This document shows positions 1-64,000 of a stretch of DNA of 64,000 bases, piece by piece. The stretch comes from Chitinispirillaceae bacterium. Lineage in GTDB: Bacteria > Fibrobacterota > Chitinivibrionia > Chitinivibrionales > Chitinispirillaceae. A model generated the notes under the pieces. That model did no database searches, was not told where the DNA came from, and was given only the letters and a program-made list of their open reading frames with translations. The DNA is taken from the NCBI GenBank assembly GCA_016930275.1, contig JAFGHA010000108.1, positions 1 to 64,000 on the forward strand, given 5' to 3'. The position numbers and the translations under genes were made by a program. Numbering within the stretch: position 1 is the first letter of the stretch; every line of letters starts with the position of its first letter.

Positions 1-2
1 AG

Positions 3-74
3 GCGTTTCACGATATCAAAGAACAAGGGTTAACAACTGACAATTGTATCCAATTGAATTTATTCGAGTTATGA
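3..74 (+). CDS. Possible C-terminal end of a gene cut by the window edge
   Basis: An open frame enters from the left edge and stops at TGA 72-74, giving 23 residues that end in LNLFEL. The end is compatible with a transposase or similar protein, but too little is visible to name it. The next 250 bases are AT-rich and lead into an insertion-sequence relic, so a mobile-element origin is a reasonable guess only. Confidence 0.3.
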   Translation, partial: AFHDIKEQGLTTDNCIQLNLFEL

Positions 75-333
75 CCGGACACTAGTGTTTTTCGGTAAAG
101 AAATATTAGTTGGAATATGATAGAGAAAATAGTGTATAAGATGTTCGCATTGATTCAGGATGAAAGTTATTTTGAAATAAAGCTTTTATACAACGATGAA
201 CTCAGAAATAGTTTTACAATTTTGTTAAAACGTAAAAGATGGTTTTAATGATTATTTCATAGTTCTACCTGGCAAGTGACGAGAGTTGGTGCCTTAAATG
301 TGCCTATCAAAGAGAATAAATATAATTGACTAG
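75..333. other. AT-rich stretch without a clear gene
   Basis: No recognisable gene. A 43-codon plus-strand ORF (ATG 117 to TAA 246-248) with lysine- and phenylalanine-rich sequence is present, but it has no convincing Shine-Dalgarno and matches no family I know. It could be a small protein, a fragment or chance in AT-rich DNA. Confidence 0.3.
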
Positions 334-949
334 TTATAATGCTGAATAAGCTCGATTTATTATTCTGGCAACAAAATATACCTTACTATAAGCTGCATAT
401 TTGAGAAGATTATAATGAAAGAAATTTCTCACTTTAAGCCTCTTTTTTTGCAAACCTCTCATATAAATTCTGAGATTTTCAGCCAACTCTTTATGAGTTC
501 TTGGTGCTTGCTTATTACTCAACGACGTTTTAACATCCTGATTCTATTACTCATCAGGGTTACGCTCTTGTATATACGGTGGTATAAAATAAAATTCAAT
601 GTATTTATAGTTATTTTTAAGCCACCCTTTCACCACTTATGGCTTTTGTTCGTAAGCTCTTATAAATGGCTTATGTTGCGTAAAGTCCCAACACTTCAAA
701 TATTCTCCCACTGTTCGAATAGACAGTATAGTACCGAACTGATGATTAATCAATTCCTTTACCGTTTTATGTGCCCACAAGGCAGAGGGAAGTTTTATTT
801 GCTCAGAGCACTTATAAGCGATAAGTTCCTGCTTATCAATCAAATGACGAATTTTAACATGACAACGACAAAGTTTCACTATGGAAGGTTTTTAGATCAT
901 TTCTCATTGTACTGTTGAATCTGTCGGTAATGAGTCTTGAGGGTTATAG
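334..949 (-). pseudogene. Decayed IS630-family transposase
   Basis: Read on the minus strand, one frame carries pieces typical of IS630-family transposases in the right order. First is the second helix-turn-helix half (LPSALWAHKTVKELI, then SIRTVGEYLK and RAYEQKP). Next comes the late DDE-domain block (FIPPY, NPDE), and last the usual C-terminus (RTHKELAENL, LQKKRLKVRNFF). Both track ORFs (637-879 and 334-522) lie in this frame. Three in-frame stops interrupt it: one after RAYEQKP and two adjacent ones directly after NPDE. The middle of the protein, with the first catalytic aspartates, is missing by an in-frame deletion near 600. The 5' part above 879 is poorly preserved, so that boundary is approximate. 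The element is dead. Confidence 0.75.
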
Positions 950-1033
950 AAAAAAACCAGCGACTAAAGTTTAAGATTGGCCAGCTTTTACCATTTTAAT
1001 CGGAGATCGTTTTACCTATAGTTGCACTTCAGA

Positions 1034-1044
1034 AGAATGAATTC
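1034..1044 (+). repeat. 11-bp direct repeat, left of the IS3 element
   Basis: AGAATGAATTC lies immediately before the left end of the IS3-family element, and the identical 11-mer recurs at 2345-2355. It may be a target duplication or a short homology at the insertion site. IS3-family duplications are normally 3-5 bp, so 11 bp would be unusual. Confidence 0.5.
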
Positions 1045-1045
1045 C

Positions 1046-1077
1046 GGAAGGTTTTAAGGACAAAAAGTTAAGCCACA
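1046..1077 (+). repeat. Left terminal inverted repeat of the IS3-family element
   Basis: This starts GGAAGGTTTT and ends GTTAAGCCACA. The reverse complement of 2307-2337 matches it over about 31 positions with a few mismatches and one single-base indel. The inner half would also contain the promoter of the transposase genes. Confidence 0.75.
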
Positions 1078-1118
1078 CCTTACAAAACAGAATGTATACT
1101 TTCAACTGGAGGTGTGGA

Positions 1119-1463
1119 ATGAAAACCAAAGAAATCACTACCCGTAAAAAATATGATGCCGAATTCAAACGCAATGCCGTGGAACTGGTTTTGGCTGGAA
1201 AGCGACCCTGTAGGGCTGTGGAACGCGATCTGGGTATTCCCCAGGGGATACTGCACCGCTGGATCAAGGAATATAAAGCCAACCCGAAAGGGAGTTTCCC
1301 CGGTTTGGGACATAAAAAGCCGGAAGTCGTAAGCATTGATCCCTCTCTACTGTCGTTAAAGCAGGAAATTGACGAATTACGGCTGGAACGGGATATTTTA
1401 AAAAAAGCGTTGGCCATTGTATCAAAGGAACCCGCCAGGTGTATACACTCATTGGTCAGATGA
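1119..1463 (+). CDS. IS3-family transposase OrfA (HTH subunit)
   Basis: DNA-binding subunit of an IS3 transposase. The start at ATG 1119 is chosen because GGAGG at 1108-1112 sits 6 bases upstream; the track ORF begins at 1092 without such a site. The protein opens with RKKYDAEFKRNAVELV, typical of HTH_Tnp_1, then a recognition-helix region and a C-terminal leucine-zipper segment (LRLERDILKKAL). It overlaps OrfB by 25 bases. A run of eight A bases then G (A AAA AAG type) at 1399-1407, near its end, is a plausible -1 frameshift signal for making the OrfAB fusion that IS3 elements use for transposition. Confidence 0.88.
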   Translation: MKTKEITTRKKYDAEFKRNAVELVLAGKRPCRAVERDLGIPQGILHRWIKEYKANPKGSFPGLGHKKPEVVSIDPSLLSLKQEIDELRLERDILKKALAIVSKEPARCIHSLVR

Positions 1464-2293
1464 AAGGTATGTTTAAAATAGACGATATGTGCCGGGTATT
1501 TGGTGTTGCACGGAGCGGCTATTACTCATGGTCCACACGGCCCCTGAGTGCGCATGATCAGCAGGAAATCACTGTTATCAAGCCGGCAATCCGGCAAGCA
1601 TTTGAAGAATCCCGTCACACCTACGGTTGTGCAAGGATTTCTGCGGTTCTTCGCAGAATCGGCATCTGTATCAGTGAAAAGCGATCACGCCGGATAATGG
1701 GGGAAGAACACCTTGTCCCCAAAGCGGCGAACCGATTTAAACGGACAACAGATTCCAACCACGGCCATAAAAAGGCACCGGATCTTGTTAAACAGGATTT
1801 TTCATCACCAAAACCCCATACCCTCTGGACTTCAGATTTTACCGCAATATGGACCAGGGAGGGGTGGCTGTATCTTGTCGTATTTCTTGATGTGTGCACG
1901 CGAATGGTCGTCGGGTGGGCTGCCAGTGCTACAATGGCCGAAGGTACGCTTATCAAGGCTTTCAACGATGCGCTTTCAAAGCGTATTCCATTGCCGTCAG
2001 CAATTGTCCACTCCGATCAGGGCGGGCAATATTTTGGAAAACTGTTTAAAGCGATTCTCTCGCTCTATCATGTTCGGCAAAGCATGGGGGCAACGGGAAT
2101 ATGTTTTGATAATGCCATAACGGAAAGTCTTTGGAATACCCTGAAAACAGAATGTTTTTTAGAGATTATACCTGAAACCAGAAAGGAGGCCGAATTGATG
2201 ATTTTTGACTATTTCGAGACTTTTTACAACGCCGAACGGCTGCATTCAAGCATCGGTTACATGAGTCCTGAAGAGTTCGAAAAAACATTGTGA
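1439..2293 (+). CDS. IS3-family transposase OrfB (DDE integrase)
   Basis: Catalytic part of the IS3 transposase. The independent start would be GTG 1439; in practice it is usually made as an OrfAB fusion by -1 frameshifting. The -1 frame is open from upstream of the A-rich slippery run, so fusion is possible. Domains in order are an HTH_21-like region (SRHTYGCARI), then the rve fold with catalytic Asp in WTSDFT, Asp in HSDQGGQY and Glu in DNAITESLWNTLKTE. The spacing fits D-D-35-E. The length of 284 residues is normal for the family. Confidence 0.9.
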   Translation: MYTLIGQMKGMFKIDDMCRVFGVARSGYYSWSTRPLSAHDQQEITVIKPAIRQAFEESRHTYGCARISAVLRRIGICISEKRSRRIMGEEHLVPKAANRFKRTTDSNHGHKKAPDLVKQDFSSPKPHTLWTSDFTAIWTREGWLYLVVFLDVCTRMVVGWAASATMAEGTLIKAFNDALSKRIPLPSAIVHSDQGGQYFGKLFKAILSLYHVRQSMGATGICFDNAITESLWNTLKTECFLEIIPETRKEAELMIFDYFETFYNAERLHSSIGYMSPEEFEKTL

Positions 2294-2306
2294 GTTGTCA
2301 ACTTTT

Positions 2307-2337
2307 TGTGGCTTAACTACTGTCCACAAAACCTTCC
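2307..2337 (-). repeat. Right terminal inverted repeat of the IS3-family element
   Basis: The plus strand reads TGTGGCTTAAC and ends AAAACCTTCC. The reverse complement matches the left end at 1046-1077. The OrfB stop lies 14 bases before this repeat. Confidence 0.75.
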
Positions 2338-2344
2338 CTAGACC

Positions 2345-2355
2345 AGAATGAATTC
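2345..2355 (+). repeat. 11-bp direct repeat, right of the IS3 element
   Basis: AGAATGAATTC is identical to 1034-1044. It is separated from the visible right inverted repeat by 7 bases, whereas the left copy abuts the element, so either the element end lies further out than I drew it or the repeat predates insertion. Confidence 0.5.
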
Positions 2356-2467
2356 TAAAATCTCGTTTAATCATGATCTAAAAATAGTTCATGCAAGACA
2401 TGTTTAAGCCACATTTAATTGCCGTAGTAATAATAAAAGTTTCTTATAAATTTAATGGGATGGAAAA

Positions 2468-3256
2468 TTGTTAAAAGAAATTTCTGTCAACAAATTATCA
2501 AATGGATTGCCATATACAATTATTACATATCGTGATGCGATAAATCATATATGCAATCAAGCTGAATTTCAAAATGAAGTTAAAATGATTTTCACTCCGA
2601 ATGTTCATCATTATTACTTATATGCTACAGACAAAGAATTTAGATCAGCGTATGATGTTTCGTATATGTCATTACTTGACGGAATGCCATTGGTTTGGCT
2701 GTCTAGAATAATCAATAAGGATAAAACAGAAAAGGTATCCGGTTCAGATATTTTTATCGATCTTTTTAAGAAAGGGTTGGAGTTAAATTACAAAATATAT
2801 TTATTAGGAGGTGCAAGTGGAGTCGCACAAAAAGTTATTGAAAAATTCGATGTAGAAAAACGATTTCAAGAAAGAATATTTTTTGATAGCCCACCGAAAG
2901 GATTTGAATTAGATAGGAAGATAGAAGATGAAGTTATCATGAAGATAAATAAGGTATCACCAAACCTTCTGTTTGTTGCATTAGGATCTCCAAAACAAGA
3001 GATATGGATATGTAGAAATAGAAAGAAACTCAAGGCGAATATTGTAATAGGTGTAGGAGGATCTTTCGATTTTGTGGCTGGTATTACTCCTCGAGCTCCG
3101 ATTTGGATTCAGAAAATATCGTTGGAATGGCTATTCAGATTGCTCATGGAACCCAAAAGATTGTGGAAAAGGTATTTAATTACAAATACTTATTTTATTT
3201 GTGATAATATAAAGATATTAATAAAAACAATTATATACTTTATTCTAAAAAAATAA
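2468..3256 (+). CDS. WecG/TagA/CpsF-family glycosyltransferase (GT26)
   Basis: Predicted to transfer an N-acetylmannosamine-type sugar onto a lipid-linked acceptor at the inner face of the membrane during surface polysaccharide synthesis. GT26 hallmarks are visible: FTPNVHHYY early, DGMPLVW, LLGGASGVAQK, then GSPKQEIW and GVGGSFDFVAG followed by RAP. At 262 residues it is full length. It starts at TTG 2468 with a weak GGGATGG upstream. The substrate cannot be read from sequence. The coding sequence is strikingly AT-rich (many AAA, ATA, TTA codons), unlike fcl just downstream, and it follows an IS element. Horizontal acquisition is likely. Confidence 0.9.
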   Translation: MLKEISVNKLSNGLPYTIITYRDAINHICNQAEFQNEVKMIFTPNVHHYYLYATDKEFRSAYDVSYMSLLDGMPLVWLSRIINKDKTEKVSGSDIFIDLFKKGLELNYKIYLLGGASGVAQKVIEKFDVEKRFQERIFFDSPPKGFELDRKIEDEVIMKINKVSPNLLFVALGSPKQEIWICRNRKKLKANIVIGVGGSFDFVAGITPRAPIWIQKISLEWLFRLLMEPKRLWKRYLITNTYFICDNIKILIKTIIYFILKK

Positions 3257-3291
3257 TACTTAATATTTTAAAAAATTAACATGGGGTTGGT

Positions 3292-4245
3292 TTGAAAAAC
3301 TCTTCAAAAATCTTCATCGCCGGCCACAACGGCCTCGTCGGCTCCGCCCTGGTACGCAAACTCAGGGAACAGTCATTCACCAATCTTGTTCTCCGTTCTC
3401 GCAAAGAGATGGATCTAACCAATCAGCAGGCGGTGGATGCATTTTTCGAAAAAGAGAAGCCTGAATACGTCTTTCTCGCAGCTGCGAAGGTCGGCGGGAT
3501 CCATGCCAACAACACCTATCCCGCAGAGTTTATTTACAGTAACCTCCAGGTGCAGATGAATATCATCAATGCGGCCTATCAGAGCAGGGTGAAAAAACTG
3601 CTGTTTCTCGGTTCATCGTGCATTTATCCGAAGTATACGCCGCAACCGATGCGGGAAGACGCTCTGCTTTCGGGAAAACTGGAACCGACGAATGAACCGT
3701 ATGCAATTGCGAAAATCGCCGGGATCATCATGTGCCAGAGCTATAACCGGCAGTATGGGACTGATTTTATTTCGGTGATGCCGACCAACCTCTACGGACC
3801 GAATGATAACTATCATCTTCAGAATTCACATGTTCTTCCTGCTCTCATTCGGCGGTTTCATGAAGCCAAAGAAAAAAACGATCCGAAAGTGACCATCTGG
3901 GGGACGGGAAACCCGACCAGGGAATTTTTATATTCGGATGATCTGGCCGATGCCTGTATCTTCCTCATGGAACAGTATAGCGGAAACGAGATAGTAAACA
4001 TCGGATCGGGAATTGAAGTGACTATCAAGGATCTGGCACTGAAGATAAAGGAAGCTGTCGGGTATGAAGGAGAACTGGATTTTGATGTGACAAAACCTGA
4101 TGGTACGCCGAAAAAACTGCTCGATTGCTCGAAAATCCATTCTATGGGTTGGCGGCATAAGATAGAGTTGGAGAAAGGTATTAAACTGGCGTATGAGGAT
4201 TTTCAGAAAATGCATGCTGACGAAAAATACTCAGGACGTTTTTAA
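3292..4245 (+). CDS. fcl: GDP-L-fucose synthase
   Basis: NADPH-dependent 3,5-epimerase/4-reductase that turns GDP-4-keto-6-deoxy-mannose into GDP-L-fucose for surface glycans. The short-chain dehydrogenase fold is clear: GHNGLVGSA near the N-terminus binds the cofactor, GSSCIYPK carries the catalytic Ser, and YAIAK is the Tyr-x-x-x-Lys pair. At 317 residues it is the usual length. It starts at TTG 3292, since the ATG at 3281 is out of frame. No GDP-mannose 4,6-dehydratase gene is in the window. Base composition rises sharply here compared with the gene before it. Confidence 0.93.
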
Positions 4246-4329
4246 GGAACATCTCTCATTTTTACATATAATTCGCTATCCGGAATCTACAATGAAACAA
4301 TTTGAAAGTTCTAAAAAAGAACCTTCGGT

Positions 4330-4674
4330 ATGGAAATCCTGAAAAAAGTGGTATCGATTGCCGATCTTCAGACCATGGCGGACCATCTGTTCGGTAATCT
4401 CGTGAAGGCGGTGATTGATGTGCAATGCGGTAGTATGGCCGTTGATGCCGAGCTCCATGCCGACGAAGAATCATTGCTGTTGGAAAACGGGTCGCGGCAG
4501 GAAGATCTCTGGGGAATCAACCTGTACCCGGAGTTTGAAAAGAACGGTGAAGATTTCATTGAATTCGATTCGATGATCAACCTGCGTCCTTCGCAGAATA
4601 ATCGGAGCAGGGGGGTGGATAATCCGCAAATCCGCGAAAAAATCAAAAAAATCGTTCATCGGTGGGTTGCATGA
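4330..4674 (+). CDS. DUF5674 family protein
   Basis: Conserved bacterial protein of unknown function, 114 residues. Features that fit DUF5674 are the block ELHADEESLLLENGS, then QEDLWGINLYPE, FIEFDSMINLRPSQ and NRSRGV. The many conserved acidic residues suggest a metal or nucleotide site, but this is a guess. It is soluble with no signal peptide. Its stop codon overlaps the next start as ATGA (4671-4674), so the two are translationally coupled. It lies between fcl and gmhA in a sugar-related block. Confidence 0.75.
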   Translation: MEILKKVVSIADLQTMADHLFGNLVKAVIDVQCGSMAVDAELHADEESLLLENGSRQEDLWGINLYPEFEKNGEDFIEFDSMINLRPSQNNRSRGVDNPQIREKIKKIVHRWVA

Positions 4675-5009
4675 ATCCTATACACCAGGAACTTGCCGGA
4701 GGACGCTGGAATACGTTGACATGTTGCGAACAACTGGCGAATGTCGGTAGTGAAATCGAGCGGGCAATCAAGTGGAAGCAGAAGGGCAATTCCGAATATA
4801 TGCTTCTTGCATTCGACCGCGCCCTCGAGTTGCTCGATTTATCCATTTCCGATAAGAAAAACAGGCAACGATTACGGGAACTTGTTCGCACCAGGGAAGC
4901 GCTTGCAGATTTTTTCGTCTTCGACAACAGTTACCGGAGCAGTGAAAAAATATGGCAAAATTACTTCAACGCATTTGCTTATGCGGCACGGTTGCAGGCC
5001 GGAAAATAG
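4671..5009 (+). CDS. Conserved small protein of unknown function, coupled to DUF5674
   Basis: A 112-residue soluble protein. The start ATG 4671 overlaps the upstream stop (ATGA), which is preferred over the GTG at 4662 used by the track. The sequence is helical and charged (AFDRALELLDL, then RLRELVRTREALADFF), with an aromatic C-terminal stretch. I recall similar proteins beside DUF5674 genes but know no function. The ATGA coupling suggests the two products are made in equal amounts or interact. Confidence 0.65.
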   Translation: MNPIHQELAGGRWNTLTCCEQLANVGSEIERAIKWKQKGNSEYMLLAFDRALELLDLSISDKKNRQRLRELVRTREALADFFVFDNSYRSSEKIWQNYFNAFAYAARLQAGK

Positions 5010-5042
5010 GACCGATCTGAAAATATTCGAACCGGGAATTCC

Positions 5043-5630
5043 ATGACAGTAAACGAACTATATGATTCAGTTATCTATGATCATGCGGTACTGATAGAGC
5101 TGCTGAAAAAATCTGATTCCGTGAAACAACAGATCGCAACATCCGCGGAGATTCTTCTATCCTCCTACCGTAACAACAATAAACTGCTACTCTGTGGCAA
5201 CGGCGGCAGTGCTTCCGACGCACAGCACATTGCCGCTGAACTGGTTGGCCGGTTTTATCTTGATCGTCCGGGAATTAACGCGGAATCACTTACCGTCAAT
5301 ACCTCGTCACTGACGTCAATCACCAACGATTACTCGTTCGAAAATGTCTTCGCCCGCCAGGTGGAGGCAAAAGGGCATCGTGGTGATGTACTCATCGGAT
5401 TTTCCACCAGCGGAACCTCAAAAAACATAATTGCTGCTTTCGAGAAGGCACGGAACATCGGAATGAGGAATATCTGTCTTACCGGCGAGAACGCACCGGA
5501 GTCGCTCGATACACTTTGTGATGTGGTGATCAGGGTTCCATCCTCATGTACTCCAAGAATTCAGGAGGTACATATACTCCTCGGACATATTTTGTGTGAA
5601 TATATCGAGAAGGAGCTTTTCGGTACCTGA
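5043..5630 (+). CDS. gmhA: Phosphoheptose isomerase (sedoheptulose-7-phosphate isomerase)
   Basis: Converts sedoheptulose 7-phosphate to D-glycero-D-manno-heptose 7-phosphate, the first step to LPS inner-core heptose. The SIS fold has the GmhA signatures LLCGNGGSASDAQHIAAE, FSTSGTSKN and TPRIQEVHILLGH. The His and Glu in the last block are catalytic in the family. At 195 residues it is full length. Its gene ends 20 bases before a strong terminator, so it closes the fcl-DUF5674-gmhA run. No other heptose pathway gene is in the window. Confidence 0.93.
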   Translation: MTVNELYDSVIYDHAVLIELLKKSDSVKQQIATSAEILLSSYRNNNKLLLCGNGGSASDAQHIAAELVGRFYLDRPGINAESLTVNTSSLTSITNDYSFENVFARQVEAKGHRGDVLIGFSTSGTSKNIIAAFEKARNIGMRNICLTGENAPESLDTLCDVVIRVPSSCTPRIQEVHILLGHILCEYIEKELFGT

Positions 5631-5650
5631 CGGGTACGATACTTCACGGA

Positions 5651-5688
5651 CAAAAAGGCCCGTCTGTTCATTTAGACGGGCCTTTTTG
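5651..5688 (+). terminator. Rho-independent terminator, probably bidirectional
   Basis: A perfect 15-bp stem CAAAAAGGCCCGTCT / AGACGGGCCTTTTTG encloses an 8-base loop. Its A-run and T-run arms let it work for both gmhA (plus) and the convergent gene at 5711 (minus). Confidence 0.9.
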
Positions 5689-5710
5689 TCATTTATGCCT
5701 TTGTTGAGAT

Positions 5711-6451
5711 TTACTTCACCATCACAATCAGTGAAATCTTCAAATCCTTTCCTGAAGAGGGAAGTTCTATTTCCGTTGCAGGATACTTCTTGTCGTTGAT
5801 GATGATCGTGTTGTCGGTGATCGCAGATATGGAGCTGACATTCTCCATACCGAGGTACTTGTCACCGTTTTTCAGTAAAAGTTGTACATGGCTGTTCGGT
5901 GTAAGGGTTTCAAGCAGTTTATTGTCGACTACCGTGCCACCGGTTACATAAAAATTGAACTCGGCGATGGAAAAACCGTATTCCGCCTGCATCGTAAGTG
6001 TTGGTGTTCCCATGATGTTTTCCATCGTGACGGTCGGGGTTTTGGAGAGCATACCGGCAGGATGCATACTCTTATTGCCGGCGCTTGCGGGAAAATGACC
6101 TGATGAAAGAATCATGCGGGAGGAATCGGTGATTTCAAGAACGGAAAATCCCATGGGTCCGATAAATTTAGCGGCCATCTCGGTAACGGCAGGCGCTGAC
6201 CGGTCGTTTTCCGCCAGAATTCGAAGGGAAAATTCCTTATCAGCACCTATAACCTCGGCGAGTGATTGCAGCTGTCGTTGAATACCGGATGAGAAATCAT
6301 CGAGTTGCTTCTGAACGGTTTCCTGTGCTGTTGTCAGATTATCAGCGGCACGTTTCGCGTTTAGTTGTGAATGCACCATAGTTAGCGCGAAGAATGTCCC
6401 TCCTGCTGCAACAACAGCTGCGATACCTACGGCGATTATAACGGTTTTCAT
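5711..6451 (-). CDS. Membrane-anchored exported protein, sensor-like, unknown
   Basis: 246 residues. An N-terminal transmembrane anchor (VIIAVGIAAVVAAGGTFFALTMV) is followed by a helical stretch rich in Gln and then an extracytoplasmic alpha/beta region. The helical stretch plus a segment such as FSVLEITDSSRMILSSGHF resembles the periplasmic sensor part of receptor kinases or chemoreceptors, but there is no cytoplasmic signalling domain. The last 70 residues (NGDKYLGMENVSSI) may form a small beta domain. Good start: AAAGGA lies just upstream of the ATG. No homologue is recognised. Confidence 0.6.
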   Translation of the reverse strand: MKTVIIAVGIAAVVAAGGTFFALTMVHSQLNAKRAADNLTTAQETVQKQLDDFSSGIQRQLQSLAEVIGADKEFSLRILAENDRSAPAVTEMAAKFIGPMGFSVLEITDSSRMILSSGHFPASAGNKSMHPAGMLSKTPTVTMENIMGTPTLTMQAEYGFSIAEFNFYVTGGTVVDNKLLETLTPNSHVQLLLKNGDKYLGMENVSSISAITDNTIIINDKKYPATEIELPSSGKDLKISLIVMVK

Positions 6452-6628
6452 ACTATTCCTTTTAAAATTGAGTTAAGCATGAGTTTCAGTACAAAATAAA
6501 ACAGTACGTATTTGGTGACAATTATTTACCGGTTCAGCCGGTATTTATCTGACACTGTAATAGCCTACCTGAAAGGTTTTAAAAAATATTACTACACTCG
6601 TATTTATACAATTCAGTGGAAAAGACCT

Positions 6629-7648
6629 CTACTGACGCTCCGAGATCGCGATTAATTTATTGTATTGAAAACGGAGTTCATGAGAAGGGTACGTCCATAT
6701 TTCGCCGTTGGTGGAGTCGTCGGGCTGCGGTACAATGGAGAGGGGGTATCCCCAGCTTGCCGTCACCTGATCAGTAGTCATTTCAAGAATAACGCGGTGG
6801 TTGTTTACAACTTCCCACATATTCTCATCCCATTTATAGAGATCCGCCGGATTGGTTTCGTATATATCCTCATCCCATGGTTGCCGGTCGGATCGCCGGT
6901 CGATCATGGTATTTGTCCAGCTGATACGCAGGGGTATGAATCCTTCGGTATTGTCATTCATTTTCACCATGAGCCATAGCGGTTTAACCGGGAGAGGGGT
7001 CATTCCCCAGCGTACATTCACTACCAGAAGAGAGTCCTGTATGCGGATACGTTTACTGGAAATTGTTGCCGTTGCAGAGGTACCCAGTTGTGAGATTACT
7101 CCTTTTTTTGAAAAAACGATACGATTCAACCACCGTGCGCGTGCAGCGGTCAGGTCATCGGAAAACGCGATTTCGTTTATTGCCTGTTTATAGGTTCGTG
7201 CAAAGAGCCGTTTTTCGCTTGGAATGTGTGCAAAAGTTATCAGCCACTCGTTTGAATCGGGCTCAACCTTATCCACATATACCGAGTCGCCGCCTATTTT
7301 GCTGCACAGGATACGGTGACCGCTGTTTTCCCAGTCGGGATTGACCGGCATGGTATCGCACTCATTTTTATCACGACAGGTAGTGAGTGAATAGCCCTGT
7401 GCGCAGAGCAGCTTTTGTTTTGGCAGTATGATGAATTTTTTTCCGATCCACTCAGGAGGTGAAAGTAACTGTGGAATTGCATCGTTCGGCGGTTGTACTG
7501 GTCGGGATGCTGAATCCGAAGAACCTGTAGATAAGGTTATGTGATGATTTTCGACGGAATCAGGAACCAGGATCGTGGAGGAGTTTCTGACCGGTGCCGT
7601 ACAGAGAATAATGGTTGTAATTACAAGTAACAGTAGAAAAATTTTCAT
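6629..7648 (-). CDS. Exported protein with a BamE/SmpA-like C-terminal domain
   Basis: 339 residues with a hydrophobic N-terminal signal (MKIFLLLLVITTIILC). The middle is not recognised and contains four Cys in 30 residues (LLCAQGYSLTTC, then CDTMP and ILCSK), possibly disulfides in the periplasm. The last 60 residues (MTTDQVTASWGYPLSI, then EIWTYPSHELRFQYNKLIAI) have the pattern of SmpA/OmlA/BamE domains, where a helix is followed by a three-stranded sheet. It is likely envelope-located. It is divergent from the symporter gene at 7839. Confidence 0.6.
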   Translation of the reverse strand: MKIFLLLLVITTIILCTAPVRNSSTILVPDSVENHHITLSTGSSDSASRPVQPPNDAIPQLLSPPEWIGKKFIILPKQKLLCAQGYSLTTCRDKNECDTMPVNPDWENSGHRILCSKIGGDSVYVDKVEPDSNEWLITFAHIPSEKRLFARTYKQAINEIAFSDDLTAARARWLNRIVFSKKGVISQLGTSATATISSKRIRIQDSLLVVNVRWGMTPLPVKPLWLMVKMNDNTEGFIPLRISWTNTMIDRRSDRQPWDEDIYETNPADLYKWDENMWEVVNNHRVILEMTTDQVTASWGYPLSIVPQPDDSTNGEIWTYPSHELRFQYNKLIAISERQ

Positions 7649-7838
7649 GGTACAGAGATTCGGATGATATTGTGAAAAAGAAGTAACAGGAAATCAAATA
7701 CGATCTGGTGCATGAAAGAGTCAATACACCTTAGCCTCAGGTTCCGTTTGATACTATTTTACACTAAACGATCAGGTAAACCCAACATTTTTCAAATATC
7801 TGAATTGTGCAGATTCAGGATAAGGATTTGGGTGGAGA

Positions 7839-9164
7839 ATGGAAACAGTTACCGCATTGCTGGGTACGATTAACGGGAAGTTATGGGGCTGGCCGATGAT
7901 TATTATTCTCGTCGGAACACATATTTTTCTGACGATTCGGCTGAAAGGTATTCAGCGGTACATATGGTACGGGATACGACTGTCGTTGCAGCGGAAAAAG
8001 GAGGGGTCGGGGGACATCAGTCAGTTCGGTGCGCTGACCACGGCTCTGGCGGCAACGGTGGGTACCGGAAACATCGCTGGCGTAGCCACCGCGATAACGG
8101 CAGGCGGGCCAGGTGCGGTATTGTGGATGTGGCTCACCGGTGTATTCGGGATCGCCACCAAATACGGCGAAGCACTTCTATCCGTCAAATATCGTATTGT
8201 TACTTCAGACGGTTCTTTCGCCGGCGGGCCGATGTATGTTCTGGAGCGGGGACTTAAGAGCAAACCGCTGGGAATCGTATTCGCAATTTTTACCGCTCTG
8301 GCCGCATTCGGTATCGGCAATACGGTACAGTCGCATGAGGTTGCGATGCTCGTGCATGAGACCTTTAATATCGAACCATGGATTACCGGTGTTGTGCTTG
8401 CCGTTATGACTGCTCTGGTCATTCTGGGAGGAGTGGGTTCCATTGCGCGGACCTGTGAACGACTGGTGCCGTTCATGGCGTTTTTTTATGTCGCAGGTTG
8501 TGTTATGCTTATGATAACATTCGCTGCCGATATTTTTCCGGCAATCAAACTGATTATTTCAAGCGCATTCAGCGGGCAGGCGGCTGCAGGTGGTTTTTTA
8601 GGGGCAGGTGTACGTGAGTCGGTACGGTACGGGGTTGCCCGGGGGCTTTTTTCGAACGAATCGGGGATGGGAAGCGCTCCTATCGTCGCCGCTGCCGCAC
8701 AGACGAAAAACCCGGTGCGTCAGGCACTGGTGAGTGCCACTGGTACCTTCTGGGATACGGTAGTCATATGTGCCCTGACAGGAATTGTCATTGTTGCATC
8801 CGGAGAATGGGTCTCGGGAGCGAGCGGCGTGGCACTGAGCAAAGCGGCATTTTCGCATCTTTCAAAAATCGGTCCCTATTACCTGACCATAGGACTTTTC
8901 GTGTTTGTCTTTTCGACAATACTCGGGTGGTCCTATTACGGAGAAAAGGCAGTTGAATATCTTTTGGGGAAGCGCAGTATCAAACCGTATCGTTACCTGT
9001 GGATCGCGGGAGTGATGATAGGTGCGGTGGTCAATGATGCGGTCTGGTCGTTCGCCGATATTTCAAATGCGCTGATGGCATTGCCGAACATTCTCGCACT
9101 TCTGTTGTTGAGTGGTGTGATCGCACGGGAGACGCGGGAGTATTTTAAGGGAACTGAACGGTAA
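7839..9164 (+). CDS. Sodium:alanine symporter, AGCS family
   Basis: Inner-membrane Na+-coupled uptake of alanine or glycine. At 441 residues with about 11 membrane segments it fits AGCS. Family blocks seen are FGALTTALAATVGTGNIAGVATAI, GGPGAVLWMW, GMGSAPIVAAAA and the C-terminal GWSYYGEKAVEYLLG. ATG 7839 follows GGGTGGAG. The 190-base upstream region was checked for glycine-riboswitch features and none was seen. Confidence 0.93.
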   Translation: METVTALLGTINGKLWGWPMIIILVGTHIFLTIRLKGIQRYIWYGIRLSLQRKKEGSGDISQFGALTTALAATVGTGNIAGVATAITAGGPGAVLWMWLTGVFGIATKYGEALLSVKYRIVTSDGSFAGGPMYVLERGLKSKPLGIVFAIFTALAAFGIGNTVQSHEVAMLVHETFNIEPWITGVVLAVMTALVILGGVGSIARTCERLVPFMAFFYVAGCVMLMITFAADIFPAIKLIISSAFSGQAAAGGFLGAGVRESVRYGVARGLFSNESGMGSAPIVAAAAQTKNPVRQALVSATGTFWDTVVICALTGIVIVASGEWVSGASGVALSKAAFSHLSKIGPYYLTIGLFVFVFSTILGWSYYGEKAVEYLLGKRSIKPYRYLWIAGVMIGAVVNDAVWSFADISNALMALPNILALLLLSGVIARETREYFKGTER

Positions 9165-9204
9165 TGGTATTCTGTATTCATCGGATAAAAAGGTTTCCGG
9201 AACA

Positions 9205-10080
9205 ATGAGTATTTTTCAATCGCTGATTATCAGTATCAGGCCGAAACAGTGGTCTAAAAACATTATTGTTTTCGCTGCGGTGCTTTTTTCCAGAAACATA
9301 TTCAATCCTCATCTTTCATTAACGGTTGCAACGGCCTTTGTCGTTTTCTGTATGATTACCGGAGCAACCTATCTTCTGAATGATATTGCCGACCGGGAAA
9401 ATGACCGTCATCATCCGGAGAAGGCGGTACGACCGATCGCATCGGGCCGCCTGTCGGCAGGGATGGCCGGGGTGAGTGCGGCGGCTGCCGTTGCCGTCGG
9501 ACTTTGCGGAGCATGGATGCTGCACCCCTCCTTTTTTTCGGTTACGGCTGCTTATTTACTCCTGCAACTGCTCTACACGTTTCTGCTCAAACGGATCGTC
9601 ATCCTCGATGTGCTGGCCATCACCACCGGATTTGTGCTGCGCGTACTTGCCGGAGCGGTGGTGATCGATGTGGAGATTTCGTCGTGGCTGCTGATCTGCA
9701 CCTTTCTTCTGGCACTGTTTCTTGCTCTCTGCAAGCGTCGCCATGAACTTACACTGCTTGAAGAAGGGGCGGGGAAACACCGGAAGGTACTGCAGGAGTA
9801 CAGCATCTCGCTGCTTGACCAGATGATCTCCATGACCACGGCATCTACTCTTATCGCTTATACGCTCTATACGCTTTCCGATCGTACCGTCGCGAAGTTC
9901 GGTACCGAAAAGCTGGTGTTTACCGTACCGTTTGTCGTGTACGGAATATTCCGCTATCTGTACCTTGTACATATAAAGAAAGCGGGAGGAAGTCCCGAGA
10001 TGCTGCTCCTGACGGATCTTCCGCTTGTTGGCGGAATAATCGGCTGGGGGGTGTGTGCCGGTTTGATTATTTATTTTTAG
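9205..10080 (+). CDS. UbiA-family prenyltransferase, DPPR-synthase-like
   Basis: Integral membrane enzyme, 291 residues and about eight membrane helices. The N-terminus IRPKQWSKNIIVFAAV and the Asp motif NDIADRENDRHHP match the branch related to decaprenyl-phosphate phosphoribosyltransferase (Rv3806c/UbiA type). That branch moves phosphoribose onto a polyprenyl phosphate to make lipid-linked pentoses. A second conserved basic/acidic region is ALCKRRHEL. The exact acceptor and donor are inferred. It is followed on the same strand by a DUF362 protein 48 bases on, so the two may be co-transcribed. Confidence 0.85.
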   Translation: MSIFQSLIISIRPKQWSKNIIVFAAVLFSRNIFNPHLSLTVATAFVVFCMITGATYLLNDIADRENDRHHPEKAVRPIASGRLSAGMAGVSAAAAVAVGLCGAWMLHPSFFSVTAAYLLLQLLYTFLLKRIVILDVLAITTGFVLRVLAGAVVIDVEISSWLLICTFLLALFLALCKRRHELTLLEEGAGKHRKVLQEYSISLLDQMISMTTASTLIAYTLYTLSDRTVAKFGTEKLVFTVPFVVYGIFRYLYLVHIKKAGGSPEMLLLTDLPLVGGIIGWGVCAGLIIYF

Positions 10081-10128
10081 ACGGGAGCATCGTCAGATGT
10101 TTATAATTTTCATGAAAGCGGGAGTGTT

Positions 10129-11430
10129 ATGAAAAAACCGCAGGTCGCCATTGTTGCCACCGATCCATCAACCGTACTCGATGATTATCACCACGTGATG
10201 AATCTGGCCCGGTATCAGAAGCATATAGATAAAAAGCTCGATACAGCACTCAAGGTGAACATCAGCTGGCACTATTTCTATCCGGGGAGTTCCACCACGC
10301 CGTGGCAGCTTGACGGGGTCATCCGTTCCATGAAGCGTGACGGGTACGATCCGGCGCTCATTCACGCGTGTCATAACCGGACGGTGGTCATTGATGCGCA
10401 TTTCGGTGAGCGACAGAACAAACAGCTCGACGTGGTGAAGTCGCATGGGCTGCGAAACATACATCTGTACGAGAACGAAGAGTGGATCAATATATTCGAT
10501 GCCGTCGGTGATCTGATGAAGGACTTCATCTGTCTCAACAAGGTATACCCGAAAGGCTTTAATATTCCGAAGCGGTTCATCGGCGAAAACATCATCCATC
10601 TTCCCACGGTCAAAACGCATGTGTTCACCACCATGACCGGTGCAATGAAAAACGCTTTTGGTGGTTTGCTCAACGAGCATCGCCACTGGACACATCCGGT
10701 TATCCACGAAACGCTCTGTGACCTCCTGATGATCCAGAAAAAAATCCATCCCGGGCTCTTTGCCGTAATGGACGGCACCTTTGCGGGAGACGGTCCCGGA
10801 CCACGCTGCATGGTGCCGCATATAAAAAATGTACTGCTCGCCTCCGCTGATCAGGTGGCGATTGATACGGTATCAGCCTATCTTATGGGATTCGACCCGC
10901 TCAAGGATATCAAGTTTATCCGAATGGCGCATGATCGCGGGCTGGGATGTGGTGACATCAGGGAAATCGAAATAACGGGAGATGTGCAGCTGCTCGAGAA
11001 GCGGTGGAATTTCGTGGGACCGTTCAAAAAAATGACCTTTGCTTCGAAAATGCAGCATCTGATCTACTGGGGGCCGCTGAAAAAACCCCTGGAATGGAGC
11101 CTGAAAACGTTTCTTGCTCCGTGGTCATATATCGCCAGTGTTCTCTACCATGATTTTTTCTGGTATCCGATGCATCTGAAGCGGGTAAATGCGGTATTGA
11201 AAAGCGGATGGGGAAAACTCTTTCACAACTGGGAATTGAAAGCGCTTCCTGCCGATGATCTTAAAACCAGAGGGTTTGTCGATACCGGCAAGGAGGCCTA
11301 CCGGCTTGACCGGAGCAGGCTCCCTTCGGTGGTACGGTCGCTGAAAATCCTCTCGACCTGCATCAAGGAGGCGCCGGAGCTCTCGACAAAGAAAAAAACT
11401 ATTGTGCAAGCTGCGGCACCAGCTGAATGA
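10129..11430 (+). CDS. DUF362 domain protein
   Basis: 433 residues, cytoplasmic. The DUF362 core is recognisable: HLPTVKTHVFTTMTGAMKNAFGGL and, further on, SADQVAIDTVSAYLMGFDP. Some DUF362 proteins carry 4Fe-4S clusters; this one lacks any CxxCxxC run, so it is the version without a ferredoxin segment. The C-terminal third (YWGPLKKPLEWSL, SVLYHDFFWYPMH) may be membrane-associated. Function is unknown. Its 3' end overlaps the convergent gene at 11399 by 32 bases. Confidence 0.8.
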   Translation: MKKPQVAIVATDPSTVLDDYHHVMNLARYQKHIDKKLDTALKVNISWHYFYPGSSTTPWQLDGVIRSMKRDGYDPALIHACHNRTVVIDAHFGERQNKQLDVVKSHGLRNIHLYENEEWINIFDAVGDLMKDFICLNKVYPKGFNIPKRFIGENIIHLPTVKTHVFTTMTGAMKNAFGGLLNEHRHWTHPVIHETLCDLLMIQKKIHPGLFAVMDGTFAGDGPGPRCMVPHIKNVLLASADQVAIDTVSAYLMGFDPLKDIKFIRMAHDRGLGCGDIREIEITGDVQLLEKRWNFVGPFKKMTFASKMQHLIYWGPLKKPLEWSLKTFLAPWSYIASVLYHDFFWYPMHLKRVNAVLKSGWGKLFHNWELKALPADDLKTRGFVDTGKEAYRLDRSRLPSVVRSLKILSTCIKEAPELSTKKKTIVQAAAPAE

Positions 11431-12448
11431 TCTTTTCCGCCGCCCGTCTGCCGGCTTTTCCGTCTGGCGTATCAAAAAACAGTTCAATCGCTGCCTCCTG
11501 CTGTTTCCGGCATACTTCCGGATGGGCGGATACTTCATCAATTGCCGCGAGCAGTTCGTCGAAGGAGGAGATCCGGACGGAGATTCTTTCGATCACTTCG
11601 ATGACATCCGGCATGGTTCTCGGTGTCGGCGGCAACCGGAAGGTGATCGTGGGTTTTTTCAGCAGACAGAATTCCGCGATTAGAGAGTTGGTATCGCCGA
11701 TGCAGATATCCGCCAGTCTGATGAACGGCAGTACATTGTAATCGTCAACAAAAAACAGGCCGGGCGAGGTTTTCAGGGCGCTGCGGAACTCTTCACTCAC
11801 CCAGGGATGCAGTGTTACCAGAACGTTGAACCGGTCAGTCAATTCCGTAATGCGGTTATACCACCGATGCACCGCCGACATACCGCTGCCGTCCCAGGTC
11901 GCGGAAAAAAGAAGCGTCTTTTTTCGCGGATCGAGTTTCGCGGATTCCGCCAGAGCCGCCAGGTGTTTATCGGTTACCGATCCGTCAAACATCCCGTCGA
12001 TTTTCGGATAACCGACAGCAATCGCGGTTCGCACTCCCAGCTGTTCGGCTCTACGAACATCATGCGATGAGGTCATGAAGAACACCGTGAAGAGGTTGTA
12101 ATACTGTGCTTTCGAGAACCGCTTGAAATTGTAGGCGCCGTGTTCGAACCCGATTCTGATAATCTTTCCGCAGGGAAATTTCCAGGCCATATTTCTGAAC
12201 ATGATCACGCAATCGGGAAATGCCGGAAGAATCCTGCTTTTAAATCCCTGCCGGGAGAGTGCCCCCTGAACCGCTCTGTTTTTCGCCACAATAGGCACCG
12301 GCTGCAGAAACCGCTGAACATTTGCAAACAGCTGGACATCGAATGCATCTTCACAATAGAGTATGCATACATCGGTTCTCCCGATCGCATGCAGAACGTT
12401 CCACACCAGGGAGTATACCGGTTTGCGAAAGTAATATGAAAGTACCAC
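11399..12448 (-). CDS. CDP-glycerol glycerophosphotransferase-like GT-B protein
   Basis: Resembles the TagB/TagF glycerophosphotransferase fold: GFEHGAYNF, then VGYPKIDGM, KTLLFSATWDG, VTLHPW and DDYNVLPFIRLADICIGDTNSLIAEFCLL. Such enzymes add glycerol- or ribitol-phosphate to surface polymers. The track ORF begins at 12676, but its first ~76 residues look non-coding. A GTG at 12448 behind GGAAGGG gives 349 residues and starts VVLSYYFRKPVY. That start is my choice and is not certain. Its 3' end overlaps the DUF362 gene tail-to-tail. Confidence 0.75.
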   Translation of the reverse strand: MVLSYYFRKPVYSLVWNVLHAIGRTDVCILYCEDAFDVQLFANVQRFLQPVPIVAKNRAVQGALSRQGFKSRILPAFPDCVIMFRNMAWKFPCGKIIRIGFEHGAYNFKRFSKAQYYNLFTVFFMTSSHDVRRAEQLGVRTAIAVGYPKIDGMFDGSVTDKHLAALAESAKLDPRKKTLLFSATWDGSGMSAVHRWYNRITELTDRFNVLVTLHPWVSEEFRSALKTSPGLFFVDDYNVLPFIRLADICIGDTNSLIAEFCLLKKPTITFRLPPTPRTMPDVIEVIERISVRISSFDELLAAIDEVSAHPEVCRKQQEAAIELFFDTPDGKAGRRAAEKIIQLVPQLAQ

Positions 12449-12647
12449 GAATCGCCCTTCCGTGCAATGCGAACTGTTCAACAATATACTTTCTGTTGCG
12501 TGCGGGAATAACGACGGCCCGGATTGAGTACGTTCTGCAAAGGGACCGTTGCAGCGGAACGCGGTACGGGTAGTATAGTGCAGTACCATACCGGCAGGGT
12601 CGTCGCGGCTCGAACAAATCAGAAAAGATCTTTGCAAGGGAGGAATC

Positions 12648-12813
12648 ATGAGTCTCATTCTATCGAAAGATGACATTCTGTTTTCCCGGCGGTTTCTGAA
12701 GGCATCGGAATTCTATACCGGAAAACCTTCAAGGACCGGCCGCACTATCAACTCGTTACCGGTCTTACCATAACAAAGGTACGGGAACTTTTCGAAAAGG
12801 GAAAACCATACTA
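12648..12813 (+). pseudogene. Small ORF with strong RBS and an apparent frameshift
   Basis: GGGAGGAATC precedes ATG 12648. The frame reads MSLILSKDDILFSRRFLKASE and stops after 41 codons at 12771-12773. Around 12713-12722 the coding-like signal moves to another frame, which reads KTFKDRPHYQLVTGL and ends at TAG 12811-12813 after ELFEKGKPY. Together they would make a ~54-residue basic protein. The family is unknown. Either this is a frameshifted small gene or the 41-codon version is real. The surrounding 430-base gap holds nothing else I can support. Confidence 0.4.
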
Positions 12814-12928
12814 GCTGTAGCGATGGAATGGCTGCGACCGGCATTCGCTTTCACACCGGTGTCCTCGGCGAAAATCTGGTATGCCATCGAAATTGCGGAT
12901 CATGGATCTAACAGCTATATTACTACCC

Positions 12929-13693
12929 ATGGACAATGAACAACTACGCCAATTACTCGGAAATCTTCATGATCAGTCGCTTTCGGTCGATGAAGCACTG
13001 AAACAGCTCAGAGACCTGCCGTTCAAAGATCTCGGATTCGCTAAAATTGATCATCATCGTGCACTTCGCAAGGGATATCCTGAGGTTATTTTCTGTCAGA
13101 GTAAAACTCCCGAGCAGGTGGTACGTATTGCAGAGGCCCAGATCGAGCATGGGGAGACCATTTACGGTACCCGGGCTGGTAGTGAAGTGCTTGGAGCGGT
13201 TGAAAAGGCTATCGCTGATGTTGAGATTGACCGGCTGGGAAGATGTTTCTGGAAAAAGTCTCCCCATTGGAAGCCGCGGGAGAAAGTGCGGGGAGAGATT
13301 GTCGTCTGTGCCGCGGGTACGGCTGATATGAACGTTTCGCTGGAAGCACAGCATACCGTCGAAATTCTGGGGCACCCGTGCACGGCTTTAAATGATGTGG
13401 GGGTTGCCGGTATACACCGGTTGTTCGCGCACCGTGAAGTGCTTGAAAAAGCTTCAGTTATCATCGCGATTGCCGGAATGGAAGGGGCGTTGCCGTCGGT
13501 GATCGCCGGGTATGTTTCCTGCCCGGTTATCGGAGTCCCGACCAGTGTGGGCTACGGAGCGCATCTCGGTGGTATGGTACCGCTTTTCGCGATGCTCAAT
13601 TCCTGCAGTGCCGGTCTCACGGTGGTCAATATCGACAACGGGTTCGGCGCTGCCTGCGGAGCGGTTGCGATCAACGATTGCCGGGGAACGTAG
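12929..13693 (+). CDS. larB: LarB, nickel-pincer cofactor biosynthesis carboxylase
   Basis: In the lactate racemase system, LarB carboxylates and hydrolyses nicotinic acid adenine dinucleotide, starting synthesis of the nickel-pincer nucleotide. The N-terminal part (LSVDEALKQLRDLPFKDLGFAKIDHHRALRKGYPEV) and the PurE-like C-terminal half (VVCAAGTADMNVSLEA, IAGMEGALPSVIAG, PTSVGYGAHLGG) are diagnostic. ATG 12929 is chosen because homologues begin close to it; the track start at 12881 would add 16 unmatched residues. No larA, larC or larE is in the window. The 3' end overlaps the convergent cyclase gene by 23 bases. Confidence 0.9.
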   Translation: MDNEQLRQLLGNLHDQSLSVDEALKQLRDLPFKDLGFAKIDHHRALRKGYPEVIFCQSKTPEQVVRIAEAQIEHGETIYGTRAGSEVLGAVEKAIADVEIDRLGRCFWKKSPHWKPREKVRGEIVVCAAGTADMNVSLEAQHTVEILGHPCTALNDVGVAGIHRLFAHREVLEKASVIIAIAGMEGALPSVIAGYVSCPVIGVPTSVGYGAHLGGMVPLFAMLNSCSAGLTVVNIDNGFGAACGAVAINDCRGT

Positions 13694-14498
13694 GGGCGGG
13701 AATCGAAACGATAAAAACAGTCTTCCAGTTTTTTCCCGTTACAAAAAAGCGGTCTGCAGCGGCGTCGTAAGCAATGCCGTTGAGCACCTGTTCATCTGAG
13801 GTGGGTGCTTCGCGCGCTACCAGTTCGCTGCAGTCAATTATCCGCTCCACCTCTCCGATTGCAGGGTTTATTTCGAAGATATAATCGCTGAACCAGACAT
13901 TGGCGTAGATGCGTTCATATGCGTATTCCAGTTCATTGAGACGTTCCAGGGGAACACCGGCGTTTTTAACGGGCAACGTCCGGACTGTTTCGAAGGAACT
14001 GTTTCTGAAGTAAAGCGTATCGGAACCGTTGCTCATGACAAGCTGGGAATCGTTTGCCGTGAGGCCCCACCCTTCTCCCGTATACGTGAGGGTATCCACG
14101 GGAGAAAGATCCTCGCTCGTATAGATAAAACAACGCTGTTCTTTCCAGGTGATCTGGAAAATCCGGCCGTCGAAAAACGTACAACCTTCCGCGAAAAACT
14201 GATCGGAAAGTTGCCGGCTATGTGTGACGGAACCGGTGGTATCGAGAATACGGATGGTTGATTTGCCGTACAGTCCGGTGCTTTCGTAGAGTCTGCCACT
14301 GTTGTATATCAGTCCCTGGGTGAATGATCCCTGGTCGTGCGGGATGGTACCGAGTAGCCGCGGGAGCAGATGCGTTGGGGATGCGGGGGCCTCCGGCTGT
14401 GGATCGGTTTTTTCATTGCAGGAGAGAGCTGCTCCAGACAGCGGGAGAAGCAATGTGGCGATAATGAATAATCGGCGATACAGTTTCAGGACATTCAT
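13671..14498 (-). CDS. Glutaminyl-peptide cyclotransferase (exported)
   Basis: Turns N-terminal Gln of exported proteins into pyroglutamate. It is the five-bladed propeller type of plant/bacterial cyclase: HDQGSFTQGL, GLYGKSTIR, FAEGCTFF, TGEGWGL, LNELEY, and at the end LNGIAYDAAADRFFVTGKNW. It has a signal segment (LFIIATLLLPLSGAALSC) with a possible lipidated Cys, and acts in the periplasm or envelope. 275 residues is the family length. Its ATG overlaps the stop of the large upstream gene (TGATG), so it is translationally coupled. Confidence 0.9.
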   Translation of the reverse strand: MNVLKLYRRLFIIATLLLPLSGAALSCNEKTDPQPEAPASPTHLLPRLLGTIPHDQGSFTQGLIYNSGRLYESTGLYGKSTIRILDTTGSVTHSRQLSDQFFAEGCTFFDGRIFQITWKEQRCFIYTSEDLSPVDTLTYTGEGWGLTANDSQLVMSNGSDTLYFRNSSFETVRTLPVKNAGVPLERLNELEYAYERIYANVWFSDYIFEINPAIGEVERIIDCSELVAREAPTSDEQVLNGIAYDAAADRFFVTGKNWKTVFIVSIPAPTFPGNR

Positions 14499-17400
14499 CA
14501 GAAACCGGAAGTAAGAGACAAATAGAAATAGTTGTTGAGAATATAATACGTGAAATCAACTGAAAGTTGCCGGAAAAACAGATAGGAAAGATAATGGCCA
14601 AGGTTGCAACCGATGGAAACGGTGTGTTCGAGCATGATCGACTCCGGCCGGAAATCGGGATCGGTGAGCACTTCGGGTCCGATAGCACCAAGGTGATCGA
14701 AAAAGGAGCTGTTGGTATAACTGAACAACTGGTAGCCGATATACCCGTAGAGAGCGTCAAAATAATAGCGGTGTCCCCTGTTGATGGTGCGAGCCAGCGG
14801 AAAAACAGCTCTGAGACCATTGAAAGAGGCGACGTAGGAATTGGAAAATCCCGGAAGAAATTCGACACCGTTACTGCTTTGAACCACCATGTCATCGAGA
14901 GTCCGTCTCGAATGGTACACCCCTGTCGTAAAAGAGAACAGCTGTAGTGAACTGTATTTAAAGAGGGGAATGCCGTAGAAAAAGTTGATCTGTGCTTCAA
15001 CACCGCCGACAACAGAGGTGTCGTATAGATCATCGTAGGAGATGACCTTTCCAAGATACATTCCCGGTTGGAACCGGGGGCCAACCGATATCTCGAGTTG
15101 AGCGACATCCGCATAATTGTAGGTAATATCCTCGTTGTACACGCCGGGATGGAACCATTGCAGAAAAAACGGCATGTTTCCGAAGAGGGGAAGGCCATGG
15201 AACGGCATGGAAGTCAATTCAAGGCGGAGCCCGGCAGTCCATTCCCTTGCGAACTGGTATTCGGTGTACGGGGTGACACTTATAAGTGCCGGAGCAACCA
15301 TTGATGCCAGATAAGAACTCATTTCAAGACCTAGGGTGGGAGCAGCAGCTCTGTTTTCAATGGCGAAAACGGGTATTGCCGCAAAAAGAAGATTCTGCTC
15401 TTCCTGTACGGAATCGGACCCCACCGGTTCCGATTGCTGCGTGAGCGCCCGTCGGGGGATGGTAAGTGCCGGTGCTTCATTGAGGAGGGAATATCGACGA
15501 GCAGTTTCTGAAACCGGACGCTGATCGATCGCCTTCTGCAGAAAAGGTGAGTTTTTCGCGGAGTGTGGCGGTGACGCGAACCGGTTGTAGTATCCGGAGG
15601 AGTGTTCCTCTCCGAAAGTCGCCTGTGCTCCAAGCTGCAGCTGGAATAACCGATCCTTTTTATGAAGCGCGTCGGACTGATATTTTGAAATACCTCCGGT
15701 GATTACAAGATCCGAAGTATCATACACGGTTTCATACTGACCTGTCAACAGACTGCTGTTGCGCATCAGTTGGGCACCGAGAAACAGCTCGGACACTCCC
15801 CGCCGGTAAGATGCTGAATAAGACCGGTCTTTTATGGAGACTTTACCTTTCGGAACGGGAAGCGGCTTGAAGCGGCACCGGGAGCCCTCCGGAACCGGAT
15901 AGGTTTTTCCCGCGGAAGGCACGATTACGGTCGCGAACCCGGATGCCCCGTAATGACTGGCGGCGATAGTTCCTGCGGGAGTGCGTTTCGGGGAGAAGTA
16001 ACCACCATCGGTGGTCGTATGTCGTTGCAGGTCGGTACCATCGGGGAGCAGCGAGTAAATGTTGAATACTCCGTCGTAGTCCGCACTGAAATAGATTCTA
16101 CCGTTGGTAGCCCATGCGGGTGACTCCTCCTGGGCACCACCGGTGGAAAGCGCTTCAAGATTCCGGGTGGTCAGTGACATCCGGAATAGCCGTGATTGTC
16201 CGTCGATGATTTTTGAGAGCACGACGGAGGCGGGATCGTTAGGATTGACGGATATGTTGACGATAGGGTTCCCCGATTCTCCGGGAAGAATCAGCGTGAG
16301 AAACCCGGTGGTACTGTTGCAGGTGAAGAGCCCGAAAGCACCATTGCGGTAACTTACACAGAGCAGATTCTTGCTTCCGGGAATCGGAGTGATATCATAG
16401 ACACGGCCCCCACGGGTAAGACGTTGTTCTCTTCCTCGGGGAATATCCCGATAATAGATATCATTATAGTAGGATCCGTTCCGGTCGGGCGTACGTGATT
16501 TCAGGTAATAGACCCGGTTTGAGGAGGGAGAAAAGCAATGCGCGGTATGCGCGTAGGGAACACGCATTGCGGGTCTGGCACTTCCATAGGGAGCAACAAG
16601 CAGATCGGTGCGGCCGCCGTCATCAGTACCGCTGCTCAGCCACGACCACCAGCTGCCGTCCGGTGAAATCTCCGGACGAAGGTTGAATCTGCCGCGCGAA
16701 CAGCGGGTAATGAACGTATCGGAAATAGAAGAAAAGCGGCTCGGGTAATCCGTTTTAAGGGAGTCGATCCAGGTATTGTAAAGCTCAGGAAGGGTATAGC
16801 CGGTTACTTCCGAAAAGAGACGAAAAAAGCCGGTTGATTCAGTCGCACCAATTTTAAAAAGCTTGTGAAGTTTTTGCAGACCGATTTTTCCGGCAATATA
16901 TCGGGTAAAGGCAAACCCCTGGTTATAAACGAGTTCTGAACCGATTCGGTCATGGTTGAACGAGCCCATTTCCGCAAGAGATAGCTGAGTATTGGAAATA
17001 ACGGCACAACGGAGCAGCATCTCCCGTCGCGAATCAAAACAGTCGTTACCGAGCGATTCCGTTTCAAACTGTGCTATTCCTTCCGCCATCCAGGTCGGAT
17101 AGGTGGTAATCCGGGGGAATGGTTCAAGAATGCCGAAATTTTCGTCGGGAGTAGTCAGTGAGAGCCCGATCGAGACATCGATCATCTGTCGCTTTTTTTT
17201 GTTTTCAAGGCTGATGATATGAGCGAGTTCATGCGTTATCACATTTCTGAGCCAGGTGGTGTTACTGCGGAGGTCAAATCGGCTGTCGGGCAGCCAGATC
17301 ATGATACTTGCGGAGGTCCATTCCGCGTATCCGTTGCTGTAATCGTCGTAGTCTGCGATTGAGAGAGCGATCTTTTCGCGGGGGGTATAATTATAAAGCT

Positions 17401-17587
17401 TTGATAAAACCTCATATGCCTCTTCGGATATTTTCCATGCAGCGTAGACGGCCGGCTCTGTCTTATCGTAGTAATTGATAATGAAATGTTTGGTGGTTAC
17501 CGATTTCCATTTGATTTCCGGATGGTTGAAAGGAAAGAGTGTCGTTGATGAGGCCAGCAGCAAGGTGACAATGTGGTAGATCCGCAT
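14498..17587 (-). CDS. Large exported protein: MA-type metallopeptidase, TolB-like propeller, barrel
   Basis: 1029 residues with a signal peptide. Residues ~25-280 carry a gluzincin peptidase of the MA type: zinc motif HELAHI and a downstream Glu in WMAEGIAQFE. Residues ~290-580 read as TolB/WD40-like beta-propeller repeats (DGSWWSWLSSGTDDG, GRIYFSADYDGVFNIYSL). The C-terminal ~400 residues look like an outer-membrane beta-barrel with alternating strands, ending YYILNNYFYLSLTSGF. This peptidase-propeller-barrel order is known in uncharacterised FCB and deltaproteobacterial proteins. It is the first gene of a pair with glutaminyl cyclase. The substrate is unknown. Confidence 0.8.
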   Translation of the reverse strand: MRIYHIVTLLLASSTTLFPFNHPEIKWKSVTTKHFIINYYDKTEPAVYAAWKISEEAYEVLSKLYNYTPREKIALSIADYDDYSNGYAEWTSASIMIWLPDSRFDLRSNTTWLRNVITHELAHIISLENKKKRQMIDVSIGLSLTTPDENFGILEPFPRITTYPTWMAEGIAQFETESLGNDCFDSRREMLLRCAVISNTQLSLAEMGSFNHDRIGSELVYNQGFAFTRYIAGKIGLQKLHKLFKIGATESTGFFRLFSEVTGYTLPELYNTWIDSLKTDYPSRFSSISDTFITRCSRGRFNLRPEISPDGSWWSWLSSGTDDGGRTDLLVAPYGSARPAMRVPYAHTAHCFSPSSNRVYYLKSRTPDRNGSYYNDIYYRDIPRGREQRLTRGGRVYDITPIPGSKNLLCVSYRNGAFGLFTCNSTTGFLTLILPGESGNPIVNISVNPNDPASVVLSKIIDGQSRLFRMSLTTRNLEALSTGGAQEESPAWATNGRIYFSADYDGVFNIYSLLPDGTDLQRHTTTDGGYFSPKRTPAGTIAASHYGASGFATVIVPSAGKTYPVPEGSRCRFKPLPVPKGKVSIKDRSYSASYRRGVSELFLGAQLMRNSSLLTGQYETVYDTSDLVITGGISKYQSDALHKKDRLFQLQLGAQATFGEEHSSGYYNRFASPPHSAKNSPFLQKAIDQRPVSETARRYSLLNEAPALTIPRRALTQQSEPVGSDSVQEEQNLLFAAIPVFAIENRAAAPTLGLEMSSYLASMVAPALISVTPYTEYQFAREWTAGLRLELTSMPFHGLPLFGNMPFFLQWFHPGVYNEDITYNYADVAQLEISVGPRFQPGMYLGKVISYDDLYDTSVVGGVEAQINFFYGIPLFKYSSLQLFSFTTGVYHSRRTLDDMVVQSSNGVEFLPGFSNSYVASFNGLRAVFPLARTINRGHRYYFDALYGYIGYQLFSYTNSSFFDHLGAIGPEVLTDPDFRPESIMLEHTVSIGCNLGHYLSYLFFRQLSVDFTYYILNNYFYLSLTSGF

Positions 17588-17724
17588 AGTATATCCATCG
17601 AATGAAACGGGAAAAAAGTGCAGAATCAGGCCCGACGACCTGCATTTGAAGACAACGGCGGTAAATTATTCCGCCCTGTCATCCTGATCTGCACCGCTTC
17701 AGGCAGGTGAAATGGTCAGGTTCC

Positions 17725-19095
17725 TTAAAAATATATGTTCGCGCTTATCGCGAGACCAGCTCTGAGAAACTGCACTTCCTGGGTCATATCGATCATGTCG
17801 GTTGATTGATAGTCGAACAGGCCCTCATCAAATTCATCAAAATCATAGTCGAACTCGAACTGGACCACCTGGAAAACAAAGTCGGCGCTGAACCCGAAAT
17901 GGTCGCCGAAAAGAATTTCCGCGCCGGTACGGATCCCGGGAATAAAGCGAAAAAAAGGAGTCAGACACTCCTCGTATAGATAGTCATTATTCAGGTAGTC
18001 CGAGTAATCGATACTGTAATAGATCAGTGGGAAAGAGATGTTTCCGAATACCCCGACATTGATTTTGAGAGGGTGAAATCTCTTTACAAAATCGAGTCCG
18101 AGGTGAACCCCCGGAATGTAATAGCCAGAAAAGAATTCCGACTCCACATACGACAAGCTGCCTGTATAGGTATATGTTTCGGTTCCGGCGGTAAAATGTG
18201 GTCCGATTTCAATATTCAGGTATTTTCCGGCGCGGATGTAAAAACGGATCAGGTAGTCGATGAAAAGAGAAGCGTCTTTTTCATAGTTTTCGTCATTGAT
18301 AAAAACGTAATCGCCTACATCGGGGTCAAGCACCCATATAGAATCGTAATAGTCGTAATTATCTGAATATATATGGTGTACGGGTGGACCGAAAAAGTTG
18401 AAGGTGAATCCAACGCCGCTGCGATTCTTGTTTTTCTCGGGGGTCTCATAGGCTTTTTTTACCACGGCTTCATTTTCATTGTCGTCGGTTTCTTCCGGGG
18501 TGACTTCCGGTTCGGGGGGCGACGGCGGTTCAACCTTCGCTTGCGGTTCGGGTTCCGGTTCCTGTTTCGCCGGTTCGGGTGGTGGCAGTTCCGGTGGTGG
18601 TACAGCGGTTTCCGCTCCGGTAATGTTTCTGGCTATATCCGGAAGGTGTTCCACTACTTCTTCGATATCACCCTTGATATCAACCGAGACCACTTTGACC
18701 ACCTGGGCGGTCTGAACATCGATCGCCCGAATATTCACCATGAACATCGAACCCAGTTTTCCCAGCGATCCGATCACCATGATTTTCACCCCGAGCATCT
18801 GTCCCATTTCCACGAGACATGCTTCATCGGTACAGACACCCGATTGCTGGAAACCCTGTTCCTTGAGAATCTCCTGCATCTGATTCCGTTCCATCATGTT
18901 TACTTTACCGGTTTTGAAAAGTTCGGTACGGAGCCGGTCGGTAATCAGCTCACTTTCCCCTTCGGAAACACCGTCACCGGCCTTCAGGTTGACAACCGCG
19001 TAATTGGTCTTTCCGCCTTCGGCGAAGGTTTCGGTGAACAAGGTAATAGACAGCAGTACTACACACGCAATGAATATGGTGCCGAAAGGTCGCAT
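17725..19095 (-). CDS. CsgG-domain protein fused to a predicted outer-membrane barrel
   Basis: 456 residues. The start at ATG 19095 is preferred over the track TTG at 19101 because GGGGA lies just upstream. A signal peptide ends near TETFA. Residues ~30-155 are a CsgG-like domain (YAVVNLKAGDGVSEGE, NMMERNQMQEILKEQGF, LGVKIMVIGSLGKL). A linker of Pro/Glu repeats (~165-210) follows. The last ~230 residues are rich in Tyr/Phe/Asp, have alternating strands and end in Phe, typical of outer-membrane barrels. The fusion suggests a periplasmic CsgG-like sensor or assembly platform tethered to the outer membrane. Not lipidated, since there is no lipobox Cys. Confidence 0.75.
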   Translation of the reverse strand: MRPFGTIFIACVVLLSITLFTETFAEGGKTNYAVVNLKAGDGVSEGESELITDRLRTELFKTGKVNMMERNQMQEILKEQGFQQSGVCTDEACLVEMGQMLGVKIMVIGSLGKLGSMFMVNIRAIDVQTAQVVKVVSVDIKGDIEEVVEHLPDIARNITGAETAVPPPELPPPEPAKQEPEPEPQAKVEPPSPPEPEVTPEETDDNENEAVVKKAYETPEKNKNRSGVGFTFNFFGPPVHHIYSDNYDYYDSIWVLDPDVGDYVFINDENYEKDASLFIDYLIRFYIRAGKYLNIEIGPHFTAGTETYTYTGSLSYVESEFFSGYYIPGVHLGLDFVKRFHPLKINVGVFGNISFPLIYYSIDYSDYLNNDYLYEECLTPFFRFIPGIRTGAEILFGDHFGFSADFVFQVVQFEFDYDFDEFDEGLFDYQSTDMIDMTQEVQFLRAGLAISANIYF

Positions 19096-19241
19096 GATCA
19101 ATATCCCCGGGTAAAAAGTGTAACGGCGGTTGCATCAGAGCTAATGTGAAATTTTATCACCTTTCCGCCGGTGGTGACAATATAAAGATGTGGTTTCACG
19201 TTATATTCATGTATATTTGTAATATACCATGGAAGGGTTAT

Positions 19242-19535
19242 ATGGCTGCTGAACGGACTCGGGCGATATCAAGACACTATCTTGAATATCTTCAAAAAAA
19301 GACACGGGGTACTGAATATCCAAAAAAAGATATTGCTCCCGTGCAGGCGATGATGTTTGACCATGTTGAGTTATCATCTCCTCCCGATAAAGATTCCTCC
19401 GATTACCAATGGCTGACCAACTATATTTCGGAATTATCCGACGAAGAGGTTTCGAGAAAAATGAAACAGTTTCGTAACAGCTATTCAACGGTAGACGAAG
19501 CATGTACTGATAAAATAATGATGGAATTGCTTTAA
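19242..19535 (+). CDS. Small hypothetical protein
   Basis: 97 residues from ATG 19242, behind GGAAGGG; the track start at 19146 adds a segment that does not look coding. It is soluble, charged and mostly helical (RAISRHYLEYLQKKTRG, YISELSDEEVSRKMKQF). No family recognised. It is followed 48 bases later by another unknown gene on the same strand, with which it may form an operon. Confidence 0.55.
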   Translation: MAAERTRAISRHYLEYLQKKTRGTEYPKKDIAPVQAMMFDHVELSSPPDKDSSDYQWLTNYISELSDEEVSRKMKQFRNSYSTVDEACTDKIMMELL

Positions 19536-19582
19536 TTTCAATACAATAGTTCCCCCTTGCATTTTTCTTCGCTGCGAATACG

Positions 19583-20176
19583 ATGAATTTCAGACAGGAA
19601 ATCAGCAATCTTCTTAAAAACAGGCTGGTTATACGCCACCGTGGCTCCGGAGAACAGGATGGTACGGAGGGGGAATGCTCTCTGTGCTCAAGAAAAATTA
19701 AAATGTTACCCGGAGATCTCTGTCTTTCCGTTGGTTCGGAAGGATTACTGTGTCAGGTATGCGCTTCGGTGTATGCACCGGAAATGGCAGATAAATTACT
19801 TGAACAACTTCCTGTATCCGAAGAGGATGGGACGGTCGGTGCCGGGAGTGATTCATCTGATGGGGTGTCTGCAGAACGGTGGAATGATCTTTCGGCTGAA
19901 CTAAATTCATTACAGAAAATATCGACGGAACTGGCGAAGGGTATTGCCAGAGGCATCGTCGAGGCACCGGCCGGACATATCGGACTTCTTCATTATGCAA
20001 AAGATATTCAGAAGCCGCAACGTAAAGAAGGCGAGTCGGAAAAGGAGTATCTACTTCGTGTCAGAACTCACCGTATGACAAAACTTTATGAAATTATTTC
20101 CAGCGAAACGGTAGAGAGAATAAAGAAGATAAAGCAGTATCTTATCCAGCTCGGTATCCCTACAAAATCAGCATAA
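19583..20176 (+). CDS. Hypothetical protein with a zinc-ribbon-like N-terminus
   Basis: 197 residues. Residues ~30-60 hold two Cys pairs (ECSLCSRK and LCQVC, ~25 residues apart), which could bind one zinc ion. The rest is helical with a basic C-terminus (ETVERIKKIKQYLIQLG). No membrane segment or signal. No family recognised. It lies between the small unknown gene and a Nudix gene, all on the plus strand with short gaps. Confidence 0.55.
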   Translation: MNFRQEISNLLKNRLVIRHRGSGEQDGTEGECSLCSRKIKMLPGDLCLSVGSEGLLCQVCASVYAPEMADKLLEQLPVSEEDGTVGAGSDSSDGVSAERWNDLSAELNSLQKISTELAKGIARGIVEAPAGHIGLLHYAKDIQKPQRKEGESEKEYLLRVRTHRMTKLYEIISSETVERIKKIKQYLIQLGIPTKSA

Positions 20177-20207
20177 TAGTAATTAATTCAAACGGATAGG
20201 ATGATCG

Positions 20208-20744
20208 GTGGAGGAATTGGTCGCTGTGCTTTCTCCTTCAGGAGTGGCAACGGGAGAAGTAGTATCCCGTAACAAAGCTCATCAAAAAGGATTATGGCAT
20301 AAAACAGTACATATATGGTTCAGGAATTCTGCCGGTGAACTGTTGCTGCAGAAGCGGTCCGAAAAAAAAGAATCCCATCCGGGTTTGTGGGATATTTCAT
20401 GTGCGGGGCATGTTTCAGCTGGTGACAGCAGTATCAGTGCTTCGGTAAGAGAAATCCGTGAAGAACTGGGTATCACCATAAATTCCAATGAATTAAGCTA
20501 TATGTTTACCATCAAACAGCAGCATCGCACCACAGATAACTCATATATCGATAATGAGATGGTAGACGTATATCTCTGTTCCCGGTCTGTTTGTGCGGAA
20601 GATCTCTCTCCTGATCCCGAGGAGGTAAGCGGATTTACCTTTTTATCAGTTAACCTGTTGATAAATAAATTAATTAAAAATAATTTTGAGTTCGTTAATC
20701 ATGAAGAGGAGTACAGAAAATTATTTGAAATAATTCTATCGTAA
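20208..20744 (+). CDS. Nudix hydrolase, isopentenyl-isomerase/YfcD-like
   Basis: Nudix fold of 178 residues. The opening GEVVSRNKAHQKGLWHKTVHIWF and the Nudix box GHVSAGDSSISASVREIREELGI are of the Idi/YfcD type. The usual Glu after the first Gly stretch is Asp here, while REIREE is intact. The substrate is unknown; housekeeping phosphatase or isomerase-like roles are both possible. It starts at GTG 20208. Confidence 0.85.
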   Translation: MEELVAVLSPSGVATGEVVSRNKAHQKGLWHKTVHIWFRNSAGELLLQKRSEKKESHPGLWDISCAGHVSAGDSSISASVREIREELGITINSNELSYMFTIKQQHRTTDNSYIDNEMVDVYLCSRSVCAEDLSPDPEEVSGFTFLSVNLLINKLIKNNFEFVNHEEEYRKLFEIILS

Positions 20745-20925
20745 CTTCTATCTTATCAAATAGTTGTGAATATTATCGAGATACCTGATTCTGATCCCGG
20801 AATGTATCGGGGAATGATAAAAATGTTTTAACGTATTGTTATTAAAAAGAAATAGTAAAATGAAAGATGGATGTAAAAAGCATTTGTGGAATGTAACTAA
20901 TTGATTTACTTATAGTATCAGGATA

Positions 20926-22755
20926 TTATTCTTTATCTGCAGAAAAAAGTATTCTTTTTGCTATATCTTCTGATATACCAGAGACTTGCATCAAAGTACC
21001 AAGTTCCGCTTCTCGAATCCTCTTGAGTGAACCGAGACTTTTCAGCAACAGTGCAGCCCGCTTCTTTCCAATACCTTCAATTTTTTCAAGTTCCGAAGAG
21101 GAAAACTGTTTTCCCCGTATTTTTCGATGAAATGAAATCGCATTCCGATGAACCTCATCCCTGATGCGTTCGAGTAGTTTTCGTGCGGGATGTGTTGCTG
21201 CAAGACGCAGAGGGTTCTTTCGGTAGGGTGAATATATCAACTCCTCCTTTTTTGCCAGGGATATCATATCCGGTGGATTTTCAAATGATTGCAGCGATTT
21301 CAGTGCTGCATTGAGTTGACCGGGACCGCCATCGATCAGCAGTAGATCGGGGAAAGGTTTATTCTCGTTATAAAGTCTTGTAAGTCTACGTGTTACCACC
21401 TCCATCATCATCGCAAAATCGTTTTGTCCCTCAACCGTTTTAATTTTGTAATGGCGATATCCCGACTTATTCGGTTTTCCACCCTTGAACTGTACCATAC
21501 CGGCCACAGTGAAAGATGCTCCAATATTAGAAATATCAAATGCTTCTATAGTTTCCGGTGGTGAAGGAAGATGCAGTTCCTTCTGAAGATCAGCGATATC
21601 CTGCGCTTCATTTACAATAATATTTTGATTTAAATTGAGATAGGCATTTTTTCCCGCCATAGATACCAGAATTTTTCTGGTTCCCTTCTGCGGGATCAGA
21701 ATTTCTATTTTTCTATTAAACTGCTGATTTACCCATTGTTGCAAAGTGTCCAGAGAGAAACCGGCATTCTCGGGGATAAGGATAAGTGGAGGCGGTTCAT
21801 CCCCGCGAACCAGGTAAAACTGAAGGAACAGGTTGTCATGACAAGGGTTGGAGTTGTCCCAGGCCGTTTTCGCGAACAGATAATGCCTGCTATTCATCAA
21901 CAGGCCTTCTCGGAAATGCAGTACCGCCATACAGATTCCGCGATCAGCTTCAGCAATTCCGAATACATCGCAATCCATATCATCAAGCTTCAGATCGACC
22001 TGCTGCAGGCGTGAGGCATCTTTTATGAGGCGTATCTGGTCTCTGCAGTTGGCAGCCTCTTCGAAATTGAGTTCCAGAGAAGCTTTCTCCATTCTTACGG
22101 AAAGCTCTTTCAAAAGATCGGTCCGATGTCCCGAAAGAAAACGAAGGAGGTGATTTACCTGCTCCCGATAATCGCTTTCGGAAATTTTTCCGGCACAGGC
22201 TCCGCTGCATCGTTTCATCGCATAATTAATACAGGGTCGGAGCGGTTTAGCAACCGGAAGCGATCGCTTGCAATCCCGCAGGAGAAAGATCCTCCGTGCG
22301 AATGATACGAGTCGTCGCATATTGGTCGCGTCGGTGTAAGGGCCGAAATATTTCGCACCGTCCCGTTCAACTCTGCGGACGACCAGGAGCCGTGGAAACG
22401 GTTCCTGTATGGTGACCTTCAGATAGGGGAAGTGTTTATCGTCGCGGAGGTCGATATTGTATCGTGGCTGATGTTTCCGGATAAGATTGGCTTCGAGGAT
22501 GAGCGCTTCGGTTTCGTTGTGCGTGGCGATCCAATCGATATGATCGACCTTCCGGAGCATGACGGGTATATTCGGGCGGTCGTCGTGGGTGTCGATAAAG
22601 TAGGAACGCACACGACTGCGGAGGTTGACGGCTTTTCCTATATAAAGAGGGACACCGCTGCTGTTTTTCATCAGGTATACTCCCGGAGCTTCCGGGAACC
22701 GTGTCACCTGATGAGCAAGCGATTCGAATGCAGCAGAAGTGTTATCAGTTTTCAC
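20926..22755 (-). CDS. uvrC: UvrABC nucleotide-excision repair nuclease subunit C
   Basis: Makes the two incisions flanking a DNA lesion with UvrB. 609 residues from GTG 22755 is chosen because homologues start a little before the GIY-YIG domain. The track start at 22914 adds 53 residues and would run into the divergent gene at 22904. Domains are GIY-YIG (GVYLMKN, LYIGKAVNLRSRVRSYF), Cys-rich CINYAMKRCSGAC, the UVR motif (LELNFEEAANCRDQI), an RNase H-like endonuclease domain (EAFDISN, LLIDGGPGQLNAAL), and C-terminal helix-hairpin-helix repeats. Confidence 0.95.
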   Translation of the reverse strand: MKTDNTSAAFESLAHQVTRFPEAPGVYLMKNSSGVPLYIGKAVNLRSRVRSYFIDTHDDRPNIPVMLRKVDHIDWIATHNETEALILEANLIRKHQPRYNIDLRDDKHFPYLKVTIQEPFPRLLVVRRVERDGAKYFGPYTDATNMRRLVSFARRIFLLRDCKRSLPVAKPLRPCINYAMKRCSGACAGKISESDYREQVNHLLRFLSGHRTDLLKELSVRMEKASLELNFEEAANCRDQIRLIKDASRLQQVDLKLDDMDCDVFGIAEADRGICMAVLHFREGLLMNSRHYLFAKTAWDNSNPCHDNLFLQFYLVRGDEPPPLILIPENAGFSLDTLQQWVNQQFNRKIEILIPQKGTRKILVSMAGKNAYLNLNQNIIVNEAQDIADLQKELHLPSPPETIEAFDISNIGASFTVAGMVQFKGGKPNKSGYRHYKIKTVEGQNDFAMMMEVVTRRLTRLYNENKPFPDLLLIDGGPGQLNAALKSLQSFENPPDMISLAKKEELIYSPYRKNPLRLAATHPARKLLERIRDEVHRNAISFHRKIRGKQFSSSELEKIEGIGKKRAALLLKSLGSLKRIREAELGTLMQVSGISEDIAKRILFSADKE

Positions 22756-22903
22756 ACTATAAAAATGGCATTTTGCTGAACAAAGTTTGAAAAAAGATAT
22801 CATTTGATGGTTTCCGGAGCGTAGTAATGGTATCACCCTTGAAGGGCAGGTATTTTTCTGTCCGGATCTCCCTGGTTTCCGCCTGAACCCCTGAGGACCC
22901 GTC

Positions 22904-25561
22904 ATGAGTTTCACACGTTTTTACCGGATAGTATCGTTTTGTCGATATGCCGGACCGGTGGTACTGCTGGCCGGTACCGTCTCCATTGCCGGAAATAATG
23001 AATCGGTACGGTCCGGCGGCTCGGCGGTCGGGTTTTCCGCGGAACCCCGGCTCGTTACGGAAGGAACAGTAGAACTGCCGATAGAGCGGCTGCTCAAACG
23101 GGGTATCGAGGGAACGGTACTGGTGGAGGTGGATCTCGATCAGACGGGTGCGGTTGAACATTGCACGGTGCGCAGGGGGATCGATCCGGCGCTCGATTCA
23201 CTGGTAGTCGCTTCGATGCATGCATCACGGTTTTCTCCAACCTACGAGCAGGGTTCCGCGGTTTCTTCAACGGTATCGATGCGTTTTTCATTCGATCCGC
23301 GGGAAGTGGCCCGTGGCTGTAAAGCGATACCGCCGACGGTGTACGGAACCGCTTTTGACGCTCAAACAGCACTTCCGGTACAGAATGCACAGGTAAATCT
23401 CGAATTGAGCGATACGCTCGCGGATACCGGATTGACGGTGCCTGTGGGAACCTATCTCGATCTGATCGGTGAAGTACCGGGACAATCGGCACGTTCGGGA
23501 ATGCTGACGACGGTTACCGATTCGCTCGGGAGATTCTCGTTCCGTCTGCTGCCGGCTTGTCCGGTCCGCATGGCGATAATCGCTGCTGGTTTCGAAGTGG
23601 CGCATGCGGGGGTCAGTGTCATACCGGGAACTTCAAAAAAAGTGACCTGCAGGCTCGAACCGATCGAGAAAGATTCAACAATCGAGATAATCGTATACGG
23701 TTCGCCGCTTCGGCAGGGACGGGTGGATATCGAAGAAGAGCAGCTCGCTACCGGACTGACACACTACCTGAGCGATGTTCTGCAGACGCAGGTGACTATC
23801 CGTGCGGTACCGGAATCCCGTTCGCGGATGATGGTGCGTGCGGGGAGTCCGTTTGACAACAGATATTATATATGCGGAGTGCCGATGCTCGCACCGTTTC
23901 ATTTCGGCGGACATTCCTATGCCGATATCGATGGCATGATGATTTCGGCGCTCAGTGAAATCAATCTGACGATTGACCGGATAGCGGGTCGGCAGATCGA
24001 TGCGAGCGGGTTCCGGATCGATGCGCAACCGGGAATATACCGGCCGGCCAACCGGGAGCTGATCAAACGGCCGGAATTGTCGGTGGATTTCAATACCATC
24101 GGACAGGATTTTCTGCTTTCACTGCCGAAGAAGAAATCTGATGATTGCCTGCAATTGGGATTTACCCGCGCCGAAAATACGATGCTTCTTTTTTTCAATG
24201 CCAGACGTAAATTCGAGGAGAATGAGTTCGGAAGTCCCGTTGGTTATGGAAATGTAACACTGACGGGTGCGGGAAAAATCGGTAAGGTACATCTACAATC
24301 ATTTTCCTGGCTGGCATGGGACACGTACCTCAAGACCTCCGGGAAAGAAACGTATCCGTGGGGGATGGCTGCATTGACCATGGATGCGGATGAGAAGGGT
24401 TTTCCTCAGCTTTCAGTCGGTGGATCACGACAGTACTTTGCATCAGGAAAGCGGTTCGGCGGCGAACGGTTTCTGGTTTATTCATCTTACACCAACGGTT
24501 CGTTCAGCGCTGCTTTCGATACGCTTGAATGCGGCTATTTCAATGTGAACGTTGATGTCTCGACCGAAATGCTCGACTGGGAGGGCTCTCTCCAGAAGAA
24601 TACCCAAACGTTGACCGATTCGACTTACAATAACCATATCGGAGCGATGCAGTATTTCTGGCACGACAACGAACTGACCACCGAATATGCCTGTAGCGGG
24701 AGAGAAATGATCCTGCAGGCGCACGGTACCGTGAAAAAAACGCTAGGGGAATTTACGGTTGCGCTAGATCTGCTTGGTACGGGAATCCTTTACAATACAA
24801 CACCGGATGCAATCGGTGATGCCGGGTTATCCCTGCTGTGGCAGGGTAATCATATTGACGCCGGTTTGAATGGAGGGAGAGTGACCTCCCGACCGGATAT
24901 CAGGGGATTGCCTGACAGCCTCTTCCGGAGGACGCACTGCAGCAGTTATCTTTTTTCCGCTCCGGTCAATGTTTCGTTCCCTCCGCTGGTACGATTTGGA
25001 ATTCAACCGTACTTCCGAAAAAAAAAGAATGAACCGGAATTTGATCCGGTTGTCCAGGTATGGATCCCCGACGCTTCAACCGGACTCTTAGCCGCAGGTG
25101 CGGATATCGACGGAGAACTGCATCCGACGGACTGGCTGTCGGTAAACGGTGCGGTGAATGTCGCGAAGGCATACCGGGTGAGCGGGGAAGTGAAGGCACC
25201 CTATGAATGGGATATCCCCTGGACCGGAAGAGGAACCGTTCACCTGCATTTCGGTGAGGATGCACAGATGCATTTCTACCTGAAAGGCATTACTGCCAAG
25301 GGCATGTTGTTTTATGACGTTGAGAAATACGGATATATTCGTGCGCCCGACTATTTACGGCTCGATTTGAGCATTCAATACCGGTCCCGCTTTATTGACC
25401 ACCGGTTTCTGACGCGATATGATGCCTATTTCAATATCTTCAATCTGACCGACCGGTATAATGCAACCGATTATTACTGGGACCACGAGATGAAGATTCG
25501 GGCTATACCGCAGGGGTATATGACTATTGAAATGGGAGTACGGCTCGGGTTCCGGGCATAG
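22904..25561 (+). CDS. TonB C-terminal domain fused to a TonB-dependent receptor
   Basis: 885 residues, exported. Residues ~45-130 form a TonB C-terminal domain (EGTVLVEVDLDQTGAVEHCTV, then LDSLVVASMHASRFSPTY). Residues ~140-255 look like a carboxypeptidase-regulatory/SusC-type beta domain (VYGTAFDAQTALPVQNAQV, GRFSFRLLPACP). A plug-like region follows (SPFDNRYYICGVPMLAP), then a long barrel ending TIEMGVRLGFRA. Normally TonB and receptor are separate proteins in different membranes. Here the TonB fold sits N-terminal to the receptor and would be periplasmic. Transport or signalling substrate unknown. Confidence 0.8.
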   Translation: MSFTRFYRIVSFCRYAGPVVLLAGTVSIAGNNESVRSGGSAVGFSAEPRLVTEGTVELPIERLLKRGIEGTVLVEVDLDQTGAVEHCTVRRGIDPALDSLVVASMHASRFSPTYEQGSAVSSTVSMRFSFDPREVARGCKAIPPTVYGTAFDAQTALPVQNAQVNLELSDTLADTGLTVPVGTYLDLIGEVPGQSARSGMLTTVTDSLGRFSFRLLPACPVRMAIIAAGFEVAHAGVSVIPGTSKKVTCRLEPIEKDSTIEIIVYGSPLRQGRVDIEEEQLATGLTHYLSDVLQTQVTIRAVPESRSRMMVRAGSPFDNRYYICGVPMLAPFHFGGHSYADIDGMMISALSEINLTIDRIAGRQIDASGFRIDAQPGIYRPANRELIKRPELSVDFNTIGQDFLLSLPKKKSDDCLQLGFTRAENTMLLFFNARRKFEENEFGSPVGYGNVTLTGAGKIGKVHLQSFSWLAWDTYLKTSGKETYPWGMAALTMDADEKGFPQLSVGGSRQYFASGKRFGGERFLVYSSYTNGSFSAAFDTLECGYFNVNVDVSTEMLDWEGSLQKNTQTLTDSTYNNHIGAMQYFWHDNELTTEYACSGREMILQAHGTVKKTLGEFTVALDLLGTGILYNTTPDAIGDAGLSLLWQGNHIDAGLNGGRVTSRPDIRGLPDSLFRRTHCSSYLFSAPVNVSFPPLVRFGIQPYFRKKKNEPEFDPVVQVWIPDASTGLLAAGADIDGELHPTDWLSVNGAVNVAKAYRVSGEVKAPYEWDIPWTGRGTVHLHFGEDAQMHFYLKGITAKGMLFYDVEKYGYIRAPDYLRLDLSIQYRSRFIDHRFLTRYDAYFNIFNLTDRYNATDYYWDHEMKIRAIPQGYMTIEMGVRLGFRA

Positions 25562-25712
25562 GGTAAAGAAGATTAAACAGCCTGTTTACCACAATCGCAG
25601 CAGTATGGAGCATGTATTTTTCTCTTGCCGATGAACAGTTCTTACAACTATTTTGTTTTCAGTAGTTTCCACTGATTGTAGTACCTTCCTGTAACGACAT
25701 CGAATACCTGTT

Positions 25713-25740
25713 CCGCTCACACTGAAACGTTTGTGAGCGG
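25713..25740 (+). promoter_or_regulatory. Perfect 9-bp hairpin in the leader of the lipoprotein hydrolase gene
   Basis: CCGCTCACA / TGTGAGCGG with a 10-base loop. No T-run follows, so it is not a typical terminator. It ends 32 bases before ATG 25773 and may be an operator or an RNA element; alternatively it is the end of the upstream transcript. Confidence 0.4.
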
Positions 25741-25772
25741 GTGCTACCCATCATCATTTCAAAGGAGGCCGT

Positions 25773-26993
25773 ATGGGTTCTTCTCTTTCTAGCCGTTCCG
25801 GTAAACGGTGTATTCTTCCTGCCGTATTCGGAGGCATTGTAATTATACTCGGGCTCTTCGGATGTTCAGAAAATCCGATCGGGGTCGAAGAGCGACAACC
25901 TGCTGTAGTAGCACAAGTTACAGCACCAATTCATATGATCGGGCAGCTACCCGCGAGGTGGAACGGAAGCGTGGTCGTTTATGCTCACGGGTTTGTACCG
26001 GCGATTGTTCCATTGGCAATTCCTTCGGAGGCAGCGCAGTTCGGTGAACTGGCAATGTCGTCAGGATTCGCTTTTGCAACGACGAGTTATCCTGAAAACG
26101 GTATGTGCATACCGGAGGCACTTGCAGATATTGTTTCACTGGTTGAGGAGTTCAAGGCTGAATATCCGCAGACACAGAAAGTGTTTCTTATAGGAGCATC
26201 GATGGGGGGGCTCGTTGCTGCGCAGGCGGCGGAGCGGCATCCTGAAACCTTTGATGGTGTACTTGCTTTATGCGGGGTTTATGGTAATTACACGGTTGAA
26301 TCGGGATATATCGCCAATTTTCGGGTGATATTCGACTACTTTTTTCCGGGAGTGCTGCCAGGTGATGCGATCACGGTGGATCTTGCAACGATGCTGCAAT
26401 GGGAAAGCGTCTATATGCCGAATGTTCAGGCGGAGCTTTCCAATCCGGCCAACACTGGAAAAATACGACAATTGCTGGCGGTGACCAAATTACCGGTCAA
26501 TGCATCAGATCCGGCATCGGTAGCGAATGCCATTATCGAAGTGCTTTTCATGCAGATTTTCGCTACGGAGGATGTGAGATTACGGTTGGGCGGGTATCCG
26601 TACGGTAACCGGTATGTCCGGTACTCCGGTTCGGATAACGACCGTGCGCTTAATGCCGGAGTGCAACGTTTTAGTGCTGATCCGGTCGCTTTGCTAGCGG
26701 CTCAACGGCTTTTCGGCACCACCGGCAGACTGCAGATACCGCTGGTGTCGATGCATGGAACCGGTGATAATCTTGTTCCGATCATCCAGCAGTTACTTTA
26801 TCGGACGAAAATATTCCTGGCACGGAAAAGCAGGTTGTATACCGGCATTCCGGTGAACAGCTATGGTCATTGTCAGTTTCAGGAACAGCAGATTCTGAAT
26901 GGATTCGGGCTGCTTGTTTCCAAGGTTACCGGAGTGTTACCGCAACTGACTTCGACCGGCGGTGACGGTTCCGTCTGTATTTCGTGCAAATGA
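25773..26993 (+). CDS. Lipoprotein alpha/beta hydrolase
   Basis: 406 residues. The signal ends in a lipobox (LFGC), so it is probably attached to the envelope. The alpha/beta-hydrolase fold is clear: VVYAHGF forms the oxyanion region, GASMGG the nucleophile elbow with catalytic Ser, GTGDNLVP a probable Asp and YGHCQF the His. The substrate is unknown; esterase or peptidase of the S9/feruloyl-esterase kind are options. A strong SD (AAAGGAGG) precedes ATG 25773, and a terminator follows. Confidence 0.8.
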   Translation: MGSSLSSRSGKRCILPAVFGGIVIILGLFGCSENPIGVEERQPAVVAQVTAPIHMIGQLPARWNGSVVVYAHGFVPAIVPLAIPSEAAQFGELAMSSGFAFATTSYPENGMCIPEALADIVSLVEEFKAEYPQTQKVFLIGASMGGLVAAQAAERHPETFDGVLALCGVYGNYTVESGYIANFRVIFDYFFPGVLPGDAITVDLATMLQWESVYMPNVQAELSNPANTGKIRQLLAVTKLPVNASDPASVANAIIEVLFMQIFATEDVRLRLGGYPYGNRYVRYSGSDNDRALNAGVQRFSADPVALLAAQRLFGTTGRLQIPLVSMHGTGDNLVPIIQQLLYRTKIFLARKSRLYTGIPVNSYGHCQFQEQQILNGFGLLVSKVTGVLPQLTSTGGDGSVCISCK

Positions 26994-27007
26994 TACTCCG
27001 CTTTCTG

Positions 27008-27036
27008 CAGGCTCTTTTCCCGGAGCCTGTTTTTTC
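27008..27036 (+). terminator. Rho-independent terminator
   Basis: CAGGCTC / GAGCCTG stem with a short loop, followed directly by TTTTTT, 15 bases after the hydrolase stop. Confidence 0.85.
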
Positions 27037-27158
27037 CTGTTATTTTTGTAGGGTATTCATTTAATTAGGCCCGAATGGCTCGAAATGTTATTTTAGGTCA
27101 TGCGGAATCCCGCCCCACTCAGTTGAAAAAGAAATCAGTCAAATTTACGGGGTAGCAG

Positions 27159-27446
27159 TTGTATACTAGTACTATCCAAAAAATGCGTGATAAAGTGAGA
27201 ATGCGTGACTTTGTTCTGACGATTTATGCAGCAGAAGAGATGGAAAATGACCGGCTTTCAATTTTTGACGTGGAGAATTGTATCCTGACCGGAGAAATAA
27301 CCGAAAAACTGAAGGATAGAAATACCGGTGAATGGAAATATGTGGTGAAAGGTAAATGTTATTCATCTGGAAGAGAATTTCTTGTTGTAGTGGGAAAGAT
27401 AAGCATTACCGATAAACTGGTGATTATTACGGTGTTCAGGGACTGA
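27159..27446 (+). CDS. DUF4258 protein, likely toxin of a type II toxin-antitoxin pair
   Basis: 95 residues. DUF4258 proteins have a RelE/MqsR-like ribonuclease fold. The sequence shows TIYAAEEMENDRLSIFDVENCIL and ends in IITVFRD, as in the family. Start is TTG 27159; MRDKVRMRDF could also begin at an internal Met. It is followed 15 bases later by a YgiT-type zinc-finger protein on the same strand, the usual toxin-first MqsRA-like order. Predicted to cleave mRNA. Confidence 0.75.
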   Translation: MYTSTIQKMRDKVRMRDFVLTIYAAEEMENDRLSIFDVENCILTGEITEKLKDRNTGEWKYVVKGKCYSSGREFLVVVGKISITDKLVIITVFRD

Positions 27447-27461
27447 GAAGGAGATAGGGGT

Positions 27462-27689
27462 ATGTTGTGTGATATTTGCGGCAAAAAAGGAGCCATGAAA
27501 AAGCATATGTCAAGGAGTTATGGAAGTGGAAATAATCTGCTGGTGATTGAAAACGTACCGGTAATAGTGTGTCCACACTGCGGGGAAAGCTATCTGGAAG
27601 CGGATACTCTCCATGAAATAGAACGAATCAAAATGCACCGGAAAAATTTCGCGAAAAAAAAGCCGGTCGCAGTAGCGGAATTCGCATAA
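27462..27689 (+). CDS. YgiT-type zinc finger protein, likely antitoxin
   Basis: 75 residues, MqsA N-terminal type. Two zinc-binding Cys pairs are visible: CDICGKKG and CPHCGESY. A short basic tail (KMHRKNFAKKKP) lacks the MqsA HTH DNA-binding domain, so it may neutralise the toxin without strong autoregulation. Next to the DUF4258 gene and on the same transcript. Confidence 0.8.
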   Translation: MLCDICGKKGAMKKHMSRSYGSGNNLLVIENVPVIVCPHCGESYLEADTLHEIERIKMHRKNFAKKKPVAVAEFA

Positions 27690-27755
27690 CCTGCGGTTTT
27701 TCAGTTCAGCTGCTTCCTGGGATGGATCGGTCTGCAGCTCCTGCAGAAACAGACT

Positions 27756-27786
27756 CCCGGTTGCCTGACACCGGGCATTTCTTTTC
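27756..27786 (+). terminator. Weak hairpin with a T-rich tail
   Basis: CCCGGT / ACCGGG, loop TGCCTGAC, followed by CATTTCTTTT. It could end the toxin-antitoxin transcript before miaB. Further on, an imperfect palindrome around GTGAATCATG...CATGATCAC (27841-27866) lies just upstream of miaB. Confidence 0.35.
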
Positions 27787-27895
27787 CAAGTATACTCCTC
27801 AGTACACCGATCCGCATGTAGTATTTTATATGCAACGATAGTGAATCATGAAAAAAGCATGATCACAAACACATTGATTAAAAGATTTATTGACA

Positions 27896-29161
27896 ATGCC
27901 TTACGTTTATTTTCAAACCTTCGGGTGCCAGATGAATGTCGCCGATTCCAATGAGTTGTGCGATCGACTTGGTGCACGAGGATATCAACCGACCGAAGAT
28001 CCTGCCTTTGCCGATATTATTGTCGTCAATACCTGCAGTGTGCGTGAACATGCCGAACAGCGGGCACAGGTGCGGATTGGTGAGTATGCCCGCCTTAAAA
28101 AGAAGGAGGCGCATCTCTGGGTAATCGGTTGTATGGCGGAACGGCTGGGGGAAGTCCTTAAAAAGAAAATTCCCGGGGTTACGGCGGTGATCGGTGCCCG
28201 ATCGATCGATCAGATCGATACTATTATCGATTCACTTTTACCGAATCAAACCATTGAATCGCTATCAGTTAAGAAAATACATGAGGCGAGTGACTTTGTT
28301 TCGGTCATGCGCGGGTGTGATAATTACTGTGCCTATTGTATCGTCCCGTATGTTCGTGGACATGAGAGTTCCATTCCGGCTTCCATTCTCATCGATACCA
28401 TCCGGAAGAAAGTGGAAACGGGCATTCGGGAAATTACCCTCCTCGGCCAGAACGTCAATTCGTATTGCGATAACGGGGTGGATTTTCCGGATTTAATCAA
28501 TAAAGTTGCCGATATCAACGGATTGCAGCGAATCAGGTTCACGACGTCGCATCCGAAGGATTGCAGTGAAAAACTCATCCGTACGATGGCAGAGGAACCG
28601 AAGTGCTGCCGTCATGTGCATCTGCCGGTGCAGGCAGGATCGGACCGGGTGCTCGGGTTGATGAATCGCCGGTATACCGCCGCGCAGTACCGGGAGAGAA
28701 TCGCGATGATCAGACAGTATATGCCTAATGCCGATATCACGACCGATATTCTCGTTGGTTTTCCTTCGGAAACTCATGAGGAGTTTGAGGAAACCCTTGC
28801 ATTGGTACGCGAGATTCGCTACACGACCGCTTTCATGTTCGCCTACAGTGTCCGGGAGGGAACCGCAGCCGCCGGATTTCCCGATTCGGTGCCGCAGGAG
28901 GAGAAGCTGGCCAGGCTGAGAACACTCATCGATCTGCAGACCGACATTACAAAAGAGATTTATGCAGGCATGGCGGGTGAGCAGGTTGAACTCATGCTCG
29001 GAGCGCGTCAAGAGAAACGCAGACGTGACTGGATGGCACGTGACAACGGCTGTAAAAGGGCGCTCATCGCTTGCGATGGTGCGGAGTCAGGAATGATTTT
29101 AAAGGCAACGGTTGTCCGTGTTTCCGGTATGACCCTCATCTGCGAAAGGACCGCTTTATGA
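27896..29161 (+). CDS. miaB: tRNA-2-methylthio-N6-dimethylallyladenosine synthase
   Basis: Adds the methylthio group to i6A37 of tRNAs. The N-terminal MTTase domain provides three Cys for an auxiliary 4Fe-4S cluster (FGCQMN, VNTCSVRE, VIGCMAE). The radical SAM motif is GCDNYCAYC, and the C-terminus contains a TRAM-type part. Start at ATG 27896 (the track TTG at 27890 adds two residues). The stop overlaps the next start as ATGA. Confidence 0.95.
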   Translation: MPYVYFQTFGCQMNVADSNELCDRLGARGYQPTEDPAFADIIVVNTCSVREHAEQRAQVRIGEYARLKKKEAHLWVIGCMAERLGEVLKKKIPGVTAVIGARSIDQIDTIIDSLLPNQTIESLSVKKIHEASDFVSVMRGCDNYCAYCIVPYVRGHESSIPASILIDTIRKKVETGIREITLLGQNVNSYCDNGVDFPDLINKVADINGLQRIRFTTSHPKDCSEKLIRTMAEEPKCCRHVHLPVQAGSDRVLGLMNRRYTAAQYRERIAMIRQYMPNADITTDILVGFPSETHEEFEETLALVREIRYTTAFMFAYSVREGTAAAGFPDSVPQEEKLARLRTLIDLQTDITKEIYAGMAGEQVELMLGARQEKRRRDWMARDNGCKRALIACDGAESGMILKATVVRVSGMTLICERTAL

Positions 29162-29601
29162 AAATATTCAAATGGATAATCAGTTTTTCAATTGCATTTC
29201 TGGTTGCATGGATTCTGATCTTCACTTTTATTCAGGAGCCCTTCAAGGTTCCTGTAAAGGCTCGTCTTCTCGCTTATTGGACACCGGCGATTCCAATTTA
29301 CGCATACGTCGCCGGGGCATTCGGGATCGGCTTGCTGTTAGGCCTTTTCGCGGCATTTTACTATTATATCGTCCTGCAGCACAAGGTGCATCAGCGGACG
29401 AGAGAACTTCATGAACTGGAAGCGAAACTTGCCGCGGCCCAGCGGTCACTGGAGCACAGCGAACAGGTACAGCAGCAGCTGACGGTTCAGAAGGAGCCGG
29501 TGTACGGTTCCGCGATACTCGAATCCGATACCGATGACGATGATGACGACGATATACCGGAAGAAATCAACGAAGTTGAAGAGCCGGAGGAACGGTCATG
29601 A
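29158..29601 (+). CDS. LapA-like two-membrane-segment protein with an Asp-rich tail
   Basis: 147 residues. Start ATG 29158 overlaps the miaB stop (ATGA) and follows AAAGGA. Two membrane segments (ISFSIAFLVAWILIFTFI and VAGAFGIGLLLGLFAAFYYYI) are separated by a short basic loop, as in LapA/DUF1049 proteins. A coiled-coil (ELHELEAKLAAAQRSLEHSEQ) is next, then an acidic tail with a run of seven Asp. It is coupled to the following SPOR gene (ATGA at 29598). Confidence 0.75.
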   Translation: MKIFKWIISFSIAFLVAWILIFTFIQEPFKVPVKARLLAYWTPAIPIYAYVAGAFGIGLLLGLFAAFYYYIVLQHKVHQRTRELHELEAKLAAAQRSLEHSEQVQQQLTVQKEPVYGSAILESDTDDDDDDDIPEEINEVEEPEERS

Positions 29602-30629
29602 CCAGAGCAGTACCACTGATTGCCGTTTGTATCAGTCTGCTGCCGTTGTTTTACGTATCTACGGTGCAGGCTTTGCCGGATACCGATTATACCGTCGGAT
29701 GTGATCTTTTCTCAAAGGGGCGGTATACCGAGGCTGCCGCGAAACTTGCTTCCGCTTTTAAAGCCCATCCCACCAACAGCGGAATCGCCTTTGCATATGC
29801 ACGAGTGGCTCCCTGCTCGGTCGCGGTAGCGATTTTTACGCGATGCGCGAATGACACGACCGTACCGGATTCACTTCGTGCCGCATCGTACAAGGAACTC
29901 GGCGATTATTCTTTTGTCCACAGCGCCTTTAAAACCGCGGCCGAAAAATACCGTCTCGCTTCATCGCTGCGCTCCGAAGCGCAGTACCGGCACTGCTGGG
30001 CGCTTGCCTCGGCCGCGCTGCACGATGTGGCCACCGCACGGTCGCTCTGGCAGACCATTACCCTGGAGCACGGCTCCGATCTTGCACTCGAAGCCTGGTA
30101 CCATCTCGCGCTTATTGACATGGAGGAGAGCCTCTACGATTCGGCGTTTGTGAAGCTGGAAACATGCGGCCCGCCGGATACCTCCCGGGCGTGGACGGTC
30201 GCCGCGGCGGCAGCGAAACTGGAATGCGCGGTACGCCTGGGTAAAACAAAAACCGCAGCATCACTCGAAAAGAAACTCAAACCCTTTGAAGAACACCTCC
30301 TGGAGCGGGATCTGCTTACCCTTGCCGATCTTCATTCCGGTATAAAGAAGGAGAATCCGAAATCGGCGAAATCCGTCGCGGATAACGTGGAGAATGCGGG
30401 AGTCTATACCCTGCAGGTGGGAGCGTTCGGAGCGATTGACAATGCGACCGGGCTGCAGAAGAAGCTGGAGGTGTCGTTCGACGATGTGACGGTTGTACCG
30501 GTGACCCTGGGTGATCAGGTGTTCTACCGGGTGCGGGTGGGGACATTCAAGAGTAAAGAAACCGCAGAAGCATTCGGCAATGATTCGCTGAAATCGGCCG
30601 GGATCGCCTTCAAAGCGGTGACAAAATAG
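29598..30629 (+). CDS. Exported protein with helical repeats and a C-terminal SPOR domain
   Basis: 343 residues with a signal peptide (ends near VQA). Residues ~30-240 form TPR-like helices (FSKGRYTEAAAKLASAF, AASYKELGDYSF). The last ~75 residues are a SPOR domain (YTLQVGAFGAIDNATGLQKKL, VFYRVRVGTF), which binds septal peptidoglycan stripped of stem peptides. Likely a cell-division or cell-wall protein, possibly with the LapA-like partner before it. Confidence 0.85.
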   Translation: MTRAVPLIAVCISLLPLFYVSTVQALPDTDYTVGCDLFSKGRYTEAAAKLASAFKAHPTNSGIAFAYARVAPCSVAVAIFTRCANDTTVPDSLRAASYKELGDYSFVHSAFKTAAEKYRLASSLRSEAQYRHCWALASAALHDVATARSLWQTITLEHGSDLALEAWYHLALIDMEESLYDSAFVKLETCGPPDTSRAWTVAAAAAKLECAVRLGKTKTAASLEKKLKPFEEHLLERDLLTLADLHSGIKKENPKSAKSVADNVENAGVYTLQVGAFGAIDNATGLQKKLEVSFDDVTVVPVTLGDQVFYRVRVGTFKSKETAEAFGNDSLKSAGIAFKAVTK

Positions 30630-30682
30630 CCTGGGGAACCGTTGGTACGTAAAGTTACTATTCACAGTACAGGAGTGATCGG

Positions 30683-32107
30683 GTGGAGTATGAAATTGTC
30701 ATCGGGCTTGAGATTCATGCCCAGTTGTTGACCAACACGAAACTGTTCTGCGGGTGCAGGGCCCGCTTTGGTGACCGCGCGAACAGTAACGGGTGTCCGG
30801 TCTGCCTCGGGCTGCCGGGATCGATGCCGGTGCTCAATCACCGGGCGGTGAGCATGGCGATCCGTATGGGGTGCGCCATTGGCTGTACCATAGCCGGAAA
30901 ATCGATCTTTGCCCGAAAGAACTACTTCTATCCCGACCTGCCCAAGGGGTATCAGATTTCTCAGTACGATCAGCCGCTCTGCAGCAACGGGCGGTTGCCG
31001 ATCGTGGTGGACGGTGTAAAAAAGACCATCGGGGTCACCAGAATTCACATGGAGGAGGACGCCGGAAAACTGATTCACGACCGGGCTCCGGAGTCGCTCT
31101 TCGATGTCAACCGTTGCGGCACACCGCTGATTGAAATCGTCAGTGAACCGGAGATCCGCAGCGCGGCCGAGGCGTATGCGTACCTTACCGGCATCAAGGC
31201 GATCCTCGAATATCTCGAGATTTGCGACTGCAACATGGAAGAGGGCAGCCTCAGGTGTGATGCCAACATATCGTTGCGGCCGAAAGGCGCCACGAAGCTC
31301 GGTACGAAAACCGAGATTAAAAACATGAACAGCTTTAGAGGGGTCGAAAAGGCGCTGGAATACGAGGCCAGGCGGCAGGAGGAAGTCCTGCGTAGCGGGG
31401 GAACTATCATTCAGCAGACCTTTCTGTGGGATCCGGCGGCCAACCGTTCCGTACCGATGCGTACCAAAGAGGATGCACATGATTACCGTTATTTTCCGGA
31501 ACCTGATCTATTGCCGCTCGTTGTTACCGCAGAGGAAATCGCCACTCTGCGCGATACCCTTCCTGAACTGCCTGAAAACCGGCGGGTTCGCTTCATCGAA
31601 GCGCTCGGACTGCAGGAAAATGCAGCTGAAGTTCTGACAGCGGACAAAAAAATAGCCGACTATTTTGAGATGACCCTTGAACACTACAACGATGCCCGCC
31701 AAGTGGCGAACTGGATTATGGTCGATCTGCTCAGGTTGATGAATGACCGTAAGATCGATCTTGAGTCGTTGCATATCACTCCGCAGAGGCTGGCTGCCCT
31801 TCTCAAACAGGTGGAGGCAGGTACCATAAATATGAAAAGCGCGAAGAAAGTGCTCGATCTCATTCAAGAGCGTGACCAGGAACCCGATTTCATCATTATC
31901 GACGAAGGGATGCAGCAGATTTCCGATACCGGTGAACTCGAAAAAATCGTGCAGTCGGTTCTGGATGCACATCCTGTTGAAGTGGAACGTTTTAAAGCAG
32001 GAGACAAGAAACTGACCGGCTTCTTTGTAGGGCAGGCAATGCGGGCAACGAAGGGAAGCGGTAATCCTAAAGAAATCAATGCATTGTTATCGAAATTAAC
32101 CGGCTGA
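30683..32107 (+). CDS. gatB: Asp-tRNA(Asn)/Glu-tRNA(Gln) amidotransferase subunit B
   Basis: Binds misacylated tRNA and activates it for amidation with GatA and GatC. Start is GTG 30683 behind AGGAG. GatB signatures are IVIGLEIHAQLLT, NRCGTPLIEIVSEPEI, CNMEEGSLRCDANISLRP, GTKTEIKNMNSFRGVEKALEYE and a C-terminal Yqey-like domain (GFFVGQAMRATKG). Length of 474 residues is standard. gatA and gatC are not in the window. Confidence 0.95.
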   Translation: MEYEIVIGLEIHAQLLTNTKLFCGCRARFGDRANSNGCPVCLGLPGSMPVLNHRAVSMAIRMGCAIGCTIAGKSIFARKNYFYPDLPKGYQISQYDQPLCSNGRLPIVVDGVKKTIGVTRIHMEEDAGKLIHDRAPESLFDVNRCGTPLIEIVSEPEIRSAAEAYAYLTGIKAILEYLEICDCNMEEGSLRCDANISLRPKGATKLGTKTEIKNMNSFRGVEKALEYEARRQEEVLRSGGTIIQQTFLWDPAANRSVPMRTKEDAHDYRYFPEPDLLPLVVTAEEIATLRDTLPELPENRRVRFIEALGLQENAAEVLTADKKIADYFEMTLEHYNDARQVANWIMVDLLRLMNDRKIDLESLHITPQRLAALLKQVEAGTINMKSAKKVLDLIQERDQEPDFIIIDEGMQQISDTGELEKIVQSVLDAHPVEVERFKAGDKKLTGFFVGQAMRATKGSGNPKEINALLSKLTG

Positions 32108-32111
32108 TACC

Positions 32112-32528
32112 ATGAAATGCATCATGTTGCTCGCACTGTTTCTTAGTGTACCGCTTGCTGGTGCAGAGATTGAAAAAGATTCGGCAAACGTTGCTTTTGA
32201 TACGGTTTTAACAGATACGACGGTTCAGGTTGAGATCGGTATTTCCGACATTTCACCGGACAGTACTTCCACTGCCGGTGATCTTGCGACGGAAAATGCA
32301 TCGGATAGGGTGCAATCGGCGGAAATGAGTAAAACTTCGACCGATACAATCGATGAAAAAAAAGTTCAAGTTACTGAAAAAAAAGATATTGCAACGACTT
32401 CTTCCGTGAAGAAAATCAAACTCAGAAAAAGGGAATATAACTACAAACAACAGATCCGGCTTGCTGTCGGAATGATGACCTTCATTGCCGTCATGATGAT
32501 GACCGCTCAGAACTTCAATCCGAAATGA
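32112..32528 (+). CDS. Small exported or membrane protein, unknown
   Basis: 138 residues. A signal (CIMLLALFLSVPLAGA) is followed by a low-complexity Ser/Thr/Asp/Glu stretch of ~80 residues, a basic segment (KKIKLRKREYNYKQQIR) and a C-terminal hydrophobic stretch (LAVGMMTFIAVMMMTA). Family unknown. It is 4 bases after gatB, so probably co-transcribed. It may bridge the periplasm by its charged linker. Confidence 0.6.
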   Translation: MKCIMLLALFLSVPLAGAEIEKDSANVAFDTVLTDTTVQVEIGISDISPDSTSTAGDLATENASDRVQSAEMSKTSTDTIDEKKVQVTEKKDIATTSSVKKIKLRKREYNYKQQIRLAVGMMTFIAVMMMTAQNFNPK

Positions 32529-32641
32529 TCAGGAAGTTTTCAGAAAACGGTCCCGGAATGTTTTCAGCGATATTGTAGTAGTACAATCAATAATAAGTAT
32601 TGACTCCAAAATTTGAATTGTTTATTTTTTATTTCCTGTAT

Positions 32642-32716
32642 GCGAGAGTAGCTCAGTGGTAGAGCTCCACCTTGCCAAGGTGGCTGTCGCGAGTTCAAGT
32701 CTCGTCTCTCGCTCCA
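32642..32716 (+). tRNA. tRNA-Gly (anticodon GCC)
   Basis: Full cloverleaf: acceptor GCGAGAG / CTCTCGC, D-arm GCTC...GAGC, anticodon stem CCACC / GGTGG with loop TTGCCAA, T-arm GCGAG...CTCGT with TTCAAGT. The 3' CCA is encoded (32714-32716). A terminator follows. Confidence 0.95.
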
Positions 32717-32722
32717 AATTTT

Positions 32723-32752
32723 GGGCTTCTCCTTGCGGGGAGCCCTTTTTTT
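32723..32752 (+). terminator. Rho-independent terminator after tRNA-Gly
   Basis: GGGCTTCTCC / GGGGAGCCC hairpin with a short loop, then a run of T bases. Confidence 0.8.
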
Positions 32753-32754
32753 CC

Positions 32755-32826
<72 letters not shown>

Positions 32827-32838
32827 TTTTTTTCTCTC

Positions 32839-33594
32839 CTAAACAGCCTCACTCGTCTCAAAAAACCATGCTCCAAGTGCGATAAGCACCACGGCGCCTC
32901 CCGTACATACCGCCAGCGAAACCGGCAATGGAACAGATGCTGTCCCGAGCAGTGCCGCGCGAAGCCCTTCGACGCCGTAGGTGAGGGGATCGATGCGGGA
33001 GAGCATTCTGATTGGGGGAGGGAGATTGCCAATCGGGGCGAATGCTCCCGACAGGAACAGAAAGGGCATTATGAGAAAATTCATGATGAGGCCGAATCCC
33101 TGTTCGTCTTTCATGCGTGAAGCGAAGACGAGTCCGAGGCCGGTAAAGATTACCGAAGTAAGTACCATGAAAACGAGCGCCAGAGCGAATCGCATCGGTG
33201 AAGGGAGCACGAAACCGAACAGCGTGGCAGCAAGAGCGATTACGGTCGCCTGGATGATGCCGGTGGTGCTGCCGCTGGCGATCCGGCCGATCACGATCAC
33301 CACGCGCGGTACCGGCGCCACCATGATCTCCTTGAGAAAGCCGTACTGCCGGTCCCAGAGTACCGACATCCCCGAAAAGGTCCCGCCGAAGAGGATCGTC
33401 ATGCCGATCATGCCGGGAACAAGAAATGAAAGATAATCGGGTGATTGCAGTCCGGGAATGGGCATACGGCCGAATCCGGCGCCGAGCGCAATGAGCGTCA
33501 ACAGCGGCAAGGTGATGCTGCCTATTATGCGCGACGGAGAGCGGATGAGCCGCTTCATGTCCCGCAGCCAGAGAATTCCGGCGACACGTACCAT
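32839..33594 (-). CDS. ABC-2 type transporter permease (DrrB-like)
   Basis: 251 residues with six membrane helices. The ABC-2 signature is present (GGTFSGMSVLWDRQYGFLKEIMVAPV). The gene follows its ATPase on the same strand with 20 bases between. Together they form a simple export pump of the DrrAB type. Substrate unknown; drugs, lipids or polysaccharide are possible. Confidence 0.88.
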   Translation of the reverse strand: MVRVAGILWLRDMKRLIRSPSRIIGSITLPLLTLIALGAGFGRMPIPGLQSPDYLSFLVPGMIGMTILFGGTFSGMSVLWDRQYGFLKEIMVAPVPRVVIVIGRIASGSTTGIIQATVIALAATLFGFVLPSPMRFALALVFMVLTSVIFTGLGLVFASRMKDEQGFGLIMNFLIMPFLFLSGAFAPIGNLPPPIRMLSRIDPLTYGVEGLRAALLGTASVPLPVSLAVCTGGAVVLIALGAWFFETSEAV

Positions 33595-33614
33595 AGTACT
33601 CCTTTTTACATTAC

Positions 33615-34607
33615 TTATCCGTGGTCGTGATGACCACCCCGTTTTCCGCGAGACGCCGGTTTGTCGCCGTTTTCTTCGCGGATCGTTTTCCCGGTATAGT
33701 GAATAAACACATCGTCGAGACTCGGTTTGCGAATGTTGACCGATAATAACGTGAGGCCCCCCGCGACCGCAGCCTCCACCACTGCCGCCACTTTTGTTTC
33801 AGCTTTCTCCAGAGTAAGCCGCACCAGTTCTTCCTGCACCGCAGCGGACTGAATCCACGGTTCCTGCTGCAGTTTTGCGGCAAACGAGGTGGTATCGCCG
33901 GTTGCGGAAAGTTCGATCACATCACCACCCAGAACGTTTTTAAGCTGCGCGGGAGTATCGAGTGCGACGATTCTCCCGTGGTCGAGAATCAGAATCCGGT
34001 TCGAGAGTGCATCGGCCTCTTCCATGTAATGCGTGGTAAGCAGGATGGTGATACCGGTTTCGCTGTTGAGCTTTTTCACGTAGTCCCATATATGGCGCCG
34101 TGTCTGCGTGTCGAGGCCGAGTGTCGGTTCATCGAGAAAAAGTATGGCGGGACGGTGCATGAGTCCGCGTGCGATTTCCAGCCGGCGTTTCATACCACCG
34201 GAAAAGGTATTCACCATCAGTGAGGCTTTATCTTCAAGTTCAACCAGAGCAAGTACTTCGGCAATGCGCGACTTTCGCTCTCCGGATCTCATTCCATACA
34301 TGTGCGCATGAAATTCGAGATTTTCCCGGCCGGTAAGGCGACTGTCGAGCGCCGGTTCCTGAAAAACGACACCGATAGAGCGCCGGACACCGTTACGGTT
34401 TTTAACGATATCGTAGCCTTCCAGTTCAGCATGACCGGAGGTGGGGGCAATAAGTGTTGAGAGCATATTGATGGTGGTGGTTTTACCGGCACCGTTCGGT
34501 CCTAAAAATCCGAATATTTCTCCCTTGTTCACTTCGAATGATACTGCATTGACTGCGGTGAGCTTTTTGAAACGTTTGGTCAGCTTTTCGGTTCGTACGG
34601 CGATCAT
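33615..34607 (-). CDS. ABC transporter ATP-binding protein (DrrA-like)
   Basis: 330 residues. Walker A GPNGAGKTT, signature FSGGMKRR, Walker B ILFLDEP and the H-loop LLTTHYMEE are all present. The C-terminal extension (DUF4162-like, VEAAVAGGLTLLSVNIRKPSLDDVF) is typical of DrrA-type ATPases. A tail GGHHDHG is His-rich, which may bind metal. It energises the permease at 32839. Confidence 0.92.
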   Translation of the reverse strand: MIAVRTEKLTKRFKKLTAVNAVSFEVNKGEIFGFLGPNGAGKTTTINMLSTLIAPTSGHAELEGYDIVKNRNGVRRSIGVVFQEPALDSRLTGRENLEFHAHMYGMRSGERKSRIAEVLALVELEDKASLMVNTFSGGMKRRLEIARGLMHRPAILFLDEPTLGLDTQTRRHIWDYVKKLNSETGITILLTTHYMEEADALSNRILILDHGRIVALDTPAQLKNVLGGDVIELSATGDTTSFAAKLQQEPWIQSAAVQEELVRLTLEKAETKVAAVVEAAVAGGLTLLSVNIRKPSLDDVFIHYTGKTIREENGDKPASRGKRGGHHDHG

Positions 34608-34768
34608 TATTGTGTTGCTCCCGGGTGTCTGGGGATTTCATCCTGAAGGATGGTAGAGAAGACGGTTTAACGGAAAAATTATTGCATTTCGAATCTGTTT
34701 AATCACGGCAGCGGCTCAACCGGGTCCGTAGTGTTGCTGTCCCATTCATCGATTTTCTGCTTTCCATT

Positions 34769-35725
34769 TCAGGAGGGCATCCGCTTCCGGTAACAGTTTC
34801 TGCACTCTTCCCAGATGTTTCCCGAGGAAATCGCTTTGCGGAAGTCAAAATATCGGCGTGAATTCCAGATTCGATGGAAGGGGATGCGGGTGAGGTCGCC
34901 CAGTGGGCGGCGGGCAGGATCGGAGAGAATACAGCAGGGGAGCACTTTTCCTTCGGCGGAAATATAGGTATGGTAAAACGGCCAGGGGCAGGGGGTTTCC
35001 CGTGAAAAGAGGTTGGTGTGGAGAAACGTTGTTTCGATACCGTTTTTAACGGAATTTTTCTCTTCAAGCGAGGGAAAATTCTCGACCGTCTGATTTGCAC
35101 CCCAACTGGTGATAGCACATTGCACGTAGAGACGGGATAACCCGAGATACTGTACGAATTGACGGAATGTATCGAAATCATCGAGAAGTTCCCTGCTTGC
35201 CAGTGCCCATGCCGCCACGGAAATTCTGGAACCGGCCGCCTGTCGGGTAAATGCACTCACTCCGCGCATGTAGTCGGTAAAATCCAATCCCGGGCGCATT
35301 TTCCGGAGTGTTTCAGGATGATGGTGATCGCATGAAACGAATACCTCCTGTACACCTGATCCGACTAATGCTTCAATATTTTCCGGAGAGAACTGTGTTC
35401 CGTTGGTATAGATTTTTACCGCGATGTTCCGACCGGCCGCTTCGGTTATCATGGCGATACAGTGCCTGTTGAGAAGCGGTTCGCCCATACCCTGGAGTTT
35501 AATGTTCCTGAGGTCCGGGAAGGAGTCGAGAACGTGGCGGAAGAGAGTGAGCGGCATGTCCGGAACGTTTCTGCTCCAGCGGCTGTGTTGACAGGATGGA
35601 CAACGGAGATTGCATCTGACGGTGGGCTCGATATCGGCCTGAACCGGTTCGGGCAGTGCCGGGCAGCCGAGGAGGGCGAGGAGTCGGCGCCGGTAAAATC
35701 GGAAACGGTTTTGCGTTGTGTTCAT
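34769..35725 (-). CDS. Radical SAM protein with SPASM domain
   Basis: 318 residues from ATG 35725; the track start at 35815 adds 30 residues overlapping cheR and matching nothing. The radical SAM cluster is CNLRCPSC, with GMGEPLLN for SAM binding. The C-terminal SPASM-like Cys set is PCPWPFYHTYISAEGKVLPCC and CRNCYRKR, as in enzymes that modify peptides or proteins. It follows cheR on the same strand and is the last gene of the chemosensory run. Substrate unknown; it need not be related to chemotaxis. Confidence 0.85.
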   Translation of the reverse strand: MNTTQNRFRFYRRRLLALLGCPALPEPVQADIEPTVRCNLRCPSCQHSRWSRNVPDMPLTLFRHVLDSFPDLRNIKLQGMGEPLLNRHCIAMITEAAGRNIAVKIYTNGTQFSPENIEALVGSGVQEVFVSCDHHHPETLRKMRPGLDFTDYMRGVSAFTRQAAGSRISVAAWALASRELLDDFDTFRQFVQYLGLSRLYVQCAITSWGANQTVENFPSLEEKNSVKNGIETTFLHTNLFSRETPCPWPFYHTYISAEGKVLPCCILSDPARRPLGDLTRIPFHRIWNSRRYFDFRKAISSGNIWEECRNCYRKRMPS

Positions 35726-35777
35726 AGTACTTTTGTGGAAGAGGTGATATTCATTTCCGCCTGCCGGGTGCCGGTTG

Positions 35778-36632
35778 TCATGTCGATACAGGCTTGAAAT
35801 ATGCAGTATTTCCAAGAGATACTACCTCGAAGGAATCACAGAGGTTGTAGGTGGTTTCGGATGCCCCCATGATCAGCGCACCATACCGGTTGAGCTGCCG
35901 GTGGAAATGGTCAAGAATTTTTTTCTGAAGATCAACAGGAAAGTAAATAATGACATTGCGGCAGAAAAGGATATCGAATTTACCGAGTGCGGTGATAGGT
36001 TCCACCAGATTATGCTCCTGGAATCTGACCATGGTACGAACCGGTTCGACGACGGTGAAGGTTCCATCAGACTCTTTGTTGAAGAGCTTGTCGAAGATGG
36101 CAACGGGAACCGCCATACCGATTTCATTGCGCGTGTAGGTTCCCCGGCGGGCTCGTTCAAGCACCCGTCGTGAAATATCAATACCGAGTACGGTAATGTC
36201 TTTTTCGGTGAAATCCTGTTGTGTGTCCAGCCAGCTTCTGACACACATGGCGATGGTATACGTCTCCTGACCCAGGCTGCATCCGGCCGACAGAATTCTC
36301 AGATGCGGTCGGAGCAGCCGGGCATTCTCCCGGCTGCTGTCGGCTATCTCCGGCAGCAGATGCTTCGTCAACAACGTGAAGGGACGGGAATCCCTGAAAA
36401 AACTGCTCTCATGGGTCGTCATCGCCTGCACGAACTCGCGCTGCAACTCCGGTTCTTTACCTGATGTCAAACGGTTGTAAAACTCCGAAAACCCGCTGTA
36501 TCCTTTCTCTTCAAGGTATTCTCCGAGACGTGTGGTGAACAGGTATCGTTTGTTTTCCTGAATGTCAATTCCCGATATCCTGAAGAGCAGCTTTTTAAGC
36601 AATTCGAACTCGATGGTGGAGATTTCCTTCAT
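35778..36632 (-). CDS. cheR: Chemoreceptor methyltransferase CheR
   Basis: Methylates Glu residues of chemoreceptors with SAM. Two domains: the N-terminal helices (LLKKLLFRISGIDIQENKRYLFTTRL) and the C-terminal methyltransferase (FFRDSRPF, LRILSAGCSLGQETYTIAM, DILFCRNVIIYF). 284 residues. No TPR or pentapeptide-binding beta-insert unusual features. Its start overlaps the cheB stop (ATGA), so the pair is coupled. Confidence 0.93.
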   Translation of the reverse strand: MKEISTIEFELLKKLLFRISGIDIQENKRYLFTTRLGEYLEEKGYSGFSEFYNRLTSGKEPELQREFVQAMTTHESSFFRDSRPFTLLTKHLLPEIADSSRENARLLRPHLRILSAGCSLGQETYTIAMCVRSWLDTQQDFTEKDITVLGIDISRRVLERARRGTYTRNEIGMAVPVAIFDKLFNKESDGTFTVVEPVRTMVRFQEHNLVEPITALGKFDILFCRNVIIYFPVDLQKKILDHFHRQLNRYGALIMGASETTYNLCDSFEVVSLGNTAYFKPVST

Positions 36633-37744
36633 CGCGTCCCGATTCTCCTGACGATATACGGTATGATCATATCGAGAGGCAGTACCTGGTCGGCGGTTCC
36701 GTTACGGACAACGGATCCGGGCATTCCCCATACAATCGAGGAGGCTTCATCCTGTGCGATGATATATGCACCCTGCTCTTTCAATCGAGCTGCTCCTTTG
36801 GTTCCGTCATTTCCCATACCGGTGAGAATTGCCGCGATGGCCTGATCTTTCACCACCTCAGCCGCGCTGCTGAAAAGCACGTCGACGGAGGGGCGGCATC
36901 CGTTCACCGGAAGGGTGTCGGAAAGACGGGTAAAAAGGCGGTTTCGGGTTTCACGGCGGATCTCGAGGTGGCTGCCTCCCGGTGCCAGATAGGCGTTCCC
37001 GGGCTGCAGTTCCTGGTTGTCAAAAGCTTCGGAAACGTTGATCCGTGAAGCCCGGGAGAGCGTTTCCGCCATCGGTCGCGTGAAAAGTTTCGGCATGTGC
37101 AGCACGATCGCCACCGGGAGAGAAAAATCTGCGGGGAATTGCGGCAGTATCTGCAGAAGAGCTTCGGGGCCGCCGGTTGAAACACCGATCAGGATGATCT
37201 CCGGAGATCCGTTACTCAGCGGTGTGCCGGCAGTCTGGCGGACGAGTCTGCTGTTCGCACCCTGTATGGATTCATCCGGTGTCGGTTGCGGTATTGGAGA
37301 AGGAGCCTGCTGTGCGCGACGTGAATAGCGCCTGATTGAAAAATAGCGTATTTTAGGCAGAAGACGTCGCTGAAGGATGTCGTATCCATCGGCAGTGTTC
37401 GCGGGTGGTTTAAACACGAAATCGAAACAACCGGCAGCAAGCACCTCGACGGCTTTTGTCGCAGCATCCGGATCATTTTCGGGTACCGTCAGGAGAATGC
37501 CGATGTCGGGGTGAATCGCCACTGCCTTCCTGGTAAATTCGATGAGCGATATATCGGTTATGGCATAATCGAGAAGGATGACGTCGGCAGGATGTCGCGA
37601 TATTTTCTCCAGGGCAAGTGCACCGTTTGGAACGATACTTTCAATTGAAATATCCGGGAGGTTCTGACAGCAGATCCGGAAAACTTCCCGCCGGGCAAGG
37701 TCGGTTTCGATCACCAGAAGACGGATTTTTACCGTTGTATTCAT
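36629..37744 (-). CDS. cheB: Chemoreceptor methylesterase CheB with a degenerate receiver
   Basis: 371 residues. The C-terminal methylesterase domain is complete: nucleophile Ser in GVSTGGPEAL, His in VLHMPK, Asp in ILTGMGNDG. The N-terminal receiver keeps the phosphoryl-acceptor position (D59 in VILLDYA), the Thr (LLTVPEN) and the Lys (FKPP). But the usual acidic pair DD near the N-terminus is E13-T14, so the Mg-binding site looks weak. Phosphorylation control may be altered. Separated from the MCP by 6 bases. Confidence 0.9.
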   Translation of the reverse strand: MNTTVKIRLLVIETDLARREVFRICCQNLPDISIESIVPNGALALEKISRHPADVILLDYAITDISLIEFTRKAVAIHPDIGILLTVPENDPDAATKAVEVLAAGCFDFVFKPPANTADGYDILQRRLLPKIRYFSIRRYSRRAQQAPSPIPQPTPDESIQGANSRLVRQTAGTPLSNGSPEIILIGVSTGGPEALLQILPQFPADFSLPVAIVLHMPKLFTRPMAETLSRASRINVSEAFDNQELQPGNAYLAPGGSHLEIRRETRNRLFTRLSDTLPVNGCRPSVDVLFSSAAEVVKDQAIAAILTGMGNDGTKGAARLKEQGAYIIAQDEASSIVWGMPGSVVRNGTADQVLPLDMIIPYIVRRIGTR

Positions 37745-37750
37745 GAATGA

Positions 37751-39205
37751 TCAGTCGGCAGAAAAGGTCGTGCTGGTGACCTTCTCAAGGTCGGTAACTG
37801 CGTCACATACCTGATCGACAGCAATCATGAGCTGGTTCATCTTTTCCGAGCTGGCGGTGTTCGCATCACTGGCCCTGGTCATGTACCGGTTGGCCTCTTT
37901 GAACATGATGGAATTTTCAGCGATACGTTCATTGAGATCGTTGATCCCCGTAGCCGCTTCGGCGACATTACGTGCCACCTCGTTCGCACCGGTGGCGATT
38001 TCACTGATACCACGCGAAACCGTATTGGCGCCTACCGCGGATTCGGTGATACGACGGGATACATCGGTAATCCCGGTCGCGGTCTGGCTCACGTTGCGAC
38101 TGATTTCCTGCGTGCTGCGGCTCTGCTGATCAACCATGGTCGAAATGCGGGTCTGGAGTTCATCGATACGGTTGACCACCCCGGTAATACGCTCAATCGC
38201 CTCAACCGCCTGGCCGGTGTTTTCCTGCATACTTTGAATTTTAATCGCGATATCTTCGGTCGCCGCCTTGGTCTGCTTGGCAAGTTCTTTCACCTCATTG
38301 GCCACAACGGCGAAACCTTTCCCTGCTTCTCCGGCGCTGGCCGCTTCGATAGCGGCATTAAGCGCAAGCAGATTGGTCTGCTGGGCAATAACCTGGATCA
38401 CGTTGGTAACTTTTCCGATTTCTTCGGCGCTCTTACCGAGAATGGTCATGATTTTACTGGTCTGGGCGGCCTCGGTGGCTGCCGTGTTGGCGACCTTCGC
38501 ACCTTCGTGGGCATTTTGTGATACTCCGGAGATCGATCCGCTGATTTCCTTGAGTGTATTATCGATGGAATCGAGGTTCGACGACATCTCCTGCGTGGTG
38601 GCGGCGACCGTCGTCATGTTGGTGCTGATTTGTTCGGCGGTGGTAGCCACATTGTTGATGTTTGCCGAGATTTCTTCGGCGGCGGTAGCCACGACCGAGA
38701 TATTTGAGGAGAGCTCCTGTGAGGTAGTGGCGAGCGCCGAAGCGTTTTTATCCAGTTCAGTGATAATGCCGCTGGCATTACCCGCTTCATTCGTACTCTC
38801 CTGAATCTGGGAGGTGAGATTGACACAGAGTTCGAGTTGCAGGGTGTCCGCCTCGCTGATACGGGTCACGGTCGATTGAATATTATTACGAATGGTATCG
38901 AGTTGCCGGGTACTGGCGGTATTTCTTTCGGTTTCAGCAGCCTGAATCCGCGAGATTTCCTCTTTGCTCCGACTATTGAGAGTTTCAATCGCTCCTAGAG
39001 CGCTCCGGCCGAATTGTCCGGCATACCAGGTTCCGGTGGCGACGGCAACGATCCCTACCAGTACCAGAATGCCGTTCATAGTAGCGGAAAACGGCCCGAG
39101 AAATACATTGAAGGTGAGCAGGATGGCTGGTATTCCTGCCGTGATAACGGTTATCACGACCCCGGCTGTTGCGTAGGGAATTCCCTTGAATCGCATGAGT
39201 TCCAT
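37751..39205 (-). CDS. Methyl-accepting chemotaxis protein without a periplasmic domain
   Basis: 484 residues from ATG 39205, which follows AAAGGAG; the track start at 39235 adds ten residues. Two membrane segments ([17 protein letters not shown] and [23 protein letters not shown]) are joined by a short loop, so it has no real external sensor. The rest is one long coiled coil with the signalling hairpin tip intact ([31 protein letters not shown]). No HAMP is obvious. It may sense membrane state or partner proteins. It lies between cheW and cheB in the operon. Confidence 0.92.
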
Positions 39206-39292
39206 ATATGAAGCTCCTTTCTTTCGTGTATCCATGGGAGACCTGTATCCGGTGAGCCTCCACCGGTAACATGTCTCATCGGTTCTCTATCG

Positions 39293-39784
39293 TTACATCA
39301 GTTGTTGCGCAGCCAGAATGATCAGCAGTTCATCGTCAATGCGGCACACTCCTTCGAGATACACCGCCTTTTTTTCGGACAGATGTGGTGGTACCCGGTC
39401 GATGCGGGTGCCTTCGACCGTCAGCACATCACCGATACTGTCGACAAGAAATGCGACCGGTTTATCGCTCCAGGCTCCGTCGGGCACCTGATCAACCATG
39501 CCGTGCATCAGCTCCAGTTCCTGGCGGGTTTTAATGATTACCAGCTGTGAATCGGGAGTAATCGGCCTCGTTGATCGTCCGAAAAGAACAGCGATGTCGA
39601 TCACCAGCACGATCTGCCCCCGGATATTGATCAACCCCCTGATTTTAGGGTCTGCCAGCGGTACTCCCATAATGTCGGTCTGCGGATATACCTCTTTGAC
39701 TATACGGATATCGAAGCCGTAGAGGTCCCCTTCGATATGGAAGGAGACGAATTGACGGAGTCCGCTGTCGTGTGGGTTATTCAT
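39293..39784 (-). CDS. cheW: CheW coupling protein
   Basis: 163 residues of a single CheW domain (FVSFHIEGDLYGFDIRIVKEVY, IRGLINIRGQIVLVIDI). It links receptors to CheA. There is a 236-base gap upstream to cheA that holds no convincing ORF. Confidence 0.92.
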   Translation of the reverse strand: MNNPHDSGLRQFVSFHIEGDLYGFDIRIVKEVYPQTDIMGVPLADPKIRGLINIRGQIVLVIDIAVLFGRSTRPITPDSQLVIIKTRQELELMHGMVDQVPDGAWSDKPVAFLVDSIGDVLTVEGTRIDRVPPHLSEKKAVYLEGVCRIDDELLIILAAQQLM

Positions 39785-40020
39785 GCTGCCGGGTTCTCCC
39801 GCAGGTAGTAACGGTTTCGTAAGAGAAAGCTCTGTTGAATCTGTTCGGCGTCGGTATCGGAATCGGTATCGAAAAAGGCACTGTTCTAATGGTCGATCCC
39901 GATTCCGACAGCGACCCTGATGATTTGAACGGTACCGTACTGATAATTTTGTGATCGTTACCAGGCCGGGAACCCTCCCGCGGACCTGTCAACGATCGCC
40001 GTGAAATACGGATACGCATA

Positions 40021-43000
40021 TTATACCGCCCCTCCGGACCGATCCGAAAGCGGTTGCGTCATTCCGGTACGGATGAGTTTATTGACTGCCTCCAGAAGTT
40101 CTTCAAGGTTGCTCTTGGGCTTGAAGTCGTCGAATCCCCTGTCAAGAGCCCGGGGTTTAAGGTGTTGTTCCTCGCCGGTCGATACCGCAAGCATGGGTAC
40201 TCCCGGTGCAAGATTCCGTTCGCGAACCGCCCTGATAAAATCGAAGCCGTTCATAACCGGCATCTCAATGTCCGAGATTACCGCGTCGAAGGTTTCTTCC
40301 GTCAGTATCTTGAGCGCTATATCGCCGTTGTCGGCGGTGGTTACGGTCGCCCCGGAACCACGCAGAAACGAACCGAGAAGATTCCGGTAAAAAGCCGAAT
40401 CGTCAATTACCAGAAAGCGTTTCTGGTCGAAAGCGACGGGAGCACCGGTGTCCTCCACCCAGACAGGATCGATTTTTTCCATTATCTGCAGCAGATCGAT
40501 ATAGAGCGTTGGTTCTCCCTGTAACAGTTGTGAACCGATGATACAAGGAGCATGAATCGTGCCGGTATCCAGATTCGTGGGTACTTCGATGGTGTCTATA
40601 ATTCTGGCGACCACGACGCCGAACGGTTTCTGCGATTTGGGGATAATGATGGAAAGGCCTTCTGTGGTGTAATCGGAGGAAAATTCCGGTACCGCCTGCT
40701 CGATTCTGATAAGAGGAATAAGCTCTTCACGATAGGTGAGATATTCCCGGTTATGTGCATGTTTAATCTGATCCGGTTGTACTTCCTGTACTCGAGTTAT
40801 CAGGCAGAGCGGTATGACGAACCGCTCAGGCCCCCCGATATTGAATTGCAGAACGGTCTGATGATCATCAAAGGAGCGTTTTGCCGCCGGTGTGCCCCCT
40901 TCGGTGCTTCCGATTTGCAGTTTTCCAAGAGTCGCGAGCCCCATGATATCGAGAATCATGGCAACTCTGCCGTTTCCGAGTACCGCAGCTCCGGCATACG
41001 CACTGCAATCCTTGAGCTGGTCGTGCAGGGATTTCACCACAATTTCTTCGGTATCGACTATGGCATCGACGACCAGACCGAACCGTTCTCCGCTGAACCG
41101 CAGCACGACAATCGAGAGGCTGTTCGCAAGATCGGTCCGCCGTTCGGCGGAATTGCGGCGACGCTCATCGGCGGCAACCGTTCCGTTGCAGTCCTGACGG
41201 CGGTCGGGGCGCTGTGCTCTGCGGTCGGGAAGACGTTCGCCGTTTGCAGGGTTGTTGTAGCTGAGGGAAATATCCAGGACTTTCGAAAGTCGCATCAGCG
41301 GCAGCAGTGTACCGCGGAGCCAGTAGACCTCTCTTTCGTCAACATGTTTAATTGCCTGGTACACATCGCTTCCGTGCAACCATACCACCTCGATGATGTT
41401 CACCTGTGGAATCGCGAAACAGGTCGATTCCACCGAAACGATAAGGGCCGGAATGATCGCAAGGGTGAGCGGCAGTTCGATACGGATGGTTGAGCCGGTA
41501 CCGGGGGCCGAACTGATGGCGATCGTCCCGCCGAGTGCCTGAATGCCCGAGCGAACGACATCCATACCGACGCCTCTGCCCGAAACCTCGGTGACTTTTT
41601 CGGCGGTGGAGAACCCCGGAACGAATATCAGATCGAAGGTCTCTCTTTCAGAAAGTGTTCCTGTCTGTTCTTCGCTGATAAGACCTTTTTCCACCGCTTT
41701 ATGGAGAATGTGGCGAGGATCCATTCCTTTACCGTCGTCTTCAATCTGAATGATCACCTGCCCGGCCTGGTGAAATGCGCTCAGGCAGACGGAACCTTCG
41801 GCGTGTTTACCTTCCCTGAGCCGAACATCAGGCATTTCGATACCATGGTCGACGGAGTTGCGTATCAGATGGGTCATTGGGTCGGCGATCGCTTCGATAA
41901 TCGATTTGTCAAGCTCAACGTCGGCGCCGCGGATTTCCAGGTTGATCTTTTTCCCCAGTTTCCGGGCAAGATCTCGTACTACCCGGCTGAACCGGTTGAA
42001 AATCGTCCCCACCGGCCGCATACGGGTCTGCATAATGGATGATTGAATTTCGGAGGTGACAACATTGAGACGCTGACCGATCGTGGTGAGGCGCTGGAGA
42101 TCGCCCAGAGCAATTAACCTGAGGTACTGATTGCGCACCAGCACGAGTTCGCTCGCGAGATTCATCAGGTTGTCGAGTAGACCGAGAGAAATACGTATGG
42201 TCTGGTCGGCGACACCGGCGGAATGAGCAGTCGGAGGCTGCCCGGGCGTCGGGGGTTTCAAGGAAGCCGCATCTTTTGGGGCTGGTTCAGCTGCCGGAGC
42301 CTTCTTTGTAACGGTTTTTTCCCTCGGAACAACGGTGGATTCCCGGATTTCCGAAGGTTTCACAATCCGGTACCGGGCAGGACTGATATCGAGTCCGGCG
42401 GTAAACAGGATTTCCTCGTCGATGATGCAGGCAACGACAAAAGAGAACCAGTGGTGCCCCTGTCCGTCCGGAGTGACGGTGAAGTCCGGACCAGCGACCG
42501 GATCGGTTTCCAGTATTGCACCGATCGATTCCATATCGCTTTTCAAGGCGGCAAAACTTCTGTTTTTCGCGCTACACTCGGCAACAAGGTCAATGGTTCC
42601 AACATGGAGCCGCTGCTGATTGGCTATTACGGGGGCGAGATCGAACCGGGTCAGATCGAACGGGGGATCCGGTGCGTCATCGTTGGTACCCTCTTCCGGA
42701 TGCGCTGCCCGGGGGGGGGCCGCGGATTCGGTACCAAGCAGTCGGGCACAGGCGGCGACCTGTTCATCTATGGTCGCATCGGTATCGTCGATATGTTCGA
42801 TGAGATACCGCAGGCGATCGGTTCCCTCGAGCAGCACTTCCGAAACCTTCGGGTCGGGTAGCAGCTGCCCGCTGCGGATCGCACCCACCAGGTTCTCCAG
42901 CGCATGCGCGAGATTTTTGACATTGTCCAGATTGAGAAACCCGGCTCCTCCCTTGACCGTGTGTACCGATCGGAAAAGCCGGTTGACGATAGCCTGGTCG

Positions 43001-43104
43001 ATCCCGCTGTCGCCGCGTTCGAGAGCGAGAATGTCATCCTCGACGGTACAGAGATGCTCCTGTGATTCGGTGAGAAATTCTCTGAGAAGGTCGTTATCTA
43101 TCAT
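40021..43104 (-). CDS. cheA: Hybrid histidine kinase CheA with two CheW-like domains and a receiver
   Basis: 1027 residues. The Hpt domain has the phosphorylated His48 (RSVHTVKGGAGFL). A Pro-rich linker and a poorly conserved P2-like part follow (~110-290), then the dimerisation helices (ISLGLLDNLMNLASELVLVRNQYL). The ATPase has N-box HLIRNSVDHGIE and G-boxes EDDGKGM and GRGVGMDVV. A first CheW domain carries an odd Arg/Asp-rich insert (~611-648). A second CheW-like domain (QTVLQFNIGGPERFVIP) precedes the C-terminal receiver (FLVIDDSAFYR, VISDIEMPVMNGFDF). The receiver could accept phosphate directly or act as a sink. It fits the gliding/type IV pilus-style branch of Che kinases. Confidence 0.93.
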   Translation of the reverse strand: MIDNDLLREFLTESQEHLCTVEDDILALERGDSGIDQAIVNRLFRSVHTVKGGAGFLNLDNVKNLAHALENLVGAIRSGQLLPDPKVSEVLLEGTDRLRYLIEHIDDTDATIDEQVAACARLLGTESAAPPRAAHPEEGTNDDAPDPPFDLTRFDLAPVIANQQRLHVGTIDLVAECSAKNRSFAALKSDMESIGAILETDPVAGPDFTVTPDGQGHHWFSFVVACIIDEEILFTAGLDISPARYRIVKPSEIRESTVVPREKTVTKKAPAAEPAPKDAASLKPPTPGQPPTAHSAGVADQTIRISLGLLDNLMNLASELVLVRNQYLRLIALGDLQRLTTIGQRLNVVTSEIQSSIMQTRMRPVGTIFNRFSRVVRDLARKLGKKINLEIRGADVELDKSIIEAIADPMTHLIRNSVDHGIEMPDVRLREGKHAEGSVCLSAFHQAGQVIIQIEDDGKGMDPRHILHKAVEKGLISEEQTGTLSERETFDLIFVPGFSTAEKVTEVSGRGVGMDVVRSGIQALGGTIAISSAPGTGSTIRIELPLTLAIIPALIVSVESTCFAIPQVNIIEVVWLHGSDVYQAIKHVDEREVYWLRGTLLPLMRLSKVLDISLSYNNPANGERLPDRRAQRPDRRQDCNGTVAADERRRNSAERRTDLANSLSIVVLRFSGERFGLVVDAIVDTEEIVVKSLHDQLKDCSAYAGAAVLGNGRVAMILDIMGLATLGKLQIGSTEGGTPAAKRSFDDHQTVLQFNIGGPERFVIPLCLITRVQEVQPDQIKHAHNREYLTYREELIPLIRIEQAVPEFSSDYTTEGLSIIIPKSQKPFGVVVARIIDTIEVPTNLDTGTIHAPCIIGSQLLQGEPTLYIDLLQIMEKIDPVWVEDTGAPVAFDQKRFLVIDDSAFYRNLLGSFLRGSGATVTTADNGDIALKILTEETFDAVISDIEMPVMNGFDFIRAVRERNLAPGVPMLAVSTGEEQHLKPRALDRGFDDFKPKSNLEELLEAVNKLIRTGMTQPLSDRSGGAV

Positions 43105-43274
43105 GGCAACGGGTCTTTAACAACAGGTTTATCCGACGAATGTTCCACTCCTGCAGATTTCCGTAACGGATAACAGGATGGTGTTTGAACGTTTTCCCAG
43201 TATATCATAGAATTACTGCGATTGTCACGTTGTTTGGAGAGCGCAGCGCCGTTGCACTACCGGAATGCCGGGCT

Positions 43275-43964
43275 TCAGAGTGACGGTTCAGCGGTATATT
43301 TTTTCAGCGCGGAAAATATTCCCTGATGAGCGGCACTGCGCATCAGATCCAGGAGTTGCTGTTCATTGCGGATTTTGTCATTTTCGGGAAGTGCACCGAT
43401 AATATGCTCCTTTGCCCAGGAAAGGAAATCGGAAAGACTCATTTCGCCGTCGAACACCAGAAAAAAGTGATCCAGTACCGCATCGAGCAGCTCAAGCGGT
43501 AATTTTTTGTTCGAACCGGTGTTTTCCGCAGATGCCGGCGTATTCGCCGGAGCGGTTCCCGTGGCTCCTTTCCCCAGATGAAGAGGCAACTGAAAATTGT
43601 AGGTTTCGGCAAGTGCGGTGAGTTTTTCGGCAAGGACGTTCTTTTCGACCGGCTTGAGGATGAAATACTGCAGCCCCGACTGTACCGCCTGGACGATAAT
43701 CTTTTTATCATGAACGGTGGTAATCAGCACAAATGGGATTTTGGCGGTTTCGGGATTTCTTCGGACGATACGGAGAAATTCCAGTCCGGATTTTCCCGGC
43801 ATATTGAAGTCCGACAGAATCAGATCGGGTTTCTTTATTTCCATTCGCAACAGAGCCGAATCGGTATCAACCGCTTCGACAATCTGATCGTATCCCAGTT
43901 CATTGAGGATTCTGATAAGCATGATCCTGATGATTTTGGAATCGTCGACGACGAGTATGTTCAT
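43275..43964 (-). CDS. CheY-like response regulator with an extra C-terminal domain
   Basis: 229 residues. The receiver is complete: DD pair (VVDDS), Asp acceptor (LILSDFNMPG), Thr (LITT) and Lys (LKPV). The C-terminal ~80 residues (LPLELLDAVLDHFFLVFDGE, NEQQLLDLMRSAAHQGIF) are helical and not recognised; a chemotaxis-specific output or dimer module is likely. Strong SD GGGAGG. It is the first gene of the chemosensory operon. Confidence 0.85.
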   Translation of the reverse strand: MNILVVDDSKIIRIMLIRILNELGYDQIVEAVDTDSALLRMEIKKPDLILSDFNMPGKSGLEFLRIVRRNPETAKIPFVLITTVHDKKIIVQAVQSGLQYFILKPVEKNVLAEKLTALAETYNFQLPLHLGKGATGTAPANTPASAENTGSNKKLPLELLDAVLDHFFLVFDGEMSLSDFLSWAKEHIIGALPENDKIRNEQQLLDLMRSAAHQGIFSALKKYTAEPSL

Positions 43965-44067
43965 ACAGCCTCCCGAAAAGAATTAGGCATGGCAGAGTAC
44001 ATGTAGTATATCATGGAAAAGGTGATTGTTCCATACCGGAAATTGACGGAGCCATCGGGTTCAGAGG

Positions 44068-44262
44068 TGATACTGGTTGATACATCCGGAGCACAATGCC
44101 GACATTGATGTTAACGCTGGGAAACCGTTTTTGAATAATGTCGGTAAGGTTATGGCGCTGATCGTTGAAATTGCTGCCGCGAGTGCGGAACAGGCGCAGG
44201 GGATCGATCAGGTGAACAAAGCCGTGGCATAGATAGATTCAACGACGCAGAGCAACGCCGTC
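44068..44262 (+). pseudogene. Chemoreceptor (MCP) C-terminal fragment
   Basis: A plus-strand frame contains the usual MCP end: VGKVMALIVEIAAASAEQ, then GIDQVNKAVA. It is cut by TAG at 44230-44232 where Gln (CAG) normally stands, followed by IDSTTQSNA. Nothing upstream of ~44068 is open. It is a short relic between the REC gene and the GNAT gene and is not in the ORF track. The remaining 357-base gap shows no other gene. Confidence 0.75.
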
Positions 44263-44321
44263 ACCCCCTTCCCCCCCCGAAGAGTCCGCCTCGGCCGTAT
44301 CCGGGGAAGCGGATACAGCCG

Positions 44322-44816
44322 CTACCGTGCGACCTCTTTGGAATAGATGATCTTGTCGTCGTTGTCGTCGTAGAAATTTCTTATATGCGCTTCGACGATG
44401 TATCCGTGACGATGATAGAAATGTCTGGTGGCGTCGTAGTCGGCGCGGGAAGAGGTCTCGATGTAGACCCTCTTTCCCCCCATCGCACGGATGAGTTTTT
44501 CAGTCTCGATAATGAGGTGCGAACCGATTTTTTTTCCATGCCGGTTCTTATCCACCGCAATCCAGAAGAGATCATGGCTGGCGACGGTACAGGCGATCGG
44601 GCCGTAGCAGGTGTAGCCGACGGGAATTCCGTTTTCTTCGGCGAAGACGAAGTAATACCCGCTGGCCGTACCACGACTGAGCCGTTCCTCGATAAGTTCG
44701 ACGGCAACGTCGATTTCATCCGGGCGGAAGGCGTTGGTCGAGGTGACGATGGAGCGGATGGCGGCGATGTCCGATTTTTCAGGGTCGGTTCTCAGGGTGA
44801 TTCCGTATGATTGCAT
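44322..44816 (-). CDS. GNAT-family N-acetyltransferase
   Basis: 164 residues. Acetyl-CoA binding fold: YYFVFAEENGIPVGYTCYGPI, then LFWIAVDKNRHGKKIGSHLI, with the pyrophosphate loop KNRHGKKIGS, and FYHRHGYIVEAHI at the end. Substrate unknown. It is an isolated gene between chemoreceptor relics. Confidence 0.88.
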   Translation of the reverse strand: MQSYGITLRTDPEKSDIAAIRSIVTSTNAFRPDEIDVAVELIEERLSRGTASGYYFVFAEENGIPVGYTCYGPIACTVASHDLFWIAVDKNRHGKKIGSHLIIETEKLIRAMGGKRVYIETSSRADYDATRHFYHRHGYIVEAHIRNFYDDNDDKIIYSKEVAR

Positions 44817-44942
44817 TGTGGTTCATAACCTTGTAAAATTATATGAAAGTGCACTGTTAACGGCAGTTAAAATTACATTGCGCAGGTGTCTGAAAGCAGG
44901 AATAACCACTGCCGGCGGATACGGTTATAAAGGGGTACTACC

Positions 44943-46282
44943 ATGAAAGATAAAGTCCTTTCATCATTGAAGTTTGATTCAACACGGATCCTTGCAATTG
45001 TCTATACGGTCATGGTCGGGCCACTGCTGTTCTACAGTTTCAAATTCATACCATTGATGAACCGTAAAATCGGGTTGACTGTTGTTCTGTTCATGGTGCA
45101 GACGAAAATTAACACTGTTATATTCTCCGTCATTCAGAGGAACGCATCAAGAAAAATGCGTCAATTTTTACAGCGTGGAGGTGATCGGGAAAACCTGGAC
45201 GGTTCGATTGGCGGTGAGGTGTATCGTTATCCGATTCCAATGACCATGTTCATGATGGTGTCGTGGATGGTGTTGAGTAATATTTTACTGTTCTTACCGT
45301 TGTACTTTCTGACATCCGGAACGATGACGGATATGCTTATTGTAAATCTGCTCTGTCTGGCGGCGTCAATTTCCACCCTGCTGCTCGCCTACTTTATTGC
45401 GGAGACTACCGCCGTCGGATTTCTCGATCTTGATGAGTCCCGTAACCTGCCTGAACCGTCGGGCACCTGGAAACTTACCATAGGTTCGAGGAACGTTATC
45501 GTCAGTTTCACCATTATCCTTTCCATATTCATCAACTTCGTCACTGCTACCATGATCGGGCATGCCTATCGGCTCTCAAACGGACAAAACGTTTTCAACC
45601 TGTTTATTGTCGGAGTGGAGAGCTTTCTTTCAACGGCCATACTTTCCTGGTATTTCGCACGATCGGTTGCGCGTCCACTGGGAAGTGCCGTTGCGGCATT
45701 GCGCGATGTGGCCTCCGGAGACGGCGATCTGACAAAGAGGCTCGGAGCGAATACTCCCGATGAGGTGGGGGACATAGCCAGGCACTTCAATACCTTCGCC
45801 TCCAATCTGCAGGATCTTATCAGAACCATAGGCCAGGGAGCGTCTACCGTTGCCGCATCATCGACGGAACTTTCAACAACGTCCACGGAAATCGCATCGA
45901 ACACCGAGGAGGTAAGTACCACGACCCATACGGTCGCCGCATCGATCGAACAGGCGACGGTCGATTCCCTGGATGCCATAATCAGGATTATTGAAGAGGT
46001 GGATTCGATCTCGCAGAATATCGTCAGTGCCGTGGAGGAGCAGAGTGTGACGGTAAATGAAATTTCGCGGAACATCACGGACGCGAGTTCCTCCGCAGGG
46101 GAAGTGGCGAGAAACGTTGCCGAATCGGCGACCGGATCAACGAGGTGTCTTCGCATATCACCGGTGTCAACACTGCCGTTACGGAAACGTCCCGGAATGT
46201 TTCTCATATTACCGCGAGCGCCGGTGAGCTTGCCAAACTGTCGAAGAATCTCCGGGCCCTGGCGGGACGATTTAAAATATGA
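44943..46282 (+). pseudogene. Membrane chemoreceptor with lost signalling hairpin and a frameshift
   Basis: The N-terminal ~260 residues have several membrane helices, followed by a HAMP domain (ARPLGSAVAALRDVASGDGDL) and the start of an MCP coiled coil. After THTVAASIEQ (about 45955) it joins directly to the returning arm (ATVDSLDAIIRIIEEV, then IVSAVEEQ). About 125 residues are missing, including the kinase-contact tip, by an in-frame deletion. Then a single-base loss near 46135 shifts the frame. The original frame resumes as INEVSSHITGVNTAV and ends GRFKI at TGA 46280-46282, while the track ORF runs to 46313 in the wrong frame. It is likely non-functional, unless the frameshift is a sequencing error. 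Confidence 0.8.
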
Positions 46283-46380
46283 GACACAACGGAAATTTCC
46301 GGTTCTTGAATGACGGGAACGGGACGTTATATCTTTCTGAATAGCGGCTGAATAACCGGCTTTGAAAGGAGCGTCCCCGT

Positions 46381-46791
46381 ATGCTTCGATTGATAATCAC
46401 CCGCGCAATCAACGGCATTCTGTTCGGCATCATGGATGCGCTGCTGCATGCCAATCCGTTCGCGCAGCGACTGCTTTCCGTCTATAAACCGATCGCCCGA
46501 ACATCGGTGAACGCCGCCGCCGGTATCGTGATCGATCTCTCCTACGGGTTCATTCTGGGGCTTCTTTTCCTGCTTCTTTACAAATCGTTGCCGGGAGAGA
46601 CGGGGATTGTCAAGGGGCTCTCCTTCGCGATGATCGTCTGGTTTCTCAGGGTCCTCATGAGTGTGCTCTCTTCGTGGATGATGTATACCGTTCCGGTTTC
46701 GGCACTGGTGTATGTCGCGGCGGCGGGCCTGGTGGAGATGGCGGTACTCGGGGCAATCTATGGAATTTTTCTGCATCCGTTCGGCAACTGA
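46381..46791 (+). CDS. Small integral membrane protein, unknown
   Basis: 136 residues with three or four membrane helices (AAAGIVIDLSYGFILGLLFLLLY, GLSFAMIVWFLRVLMSVLSSWMM, VYVAAAGLVEMAVLGAIYGIF). SD GGAG upstream of ATG 46381. No family recognised. It lies 26 bases before another small membrane protein. Confidence 0.6.
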   Translation: MLRLIITRAINGILFGIMDALLHANPFAQRLLSVYKPIARTSVNAAAGIVIDLSYGFILGLLFLLLYKSLPGETGIVKGLSFAMIVWFLRVLMSVLSSWMMYTVPVSALVYVAAAGLVEMAVLGAIYGIFLHPFGN

Positions 46792-46817
46792 ACGGCGATT
46801 GGTTACAGGTACGTTCC

Positions 46818-47183
46818 ATGAACATCAGCAGATACATGAAGGAACATGAAGCTTTCGTCAAACAACATCTGCTTGCCGGAGATACCTCAACCGACGGGGA
46901 GGGACTGCTGCGCAATCACGAACGGATACTTGCCGCAATGCAGCATGAGCGGTTGATCCATCTTCTGGTAACGCTGGCGTTCGGGATTTTTCTTCTCGTT
47001 TCTCTGTGTATCGTGCAGCTTTTTCCTTCGCCGGTTGTCTATCTGCTGCCGGGACTTTTTTTTATCATGCTCATTTTTTATGTGGCCCATTATTTTTTTC
47101 TGGAAAACACGATACAGCGCTGGTATGAACTGACGGATGAGATCGTGAAGAAGATGGGAACCGGTCGCTCCGACGGGGCTTGA
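46818..47183 (+). CDS. Small membrane protein with two transmembrane segments, unknown
   Basis: 121 residues from ATG 46818; the track start at 46674 lies inside the previous gene. It is a soluble helical N-terminus followed by two membrane helices (LVTLAFGIFLLVSLCIVQL, VVYLLPGLFFIMLIFYVAHYFFL). No family recognised. Possibly co-transcribed with the gene before and the regulator after. Confidence 0.6.
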   Translation: MNISRYMKEHEAFVKQHLLAGDTSTDGEGLLRNHERILAAMQHERLIHLLVTLAFGIFLLVSLCIVQLFPSPVVYLLPGLFFIMLIFYVAHYFFLENTIQRWYELTDEIVKKMGTGRSDGA

Positions 47184-47242
47184 AGTGCGGTCGCCGGTAT
47201 TCGTTTTAAAACCCCCTTTCCGTATAGTACTTTCAAAGTACC

Positions 47243-48145
47243 ATGATCCATATAGCACTTTTCGGTTCACTGTTTTCTCTCTGCGCCGGGGCGGTTTCAT
47301 TAACCGTTTCGATGCTGTTTTTTCTCCGCTATAGAAAACGGGTAATCGTCTGGTATTCTCTGCTTCTGGGAACGGTGATTCTGCTTGCTTTAAGTAGAAT
47401 GATTGAATTGTACTGCCGGATTGCCGGGATCGAACAAACCACCTTTGGCAGGTTACTCCCGACGATAATCGAAAAAGCAGGCTATCTGCTCGGGTTGATT
47501 TCAGGAACCCGTTTCTGTTTTTGCCTGATCGGTATTCAGCTTAAAAAATGGATGCATCTGCTGATCGTCGGAATTTCGGTGTTGTATACCGCAGCAACAT
47601 TCGCTGAACTTTTGAATACTACGAGCGGGTATCAGTTCATACGGCTTGGTGTCGGTCTTCCGATACTTTTCGGTACGTATATCGCATTATGTATCATCAC
47701 TGCGCTGAAACTTGACTCGATTGCCGAGCGGCAGCTTCGAATGACCGTAAAACTTTTTTTTACACTCTCGATTCTTGTGCTTCCGCTGTCGCTGGTGAAA
47801 TATTTCAGGGATCTTCCCTATCTGCCCTGGCATCTTGAGAACTCCATTGTACTGATTGTGATTGCCGTTGGAAGTATCATGTTTGCATTCAGGTTTTTCA
47901 ACCGTCCCTCCTATCTGGTCCAGGGCAGAATTTCAGAGTATTTCAGAAGCCGCTTCGGCACTACCGACCGTGAAGAAGAAATCGTTCTTTGTACGGTTCA
48001 GGGATTGTCGAACAATGAAATCGGTCAGAAACTCTGTATCTCGGTACGAACCGTTGAAAGTCATCTCTATAAGGTATTTCAGAAAACAGGAGTCAAAAAC
48101 CGCATTCAACTGATTAATCTTCTTTCCTCCGATAGCGCAGATTGA
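47243..48145 (+). CDS. Membrane-bound LuxR-family regulator
   Basis: 300 residues. About seven membrane helices in the first ~220 residues are followed by a LuxR-type HTH (ILCTVQGLSNNEIGQKLCISVRTVESHLYKVFQKTGVKNRIQL). Such regulators bind DNA while tethered to the membrane and may sense membrane or envelope signals. The targets are not visible; the radical-SAM gene that follows is a candidate. Confidence 0.85.
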   Translation: MIHIALFGSLFSLCAGAVSLTVSMLFFLRYRKRVIVWYSLLLGTVILLALSRMIELYCRIAGIEQTTFGRLLPTIIEKAGYLLGLISGTRFCFCLIGIQLKKWMHLLIVGISVLYTAATFAELLNTTSGYQFIRLGVGLPILFGTYIALCIITALKLDSIAERQLRMTVKLFFTLSILVLPLSLVKYFRDLPYLPWHLENSIVLIVIAVGSIMFAFRFFNRPSYLVQGRISEYFRSRFGTTDREEEIVLCTVQGLSNNEIGQKLCISVRTVESHLYKVFQKTGVKNRIQLINLLSSDSAD

Positions 48146-48295
48146 GTAAAAAACCACATCAGTAATTCCACTGATCTGAAAAAACCAGTAGTAATCCCCT
48201 TTAAACAACTTACAAACCGGTATTTCTTCGGATGTTTTTCCTTTCTGCAGGGGCCATACTTACTATTGTTACTCGATTGCAAAAGGAGCAATGGT

Positions 48296-49735
48296 ATGCG
48301 TCTGAAAAAAGTGGTCCTGCTGTTTCCTCCCTGTATGGTGAAAACGTTCGGTAAAAACGGTGGTGATGGAACGAGTACCGAAAAAACGCTTGCACCCCCG
48401 CTGGGGATTCTCTATCTGGCCAGCGAACTCATCGCAGCCGGATACGATGTCGACACGTATGATTTCAATGCCGAGCAGTATTCCCGGGAGCGCCTCGTGA
48501 AATGTCTTGCCGGTGCCGACCTCGCGGGAATATCGGTAATGAGTTTCAATCTTAAAGAAGCATGCGGCATCATTGCCGACAGCAATCAGCTGTTTCCGGA
48601 TCTGCCGGTGATTGCCGGAGGGCCGGATCTGATCCTGCGTCCCCGATATATCGAAGGGACCGCGGCAGTGGTGTGTCACGAAGCGGAAACGATTATTGTT
48701 CCCCTGGTACGGGCATTGATTGACGGCGGGGCGCTTGGGGATGTTCCGGGTATCATTTATAAAAACGGTGATGGGGAGGTGTGTTATGGTCCTCCCTTCA
48801 ATCCGGTAATGAATCTCGATACAATACGGTTTCCCCGGAGAGCGTTGCTGAGATATCACAAGGGTTATTCGGTTATCGGCAGACACCGGGGATCAAAGGT
48901 GACCACACTGATCACTTCACGGGGATGTCCGAAACGGTGCCGGTTCTGTGCGCATGGAGCGGTTTCATACCGTTGTTACCGTCAGCGCAGTGCTGAGAAT
49001 GTCCTTGCTGAAATTGCAGCTATCGTGCATGACGGATTTGAAGTCATCGGTATCGTGGATGACAATTTTACCGCCGATAAAAAAAGGGCGCTTGCGATAC
49101 TGCGGGGAATAAAGGCGATGAATACCCGTTTGTCAATTGCGGTACAGGGAAGAGTTGATGCCGCCGATGAGGAGTTGTTCGCAGCTATGCGCGAAGCCGG
49201 CGTCAAGGCGATCACCTTCGGGCTGGAGTCGGGAAATCAGGATGTGCTGGATTATTATGAGAAGGGATCTTCGGTGGAAGAAAACGCCGCGGCCATACGC
49301 ATGGCGGATCGGGCGGGATTGTATACCGGAGGCATATTCATTCTGGGGGCACCCTTCGAAGGTCGTGAACATTTCGAGCGCACCTATCGCTTCGCCGCTC
49401 ATCTGCCGCTTGACATAACGACCTTCTGGGTGCTCGATTATGCCTTCGGATCCCCCCTGTGGGAAGAGGCGAGAAAAAAGGGAATCGTGCGGGACGGCGA
49501 AACCATCGTTCCCGCCGGTCGTGAACGGGGAACCCAGCAGTATCCGACCGAGGAATTGGTGAAACTGTGTGAACGCTATTTTTTCAGGTATTATCGTCGT
49601 CCTTCGTACTGGTTGCGGCAGTTGATGAAATGTTTACGTGTACGGGACCGGTACCTGGTAATGGTGTTTTTTGCAGGAGCGAAATTCCTTATTGTCAGAA
49701 AAATGGTACTGATGGCAGAGAGAAAACCAAATTAA
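48296..49735 (+). CDS. B12-binding-domain radical SAM protein
   Basis: 479 residues from ATG 48296 behind AGGAG; the track start at 48266 is 10 residues earlier. The N-terminal part is a cobalamin-binding-like Rossmann domain (PPLGILYLASELIAAGYDVDTYDF, GADLAGISVMSF). A radical SAM core follows with cluster CPKRCRFC and GRVDA, ITFGLESGNQDVLDYY, as in the BchE/P-methylase/hopanoid methylase class. No DxHxxG B12 signature is obvious. Product unknown; lipid or antibiotic methylation are typical for the class. No terminator was seen. Confidence 0.85.
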   Translation: MRLKKVVLLFPPCMVKTFGKNGGDGTSTEKTLAPPLGILYLASELIAAGYDVDTYDFNAEQYSRERLVKCLAGADLAGISVMSFNLKEACGIIADSNQLFPDLPVIAGGPDLILRPRYIEGTAAVVCHEAETIIVPLVRALIDGGALGDVPGIIYKNGDGEVCYGPPFNPVMNLDTIRFPRRALLRYHKGYSVIGRHRGSKVTTLITSRGCPKRCRFCAHGAVSYRCYRQRSAENVLAEIAAIVHDGFEVIGIVDDNFTADKKRALAILRGIKAMNTRLSIAVQGRVDAADEELFAAMREAGVKAITFGLESGNQDVLDYYEKGSSVEENAAAIRMADRAGLYTGGIFILGAPFEGREHFERTYRFAAHLPLDITTFWVLDYAFGSPLWEEARKKGIVRDGETIVPAGRERGTQQYPTEELVKLCERYFFRYYRRPSYWLRQLMKCLRVRDRYLVMVFFAGAKFLIVRKMVLMAERKPN

Positions 49736-49768
49736 AATGCTTTGGTACAGTGTGTAAAATGGTGCGAG

Positions 49769-51022
49769 CTACGTCTTCTTTGCGGGCTTCTTTTTTCGTT
49801 TCTTTTTCTTTTCCAGCAGCCACAGCTCATGCTCGGCCACCAGTGCATCAATGCTGCTCACTTTTTTTGCAGACTCAACAACCTGCCGGTATTCTTCACG
49901 ATCGACATCGAGTACCTCTATTTTTTTTGTGAGAAAGGTCTGGATCTCATCAAGCACCGTTTTTTCGCTACTGCTGCAGAATGAGATGGCGCTCCCTTTC
50001 TGAACTCCCCGACCGGTTCTCCCGACACGGTGAACGTAATTCTCCGGTTTCCGGGGGAGGTCATAATTGATAACGTAGTTTACGTTTGGTATGTCGATTC
50101 CGCGTGCACTTACATCGGTCGCAATTAAAACGGCAGGGGTACCTTTTTTAAATGCTGCCATTATTTTTGTCCGCTCAAGCTGGTCCATCGCACCGTGAAG
50201 CGTAAGGGGAACGATCCGCACCCGCTCCATTGCTTTTGCGACTCGGTCGGCACGAACCCGTGTACGAACAAAAACGATTATTTTGCTGTCGGAATGATCG
50301 GTAATAAATTTTTCCAGAAAAAAACGTTTGTCATCCATTTCGATGAACATGACAAAATGAGAAACATTTTTCGAAACCGGATCGTCGGGGGAGATCTGGA
50401 TGCGAATGGCACTGCTTTTTACCTGTGAGAACGCGAGTTTTTTTATAACGGGATTTATGGTGGCCGAAAAGAAGAGTGTCTGGTGCTGTGAAGTAAGCAT
50501 TTTCTTTACATATTTGATATCCTCGATAAATCCCAGATCGAGCATATGGTCGGCTTCGTCGAGAACAAGGGTACTCACTCTGCTCAACCTGATGGTTCCC
50601 TGATGAATCAGATCGAACATACGTCCCGGTGTGGCGATTAAAACATCAATACCATCCTGGATCGCTTTTATCTGGCGGTCCTGTTCAATACCGCCGTGCA
50701 GGCTAAACACCGTTACCTTTGTATGACGGGCAATTTTAGTAAAAACCTCGCCGATCTGCAGGGCAAGTTCACGGGTGGGCACCATAACGATACATTTGAT
50801 ACCGAGGCTGCGTGTGCTTGTTTTGTAGCTGTGAATTTTATTGATGATGGGAATCGCGAATGCGGCGGTTTTGCCGGTTCCCGTCTGGGCTATCGCCAGT
50901 ACGTCTTCGCCTTTCATTATCGATGGAATTGATTTGAACTGAATATCGGTGGAGCGCCTGAAGCCGAGCAGATGCAGGTTGTTTTTTATATCAGCCGAAA
51001 TGCGGTAATCGTCGAATAACAT
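49769..51022 (-). CDS. DEAD-box RNA helicase (RhlE-like)
   Basis: 417 residues. All core motifs are visible: Q-motif region IQFKSIPSIM, AQTGTGKT, PTRELA, DEAD, SAT, and HRVGRTGRG. A Lys-rich tail (EKKKKRKKKPAKKT) should bind RNA. It unwinds short RNA duplexes in ribosome assembly or mRNA decay. Confidence 0.95.
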   Translation of the reverse strand: MLFDDYRISADIKNNLHLLGFRRSTDIQFKSIPSIMKGEDVLAIAQTGTGKTAAFAIPIINKIHSYKTSTRSLGIKCIVMVPTRELALQIGEVFTKIARHTKVTVFSLHGGIEQDRQIKAIQDGIDVLIATPGRMFDLIHQGTIRLSRVSTLVLDEADHMLDLGFIEDIKYVKKMLTSQHQTLFFSATINPVIKKLAFSQVKSSAIRIQISPDDPVSKNVSHFVMFIEMDDKRFFLEKFITDHSDSKIIVFVRTRVRADRVAKAMERVRIVPLTLHGAMDQLERTKIMAAFKKGTPAVLIATDVSARGIDIPNVNYVINYDLPRKPENYVHRVGRTGRGVQKGSAISFCSSSEKTVLDEIQTFLTKKIEVLDVDREEYRQVVESAKKVSSIDALVAEHELWLLEKKKKRKKKPAKKT

Positions 51023-51282
51023 TATTTCTCAATCGGAAAAGGGGGGATAGATGGTTGGAAATATACTTGGTGGTCGAAGTCGCCTACTTTCTGCTGCAGA
51101 TATCCGGTAACTCGGAATAGTATCAAAATTCACCGGATTTAGTAAGTATTCAACCTACCGTCCTTGCTGCAGGATCTTTTATATAATCCAATCCGGGACA
51201 ATGTCTTACACATATCAATCGTGTTCAATCAGAATCCGATCGTACGGTTGTTTCTGCTGGATTTCTCGTTTGCTGACCTGAC

Positions 51283-53451
51283 TTACCGGTCAGTGTCCGT
51301 TTGCTTCTTTTGTGGCGACACCCACACTTCGATATCATCAACTATGTAATTCTCCCCGGAAAAGGTAACCGTACTGCCCCCGGGTGCATTGAGCAGTGTT
51401 GCTGCGGCAACGGAGGTATAAGAGAGGATATTGTTTGCAGGATCTGAGTCCCAGGGACCAAGAATCGTGAGTATAACGGGTTTTGCTGCCGTACCTGGTG
51501 CGGGTTGCAGACAAAAACGGGTTCCGATCGATATTTTCGAGGTATCGACCGTGTCGGGTTCAATCGGGCGTGTCGCGATGAGTTCATCATGGAGCGTCTT
51601 TGCGCGGGAGGAAAGCAGCTCCTGTTGGCGGCGGGCTTCATGATACTCGAAATTTTCGCGTAAATCTCCATATTCGCGGGTCCTCTGGATCTCCCTGGCG
51701 TTCCTGGGGATATCTTCCGTGATCAGCTTTTCGAACTCGATTCGTTTATTTTCAAGCGCCTCTCTGGTAACGAACAGGAAATCCTGTTTCGTTTCGTGGA
51801 GCTCCGGAAAAAGGGTGAAGAATTTCTGGCGAATGCTGTCCTTTACATAATCTTCGAGTTCCCGGGCGCGCAACAGGGTGTCGAGCAGGGAACGGCTGTT
51901 TGATGCATCGAGAGTTTCTATCGCCCGGTCGACTGCTTGGCCGGGATTGAAAAGTTTTCGTAATGCCGAACGGTGGCCTTTAAAGGATGCATCGTCAAGT
52001 ATTCCGCAGAGAGAGTGGAGGAAATCCCGGTTCGCATAGTGGTGCAACTCCGGCCTTTTCGGTATCTCTTTGCAGAGCCACAGATAGAACTGGGGATTGC
52101 CGGATGGATGCAGAAAAGAATCTTCGACCACCGGACCGAGAATATCGTGATAATCTCCGCTGTGCAGGGACTCGTACAGTAATTTGAGGGTGGAGGTATC
52201 AGTCTCGGTTTTCAGCAGCGCGCCGTATAGTGGGGGCCAGTCACTCCGGGAGTGCACGACGATCTGGATTGCCTTTCGGCGGACGGCACGGTCGCAGATG
52301 CCTGCAATAACAGTGTCGGCGTCGGTACCTTCGAGAAGATCTTCGGCAGTACACGGCATCGCAATGTCGTTACTTTGTGCCGAAGTTGCAACAGTCAAAA
52401 CTATCTCAAGCGCCAGGGATGGGTCGGATGCAAGGGCGTCTTTTGCCTCATTGGCCAGTACCATCGCCATTTCTACTGACAGTGCCTCGGACCTCGCTGC
52501 ATGTTTTTTCAGCATCGCAAGCTTATCACCGGGTGAAGCCTGCATAAACGTTGCCATCAACCCGGCACTTCCTTCGGACACTGAATCGTTCCACTCGAGC
52601 TTTGGTTTCGTGCCCGATCCTGCAATCAGACGCGGATCCTTGCGGGCGTGTGCCCACCAGGTGTTCCACTGATCATCGGGAACAACCGCCGAGAGCATCT
52701 CCCGAAGTTCATTAAGGGTCACTTCGCGCCGGATGCTTGCAAAAAGCAACCGCAGCAGTTCACCCGGATCATTTTCTGACAGTTGTTTGAGATCATCGAG
52801 GTCGATAATCGTTCGGGCAAGAAAATGGTCATTTCTGAGCGGCTGGGCCAAGCGCTCCGCCTCATCGATACGGAGGGTCATATGCTCGTTGTTTTTAAGG
52901 GATAATCGCACAACGCCTATCTTCAGATTGGCCTCCTTGATTCGTGCTACTCCTTTGGCCGGCATATAAACGACACGACCTTCATCGTAGCGCAACCATT
53001 GTTCCAGTCGACGGAATTTATCACCACCTGAGCTATTGTCAAGCACCTTGAAATGTCGGGTATACAATACACAATTCGGGCTGTCGGGGTACATGGCTTT
53101 AAGGTGGTTAAGTAACTGTTCCCGGGCATAGGTGCACTCCGGCCAGAACCCGAGCACTGCGAGCAAAAGGAAAATCTCGGCGGTAAGGTCATGGCGTGCC
53201 TTCAGACTCTCGACCTGTAAATCAAGGAAGGCGGAAGCCCGGTTACTTTCCTGTTTCCTGATGAATGCACGATATGCGGGAAGGTAAAAAGCAATGTCCT
53301 GCGGTGCCTCATCCAGGCGCTCCATAAGAAGGTTGTCGAGCTTTGAGGGATCGTTCGAATCTATAAGAAGTTGATATTCAGCCGGGGTTTTCGGGAACGT
53401 CGGTGAATGCAGGAGCAGGCCGTTTTCCCAGTTGCAGGTTGTTTCGATCAT
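51283..53451 (-). CDS. Long GreA-family transcript cleavage factor
   Basis: 722 residues, far longer than the usual ~158-residue GreA. The first ~540 residues form a helical region of unknown role. The C-terminal ~160 residues hold the GreA core: coiled coil with the tip signature YGDLRENFEYHEARR and the FKBP-like domain (SIGTRFCLQP, GENYIVDDIEVW). The acidic tip residues that stimulate RNA polymerase cleavage are present. Chlamydia, Treponema and Bacteroidetes members of similar length are known. It may add interaction with another factor. Confidence 0.85.
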   Translation of the reverse strand: MIETTCNWENGLLLHSPTFPKTPAEYQLLIDSNDPSKLDNLLMERLDEAPQDIAFYLPAYRAFIRKQESNRASAFLDLQVESLKARHDLTAEIFLLLAVLGFWPECTYAREQLLNHLKAMYPDSPNCVLYTRHFKVLDNSSGGDKFRRLEQWLRYDEGRVVYMPAKGVARIKEANLKIGVVRLSLKNNEHMTLRIDEAERLAQPLRNDHFLARTIIDLDDLKQLSENDPGELLRLLFASIRREVTLNELREMLSAVVPDDQWNTWWAHARKDPRLIAGSGTKPKLEWNDSVSEGSAGLMATFMQASPGDKLAMLKKHAARSEALSVEMAMVLANEAKDALASDPSLALEIVLTVATSAQSNDIAMPCTAEDLLEGTDADTVIAGICDRAVRRKAIQIVVHSRSDWPPLYGALLKTETDTSTLKLLYESLHSGDYHDILGPVVEDSFLHPSGNPQFYLWLCKEIPKRPELHHYANRDFLHSLCGILDDASFKGHRSALRKLFNPGQAVDRAIETLDASNSRSLLDTLLRARELEDYVKDSIRQKFFTLFPELHETKQDFLFVTREALENKRIEFEKLITEDIPRNAREIQRTREYGDLRENFEYHEARRQQELLSSRAKTLHDELIATRPIEPDTVDTSKISIGTRFCLQPAPGTAAKPVILTILGPWDSDPANNILSYTSVAAATLLNAPGGSTVTFSGENYIVDDIEVWVSPQKKQTDTDR

Positions 53452-53831
53452 GTAACGTTATACCTTTTTATAGTTGCATTGTAAGTGTCCACTACACTTT
53501 GTTAAAAGAAAAATTACTTGCAGTTGCTATAGATGAACATGTTTTCAGGAAAATTTATACTACTATTCTAAGGGCAATAAATATATCCCATCATTTATCA
53601 CTGTCTGGAACGGGAGTATCCTCCTCCGGCAGCCCAGACGGTTTGCCTGTTTTCGAAAAAACCAATTGTATACGGATCCCCCAGCCTATGGATGATACTC
53701 CCAAACCGGATCTCCATAGAGGTATGATGAGTTACCGGAATACCAACAATATAGTACAGGATAGTAGGGTGTTGAGAATTGAAATGGCATGGAAGCTCCT
53801 ATAACTGCTAACCCGGGAAATTTTGCAGTAG
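53452..53831. other. Intergenic, no gene supported
   Basis: 380 bases between the GreA-like gene and the exonuclease. The track ORF at 53403 overlaps the upstream gene and looks random. On the minus strand a frame near 53600-53720 ends in a plausible OMP-like strand (SIGWGIRIQLVFSKTGKPSG), but it has no supported start. Confidence 0.3.
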
Positions 53832-54431
53832 TCAGAAAGGGAAAGTACCGGTCAGTCTGTTTGCTGTTCCAGGTGGTTTCAGAAAAGCACTTTCCGGCAC
53901 TCCCGAATGCCATGCCCGCAATACGATTTTCGCGCAGGCGAGCGCGTCGGAGCCGGCGTGATGATGCTGCAACGGAATATCGAAGGCACCGCAGACGTCG
54001 GAAAGTTTCGTCGGCCGGATATCCCAGAGCCGCCGCGCGAGGCGCATGGTGCAGAGATATTTGTCAAGAACGGGCGATTGGTGGCATCGTTCACAGCACG
54101 CTGCAAGGACACCACGGTCAAACGAGGCGTTATGCGCGGCAATAAAATCGACCCCGACAAACAGCGGCGCTATTTCGGGCCAGAGTTCCCCGAAGTCGGG
54201 TTGATCTGCAACATCACTCCAGGAGATTCCATGCAGCCAGGTGAATTGAAAGGAGTTCCGCGGGGGTCGGATGAACGAATAGAATTCCCGGATTATGTTG
54301 CCTTTTTCAGCCACCACCAGCGCAACTGCACAGGCGCTGTCGCGGCCGTAGTCGGCGGTCTCGAAGTCGATGGCGACGAAACGGTTGAAGTGGATGGGCG
54401 GTGCTGTTTTATCTGATGATTTTTTTTTCAA
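53832..54431 (-). CDS. DnaQ-like 3'-5' exonuclease (DEDDh)
   Basis: 199 residues. DEDDh motifs: FVAIDFETAD (Asp/Glu), AHNASFDRGVL (Asp), HHAGSDALACAKI (His, Asp). Such proteins proofread or trim DNA or RNA. It starts at TTG 54431 after a short Lys-rich leader; a better start is not visible. It lies alone between the GreA-like and lipoprotein genes. Confidence 0.85.
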   Translation of the reverse strand: MKKKSSDKTAPPIHFNRFVAIDFETADYGRDSACAVALVVAEKGNIIREFYSFIRPPRNSFQFTWLHGISWSDVADQPDFGELWPEIAPLFVGVDFIAAHNASFDRGVLAACCERCHQSPVLDKYLCTMRLARRLWDIRPTKLSDVCGAFDIPLQHHHAGSDALACAKIVLRAWHSGVPESAFLKPPGTANRLTGTFPF

Positions 54432-54860
54432 TCGGACGGTCCGTGATGATAATCCCTGGATAGGGTGAAAATACTCAACCGGGTGGCAGGCAATACACCG
54501 ATTTGATGATTTTTCATCCGGAACGGTTTAAAAAGACGAAAAGGTAAATCCGGGGAAGATTCAAAGGGGCAGGGCAGGGAAAGATAACCGGAACCGTTCG
54601 TGCTTCCCGGAATGTTCCTGCTTAAAAGCGAAGAATCTGTTGTCGGGTTGAGGGGTGCAGTAAGTAGGGGTCACAATCAACAGCCGGGGTTTCCCGACTG
54701 GTAAGTACCCGGCAATACACTTCGCCATGTCTATCACATACTCAAAATGAGAACACTTTTACTGTCTGAGTGATTGAATTTCCTTAAAAAACAGGTATAT
54801 TATTCCTGTAATTGCTTCATCGGAAGAATGCACATCAATTCACCTGAAAAAGGAGGAAGT
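54432..54860. other. Intergenic region, no gene
   Basis: 429 bases without a supported ORF, between divergent genes. It holds the likely promoter of the lipoprotein gene near its right end and a purine-rich stretch (54550-54600). Confidence 0.5.
54774..54801 (+). promoter_or_regulatory. Possible sigma-70 promoter of the lipoprotein gene
   Basis: TTGAAT (54774-54779), 16 bases, TATATT (54796-54801), about 60 bases before ATG 54861. The match is fair and the spacing one base short of ideal. Confidence 0.45.
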
Positions 54861-56171
54861 ATGAGAATAGTTGCGCTGCTCCTTATCGCAGTAGTGTTGT
54901 GGGGTTGCCAGGACCGGGCGGTCAATCCTTCGGTGGTCGACGACCACCAGACCGTGGAATACGGTAAATCAGCGATCACGCTGCCCGGAATGAAGACACT
55001 CGCGGTCGCTCCGGGTGCGGTCTGTAAGTTCACACTGACCATAACGGGAGACGGGATGGAACCGATGACGTTCGCATTTCCGCTGGGCGGCGACGACACG
55101 ACGATGATGATCGAGAAAATTCCCGCCGGACCAATGCGTCTTTTCACCGCTTCGCTGTATGTACCCGAGGGCGGTATGTACGAAGGTTCGGCCGCCACTG
55201 CCATTACGGCGGGTGAGGTTGCCTACGTAAAACTGGTGTTGCGGAAAACCGGTTCCGCACAGATTGACGTTATTATTGAGAGTGGGGACGATATCCCGGC
55301 AACTCCCGGCTGTTTCGCGATCGAGGGAGCAATCGGCGACGTGAAGTTCGGTGGTCTGGTGCTGAAACTGGAGACACTCACTGCAGCCGGTATGCATGCG
55401 AAAATTTTCCGCGGAGAAAAAGAGGTCGGCTATCTCGGAGGTGCGTTGTCACAGGATCATATAAAAGGACGACTGGTTATTGAAGGGATTACCGAAAGCG
55501 CCATGTTCGACGGGTATATGTCAACGGATCACAGTTACCTTAAAGGACAGGTGTATTCAATGGACGATACCTTAAATCCTATAGGTACCTTGTACGGTCC
55601 GGGAACGGTCTGCCCGACAGAACCGCAGGAACCTGAATACGGGTGTTTTTCGCTTGAAGGAAACATTGATGAGGTGGTGTTGAATGACTACGCCTTGAAA
55701 ATTATCGAACAGACGGCAACATCGCTTTCGGGATATTTTTACCTGAAAGGTGAAATGGTCGGAAAATTATACGGAAAACTTGATGGAGGGATGCTTACCG
55801 GTATGCTGGTTATTCCCGGTGTGATCGAACAAGTCTGGCTGGATGGGGGCGTTTCGATGTCCAACGGGATCATATCGTTCATCAAAGTAATGCTGTATGC
55901 CGATGAGGAGCAGCAGACGGTGATCGGACCCATGTACGGAACCGCTACCGATTGCGCCGTCATCGCACCGCCACCGGAAACAACCTGTTTCGTTGATACG
56001 CTGGGCGGCGAAACATCCTGCAAGGATTCCGAAACATGGGTGAAATATGCCGACGAGGAGTGTCGTGCAAAAGGCGGAACCGTTAGCGGCTATTATTTCA
56101 TCGAGCCCTGCGGCAAGGACGAAGATTCGACGTACAGTGTCATGTGTTTTGAATGCTGCGGAAAACAGTGA
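54861..56171 (+). CDS. Lipoprotein with two tandem repeats and a Cys-rich end
   Basis: 436 residues from ATG 54861 behind AAAAGGAGG; the track start at 54774 is 87 bases upstream. Lipobox LWGC. After a ~130-residue beta-rich segment there are two related units of ~105 residues: CFAIEGAIGDVKFGGLVLKLE... and CFSLEGNIDEVVLNDYALKII..., each ending in a GTLYGPGT / GPMYGTAT-like strand. The C-terminal ~60 residues hold nine Cys (CFVDTLGGETSC, CRAKGG, CFECCGKQ). No family recognised. It is probably on the surface or in the periplasm. Confidence 0.7.
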   Translation: MRIVALLLIAVVLWGCQDRAVNPSVVDDHQTVEYGKSAITLPGMKTLAVAPGAVCKFTLTITGDGMEPMTFAFPLGGDDTTMMIEKIPAGPMRLFTASLYVPEGGMYEGSAATAITAGEVAYVKLVLRKTGSAQIDVIIESGDDIPATPGCFAIEGAIGDVKFGGLVLKLETLTAAGMHAKIFRGEKEVGYLGGALSQDHIKGRLVIEGITESAMFDGYMSTDHSYLKGQVYSMDDTLNPIGTLYGPGTVCPTEPQEPEYGCFSLEGNIDEVVLNDYALKIIEQTATSLSGYFYLKGEMVGKLYGKLDGGMLTGMLVIPGVIEQVWLDGGVSMSNGIISFIKVMLYADEEQQTVIGPMYGTATDCAVIAPPPETTCFVDTLGGETSCKDSETWVKYADEECRAKGGTVSGYYFIEPCGKDEDSTYSVMCFECCGKQ

Positions 56172-56235
56172 TGAATCGGGTTCCTATCTCTAAATCAGGT
56201 ATTTGCATATAACTTCAGATAAAATTCCGAATACG

Positions 56236-56295
56236 CGCTCATCCTGAGCCTGCCGAAGGGTAAATTTTCATGGTTCGACAGGCTCACCATGAGCG
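56236..56295. repeat. Imperfect palindromic repeat (REP-like)
   Basis: Arms of 22 bases (CGCTCATCCTGAGCCTGCCGAA and the reverse complement of 56274-56295) with three mismatches, and a 16-base spacer. The TGAGCCTG(T/C)CGAA core is a repeat motif seen across many bacterial genomes. It lies between convergent genes and could be a transposed REP or a terminator. Confidence 0.7.
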
Positions 56296-56340
56296 GTAAA
56301 TAAATGCTATTCGCAATCAGGTGTATCGTTGTGTAAATAA

Positions 56341-58086
56341 TTACTGCGGCAGGGATGCATTCCGCAATCCCGTCAGAAACCTTCGTGCATTGATGCCGAG
56401 TACGCGGGTGGAGTAACCGCCTTCCTGCGCCACCAGTGTCGGGAGTTTGAGCGCACCGATCAGGTTTCCGTTGAGTTCGAAATCGTGTGCTCCCAACGTC
56501 CAGGTACCGGTCGGATCGCCTTTCGCCGTGTCAAGCCCGAGCGAAACAACCAGGAACATCGGTTTGAACCGGGCGATCCGTTGAACTGCCTGTGTAAGGT
56601 AGCTCCGGTACAGAATACCGTCACACTGTTCGGGGATCGGATAGTTGCAATTATATCCTTTTCCTTCCCCTTCTCCACGTTCCTCCCGGAAACCGCTGAA
56701 ATATGGATAGGCGAAACTCGGATGTCCATGCAGTGAAATGGTAAGCACGTCGCGGCGACGATAGAAAATATCCTGATGCCCGTTCCCATGGTGGTAGTCG
56801 ATGTCGAGTAGCGCGACGGGACCTTCTCGACTGAGCATATTCGCGGCGATTGATGCGTTGTTGAAATAGCAGAATCCGCCGAAGGACCTGAACTCCGCAT
56901 GATGCCCGGGCGGCCGGACCAGCGCGTAGGTTATCCGGGTTCCCCGGAGCAGGAGATCCGCGGCGGTGAGCGTGCAGTCTACCGCATGCCGCGCCGCGGT
57001 AAATGCATTGTTGTTGAGGGGAGTAAAGGTGTCGATACAGTAGTATCCCGCCCGGACGGCAAGTTCCTTGGGCGGACGGGCAGTGTTACGGATCGGAAAG
57101 ACATATGGATACACCGAATTTCCGGGGGCCAGCGTTTCACATACATTACGGAAGTAGTCGATATATTCCTGTTTGTGTACCGCGGTAAGATGCTGTTCGG
57201 AAAAGTGTCGCGGTTCGATCCGCTGAAACAGGTCGTTGTGTTCGATCTCACGCAGGATCGAACTGATGCGCACCGGTGTTTCAACATAGCCGCGGTCATG
57301 CACATGATGAATCGAATGACGGTCGTTGACGACATAGAAGATACGGTGATCGGCCGGTACCTGAACCGCCGGGAGCCGGCGCGGGGTATTTTTTTTCTGA
57401 TACCGGGGGGGGCGTATCGTCAAAACGGGATCAGTTACCGATCCGAAAATTTTTTCCACATAGCCGGGCGGACAGCGTTTTCCGTATTTCAGTTCCAGAA
57501 TCGCGCTGAAAATTTCGCGGGCTTCGCTGTTTGACGGTGGCGGGTTCGTTTCGAGCGGGTCGAAGACCAGATACGGCGGACAATCATCACCCGGCTCGAA
57601 TGGCGTTTCCCAGGCGGTGCCGGTGATCGGCCGTGCGCCGTATCGTTCGTAAAACCGCAACCGTTTCTCATTCTGTCTGAGTACCTCAGGATCACGACAG
57701 AGATTCGGATCGTCGGGAAGACACTCATAGTATAGTCCATTTACTTTAAGAAAGCTCGCCTCATCCCTGATACGTTCGTAAAGCGCTCCGCCGATTCCCC
57801 GGGAAGTGAGCTTTGAAGAAGAGGAAAGATAATCGAGAAAGCAGAACCGGAGGTGCTGTTCATACGAGAGAAGTGCGAATCCCTGTACCGTTCCCCGGCC
57901 GTTTTCGGCGACGAAAAGAATTGACCGGTACCGGAATTTAAGAGGATTGCTCAATTTTTCCTGCAGTGAAGTGACTTCAGCCGGTCGAAGACCGGGAAAT
58001 TGTTCACGCAGTATCTGCTGCACCTGCTCGATCGCCGTACGGTCAATCGGCAGTGTCGTACCGGATACACAGCGAATTCTGAACAT
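56341..58086 (-). CDS. GNAT acetyltransferase fused to histone-deacetylase-family hydrolase
   Basis: 581 residues. The N-terminal ~190 residues are a GNAT domain (SILFVAENGRGTVQGFALLSYEQ, KLTSRGIGGALYERI with the acetyl-CoA loop, LRFYERYGARP). The C-terminal ~330 residues are a class II HDAC/acetylpolyamine amidohydrolase: RPPGHHA, FCYFNNASIAA, LLDIDYHHGNGHQDIFY and LGLDTAKGDPTG provide the zinc and proton-transfer residues. The fusion of an acetylase and deacetylase in one chain suggests a local acetylation cycle on lysine, polyamine or acetate esters. Its target is unknown. Confidence 0.85.
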   Translation of the reverse strand: MFRIRCVSGTTLPIDRTAIEQVQQILREQFPGLRPAEVTSLQEKLSNPLKFRYRSILFVAENGRGTVQGFALLSYEQHLRFCFLDYLSSSSKLTSRGIGGALYERIRDEASFLKVNGLYYECLPDDPNLCRDPEVLRQNEKRLRFYERYGARPITGTAWETPFEPGDDCPPYLVFDPLETNPPPSNSEAREIFSAILELKYGKRCPPGYVEKIFGSVTDPVLTIRPPRYQKKNTPRRLPAVQVPADHRIFYVVNDRHSIHHVHDRGYVETPVRISSILREIEHNDLFQRIEPRHFSEQHLTAVHKQEYIDYFRNVCETLAPGNSVYPYVFPIRNTARPPKELAVRAGYYCIDTFTPLNNNAFTAARHAVDCTLTAADLLLRGTRITYALVRPPGHHAEFRSFGGFCYFNNASIAANMLSREGPVALLDIDYHHGNGHQDIFYRRRDVLTISLHGHPSFAYPYFSGFREERGEGEGKGYNCNYPIPEQCDGILYRSYLTQAVQRIARFKPMFLVVSLGLDTAKGDPTGTWTLGAHDFELNGNLIGALKLPTLVAQEGGYSTRVLGINARRFLTGLRNASLPQ

Positions 58087-58202
58087 TTGGGGCCGCTCTG
58101 AAAATAGTGGCGATGCAACCGGGGGGCAGGTGGTATTTTTTCCCTGCCCGATCCGTCCGCCACTAATATACCATCAGTAAAATAACTACAGAAAGTCTTT
58201 TC

Positions 58203-59579
58203 ATGCCCCCGAACAAATCAGGCAGGGACTGCACTACCGGAAGTATCCCCCGCCACCTGCTCGCGGTCGCTGCCCCCATGCTGATTGGTAACTTCATCCA
58301 GTCGGGTTATGCCATTATCGATGCGGTATGGGTCGGACGGGTTGTCGGGAAGGAGGCGATCGGCGCTATTGCGGTAAGTTTTCCGGTACTGTTTCTTTTC
58401 ATTGCCGTCGCTGCCGGGGCAACCATGGCGACCACCATTCTGATTTCGCAGTATTTCGGCGCCGGAAATCTGGAACAGGTGAAAAAAACGATCGGCGCCT
58501 CAATTTTTTTTGCAATACTGCTCAGTGTGGTTATTTCGACGGCAGGGATTTTCACCACCGATCATATTCTACGATTGCTTAAAACACCGGAATCGATCAT
58601 TCCCGCCGCGTCGCAGTATCTTAAAATCAATTTCGGTGGCTTCCTTATTATGTATTGCGGATTTCTCATCGGATCGATACTTCGTGGTATCGGCGATTCG
58701 AAGACCCCTCTCTACTTCATGATTGTCGGCGTTGCGGTCAATGCGGTGCTTGATCCGCTGCTCATTATCGGGGTTGGTCCGTTTCCCCGTCTCGGGCTGG
58801 GAGGGGCGGCAGTCGCCTCGATTTGCGGCCAGCTGATCGCCACCATCATCGGTTACGGCTACCTGCGGAAGAAAAAAAATATCGTTGCCGTTGATCTGCA
58901 TCTGATCGGCTGGAATCCTGAAAAAATTCGGTTGATCATGAAAATCGGATTTCCTTCAATGCTGCAACAGTCGGCGGTATCACTCGGTATGGCCACCATT
59001 ACCTCGATTGTGAACGGCTTCGGTGACACCGCTACGGCTGCGTTCGGAGCCGCCGGGCGTATCGATACGGTGTCGATGTTTCCGGCGATGTCGATCGGCA
59101 TGGCGGTATCGATCATAAGCGGTCAGAATATCGGTGCCGGGAAGCATGCACGGGTGCGTCAGGTGTTCAAATGGGGTATGTTCATGACGGTTGCAGTTTC
59201 TCTTTTCTTCACGTTTTTTTATCTGACGATTCCGAAATTCCTGCTTTCGGCATTTCTTTCCGATCCGGACGTCCTGGCGATCGGCGCGAATTTCCTCAGA
59301 ATCGTCGGGCCGGGGGAACTCTTCTTCGCCATGGCATTCGTGGCGAATGGTGTTATCAATGGTGCGGGACATACCCGGGTGACTCTTGTTTTCACCATCC
59401 TCGCTCTCTGGGGGGTACGGGTACCCGCCGCCAAATTTCTTTCAGAGACCGGTCTTGGTATCAACGGTATCTGGCTTGGTACGGTGTTCGGTTTTTTCAC
59501 CAGTATGCTGCTGAGCACGATCTGGTACTTTTCGGGAAGATGGACCAGACAGGTTATCAAGACACGATCGGCGACGTAG
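58203..59579 (+). CDS. MATE-family multidrug/toxin efflux protein
   Basis: 458 residues with 12 membrane helices. Two homologous halves: FIQSGYAIIDAVWVGRVVGKEAIGAIAVSFP and later FPSMLQQSAVSLGMATITSIVNGFG. Na+ or H+ driven export of drugs or metabolites across the inner membrane. No regulator adjacent. Confidence 0.92.
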   Translation: MPPNKSGRDCTTGSIPRHLLAVAAPMLIGNFIQSGYAIIDAVWVGRVVGKEAIGAIAVSFPVLFLFIAVAAGATMATTILISQYFGAGNLEQVKKTIGASIFFAILLSVVISTAGIFTTDHILRLLKTPESIIPAASQYLKINFGGFLIMYCGFLIGSILRGIGDSKTPLYFMIVGVAVNAVLDPLLIIGVGPFPRLGLGGAAVASICGQLIATIIGYGYLRKKKNIVAVDLHLIGWNPEKIRLIMKIGFPSMLQQSAVSLGMATITSIVNGFGDTATAAFGAAGRIDTVSMFPAMSIGMAVSIISGQNIGAGKHARVRQVFKWGMFMTVAVSLFFTFFYLTIPKFLLSAFLSDPDVLAIGANFLRIVGPGELFFAMAFVANGVINGAGHTRVTLVFTILALWGVRVPAAKFLSETGLGINGIWLGTVFGFFTSMLLSTIWYFSGRWTRQVIKTRSAT

Positions 59580-59599
59580 ACTTCCATTTTTGTAATTTT

Positions 59600-60220
59600 C
59601 AGGACGGTTGTTTTCGACGGCAGATACCCTTTCAGCATCGGTGACCGTGACTGCGGAAGACAGCGTATCCGACAATCCGGTAACGGTCTAACCCCGAAGG
59701 GAACGGCAAAATTTCCGGTATGGTAACCTATACCGGTGTTCTTCCCGCCGATAAAATGTTTATTCTTCTGTATGCTGAAGCGCATGGTGACTGGATACGC
59801 GGTGTTTCTCCCTTGTCCGACGGGTCGTATACAATCGATAAAACACCCGCCGCAATCGACACCAACGGTGATAAAAAGGCCTAAGCGCTTTCGATCGGTG
59901 ACGATATTCCCGTAAGGTATGAAGGTGGGTCGGTTCCGACCGTGTTCACCATGACTGCTTCGTCGATCAGCAGAAGCACCGATGCGGTTCAACTCCATTT
60001 CACTCTACCTCAAAAAGTATCAGTGGGATTCAGGGTATTTGATCTGACCGGTAAAGTGATCGCCCGGCGGGCGCCGGTGGTGTATGAAGCAGGAGTGTAT
60101 ACGATTGCATGGAACATGTTTGCATCGGCAAACCGGGCAGTAGCGAACGGGACCTATGTCCTGCTGCTCGAAGGCAACCACCGGTACACCTCGCATCAGA
60201 TTCTCAGAATAATCCGGTAG
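59600..60220 (+). pseudogene. Decayed secreted protein with a C-terminal sorting-like domain
   Basis: The frame of the 59942 ORF continues upstream through an in-frame TAA (59882-59884) with coding-like sequence (GMVTYTGVLPADKMF, DGSYTIDKTPAAIDTNGD). Further upstream another frame (TLSASVTVTAEDSVSDNPV) suggests a frameshift near 59680. The C-terminus has a FlgD-like/sorting domain (VFDLTGKVIARRAPVVYEAG, NGTYVLLLEGNHRYTSHQILRII) like those of exported FCB proteins. Upstream is missing; it ends directly after the MATE gene. Confidence 0.65.
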
Positions 60221-60282
60221 CAGTATCCTGCAATGCCCTCTCAGGATGCTTGAACCGACCCGAAACTCCGTACGCGCCGTCC

Positions 60283-60304
60283 CCCCGGCGCGGCGGGGTT
60301 TTTT
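60283..60304 (+). terminator. Possible terminator after the decayed gene
   Basis: CCCCG / CGGGG stem with a 6-base loop, followed by TTTTTT. Short and GC-rich; plausible but weak. Confidence 0.4.
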
Positions 60305-60385
60305 GATCCCCACCCTTTATCCCTCCCCCGCTTTCGGGAGAGGGAAATTGACGACAAATTCCCTGAAGTGGTGGATGGTATCGTT

Positions 60386-60540
60386 AGTTTTTGGTGTCGG
60401 CAGCATACTCCACCGCTTCTTTAATCAGGAGAATGGCCTTCTCGATCTGTTTCATCGTTTCAAACCCGTACGATATGCGCAGCTGCCGCCTGGCAAGCAT
60501 ATGAGGCTGTTTGATCTCATCATTCCAAATGCTTGTATTT
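60386..60540 (-). pseudogene. Aminotransferase C-terminal remnant
   Basis: The minus-strand frame reads LARRQLRISYGFETMKQIEKAI and then LLIKEAVEYAADTKN before a TAA. RISY followed by an amphipathic helix is the usual end of PLP aminotransferases of class I/II. No upstream enzyme body is present in the 450-base gap, so this is a leftover. Not in the ORF track. Confidence 0.5.
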
Positions 60541-60670
60541 GTTTACAGGGTCACCTATTTTCAACCTGAGGTCTGGAGCCCGGTTTGATTTCGCAATTCA
60601 CGGATTCAACGGACCTAAAAAACATACGTCATGTTTTGCAGTAAGCTGGTGGCAGTGAGGATTATTACCG

Positions 60671-62008
60671 GTGAACGAAACCAATTGTAGAAACATAATT
60701 CTGATAATCACCATGATCGTGGTGAATACGTCGGCAGTGTTTGACGGGCAGGCGGATTTTATCCTCACCCTGAAAAATGCCTGCCGTACCGACCGGACCT
60801 TCATAGATCTGCGGCAGCAGTACAATCTGACACCGAAATATAACGGTCTGGTCCACGGCTGCATGCCGGTGCGTTGCCCGGCGGATATCAGTCGCGCCAC
60901 GTTCAAACGGCTGCTTGAATCCGATGCCCGTATCGCCTGTGTTGAACCTGATTACCGTATCGATGTCGTCGGGATTCCCGATGATCCCCATTTTTCAAAA
61001 CAGTGGTCGCTGCAGAACCGCTTGACTCCGGGGGCGGATGTCCGGGTGGTTGAGGCCTGGGGACTCCACCGCGGGAGCAAACGAATTATTCTCGCGGTGA
61101 TCGATACGGGTATTGATTACCTGCATCCCGATCTCGCCGCCAACATCTGGCGTAATCCCGGCGAGATTCCCGGTAACAACCGCGACGATGATGGCAACGG
61201 TTTTATCGATGATATATACGGCTGGAGCTTTGCCGAGGGAAACGCCGATCCGATCGATCGTCATTATCACGGTACCCACGTCGCAGGTATTATAGGCGCG
61301 GTTGGAAACAATGGTATCGGTGTGGCCGGTATCATGCACAATGCATCGATAATGGCGGTAAAAGCCCTCAGTGATCAGGGACACGGCTGGTCTTCCGGAC
61401 TGATTGCCGCCATTTATTATGCGGTGGACAACGGGGCGCGGGTTATCAACGCCAGCTGGGGCGGTGGGGGGCGGCAGCAGGCAATGGTCGATGCGCTGGC
61501 GTATGCCGAATCCCGTGGTGTTATCTTTGTGGCTGCATGTGGCAACAATCGGCGCGATACGGATGCAGAGCCATTTTATCCCGCATCGTACGAAGGTCCA
61601 AACGTGGTATCTGTGGGTGCAACCGACACGAAGGATACACTTGCATGGTTCTCCAACTGGGGCGTACAAAATGTGGATATTTTCGCACCAGGTGTTGAGA
61701 TTTTCAGCACGGTTCCCGGCGGTGAATATGCACCCGAGACCGGAACGTCCATGGCCGCGCCGATTGTTACCGGAGCCCTCGGGCTGCTGGTTTCCTTCGC
61801 GCCGTCGATGGACTGGCGCGAGCACATAAACGCTCTGTATGCATCCCTGCAACCGCTGCCGCAGTTGCAGGGGTATTGTGTCACCGGCGGAAGACTTGAC
61901 GTGTACCGGTTGCTGCGCCGGGGCGTACCGCGGGTGAGGGCCATGCAGGCAGCCATAATGTATGTTTCCGGTATGCTTGACCGTAAGAAAGAAAGGAACG
62001 ACAAATGA
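60671..62008 (+). CDS. Subtilisin-like serine protease (S8), exported
   Basis: 445 residues from GTG 60671. An N-terminal hydrophobic signal-like segment (IILIITMIVVNTSA) and a propeptide-like region (~25-100) precede the catalytic domain. Triad: Asp145 (VIDTGID), His203 (HGTHVAG), Ser360 (GTSMAAP); oxyanion Asn292 (ACGNN). The stop overlaps the secretin start (ATGA at 62005), so the protease and secretin are translationally coupled. It is likely to process proteins in the periplasm or at the surface. Confidence 0.93.
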   Translation: MNETNCRNIILIITMIVVNTSAVFDGQADFILTLKNACRTDRTFIDLRQQYNLTPKYNGLVHGCMPVRCPADISRATFKRLLESDARIACVEPDYRIDVVGIPDDPHFSKQWSLQNRLTPGADVRVVEAWGLHRGSKRIILAVIDTGIDYLHPDLAANIWRNPGEIPGNNRDDDGNGFIDDIYGWSFAEGNADPIDRHYHGTHVAGIIGAVGNNGIGVAGIMHNASIMAVKALSDQGHGWSSGLIAAIYYAVDNGARVINASWGGGGRQQAMVDALAYAESRGVIFVAACGNNRRDTDAEPFYPASYEGPNVVSVGATDTKDTLAWFSNWGVQNVDIFAPGVEIFSTVPGGEYAPETGTSMAAPIVTGALGLLVSFAPSMDWREHINALYASLQPLPQLQGYCVTGGRLDVYRLLRRGVPRVRAMQAAIMYVSGMLDRKKERNDK

Positions 62009-63369
62009 GAACCGCTTTCATCCTGATTTCCATCGTGCTGAGCCTGGCTACTGTTTTCGCTCAGAATCTCAAGGACGTCAAATTCTACAATCTCGAAAAG
62101 GAGTATCGGGAAACCGAAACCTTCGTTTACGAGGTGAAACAGGCCGCCGCGCTCGAACTCAAGCAGATCGTCGGTGATATGCTGTCGATTTACGGCTCGC
62201 TCTATGTCAACGAAAAAACCAATCAGCTCTACATCACCGATGTCCCCGAAAAGATCACTGATCTCAAGGAAGTTATCGCCGGGCTCGATACGACCGGCCT
62301 GAAAGCGGGGAACAACCTCGCCTCGAAGGTGATCTACCTGCAGCACGAAAATGTCAGCGAACTCAGCGGGATCATACGCCACAAGCTTTCACCCGACGGT
62401 ACCCTGTTCGAAGTGCCGTATCTCAATGCGATTTCGATCACCGACGTACCAAGCAAAATCGCCGAAGTGGAGGATCTGACCGCACTGCTTGACGTACCGG
62501 GAGCCCACATCGCCATCGAGATCACAGCGGTGGAATTCAACGACGAGCGGTTTTCGCGTCTGGGAATCAATATTTTCAATTGGCTGCAGGGGTTGAGCGT
62601 CCATGCCGACCTGCACGGAATGAACCCCGGTGATCTGAGAAATGCAGGGCAGTATCGGGTTCGCTCCTCGACGGAACGGTACCTTCCCGAAGATGGAAAA
62701 ACCATCAACGAGAATGACCGGAGTAAAACACAGCATCTCGTTGCAGAGGTGAGTGTGGCGGATCTGGTCGGTTTTATCTGCGAAAACGGAGACGGCGCCG
62801 TACTCGCGAATTCGCGTATCGTCACCCGCAACAACAAGGAGGCGATCATCTCGGCCCGGGAAGTCATCCCCTACCGGTTTTACGAGAACGACGAAGCGGA
62901 GCGCAGCAGTCTGGAAGGACAGAAGGCGGCGGGGATATACGTACGGGTGCTGCCCACGCTGCAGCAGGACAGTCTGATCAATCTTGCAATTTTTCCCGTG
63001 ATATCCAATCTCACCGGCTGGAGTCCGAAAGGGGTACCGATCATCTTCGAGCGGACGCTTTCCACCGAAGTCAAGGTGAAAGACAACAGCGTATTCGTGC
63101 TCGGCGGCCTCAAGAAAAAGGAGATCGTTGATGTGCGTCGCGGCATTCCGGGGCTCAAGGACATTCCTGTTCTGCAATATCTGTTTTCCGTCAAAAAACA
63201 GGTGACGGTCGAACGGGAAGTGCTGCTTTTTATCAGGCCGACCACCGAGGTGCGGACCGAGATGGAAGAGGAACAGGTCAGGGGACTTATCGAGCGGTTC
63301 CGGAAAGTTGAAAACAGGGGTCGACCGACACGCAGGGAGCGGAGAGTTAGAAAACAAGGCGAAAAATAA
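62005..63369 (+). CDS. Secretin-family outer-membrane protein
   Basis: 454 residues. The signal peptide ends VFA with Gln next, so the mature protein starts QNLKD. Two N-domain-like units come first (YEVKQAAALELKQIVGDML, VIYLQHENVSELSGIIRHKL). The C-terminal secretin core (ISAREVIPY, VKDNSVFVLGGLKKKE, GIPGLKDIPVLQYLF, EVLLFIRPTTEV) is complete. It is short compared with GspD or PilQ. It ends in an Arg-rich tail (RPTRRERRVRKQ). No other secretion or pilus gene is in the window; its mate is the protease upstream. Confidence 0.9.
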   Translation: MRTAFILISIVLSLATVFAQNLKDVKFYNLEKEYRETETFVYEVKQAAALELKQIVGDMLSIYGSLYVNEKTNQLYITDVPEKITDLKEVIAGLDTTGLKAGNNLASKVIYLQHENVSELSGIIRHKLSPDGTLFEVPYLNAISITDVPSKIAEVEDLTALLDVPGAHIAIEITAVEFNDERFSRLGINIFNWLQGLSVHADLHGMNPGDLRNAGQYRVRSSTERYLPEDGKTINENDRSKTQHLVAEVSVADLVGFICENGDGAVLANSRIVTRNNKEAIISAREVIPYRFYENDEAERSSLEGQKAAGIYVRVLPTLQQDSLINLAIFPVISNLTGWSPKGVPIIFERTLSTEVKVKDNSVFVLGGLKKKEIVDVRRGIPGLKDIPVLQYLFSVKKQVTVEREVLLFIRPTTEVRTEMEEEQVRGLIERFRKVENRGRPTRRERRVRKQGEK

Positions 63370-63630
63370 GTTTGATATGACTTGTATCTGTCAATTTCTC
63401 GCGCGATAAATCATTACCGGAAATATGTACGGACGAAACATTTCCGGTCTTTCCCGGGATTACCTGATACCGGTTTGTTCCTGCGGAACGCTTGCAGGGA
63501 GGTGATGGTTCATTTACGTTAAATAATTGTCCCGGCTAAATTCACAAAACTATATTTCTCCGTCAGCGTTTCCGGCATTTCAATAATCGATACTCATTCA
63601 GATATCAGCTGCAAAGAGAGGTGGTATTCT

Positions 63631-64000
63631 ATGACTTATCATAGAGTTGTTGCGGTCGTTGTGGTATTCGTTTTCGCAGTTTATGCTCAGGACGTGCTCG
63701 CGCCTGCCGAAGAAACTACTGCTGTTCAAAATGACACTACCGCCGGCAGCATCAGCGAAAAGGCAGAAGAAAATTCCGCCGATGAGTGTTATCCTCCCTG
63801 CCGTACGGGGTTTCTTTGTCATCGGGGGGAGTGTATTGAGCGATGCAACCCTCCCTGTCCCGACGGCACCCGGTGCAATGCCCGTGCCGAATGTATTCCC
63901 GTCAACCCTCCACGGCAATTGTCATCCGGCAGACCGCCGGTCGCGACGATTTCCACCGTACCGGCCAATACTTCAATTCGTATCGAAGACGGTGACTGGA
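63631..64000 (+). CDS. Exported Cys-rich protein, cut by the window end
   Basis: ATG 63631 behind GAGAGG. A signal peptide (VVAVVVVFVFAVYA, then Gln) starts the mature chain with QDVLA. After ~30 acidic/Thr residues there are two EGF-like Cys clusters (CYPPCRTGFLCHRGEC and CNPPCPDGTRCNARAEC) and a Pro-rich linker. The frame is open to the end of the window. It is missing from the ORF track because it has no stop. Such Cys repeats precede larger surface domains in related bacteria, often TolB- or PEGA-like. It starts 261 bases after the secretin. Confidence 0.75.
   Translation, partial: MTYHRVVAVVVVFVFAVYAQDVLAPAEETTAVQNDTTAGSISEKAEENSADECYPPCRTGFLCHRGECIERCNPPCPDGTRCNARAECIPVNPPRQLSSGRPPVATISTVPANTSIRIEDGDW

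What the first reader, a model, noticed from the sequence alone, without database searches (positions are those of the whole stretch)
60671..63369. Subtilase and compact secretin translationally coupled
The S8 protease and a short secretin share an ATGA junction. No pilus, type II or type III component accompanies them. A secretin normally needs partners, so this could be an undescribed export/processing unit in which the protease acts on the secretin or its cargo. The Cys-rich exported protein at 63631 is a candidate cargo.
Basis: partly seen in the sequence, partly recalled or inferred. Interest (0 to 1): 0.65.

Follow-up and report, generated by a model that had tools for sequence, protein, structure and literature searches.

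The report
Conserved protease and outer-membrane pore pair
A protein-cutting enzyme gene and a shortened outer-membrane pore gene sit side by side in five Fibrobacterota genomes, always together and never beside the usual pilus or secretion machinery, which suggests a small, so far undescribed export or processing unit.

Summary
An S8 subtilase (60671-62008) and a 454-aa secretin (62005-63369) overlap by ATGA, and both look exported. Among 168 Fibrobacterota genomes, full-length orthologs of each gene occur in exactly the same five genomes, always adjacent, in the same order and strand. The ATGA overlap is in two; the other three have 15-18 nt spacers, so close spacing is conserved rather than the overlap.

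The secretins form one clade apart from the phylum's T2SS, pilus and third-class secretins. All five lack a detectable N0 domain, which normally docks a secretin to its inner-membrane machine; seven of seven control secretins have it. In its place is an invariant peptide, FYNLEKEY. No pilus or type II ATPase lies on any pair contig, no third gene is conserved, and no Tad RcpC was found. The subtilase triad is intact and both genes are under purifying selection.

Best reading: a real two-gene outer-membrane unit in which the protease works at a secretin uncoupled from classical machines. What is cut or exported is inferred. The Cys-rich neighbour as cargo is not supported. Rivals: the protease is itself the cargo, or the secretin is a spare ring for a resident pilus or T2SS.

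The parts
60671..62008 (+). S8 subtilase, 445 aa, GTG start, N-terminal signal-peptide-like stretch
   Evidence: Pfam Peptidase_S8 E=7e-58; best solved relative deseasin MCP-01 3vv3; orthologs in G001, G028, G032, G153
60758..60946 (+). predicted I9-like propeptide (residues 30-92)
   Evidence: strand-helix-strand-helix-strand pattern in the model at pLDDT 70-85; inference from fold, no Pfam hit
61103..61105 (+). catalytic Asp145
   Evidence: invariant in A2 and A4
61268..61270 (+). catalytic His200
   Evidence: invariant in A2 and A4
61748..61750 (+). catalytic Ser360
   Evidence: invariant in A2 and A4
62005..62008 (+). ATGA stop/start overlap of the two genes
   Evidence: sequence; same overlap in G028 only
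62005..63369 (+). secretin, 454 aa, without detectable N0 domain
   Evidence: Pfam Secretin E=4e-31; N0 absent in all five orthologs, present in 7 of 7 controls; orthologs
62083..62106 (+). invariant peptide FYNLEKEY, secretin residues 27-34, at the mature N-terminus
   Evidence: longest invariant run in the five orthologs; predicted unstructured
62119..62304 (+). first KH-like secretin N domain (residues 39-100)
   Evidence: Secretin_N match 39-96; model at low confidence
62320..62490 (+). second KH-like secretin N domain (residues 106-162)
   Evidence: model at pLDDT above 80
62497..63243 (+). secretin beta domain (residues 165-413)
   Evidence: PF00263 match 260-413; model and Foldseek matches to GspD, InvG, PilQ, pIV
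60283..60298 (+). terminator-like hairpin upstream of the pair
   Evidence: consensus scan only, 7 such sites found against 4.7 in shuffles

Best explanation
The two genes form one selected unit: a dedicated outer-membrane pore plus its own exported protease. Both are exported to the periplasm. The subtilase matures by removing its propeptide. The secretin assembles a ring pore in the outer membrane without the N0 domain that would tie it to a T2SS, pilus or T3SS platform. The protease acts at the periplasmic mouth of this pore, perhaps recruited by the invariant N-terminal peptide FYNLEKEY, and matures a passenger that leaves through the pore. Shown: conserved pairing, intact triad, missing N0, no linked machinery, purifying selection. 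Inferred: export, ring assembly, contact between protease and pore, any cleavage, and the passenger.
For: Identical five-genome distribution and adjacency; neighbours change while the pair stays; catalytic triad invariant; N0 missing in 5 of 5 against present in 7 of 7 controls; invariant N-terminal peptide; own clade among secretins; no T2SSE ATPase on pair contigs; no RcpC; dN/dS about 0.15 and 0.12. Precedent for a subtilase that matures an exported protein: OzpA and OmcZ in Geobacter (PMC12307469).
Against: No direct evidence of contact or cleavage and no passenger found. A secretin gate is normally opened by a motor-driven filament or an inner-membrane partner, and none is linked here. 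All five genomes also encode pilus/T2SS ATPases elsewhere. Myxococcus KilC lacks N0 yet works with a Tad-like machine (PMC8460266). Models are of moderate confidence.
Confidence: 0.4

Rival explanations
1. The subtilase is itself the cargo: a dedicated exoprotease with its own outer-membrane exit pore, a minimal two-gene secretion route.
For: Gene order enzyme-then-pore in one unit. The best solved relative is deseasin MCP-01, a secreted protease (its secretion by type II is my recollection).
Against: Ordinary exoproteases use the resident T2SS and need no private pore; no motor or substrate-selecting partner is encoded; no C-terminal sorting domain is seen in the protease.
Confidence: 0.3
2. 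The secretin is a spare or alternative outer-membrane ring for one of the cell's own type IV pilus or type II machines encoded elsewhere, and the subtilase is a substrate or accessory.
For: All five genomes carry T2SSE-type ATPases and other secretin systems. G000 and G032 have an ATPase/PilM locus without a nearby secretin. KilC shows an N0-less secretin can serve a Tad-like machine (PMC8460266).
Against: No N0 to dock the platform. The secretin-less ATPase locus is in 142 of 168 genomes and does not track the pair. No RcpC. Not clustered with the phylum's PilQ or GspD in the tree.
Confidence: 0.2
3. Two unrelated genes kept side by side by shared ancestry or joint transfer, without functional link.
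For: Only five genomes carry them; G000 and G001 are one genus; G028 and G032 share an upstream neighbour.
Against: The five fall into four families and at least two orders, down to about 50% secretin identity, with mostly different flanks; neither full-length gene occurs without the other.
Confidence: 0.08

Closest known systems
Type II secretin GspD and type IV pilus secretin PilQ
   Same: Secretin_N and Secretin domains; Foldseek and profile matches to solved GspD and PilQ rings
   Different: 131-132 bits against curated cut-offs of 284-351; no N0; separate clade; no platform, pilin or ATPase genes nearby
KilC of the Myxococcus xanthus Kil (Tad-like) apparatus
   Same: Short secretin lacking N0 (PMC8460266)
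   Different: KilC belongs to a Tad-like gene set; the Tad RcpC/CpaB family is absent from the five genomes and the Tad secretin RcpA is a weak match, E=7e-9 against 1.5e-27 for GspD. Direct sequence comparison with KilC was not made
Filamentous phage secretin pIV
   Same: Compact secretin; structural match to 7ofh
   Different: pIV has an N0 domain that meets pI/pXI (PMC8563730); no phage genes noted and no relative in viral contigs
Deseasin MCP-01 and thermitase-like S8 subtilases
   Same: Subtilisin fold and triad; 46% identity over the catalytic domain
   Different: Only in the Fibrobacterota group is the enzyme paired with a secretin
Type VII mycosin MycP
   Same: Best NCBIfam hit of the protease; a subtilase attached to a secretion machine
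   Different: 150 bits against a cut-off of 278.75; no type VII secretion gene seen
OzpA/OmcZ of Geobacter sulfurreducens
   Same: A subtilisin-like protease that matures an exported protein (PMC12307469)
   Different: No secretin partner described there; analogy only

Membership tests
Secretin family (PF00263) | Secretin domain above the curated cut-off | tested here: met
   108.2 bits against 27.5, all five orthologs
Secretin family (PF00263) | Forms a multimeric outer-membrane ring | not testable with these tools
   monomer model only
Type II secretion system GspD | NCBIfam GspD equivalog score | tested here: not met
   131.3 bits against 351.35
Type II secretion system GspD | N0 domain for docking to GspC | tested here: not met
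   no STN or GspD N0 match in five orthologs at E<=1; present in 7 of 7 controls
Type II secretion system GspD | Linked GspE/F and pseudopilin genes | tested here: not met
   no T2SSE on the pair contigs (G001 and G028 contigs are short); flank ORFs differ
Type IV pilus PilQ | NCBIfam PilQ score and PilMNOP neighbours | tested here: not met
   132.4 bits against 284.35; the resident PilQ lies with PilMNO on C206
Type III secretion SctC | NCBIfam SctC score | tested here: not met
   75 bits against 238.45
Tad/Kil pilus system | RcpC/CpaB present in the genome | tested here: not met
   no PF16976 match in the five genomes; control found it in Caulobacter
Tad/Kil pilus system | Secretin lacks N0 as in KilC | tested here: met
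   PMC8460266. Shared absence is not evidence of descent
Subtilase S8 | Peptidase_S8 domain with Asp-His-Ser triad | tested here: met
   196.7 bits; D145, H200, S360 invariant
Subtilase S8 | Proteolytic activity | not testable with these tools
   needs an assay
Type VII mycosin | NCBIfam mycosin cut-off | tested here: not met
   150 bits against 278.75

The most novel reading that the evidence does not exclude
A minimal, self-sufficient outer-membrane export or processing system of only two proteins: a secretin that works without an inner-membrane motor because its own subtilase, docked on the N-terminal peptide that stands in place of N0, matures the passenger or opens the gate.
Probability: 0.22. 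Interest if true: 0.85.

Novelty: new variant of a known kind. Interest (0 to 1): 0.55.

Why it matters
Secretins are regarded as the outer-membrane end of larger machines. A conserved secretin without the docking domain, tied only to a protease, would show that the pore can be reused in a much simpler unit, and would give a two-gene test system for how secretin gates open.

Tried and rejected
Cys-rich protein at 63631 as cargo: no homologue in the flanks of the other loci. CHASE2 adenylate cyclase plus small membrane protein as further components: upstream in G028 and G032 only, and common among relatives without the pair. A pilus ATPase/PilM locus without a nearby secretin as partner: its ATPase is in 142 of 168 genomes. 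Tad system: no RcpC. Phage origin: no relative in viral contigs. Plasmids: only GspD-like secretins at about 22-23% identity among the best hits. Desulfobacterota: 0 of 395 genomes at E<=1e-38, a search without a positive control; the Desulfobulbaceae hit L012 matches only in the secretin domain at 31%. Defence: only the generic PADLOC subtilase model and a weak IetS match. Literature: searches for orphan or stand-alone secretins and for subtilase-secretin operons gave nothing relevant, in an open-access library that lacks most subscription journals.

Full report
Observation. The subtilase starts at a GTG at 60671 and stops at 62008; the secretin starts at 62005, so they share ATGA. Pfam gives Peptidase_S8 (E=7e-58) and Secretin plus Secretin_N. 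Both N-termini look like signal peptides by eye. The window is the first 64 kb of a 66 kb contig of a 5.9 Mb draft genome; named relatives place it in Fibrobacterota.

The pair is conserved. A close-relative scan of 84,980 species genomes gave three loci with full-length relatives, all from Fibrobacterota. A profile search over 168 genomes of the phylum gave five full-length secretins (857.9 to 758 bits; the next has 131) in G000, G001, G028, G032 and G153. The same search with the subtilase gave the same five genomes (826.5 to 748.7 bits; the next has 422 and lies inside a larger protein). In all five the subtilase lies directly upstream on the same strand. G028 also has the ATGA overlap; the other three have 15-18 nt between stop and start and a purine-rich ribosome-binding site. 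Tight spacing is conserved, the four-base overlap is not. As a control, about 45 other secretin loci and about 25 other S8 loci held with roughly 1-1.5 kb of flank show no such partner. Identical five-genome sets would arise with p about 1e-9 if genomes were independent; they are not, so this is indicative only. G000 and G001 are one genus; the five fall into four families.

Surroundings. The flanks differ: MATE transporter and Cys-rich protein (window), hisH/hisF (G001), CHASE2 cyclase and a small membrane protein (G028, G032), a putative outer-membrane protein and a PDZ/CsgG protein upstream with a nitroreductase downstream (G153). All-against-all comparison finds no further conserved gene except the CHASE2 cyclase and small protein in G028 and G032. 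That cyclase is in 24 of 41 near relatives, several with the same small protein and no pair behind it, so it is a neighbour rather than a component. Both genes are under purifying selection: dN/dS for G000-G001 is about 0.15 (secretin) and 0.12 (subtilase).

No classical machine next door. T2SSE/PilB/PilT ATPases occur in all five genomes but never on the contig of the pair (the G001 and G028 contigs are short, 15.5 and 7.8 kb). In G000 the three other secretins each sit in their own cluster: with GspE and pseudopilins, with PilMNO, and with pilins, PilM/N and PilT (names by inspection). No Tad RcpC/CpaB was found in the five. An ATPase/PilM locus without a nearby secretin exists in G000 and G032, but that ATPase is in 142 of 168 genomes and does not track the pair.

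Anatomy of the secretin. It scores far below the NCBIfam cut-offs for PilQ, GspD, MshL and SctC and forms its own fully supported clade beside the T2SS, PilQ and third-class secretins of the phylum; its nearest neighbour is uncertain because of long branches. The model (mean pLDDT 69) shows two KH-like N domains (39-100 at low, 106-162 at good confidence), the beta domain (165-413) and C-terminal helices. Foldseek matches GspD, InvG, PilQ and pIV; full-chain superposition is poor, which I ascribe to domain orientation. None of the five orthologs shows an STN/N0 domain even at E<=1, while all seven control secretins of the phylum do. From established knowledge N0 meets the inner-membrane partner (GspC or PilP; for phage pIV the pI/pXI proteins, PMC8563730). 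In its place is a short stretch predicted to be unstructured that holds the longest invariant run of the protein, FYNLEKEY, residues 27-34.

Anatomy of the subtilase. Asp145, His200 and Ser360 are invariant. The model (mean pLDDT 64) shows an I9-like propeptide fold and a subtilisin domain; the best solved match is deseasin MCP-01, 46% identity. Propeptide and C-terminus vary (9% and 6% invariant positions), the catalytic domain does not (39%).

How it most likely works. Shown: a conserved, selected gene pair that codes for an intact-looking exported protease and an N0-less secretin, without linked machinery. Inferred: the secretin forms an outer-membrane pore that is not coupled to a classical platform, and the protease acts at its periplasmic side, most likely maturing a passenger (0.4). 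The simpler reading that the protease is the cargo is close behind (0.3). The spare-ring reading gets 0.2: Myxococcus KilC shows that a short N0-less secretin can serve a Tad-like machine (PMC8460266), so a missing N0 alone does not prove independence. Mere neighbourhood gets 0.08.

Known or new. Both protein families are well known. The open-access literature searched has no description of a subtilase-secretin pair or a stand-alone secretin unit. I file it as a new variant of a known kind (secretin), and not as a member of T2SS, T4P, T3SS or Tad, whose tested defining features were not met.

Limits. Five draft genomes only. The whole-GTDB scan reaches close relatives and could be run once. 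Beyond Fibrobacterota only Desulfobacterota was searched with the profile, without a positive control. No complex could be modelled. In G153 the listed subtilase start lacks the signal peptide; an in-frame hydrophobic stretch lies upstream without a common start codon.

Noticed in passing
window 59942-60220, + strand: Short 92-aa ORF that looks like an isolated FlgD-Ig or type IX sorting-tail domain with no larger protein attached; possibly the remnant of a larger gene.
   Followed up: no
window 56341-58086, - strand: Protein with an N-terminal acetyltransferase-like domain (weak match) and a histone-deacetylase-family domain, that is, both directions of acetylation in one chain.
   Followed up: no
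window 54774-56171, + strand: Exported-looking protein with two similar stretches and a Cys-rich C-terminus that weakly matches the APP copper-binding domain.
   Followed up: no
   Followed up: partly
L071-L078, L088-L091: The next-closest S8 domains in the phylum lie in very large open frames (about 1000-3200 aa); G006 has two S8 matches in one 2262-aa frame.
   Followed up: no
L108 (G000 C207), L111 (G032 C118): A long MshE-like ATPase beside a UvrD helicase, KdsB and a response regulator, with PilM/PilN-like genes but no secretin seen; the ATPase is in 142 of 168 genomes of the phylum.
   Followed up: partly
L011 8640-8726: In G153 the subtilase signal peptide is encoded in frame but without ATG, GTG or TTG, right after the stop of the gene before it: unusual start or sequence error.
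   Followed up: no
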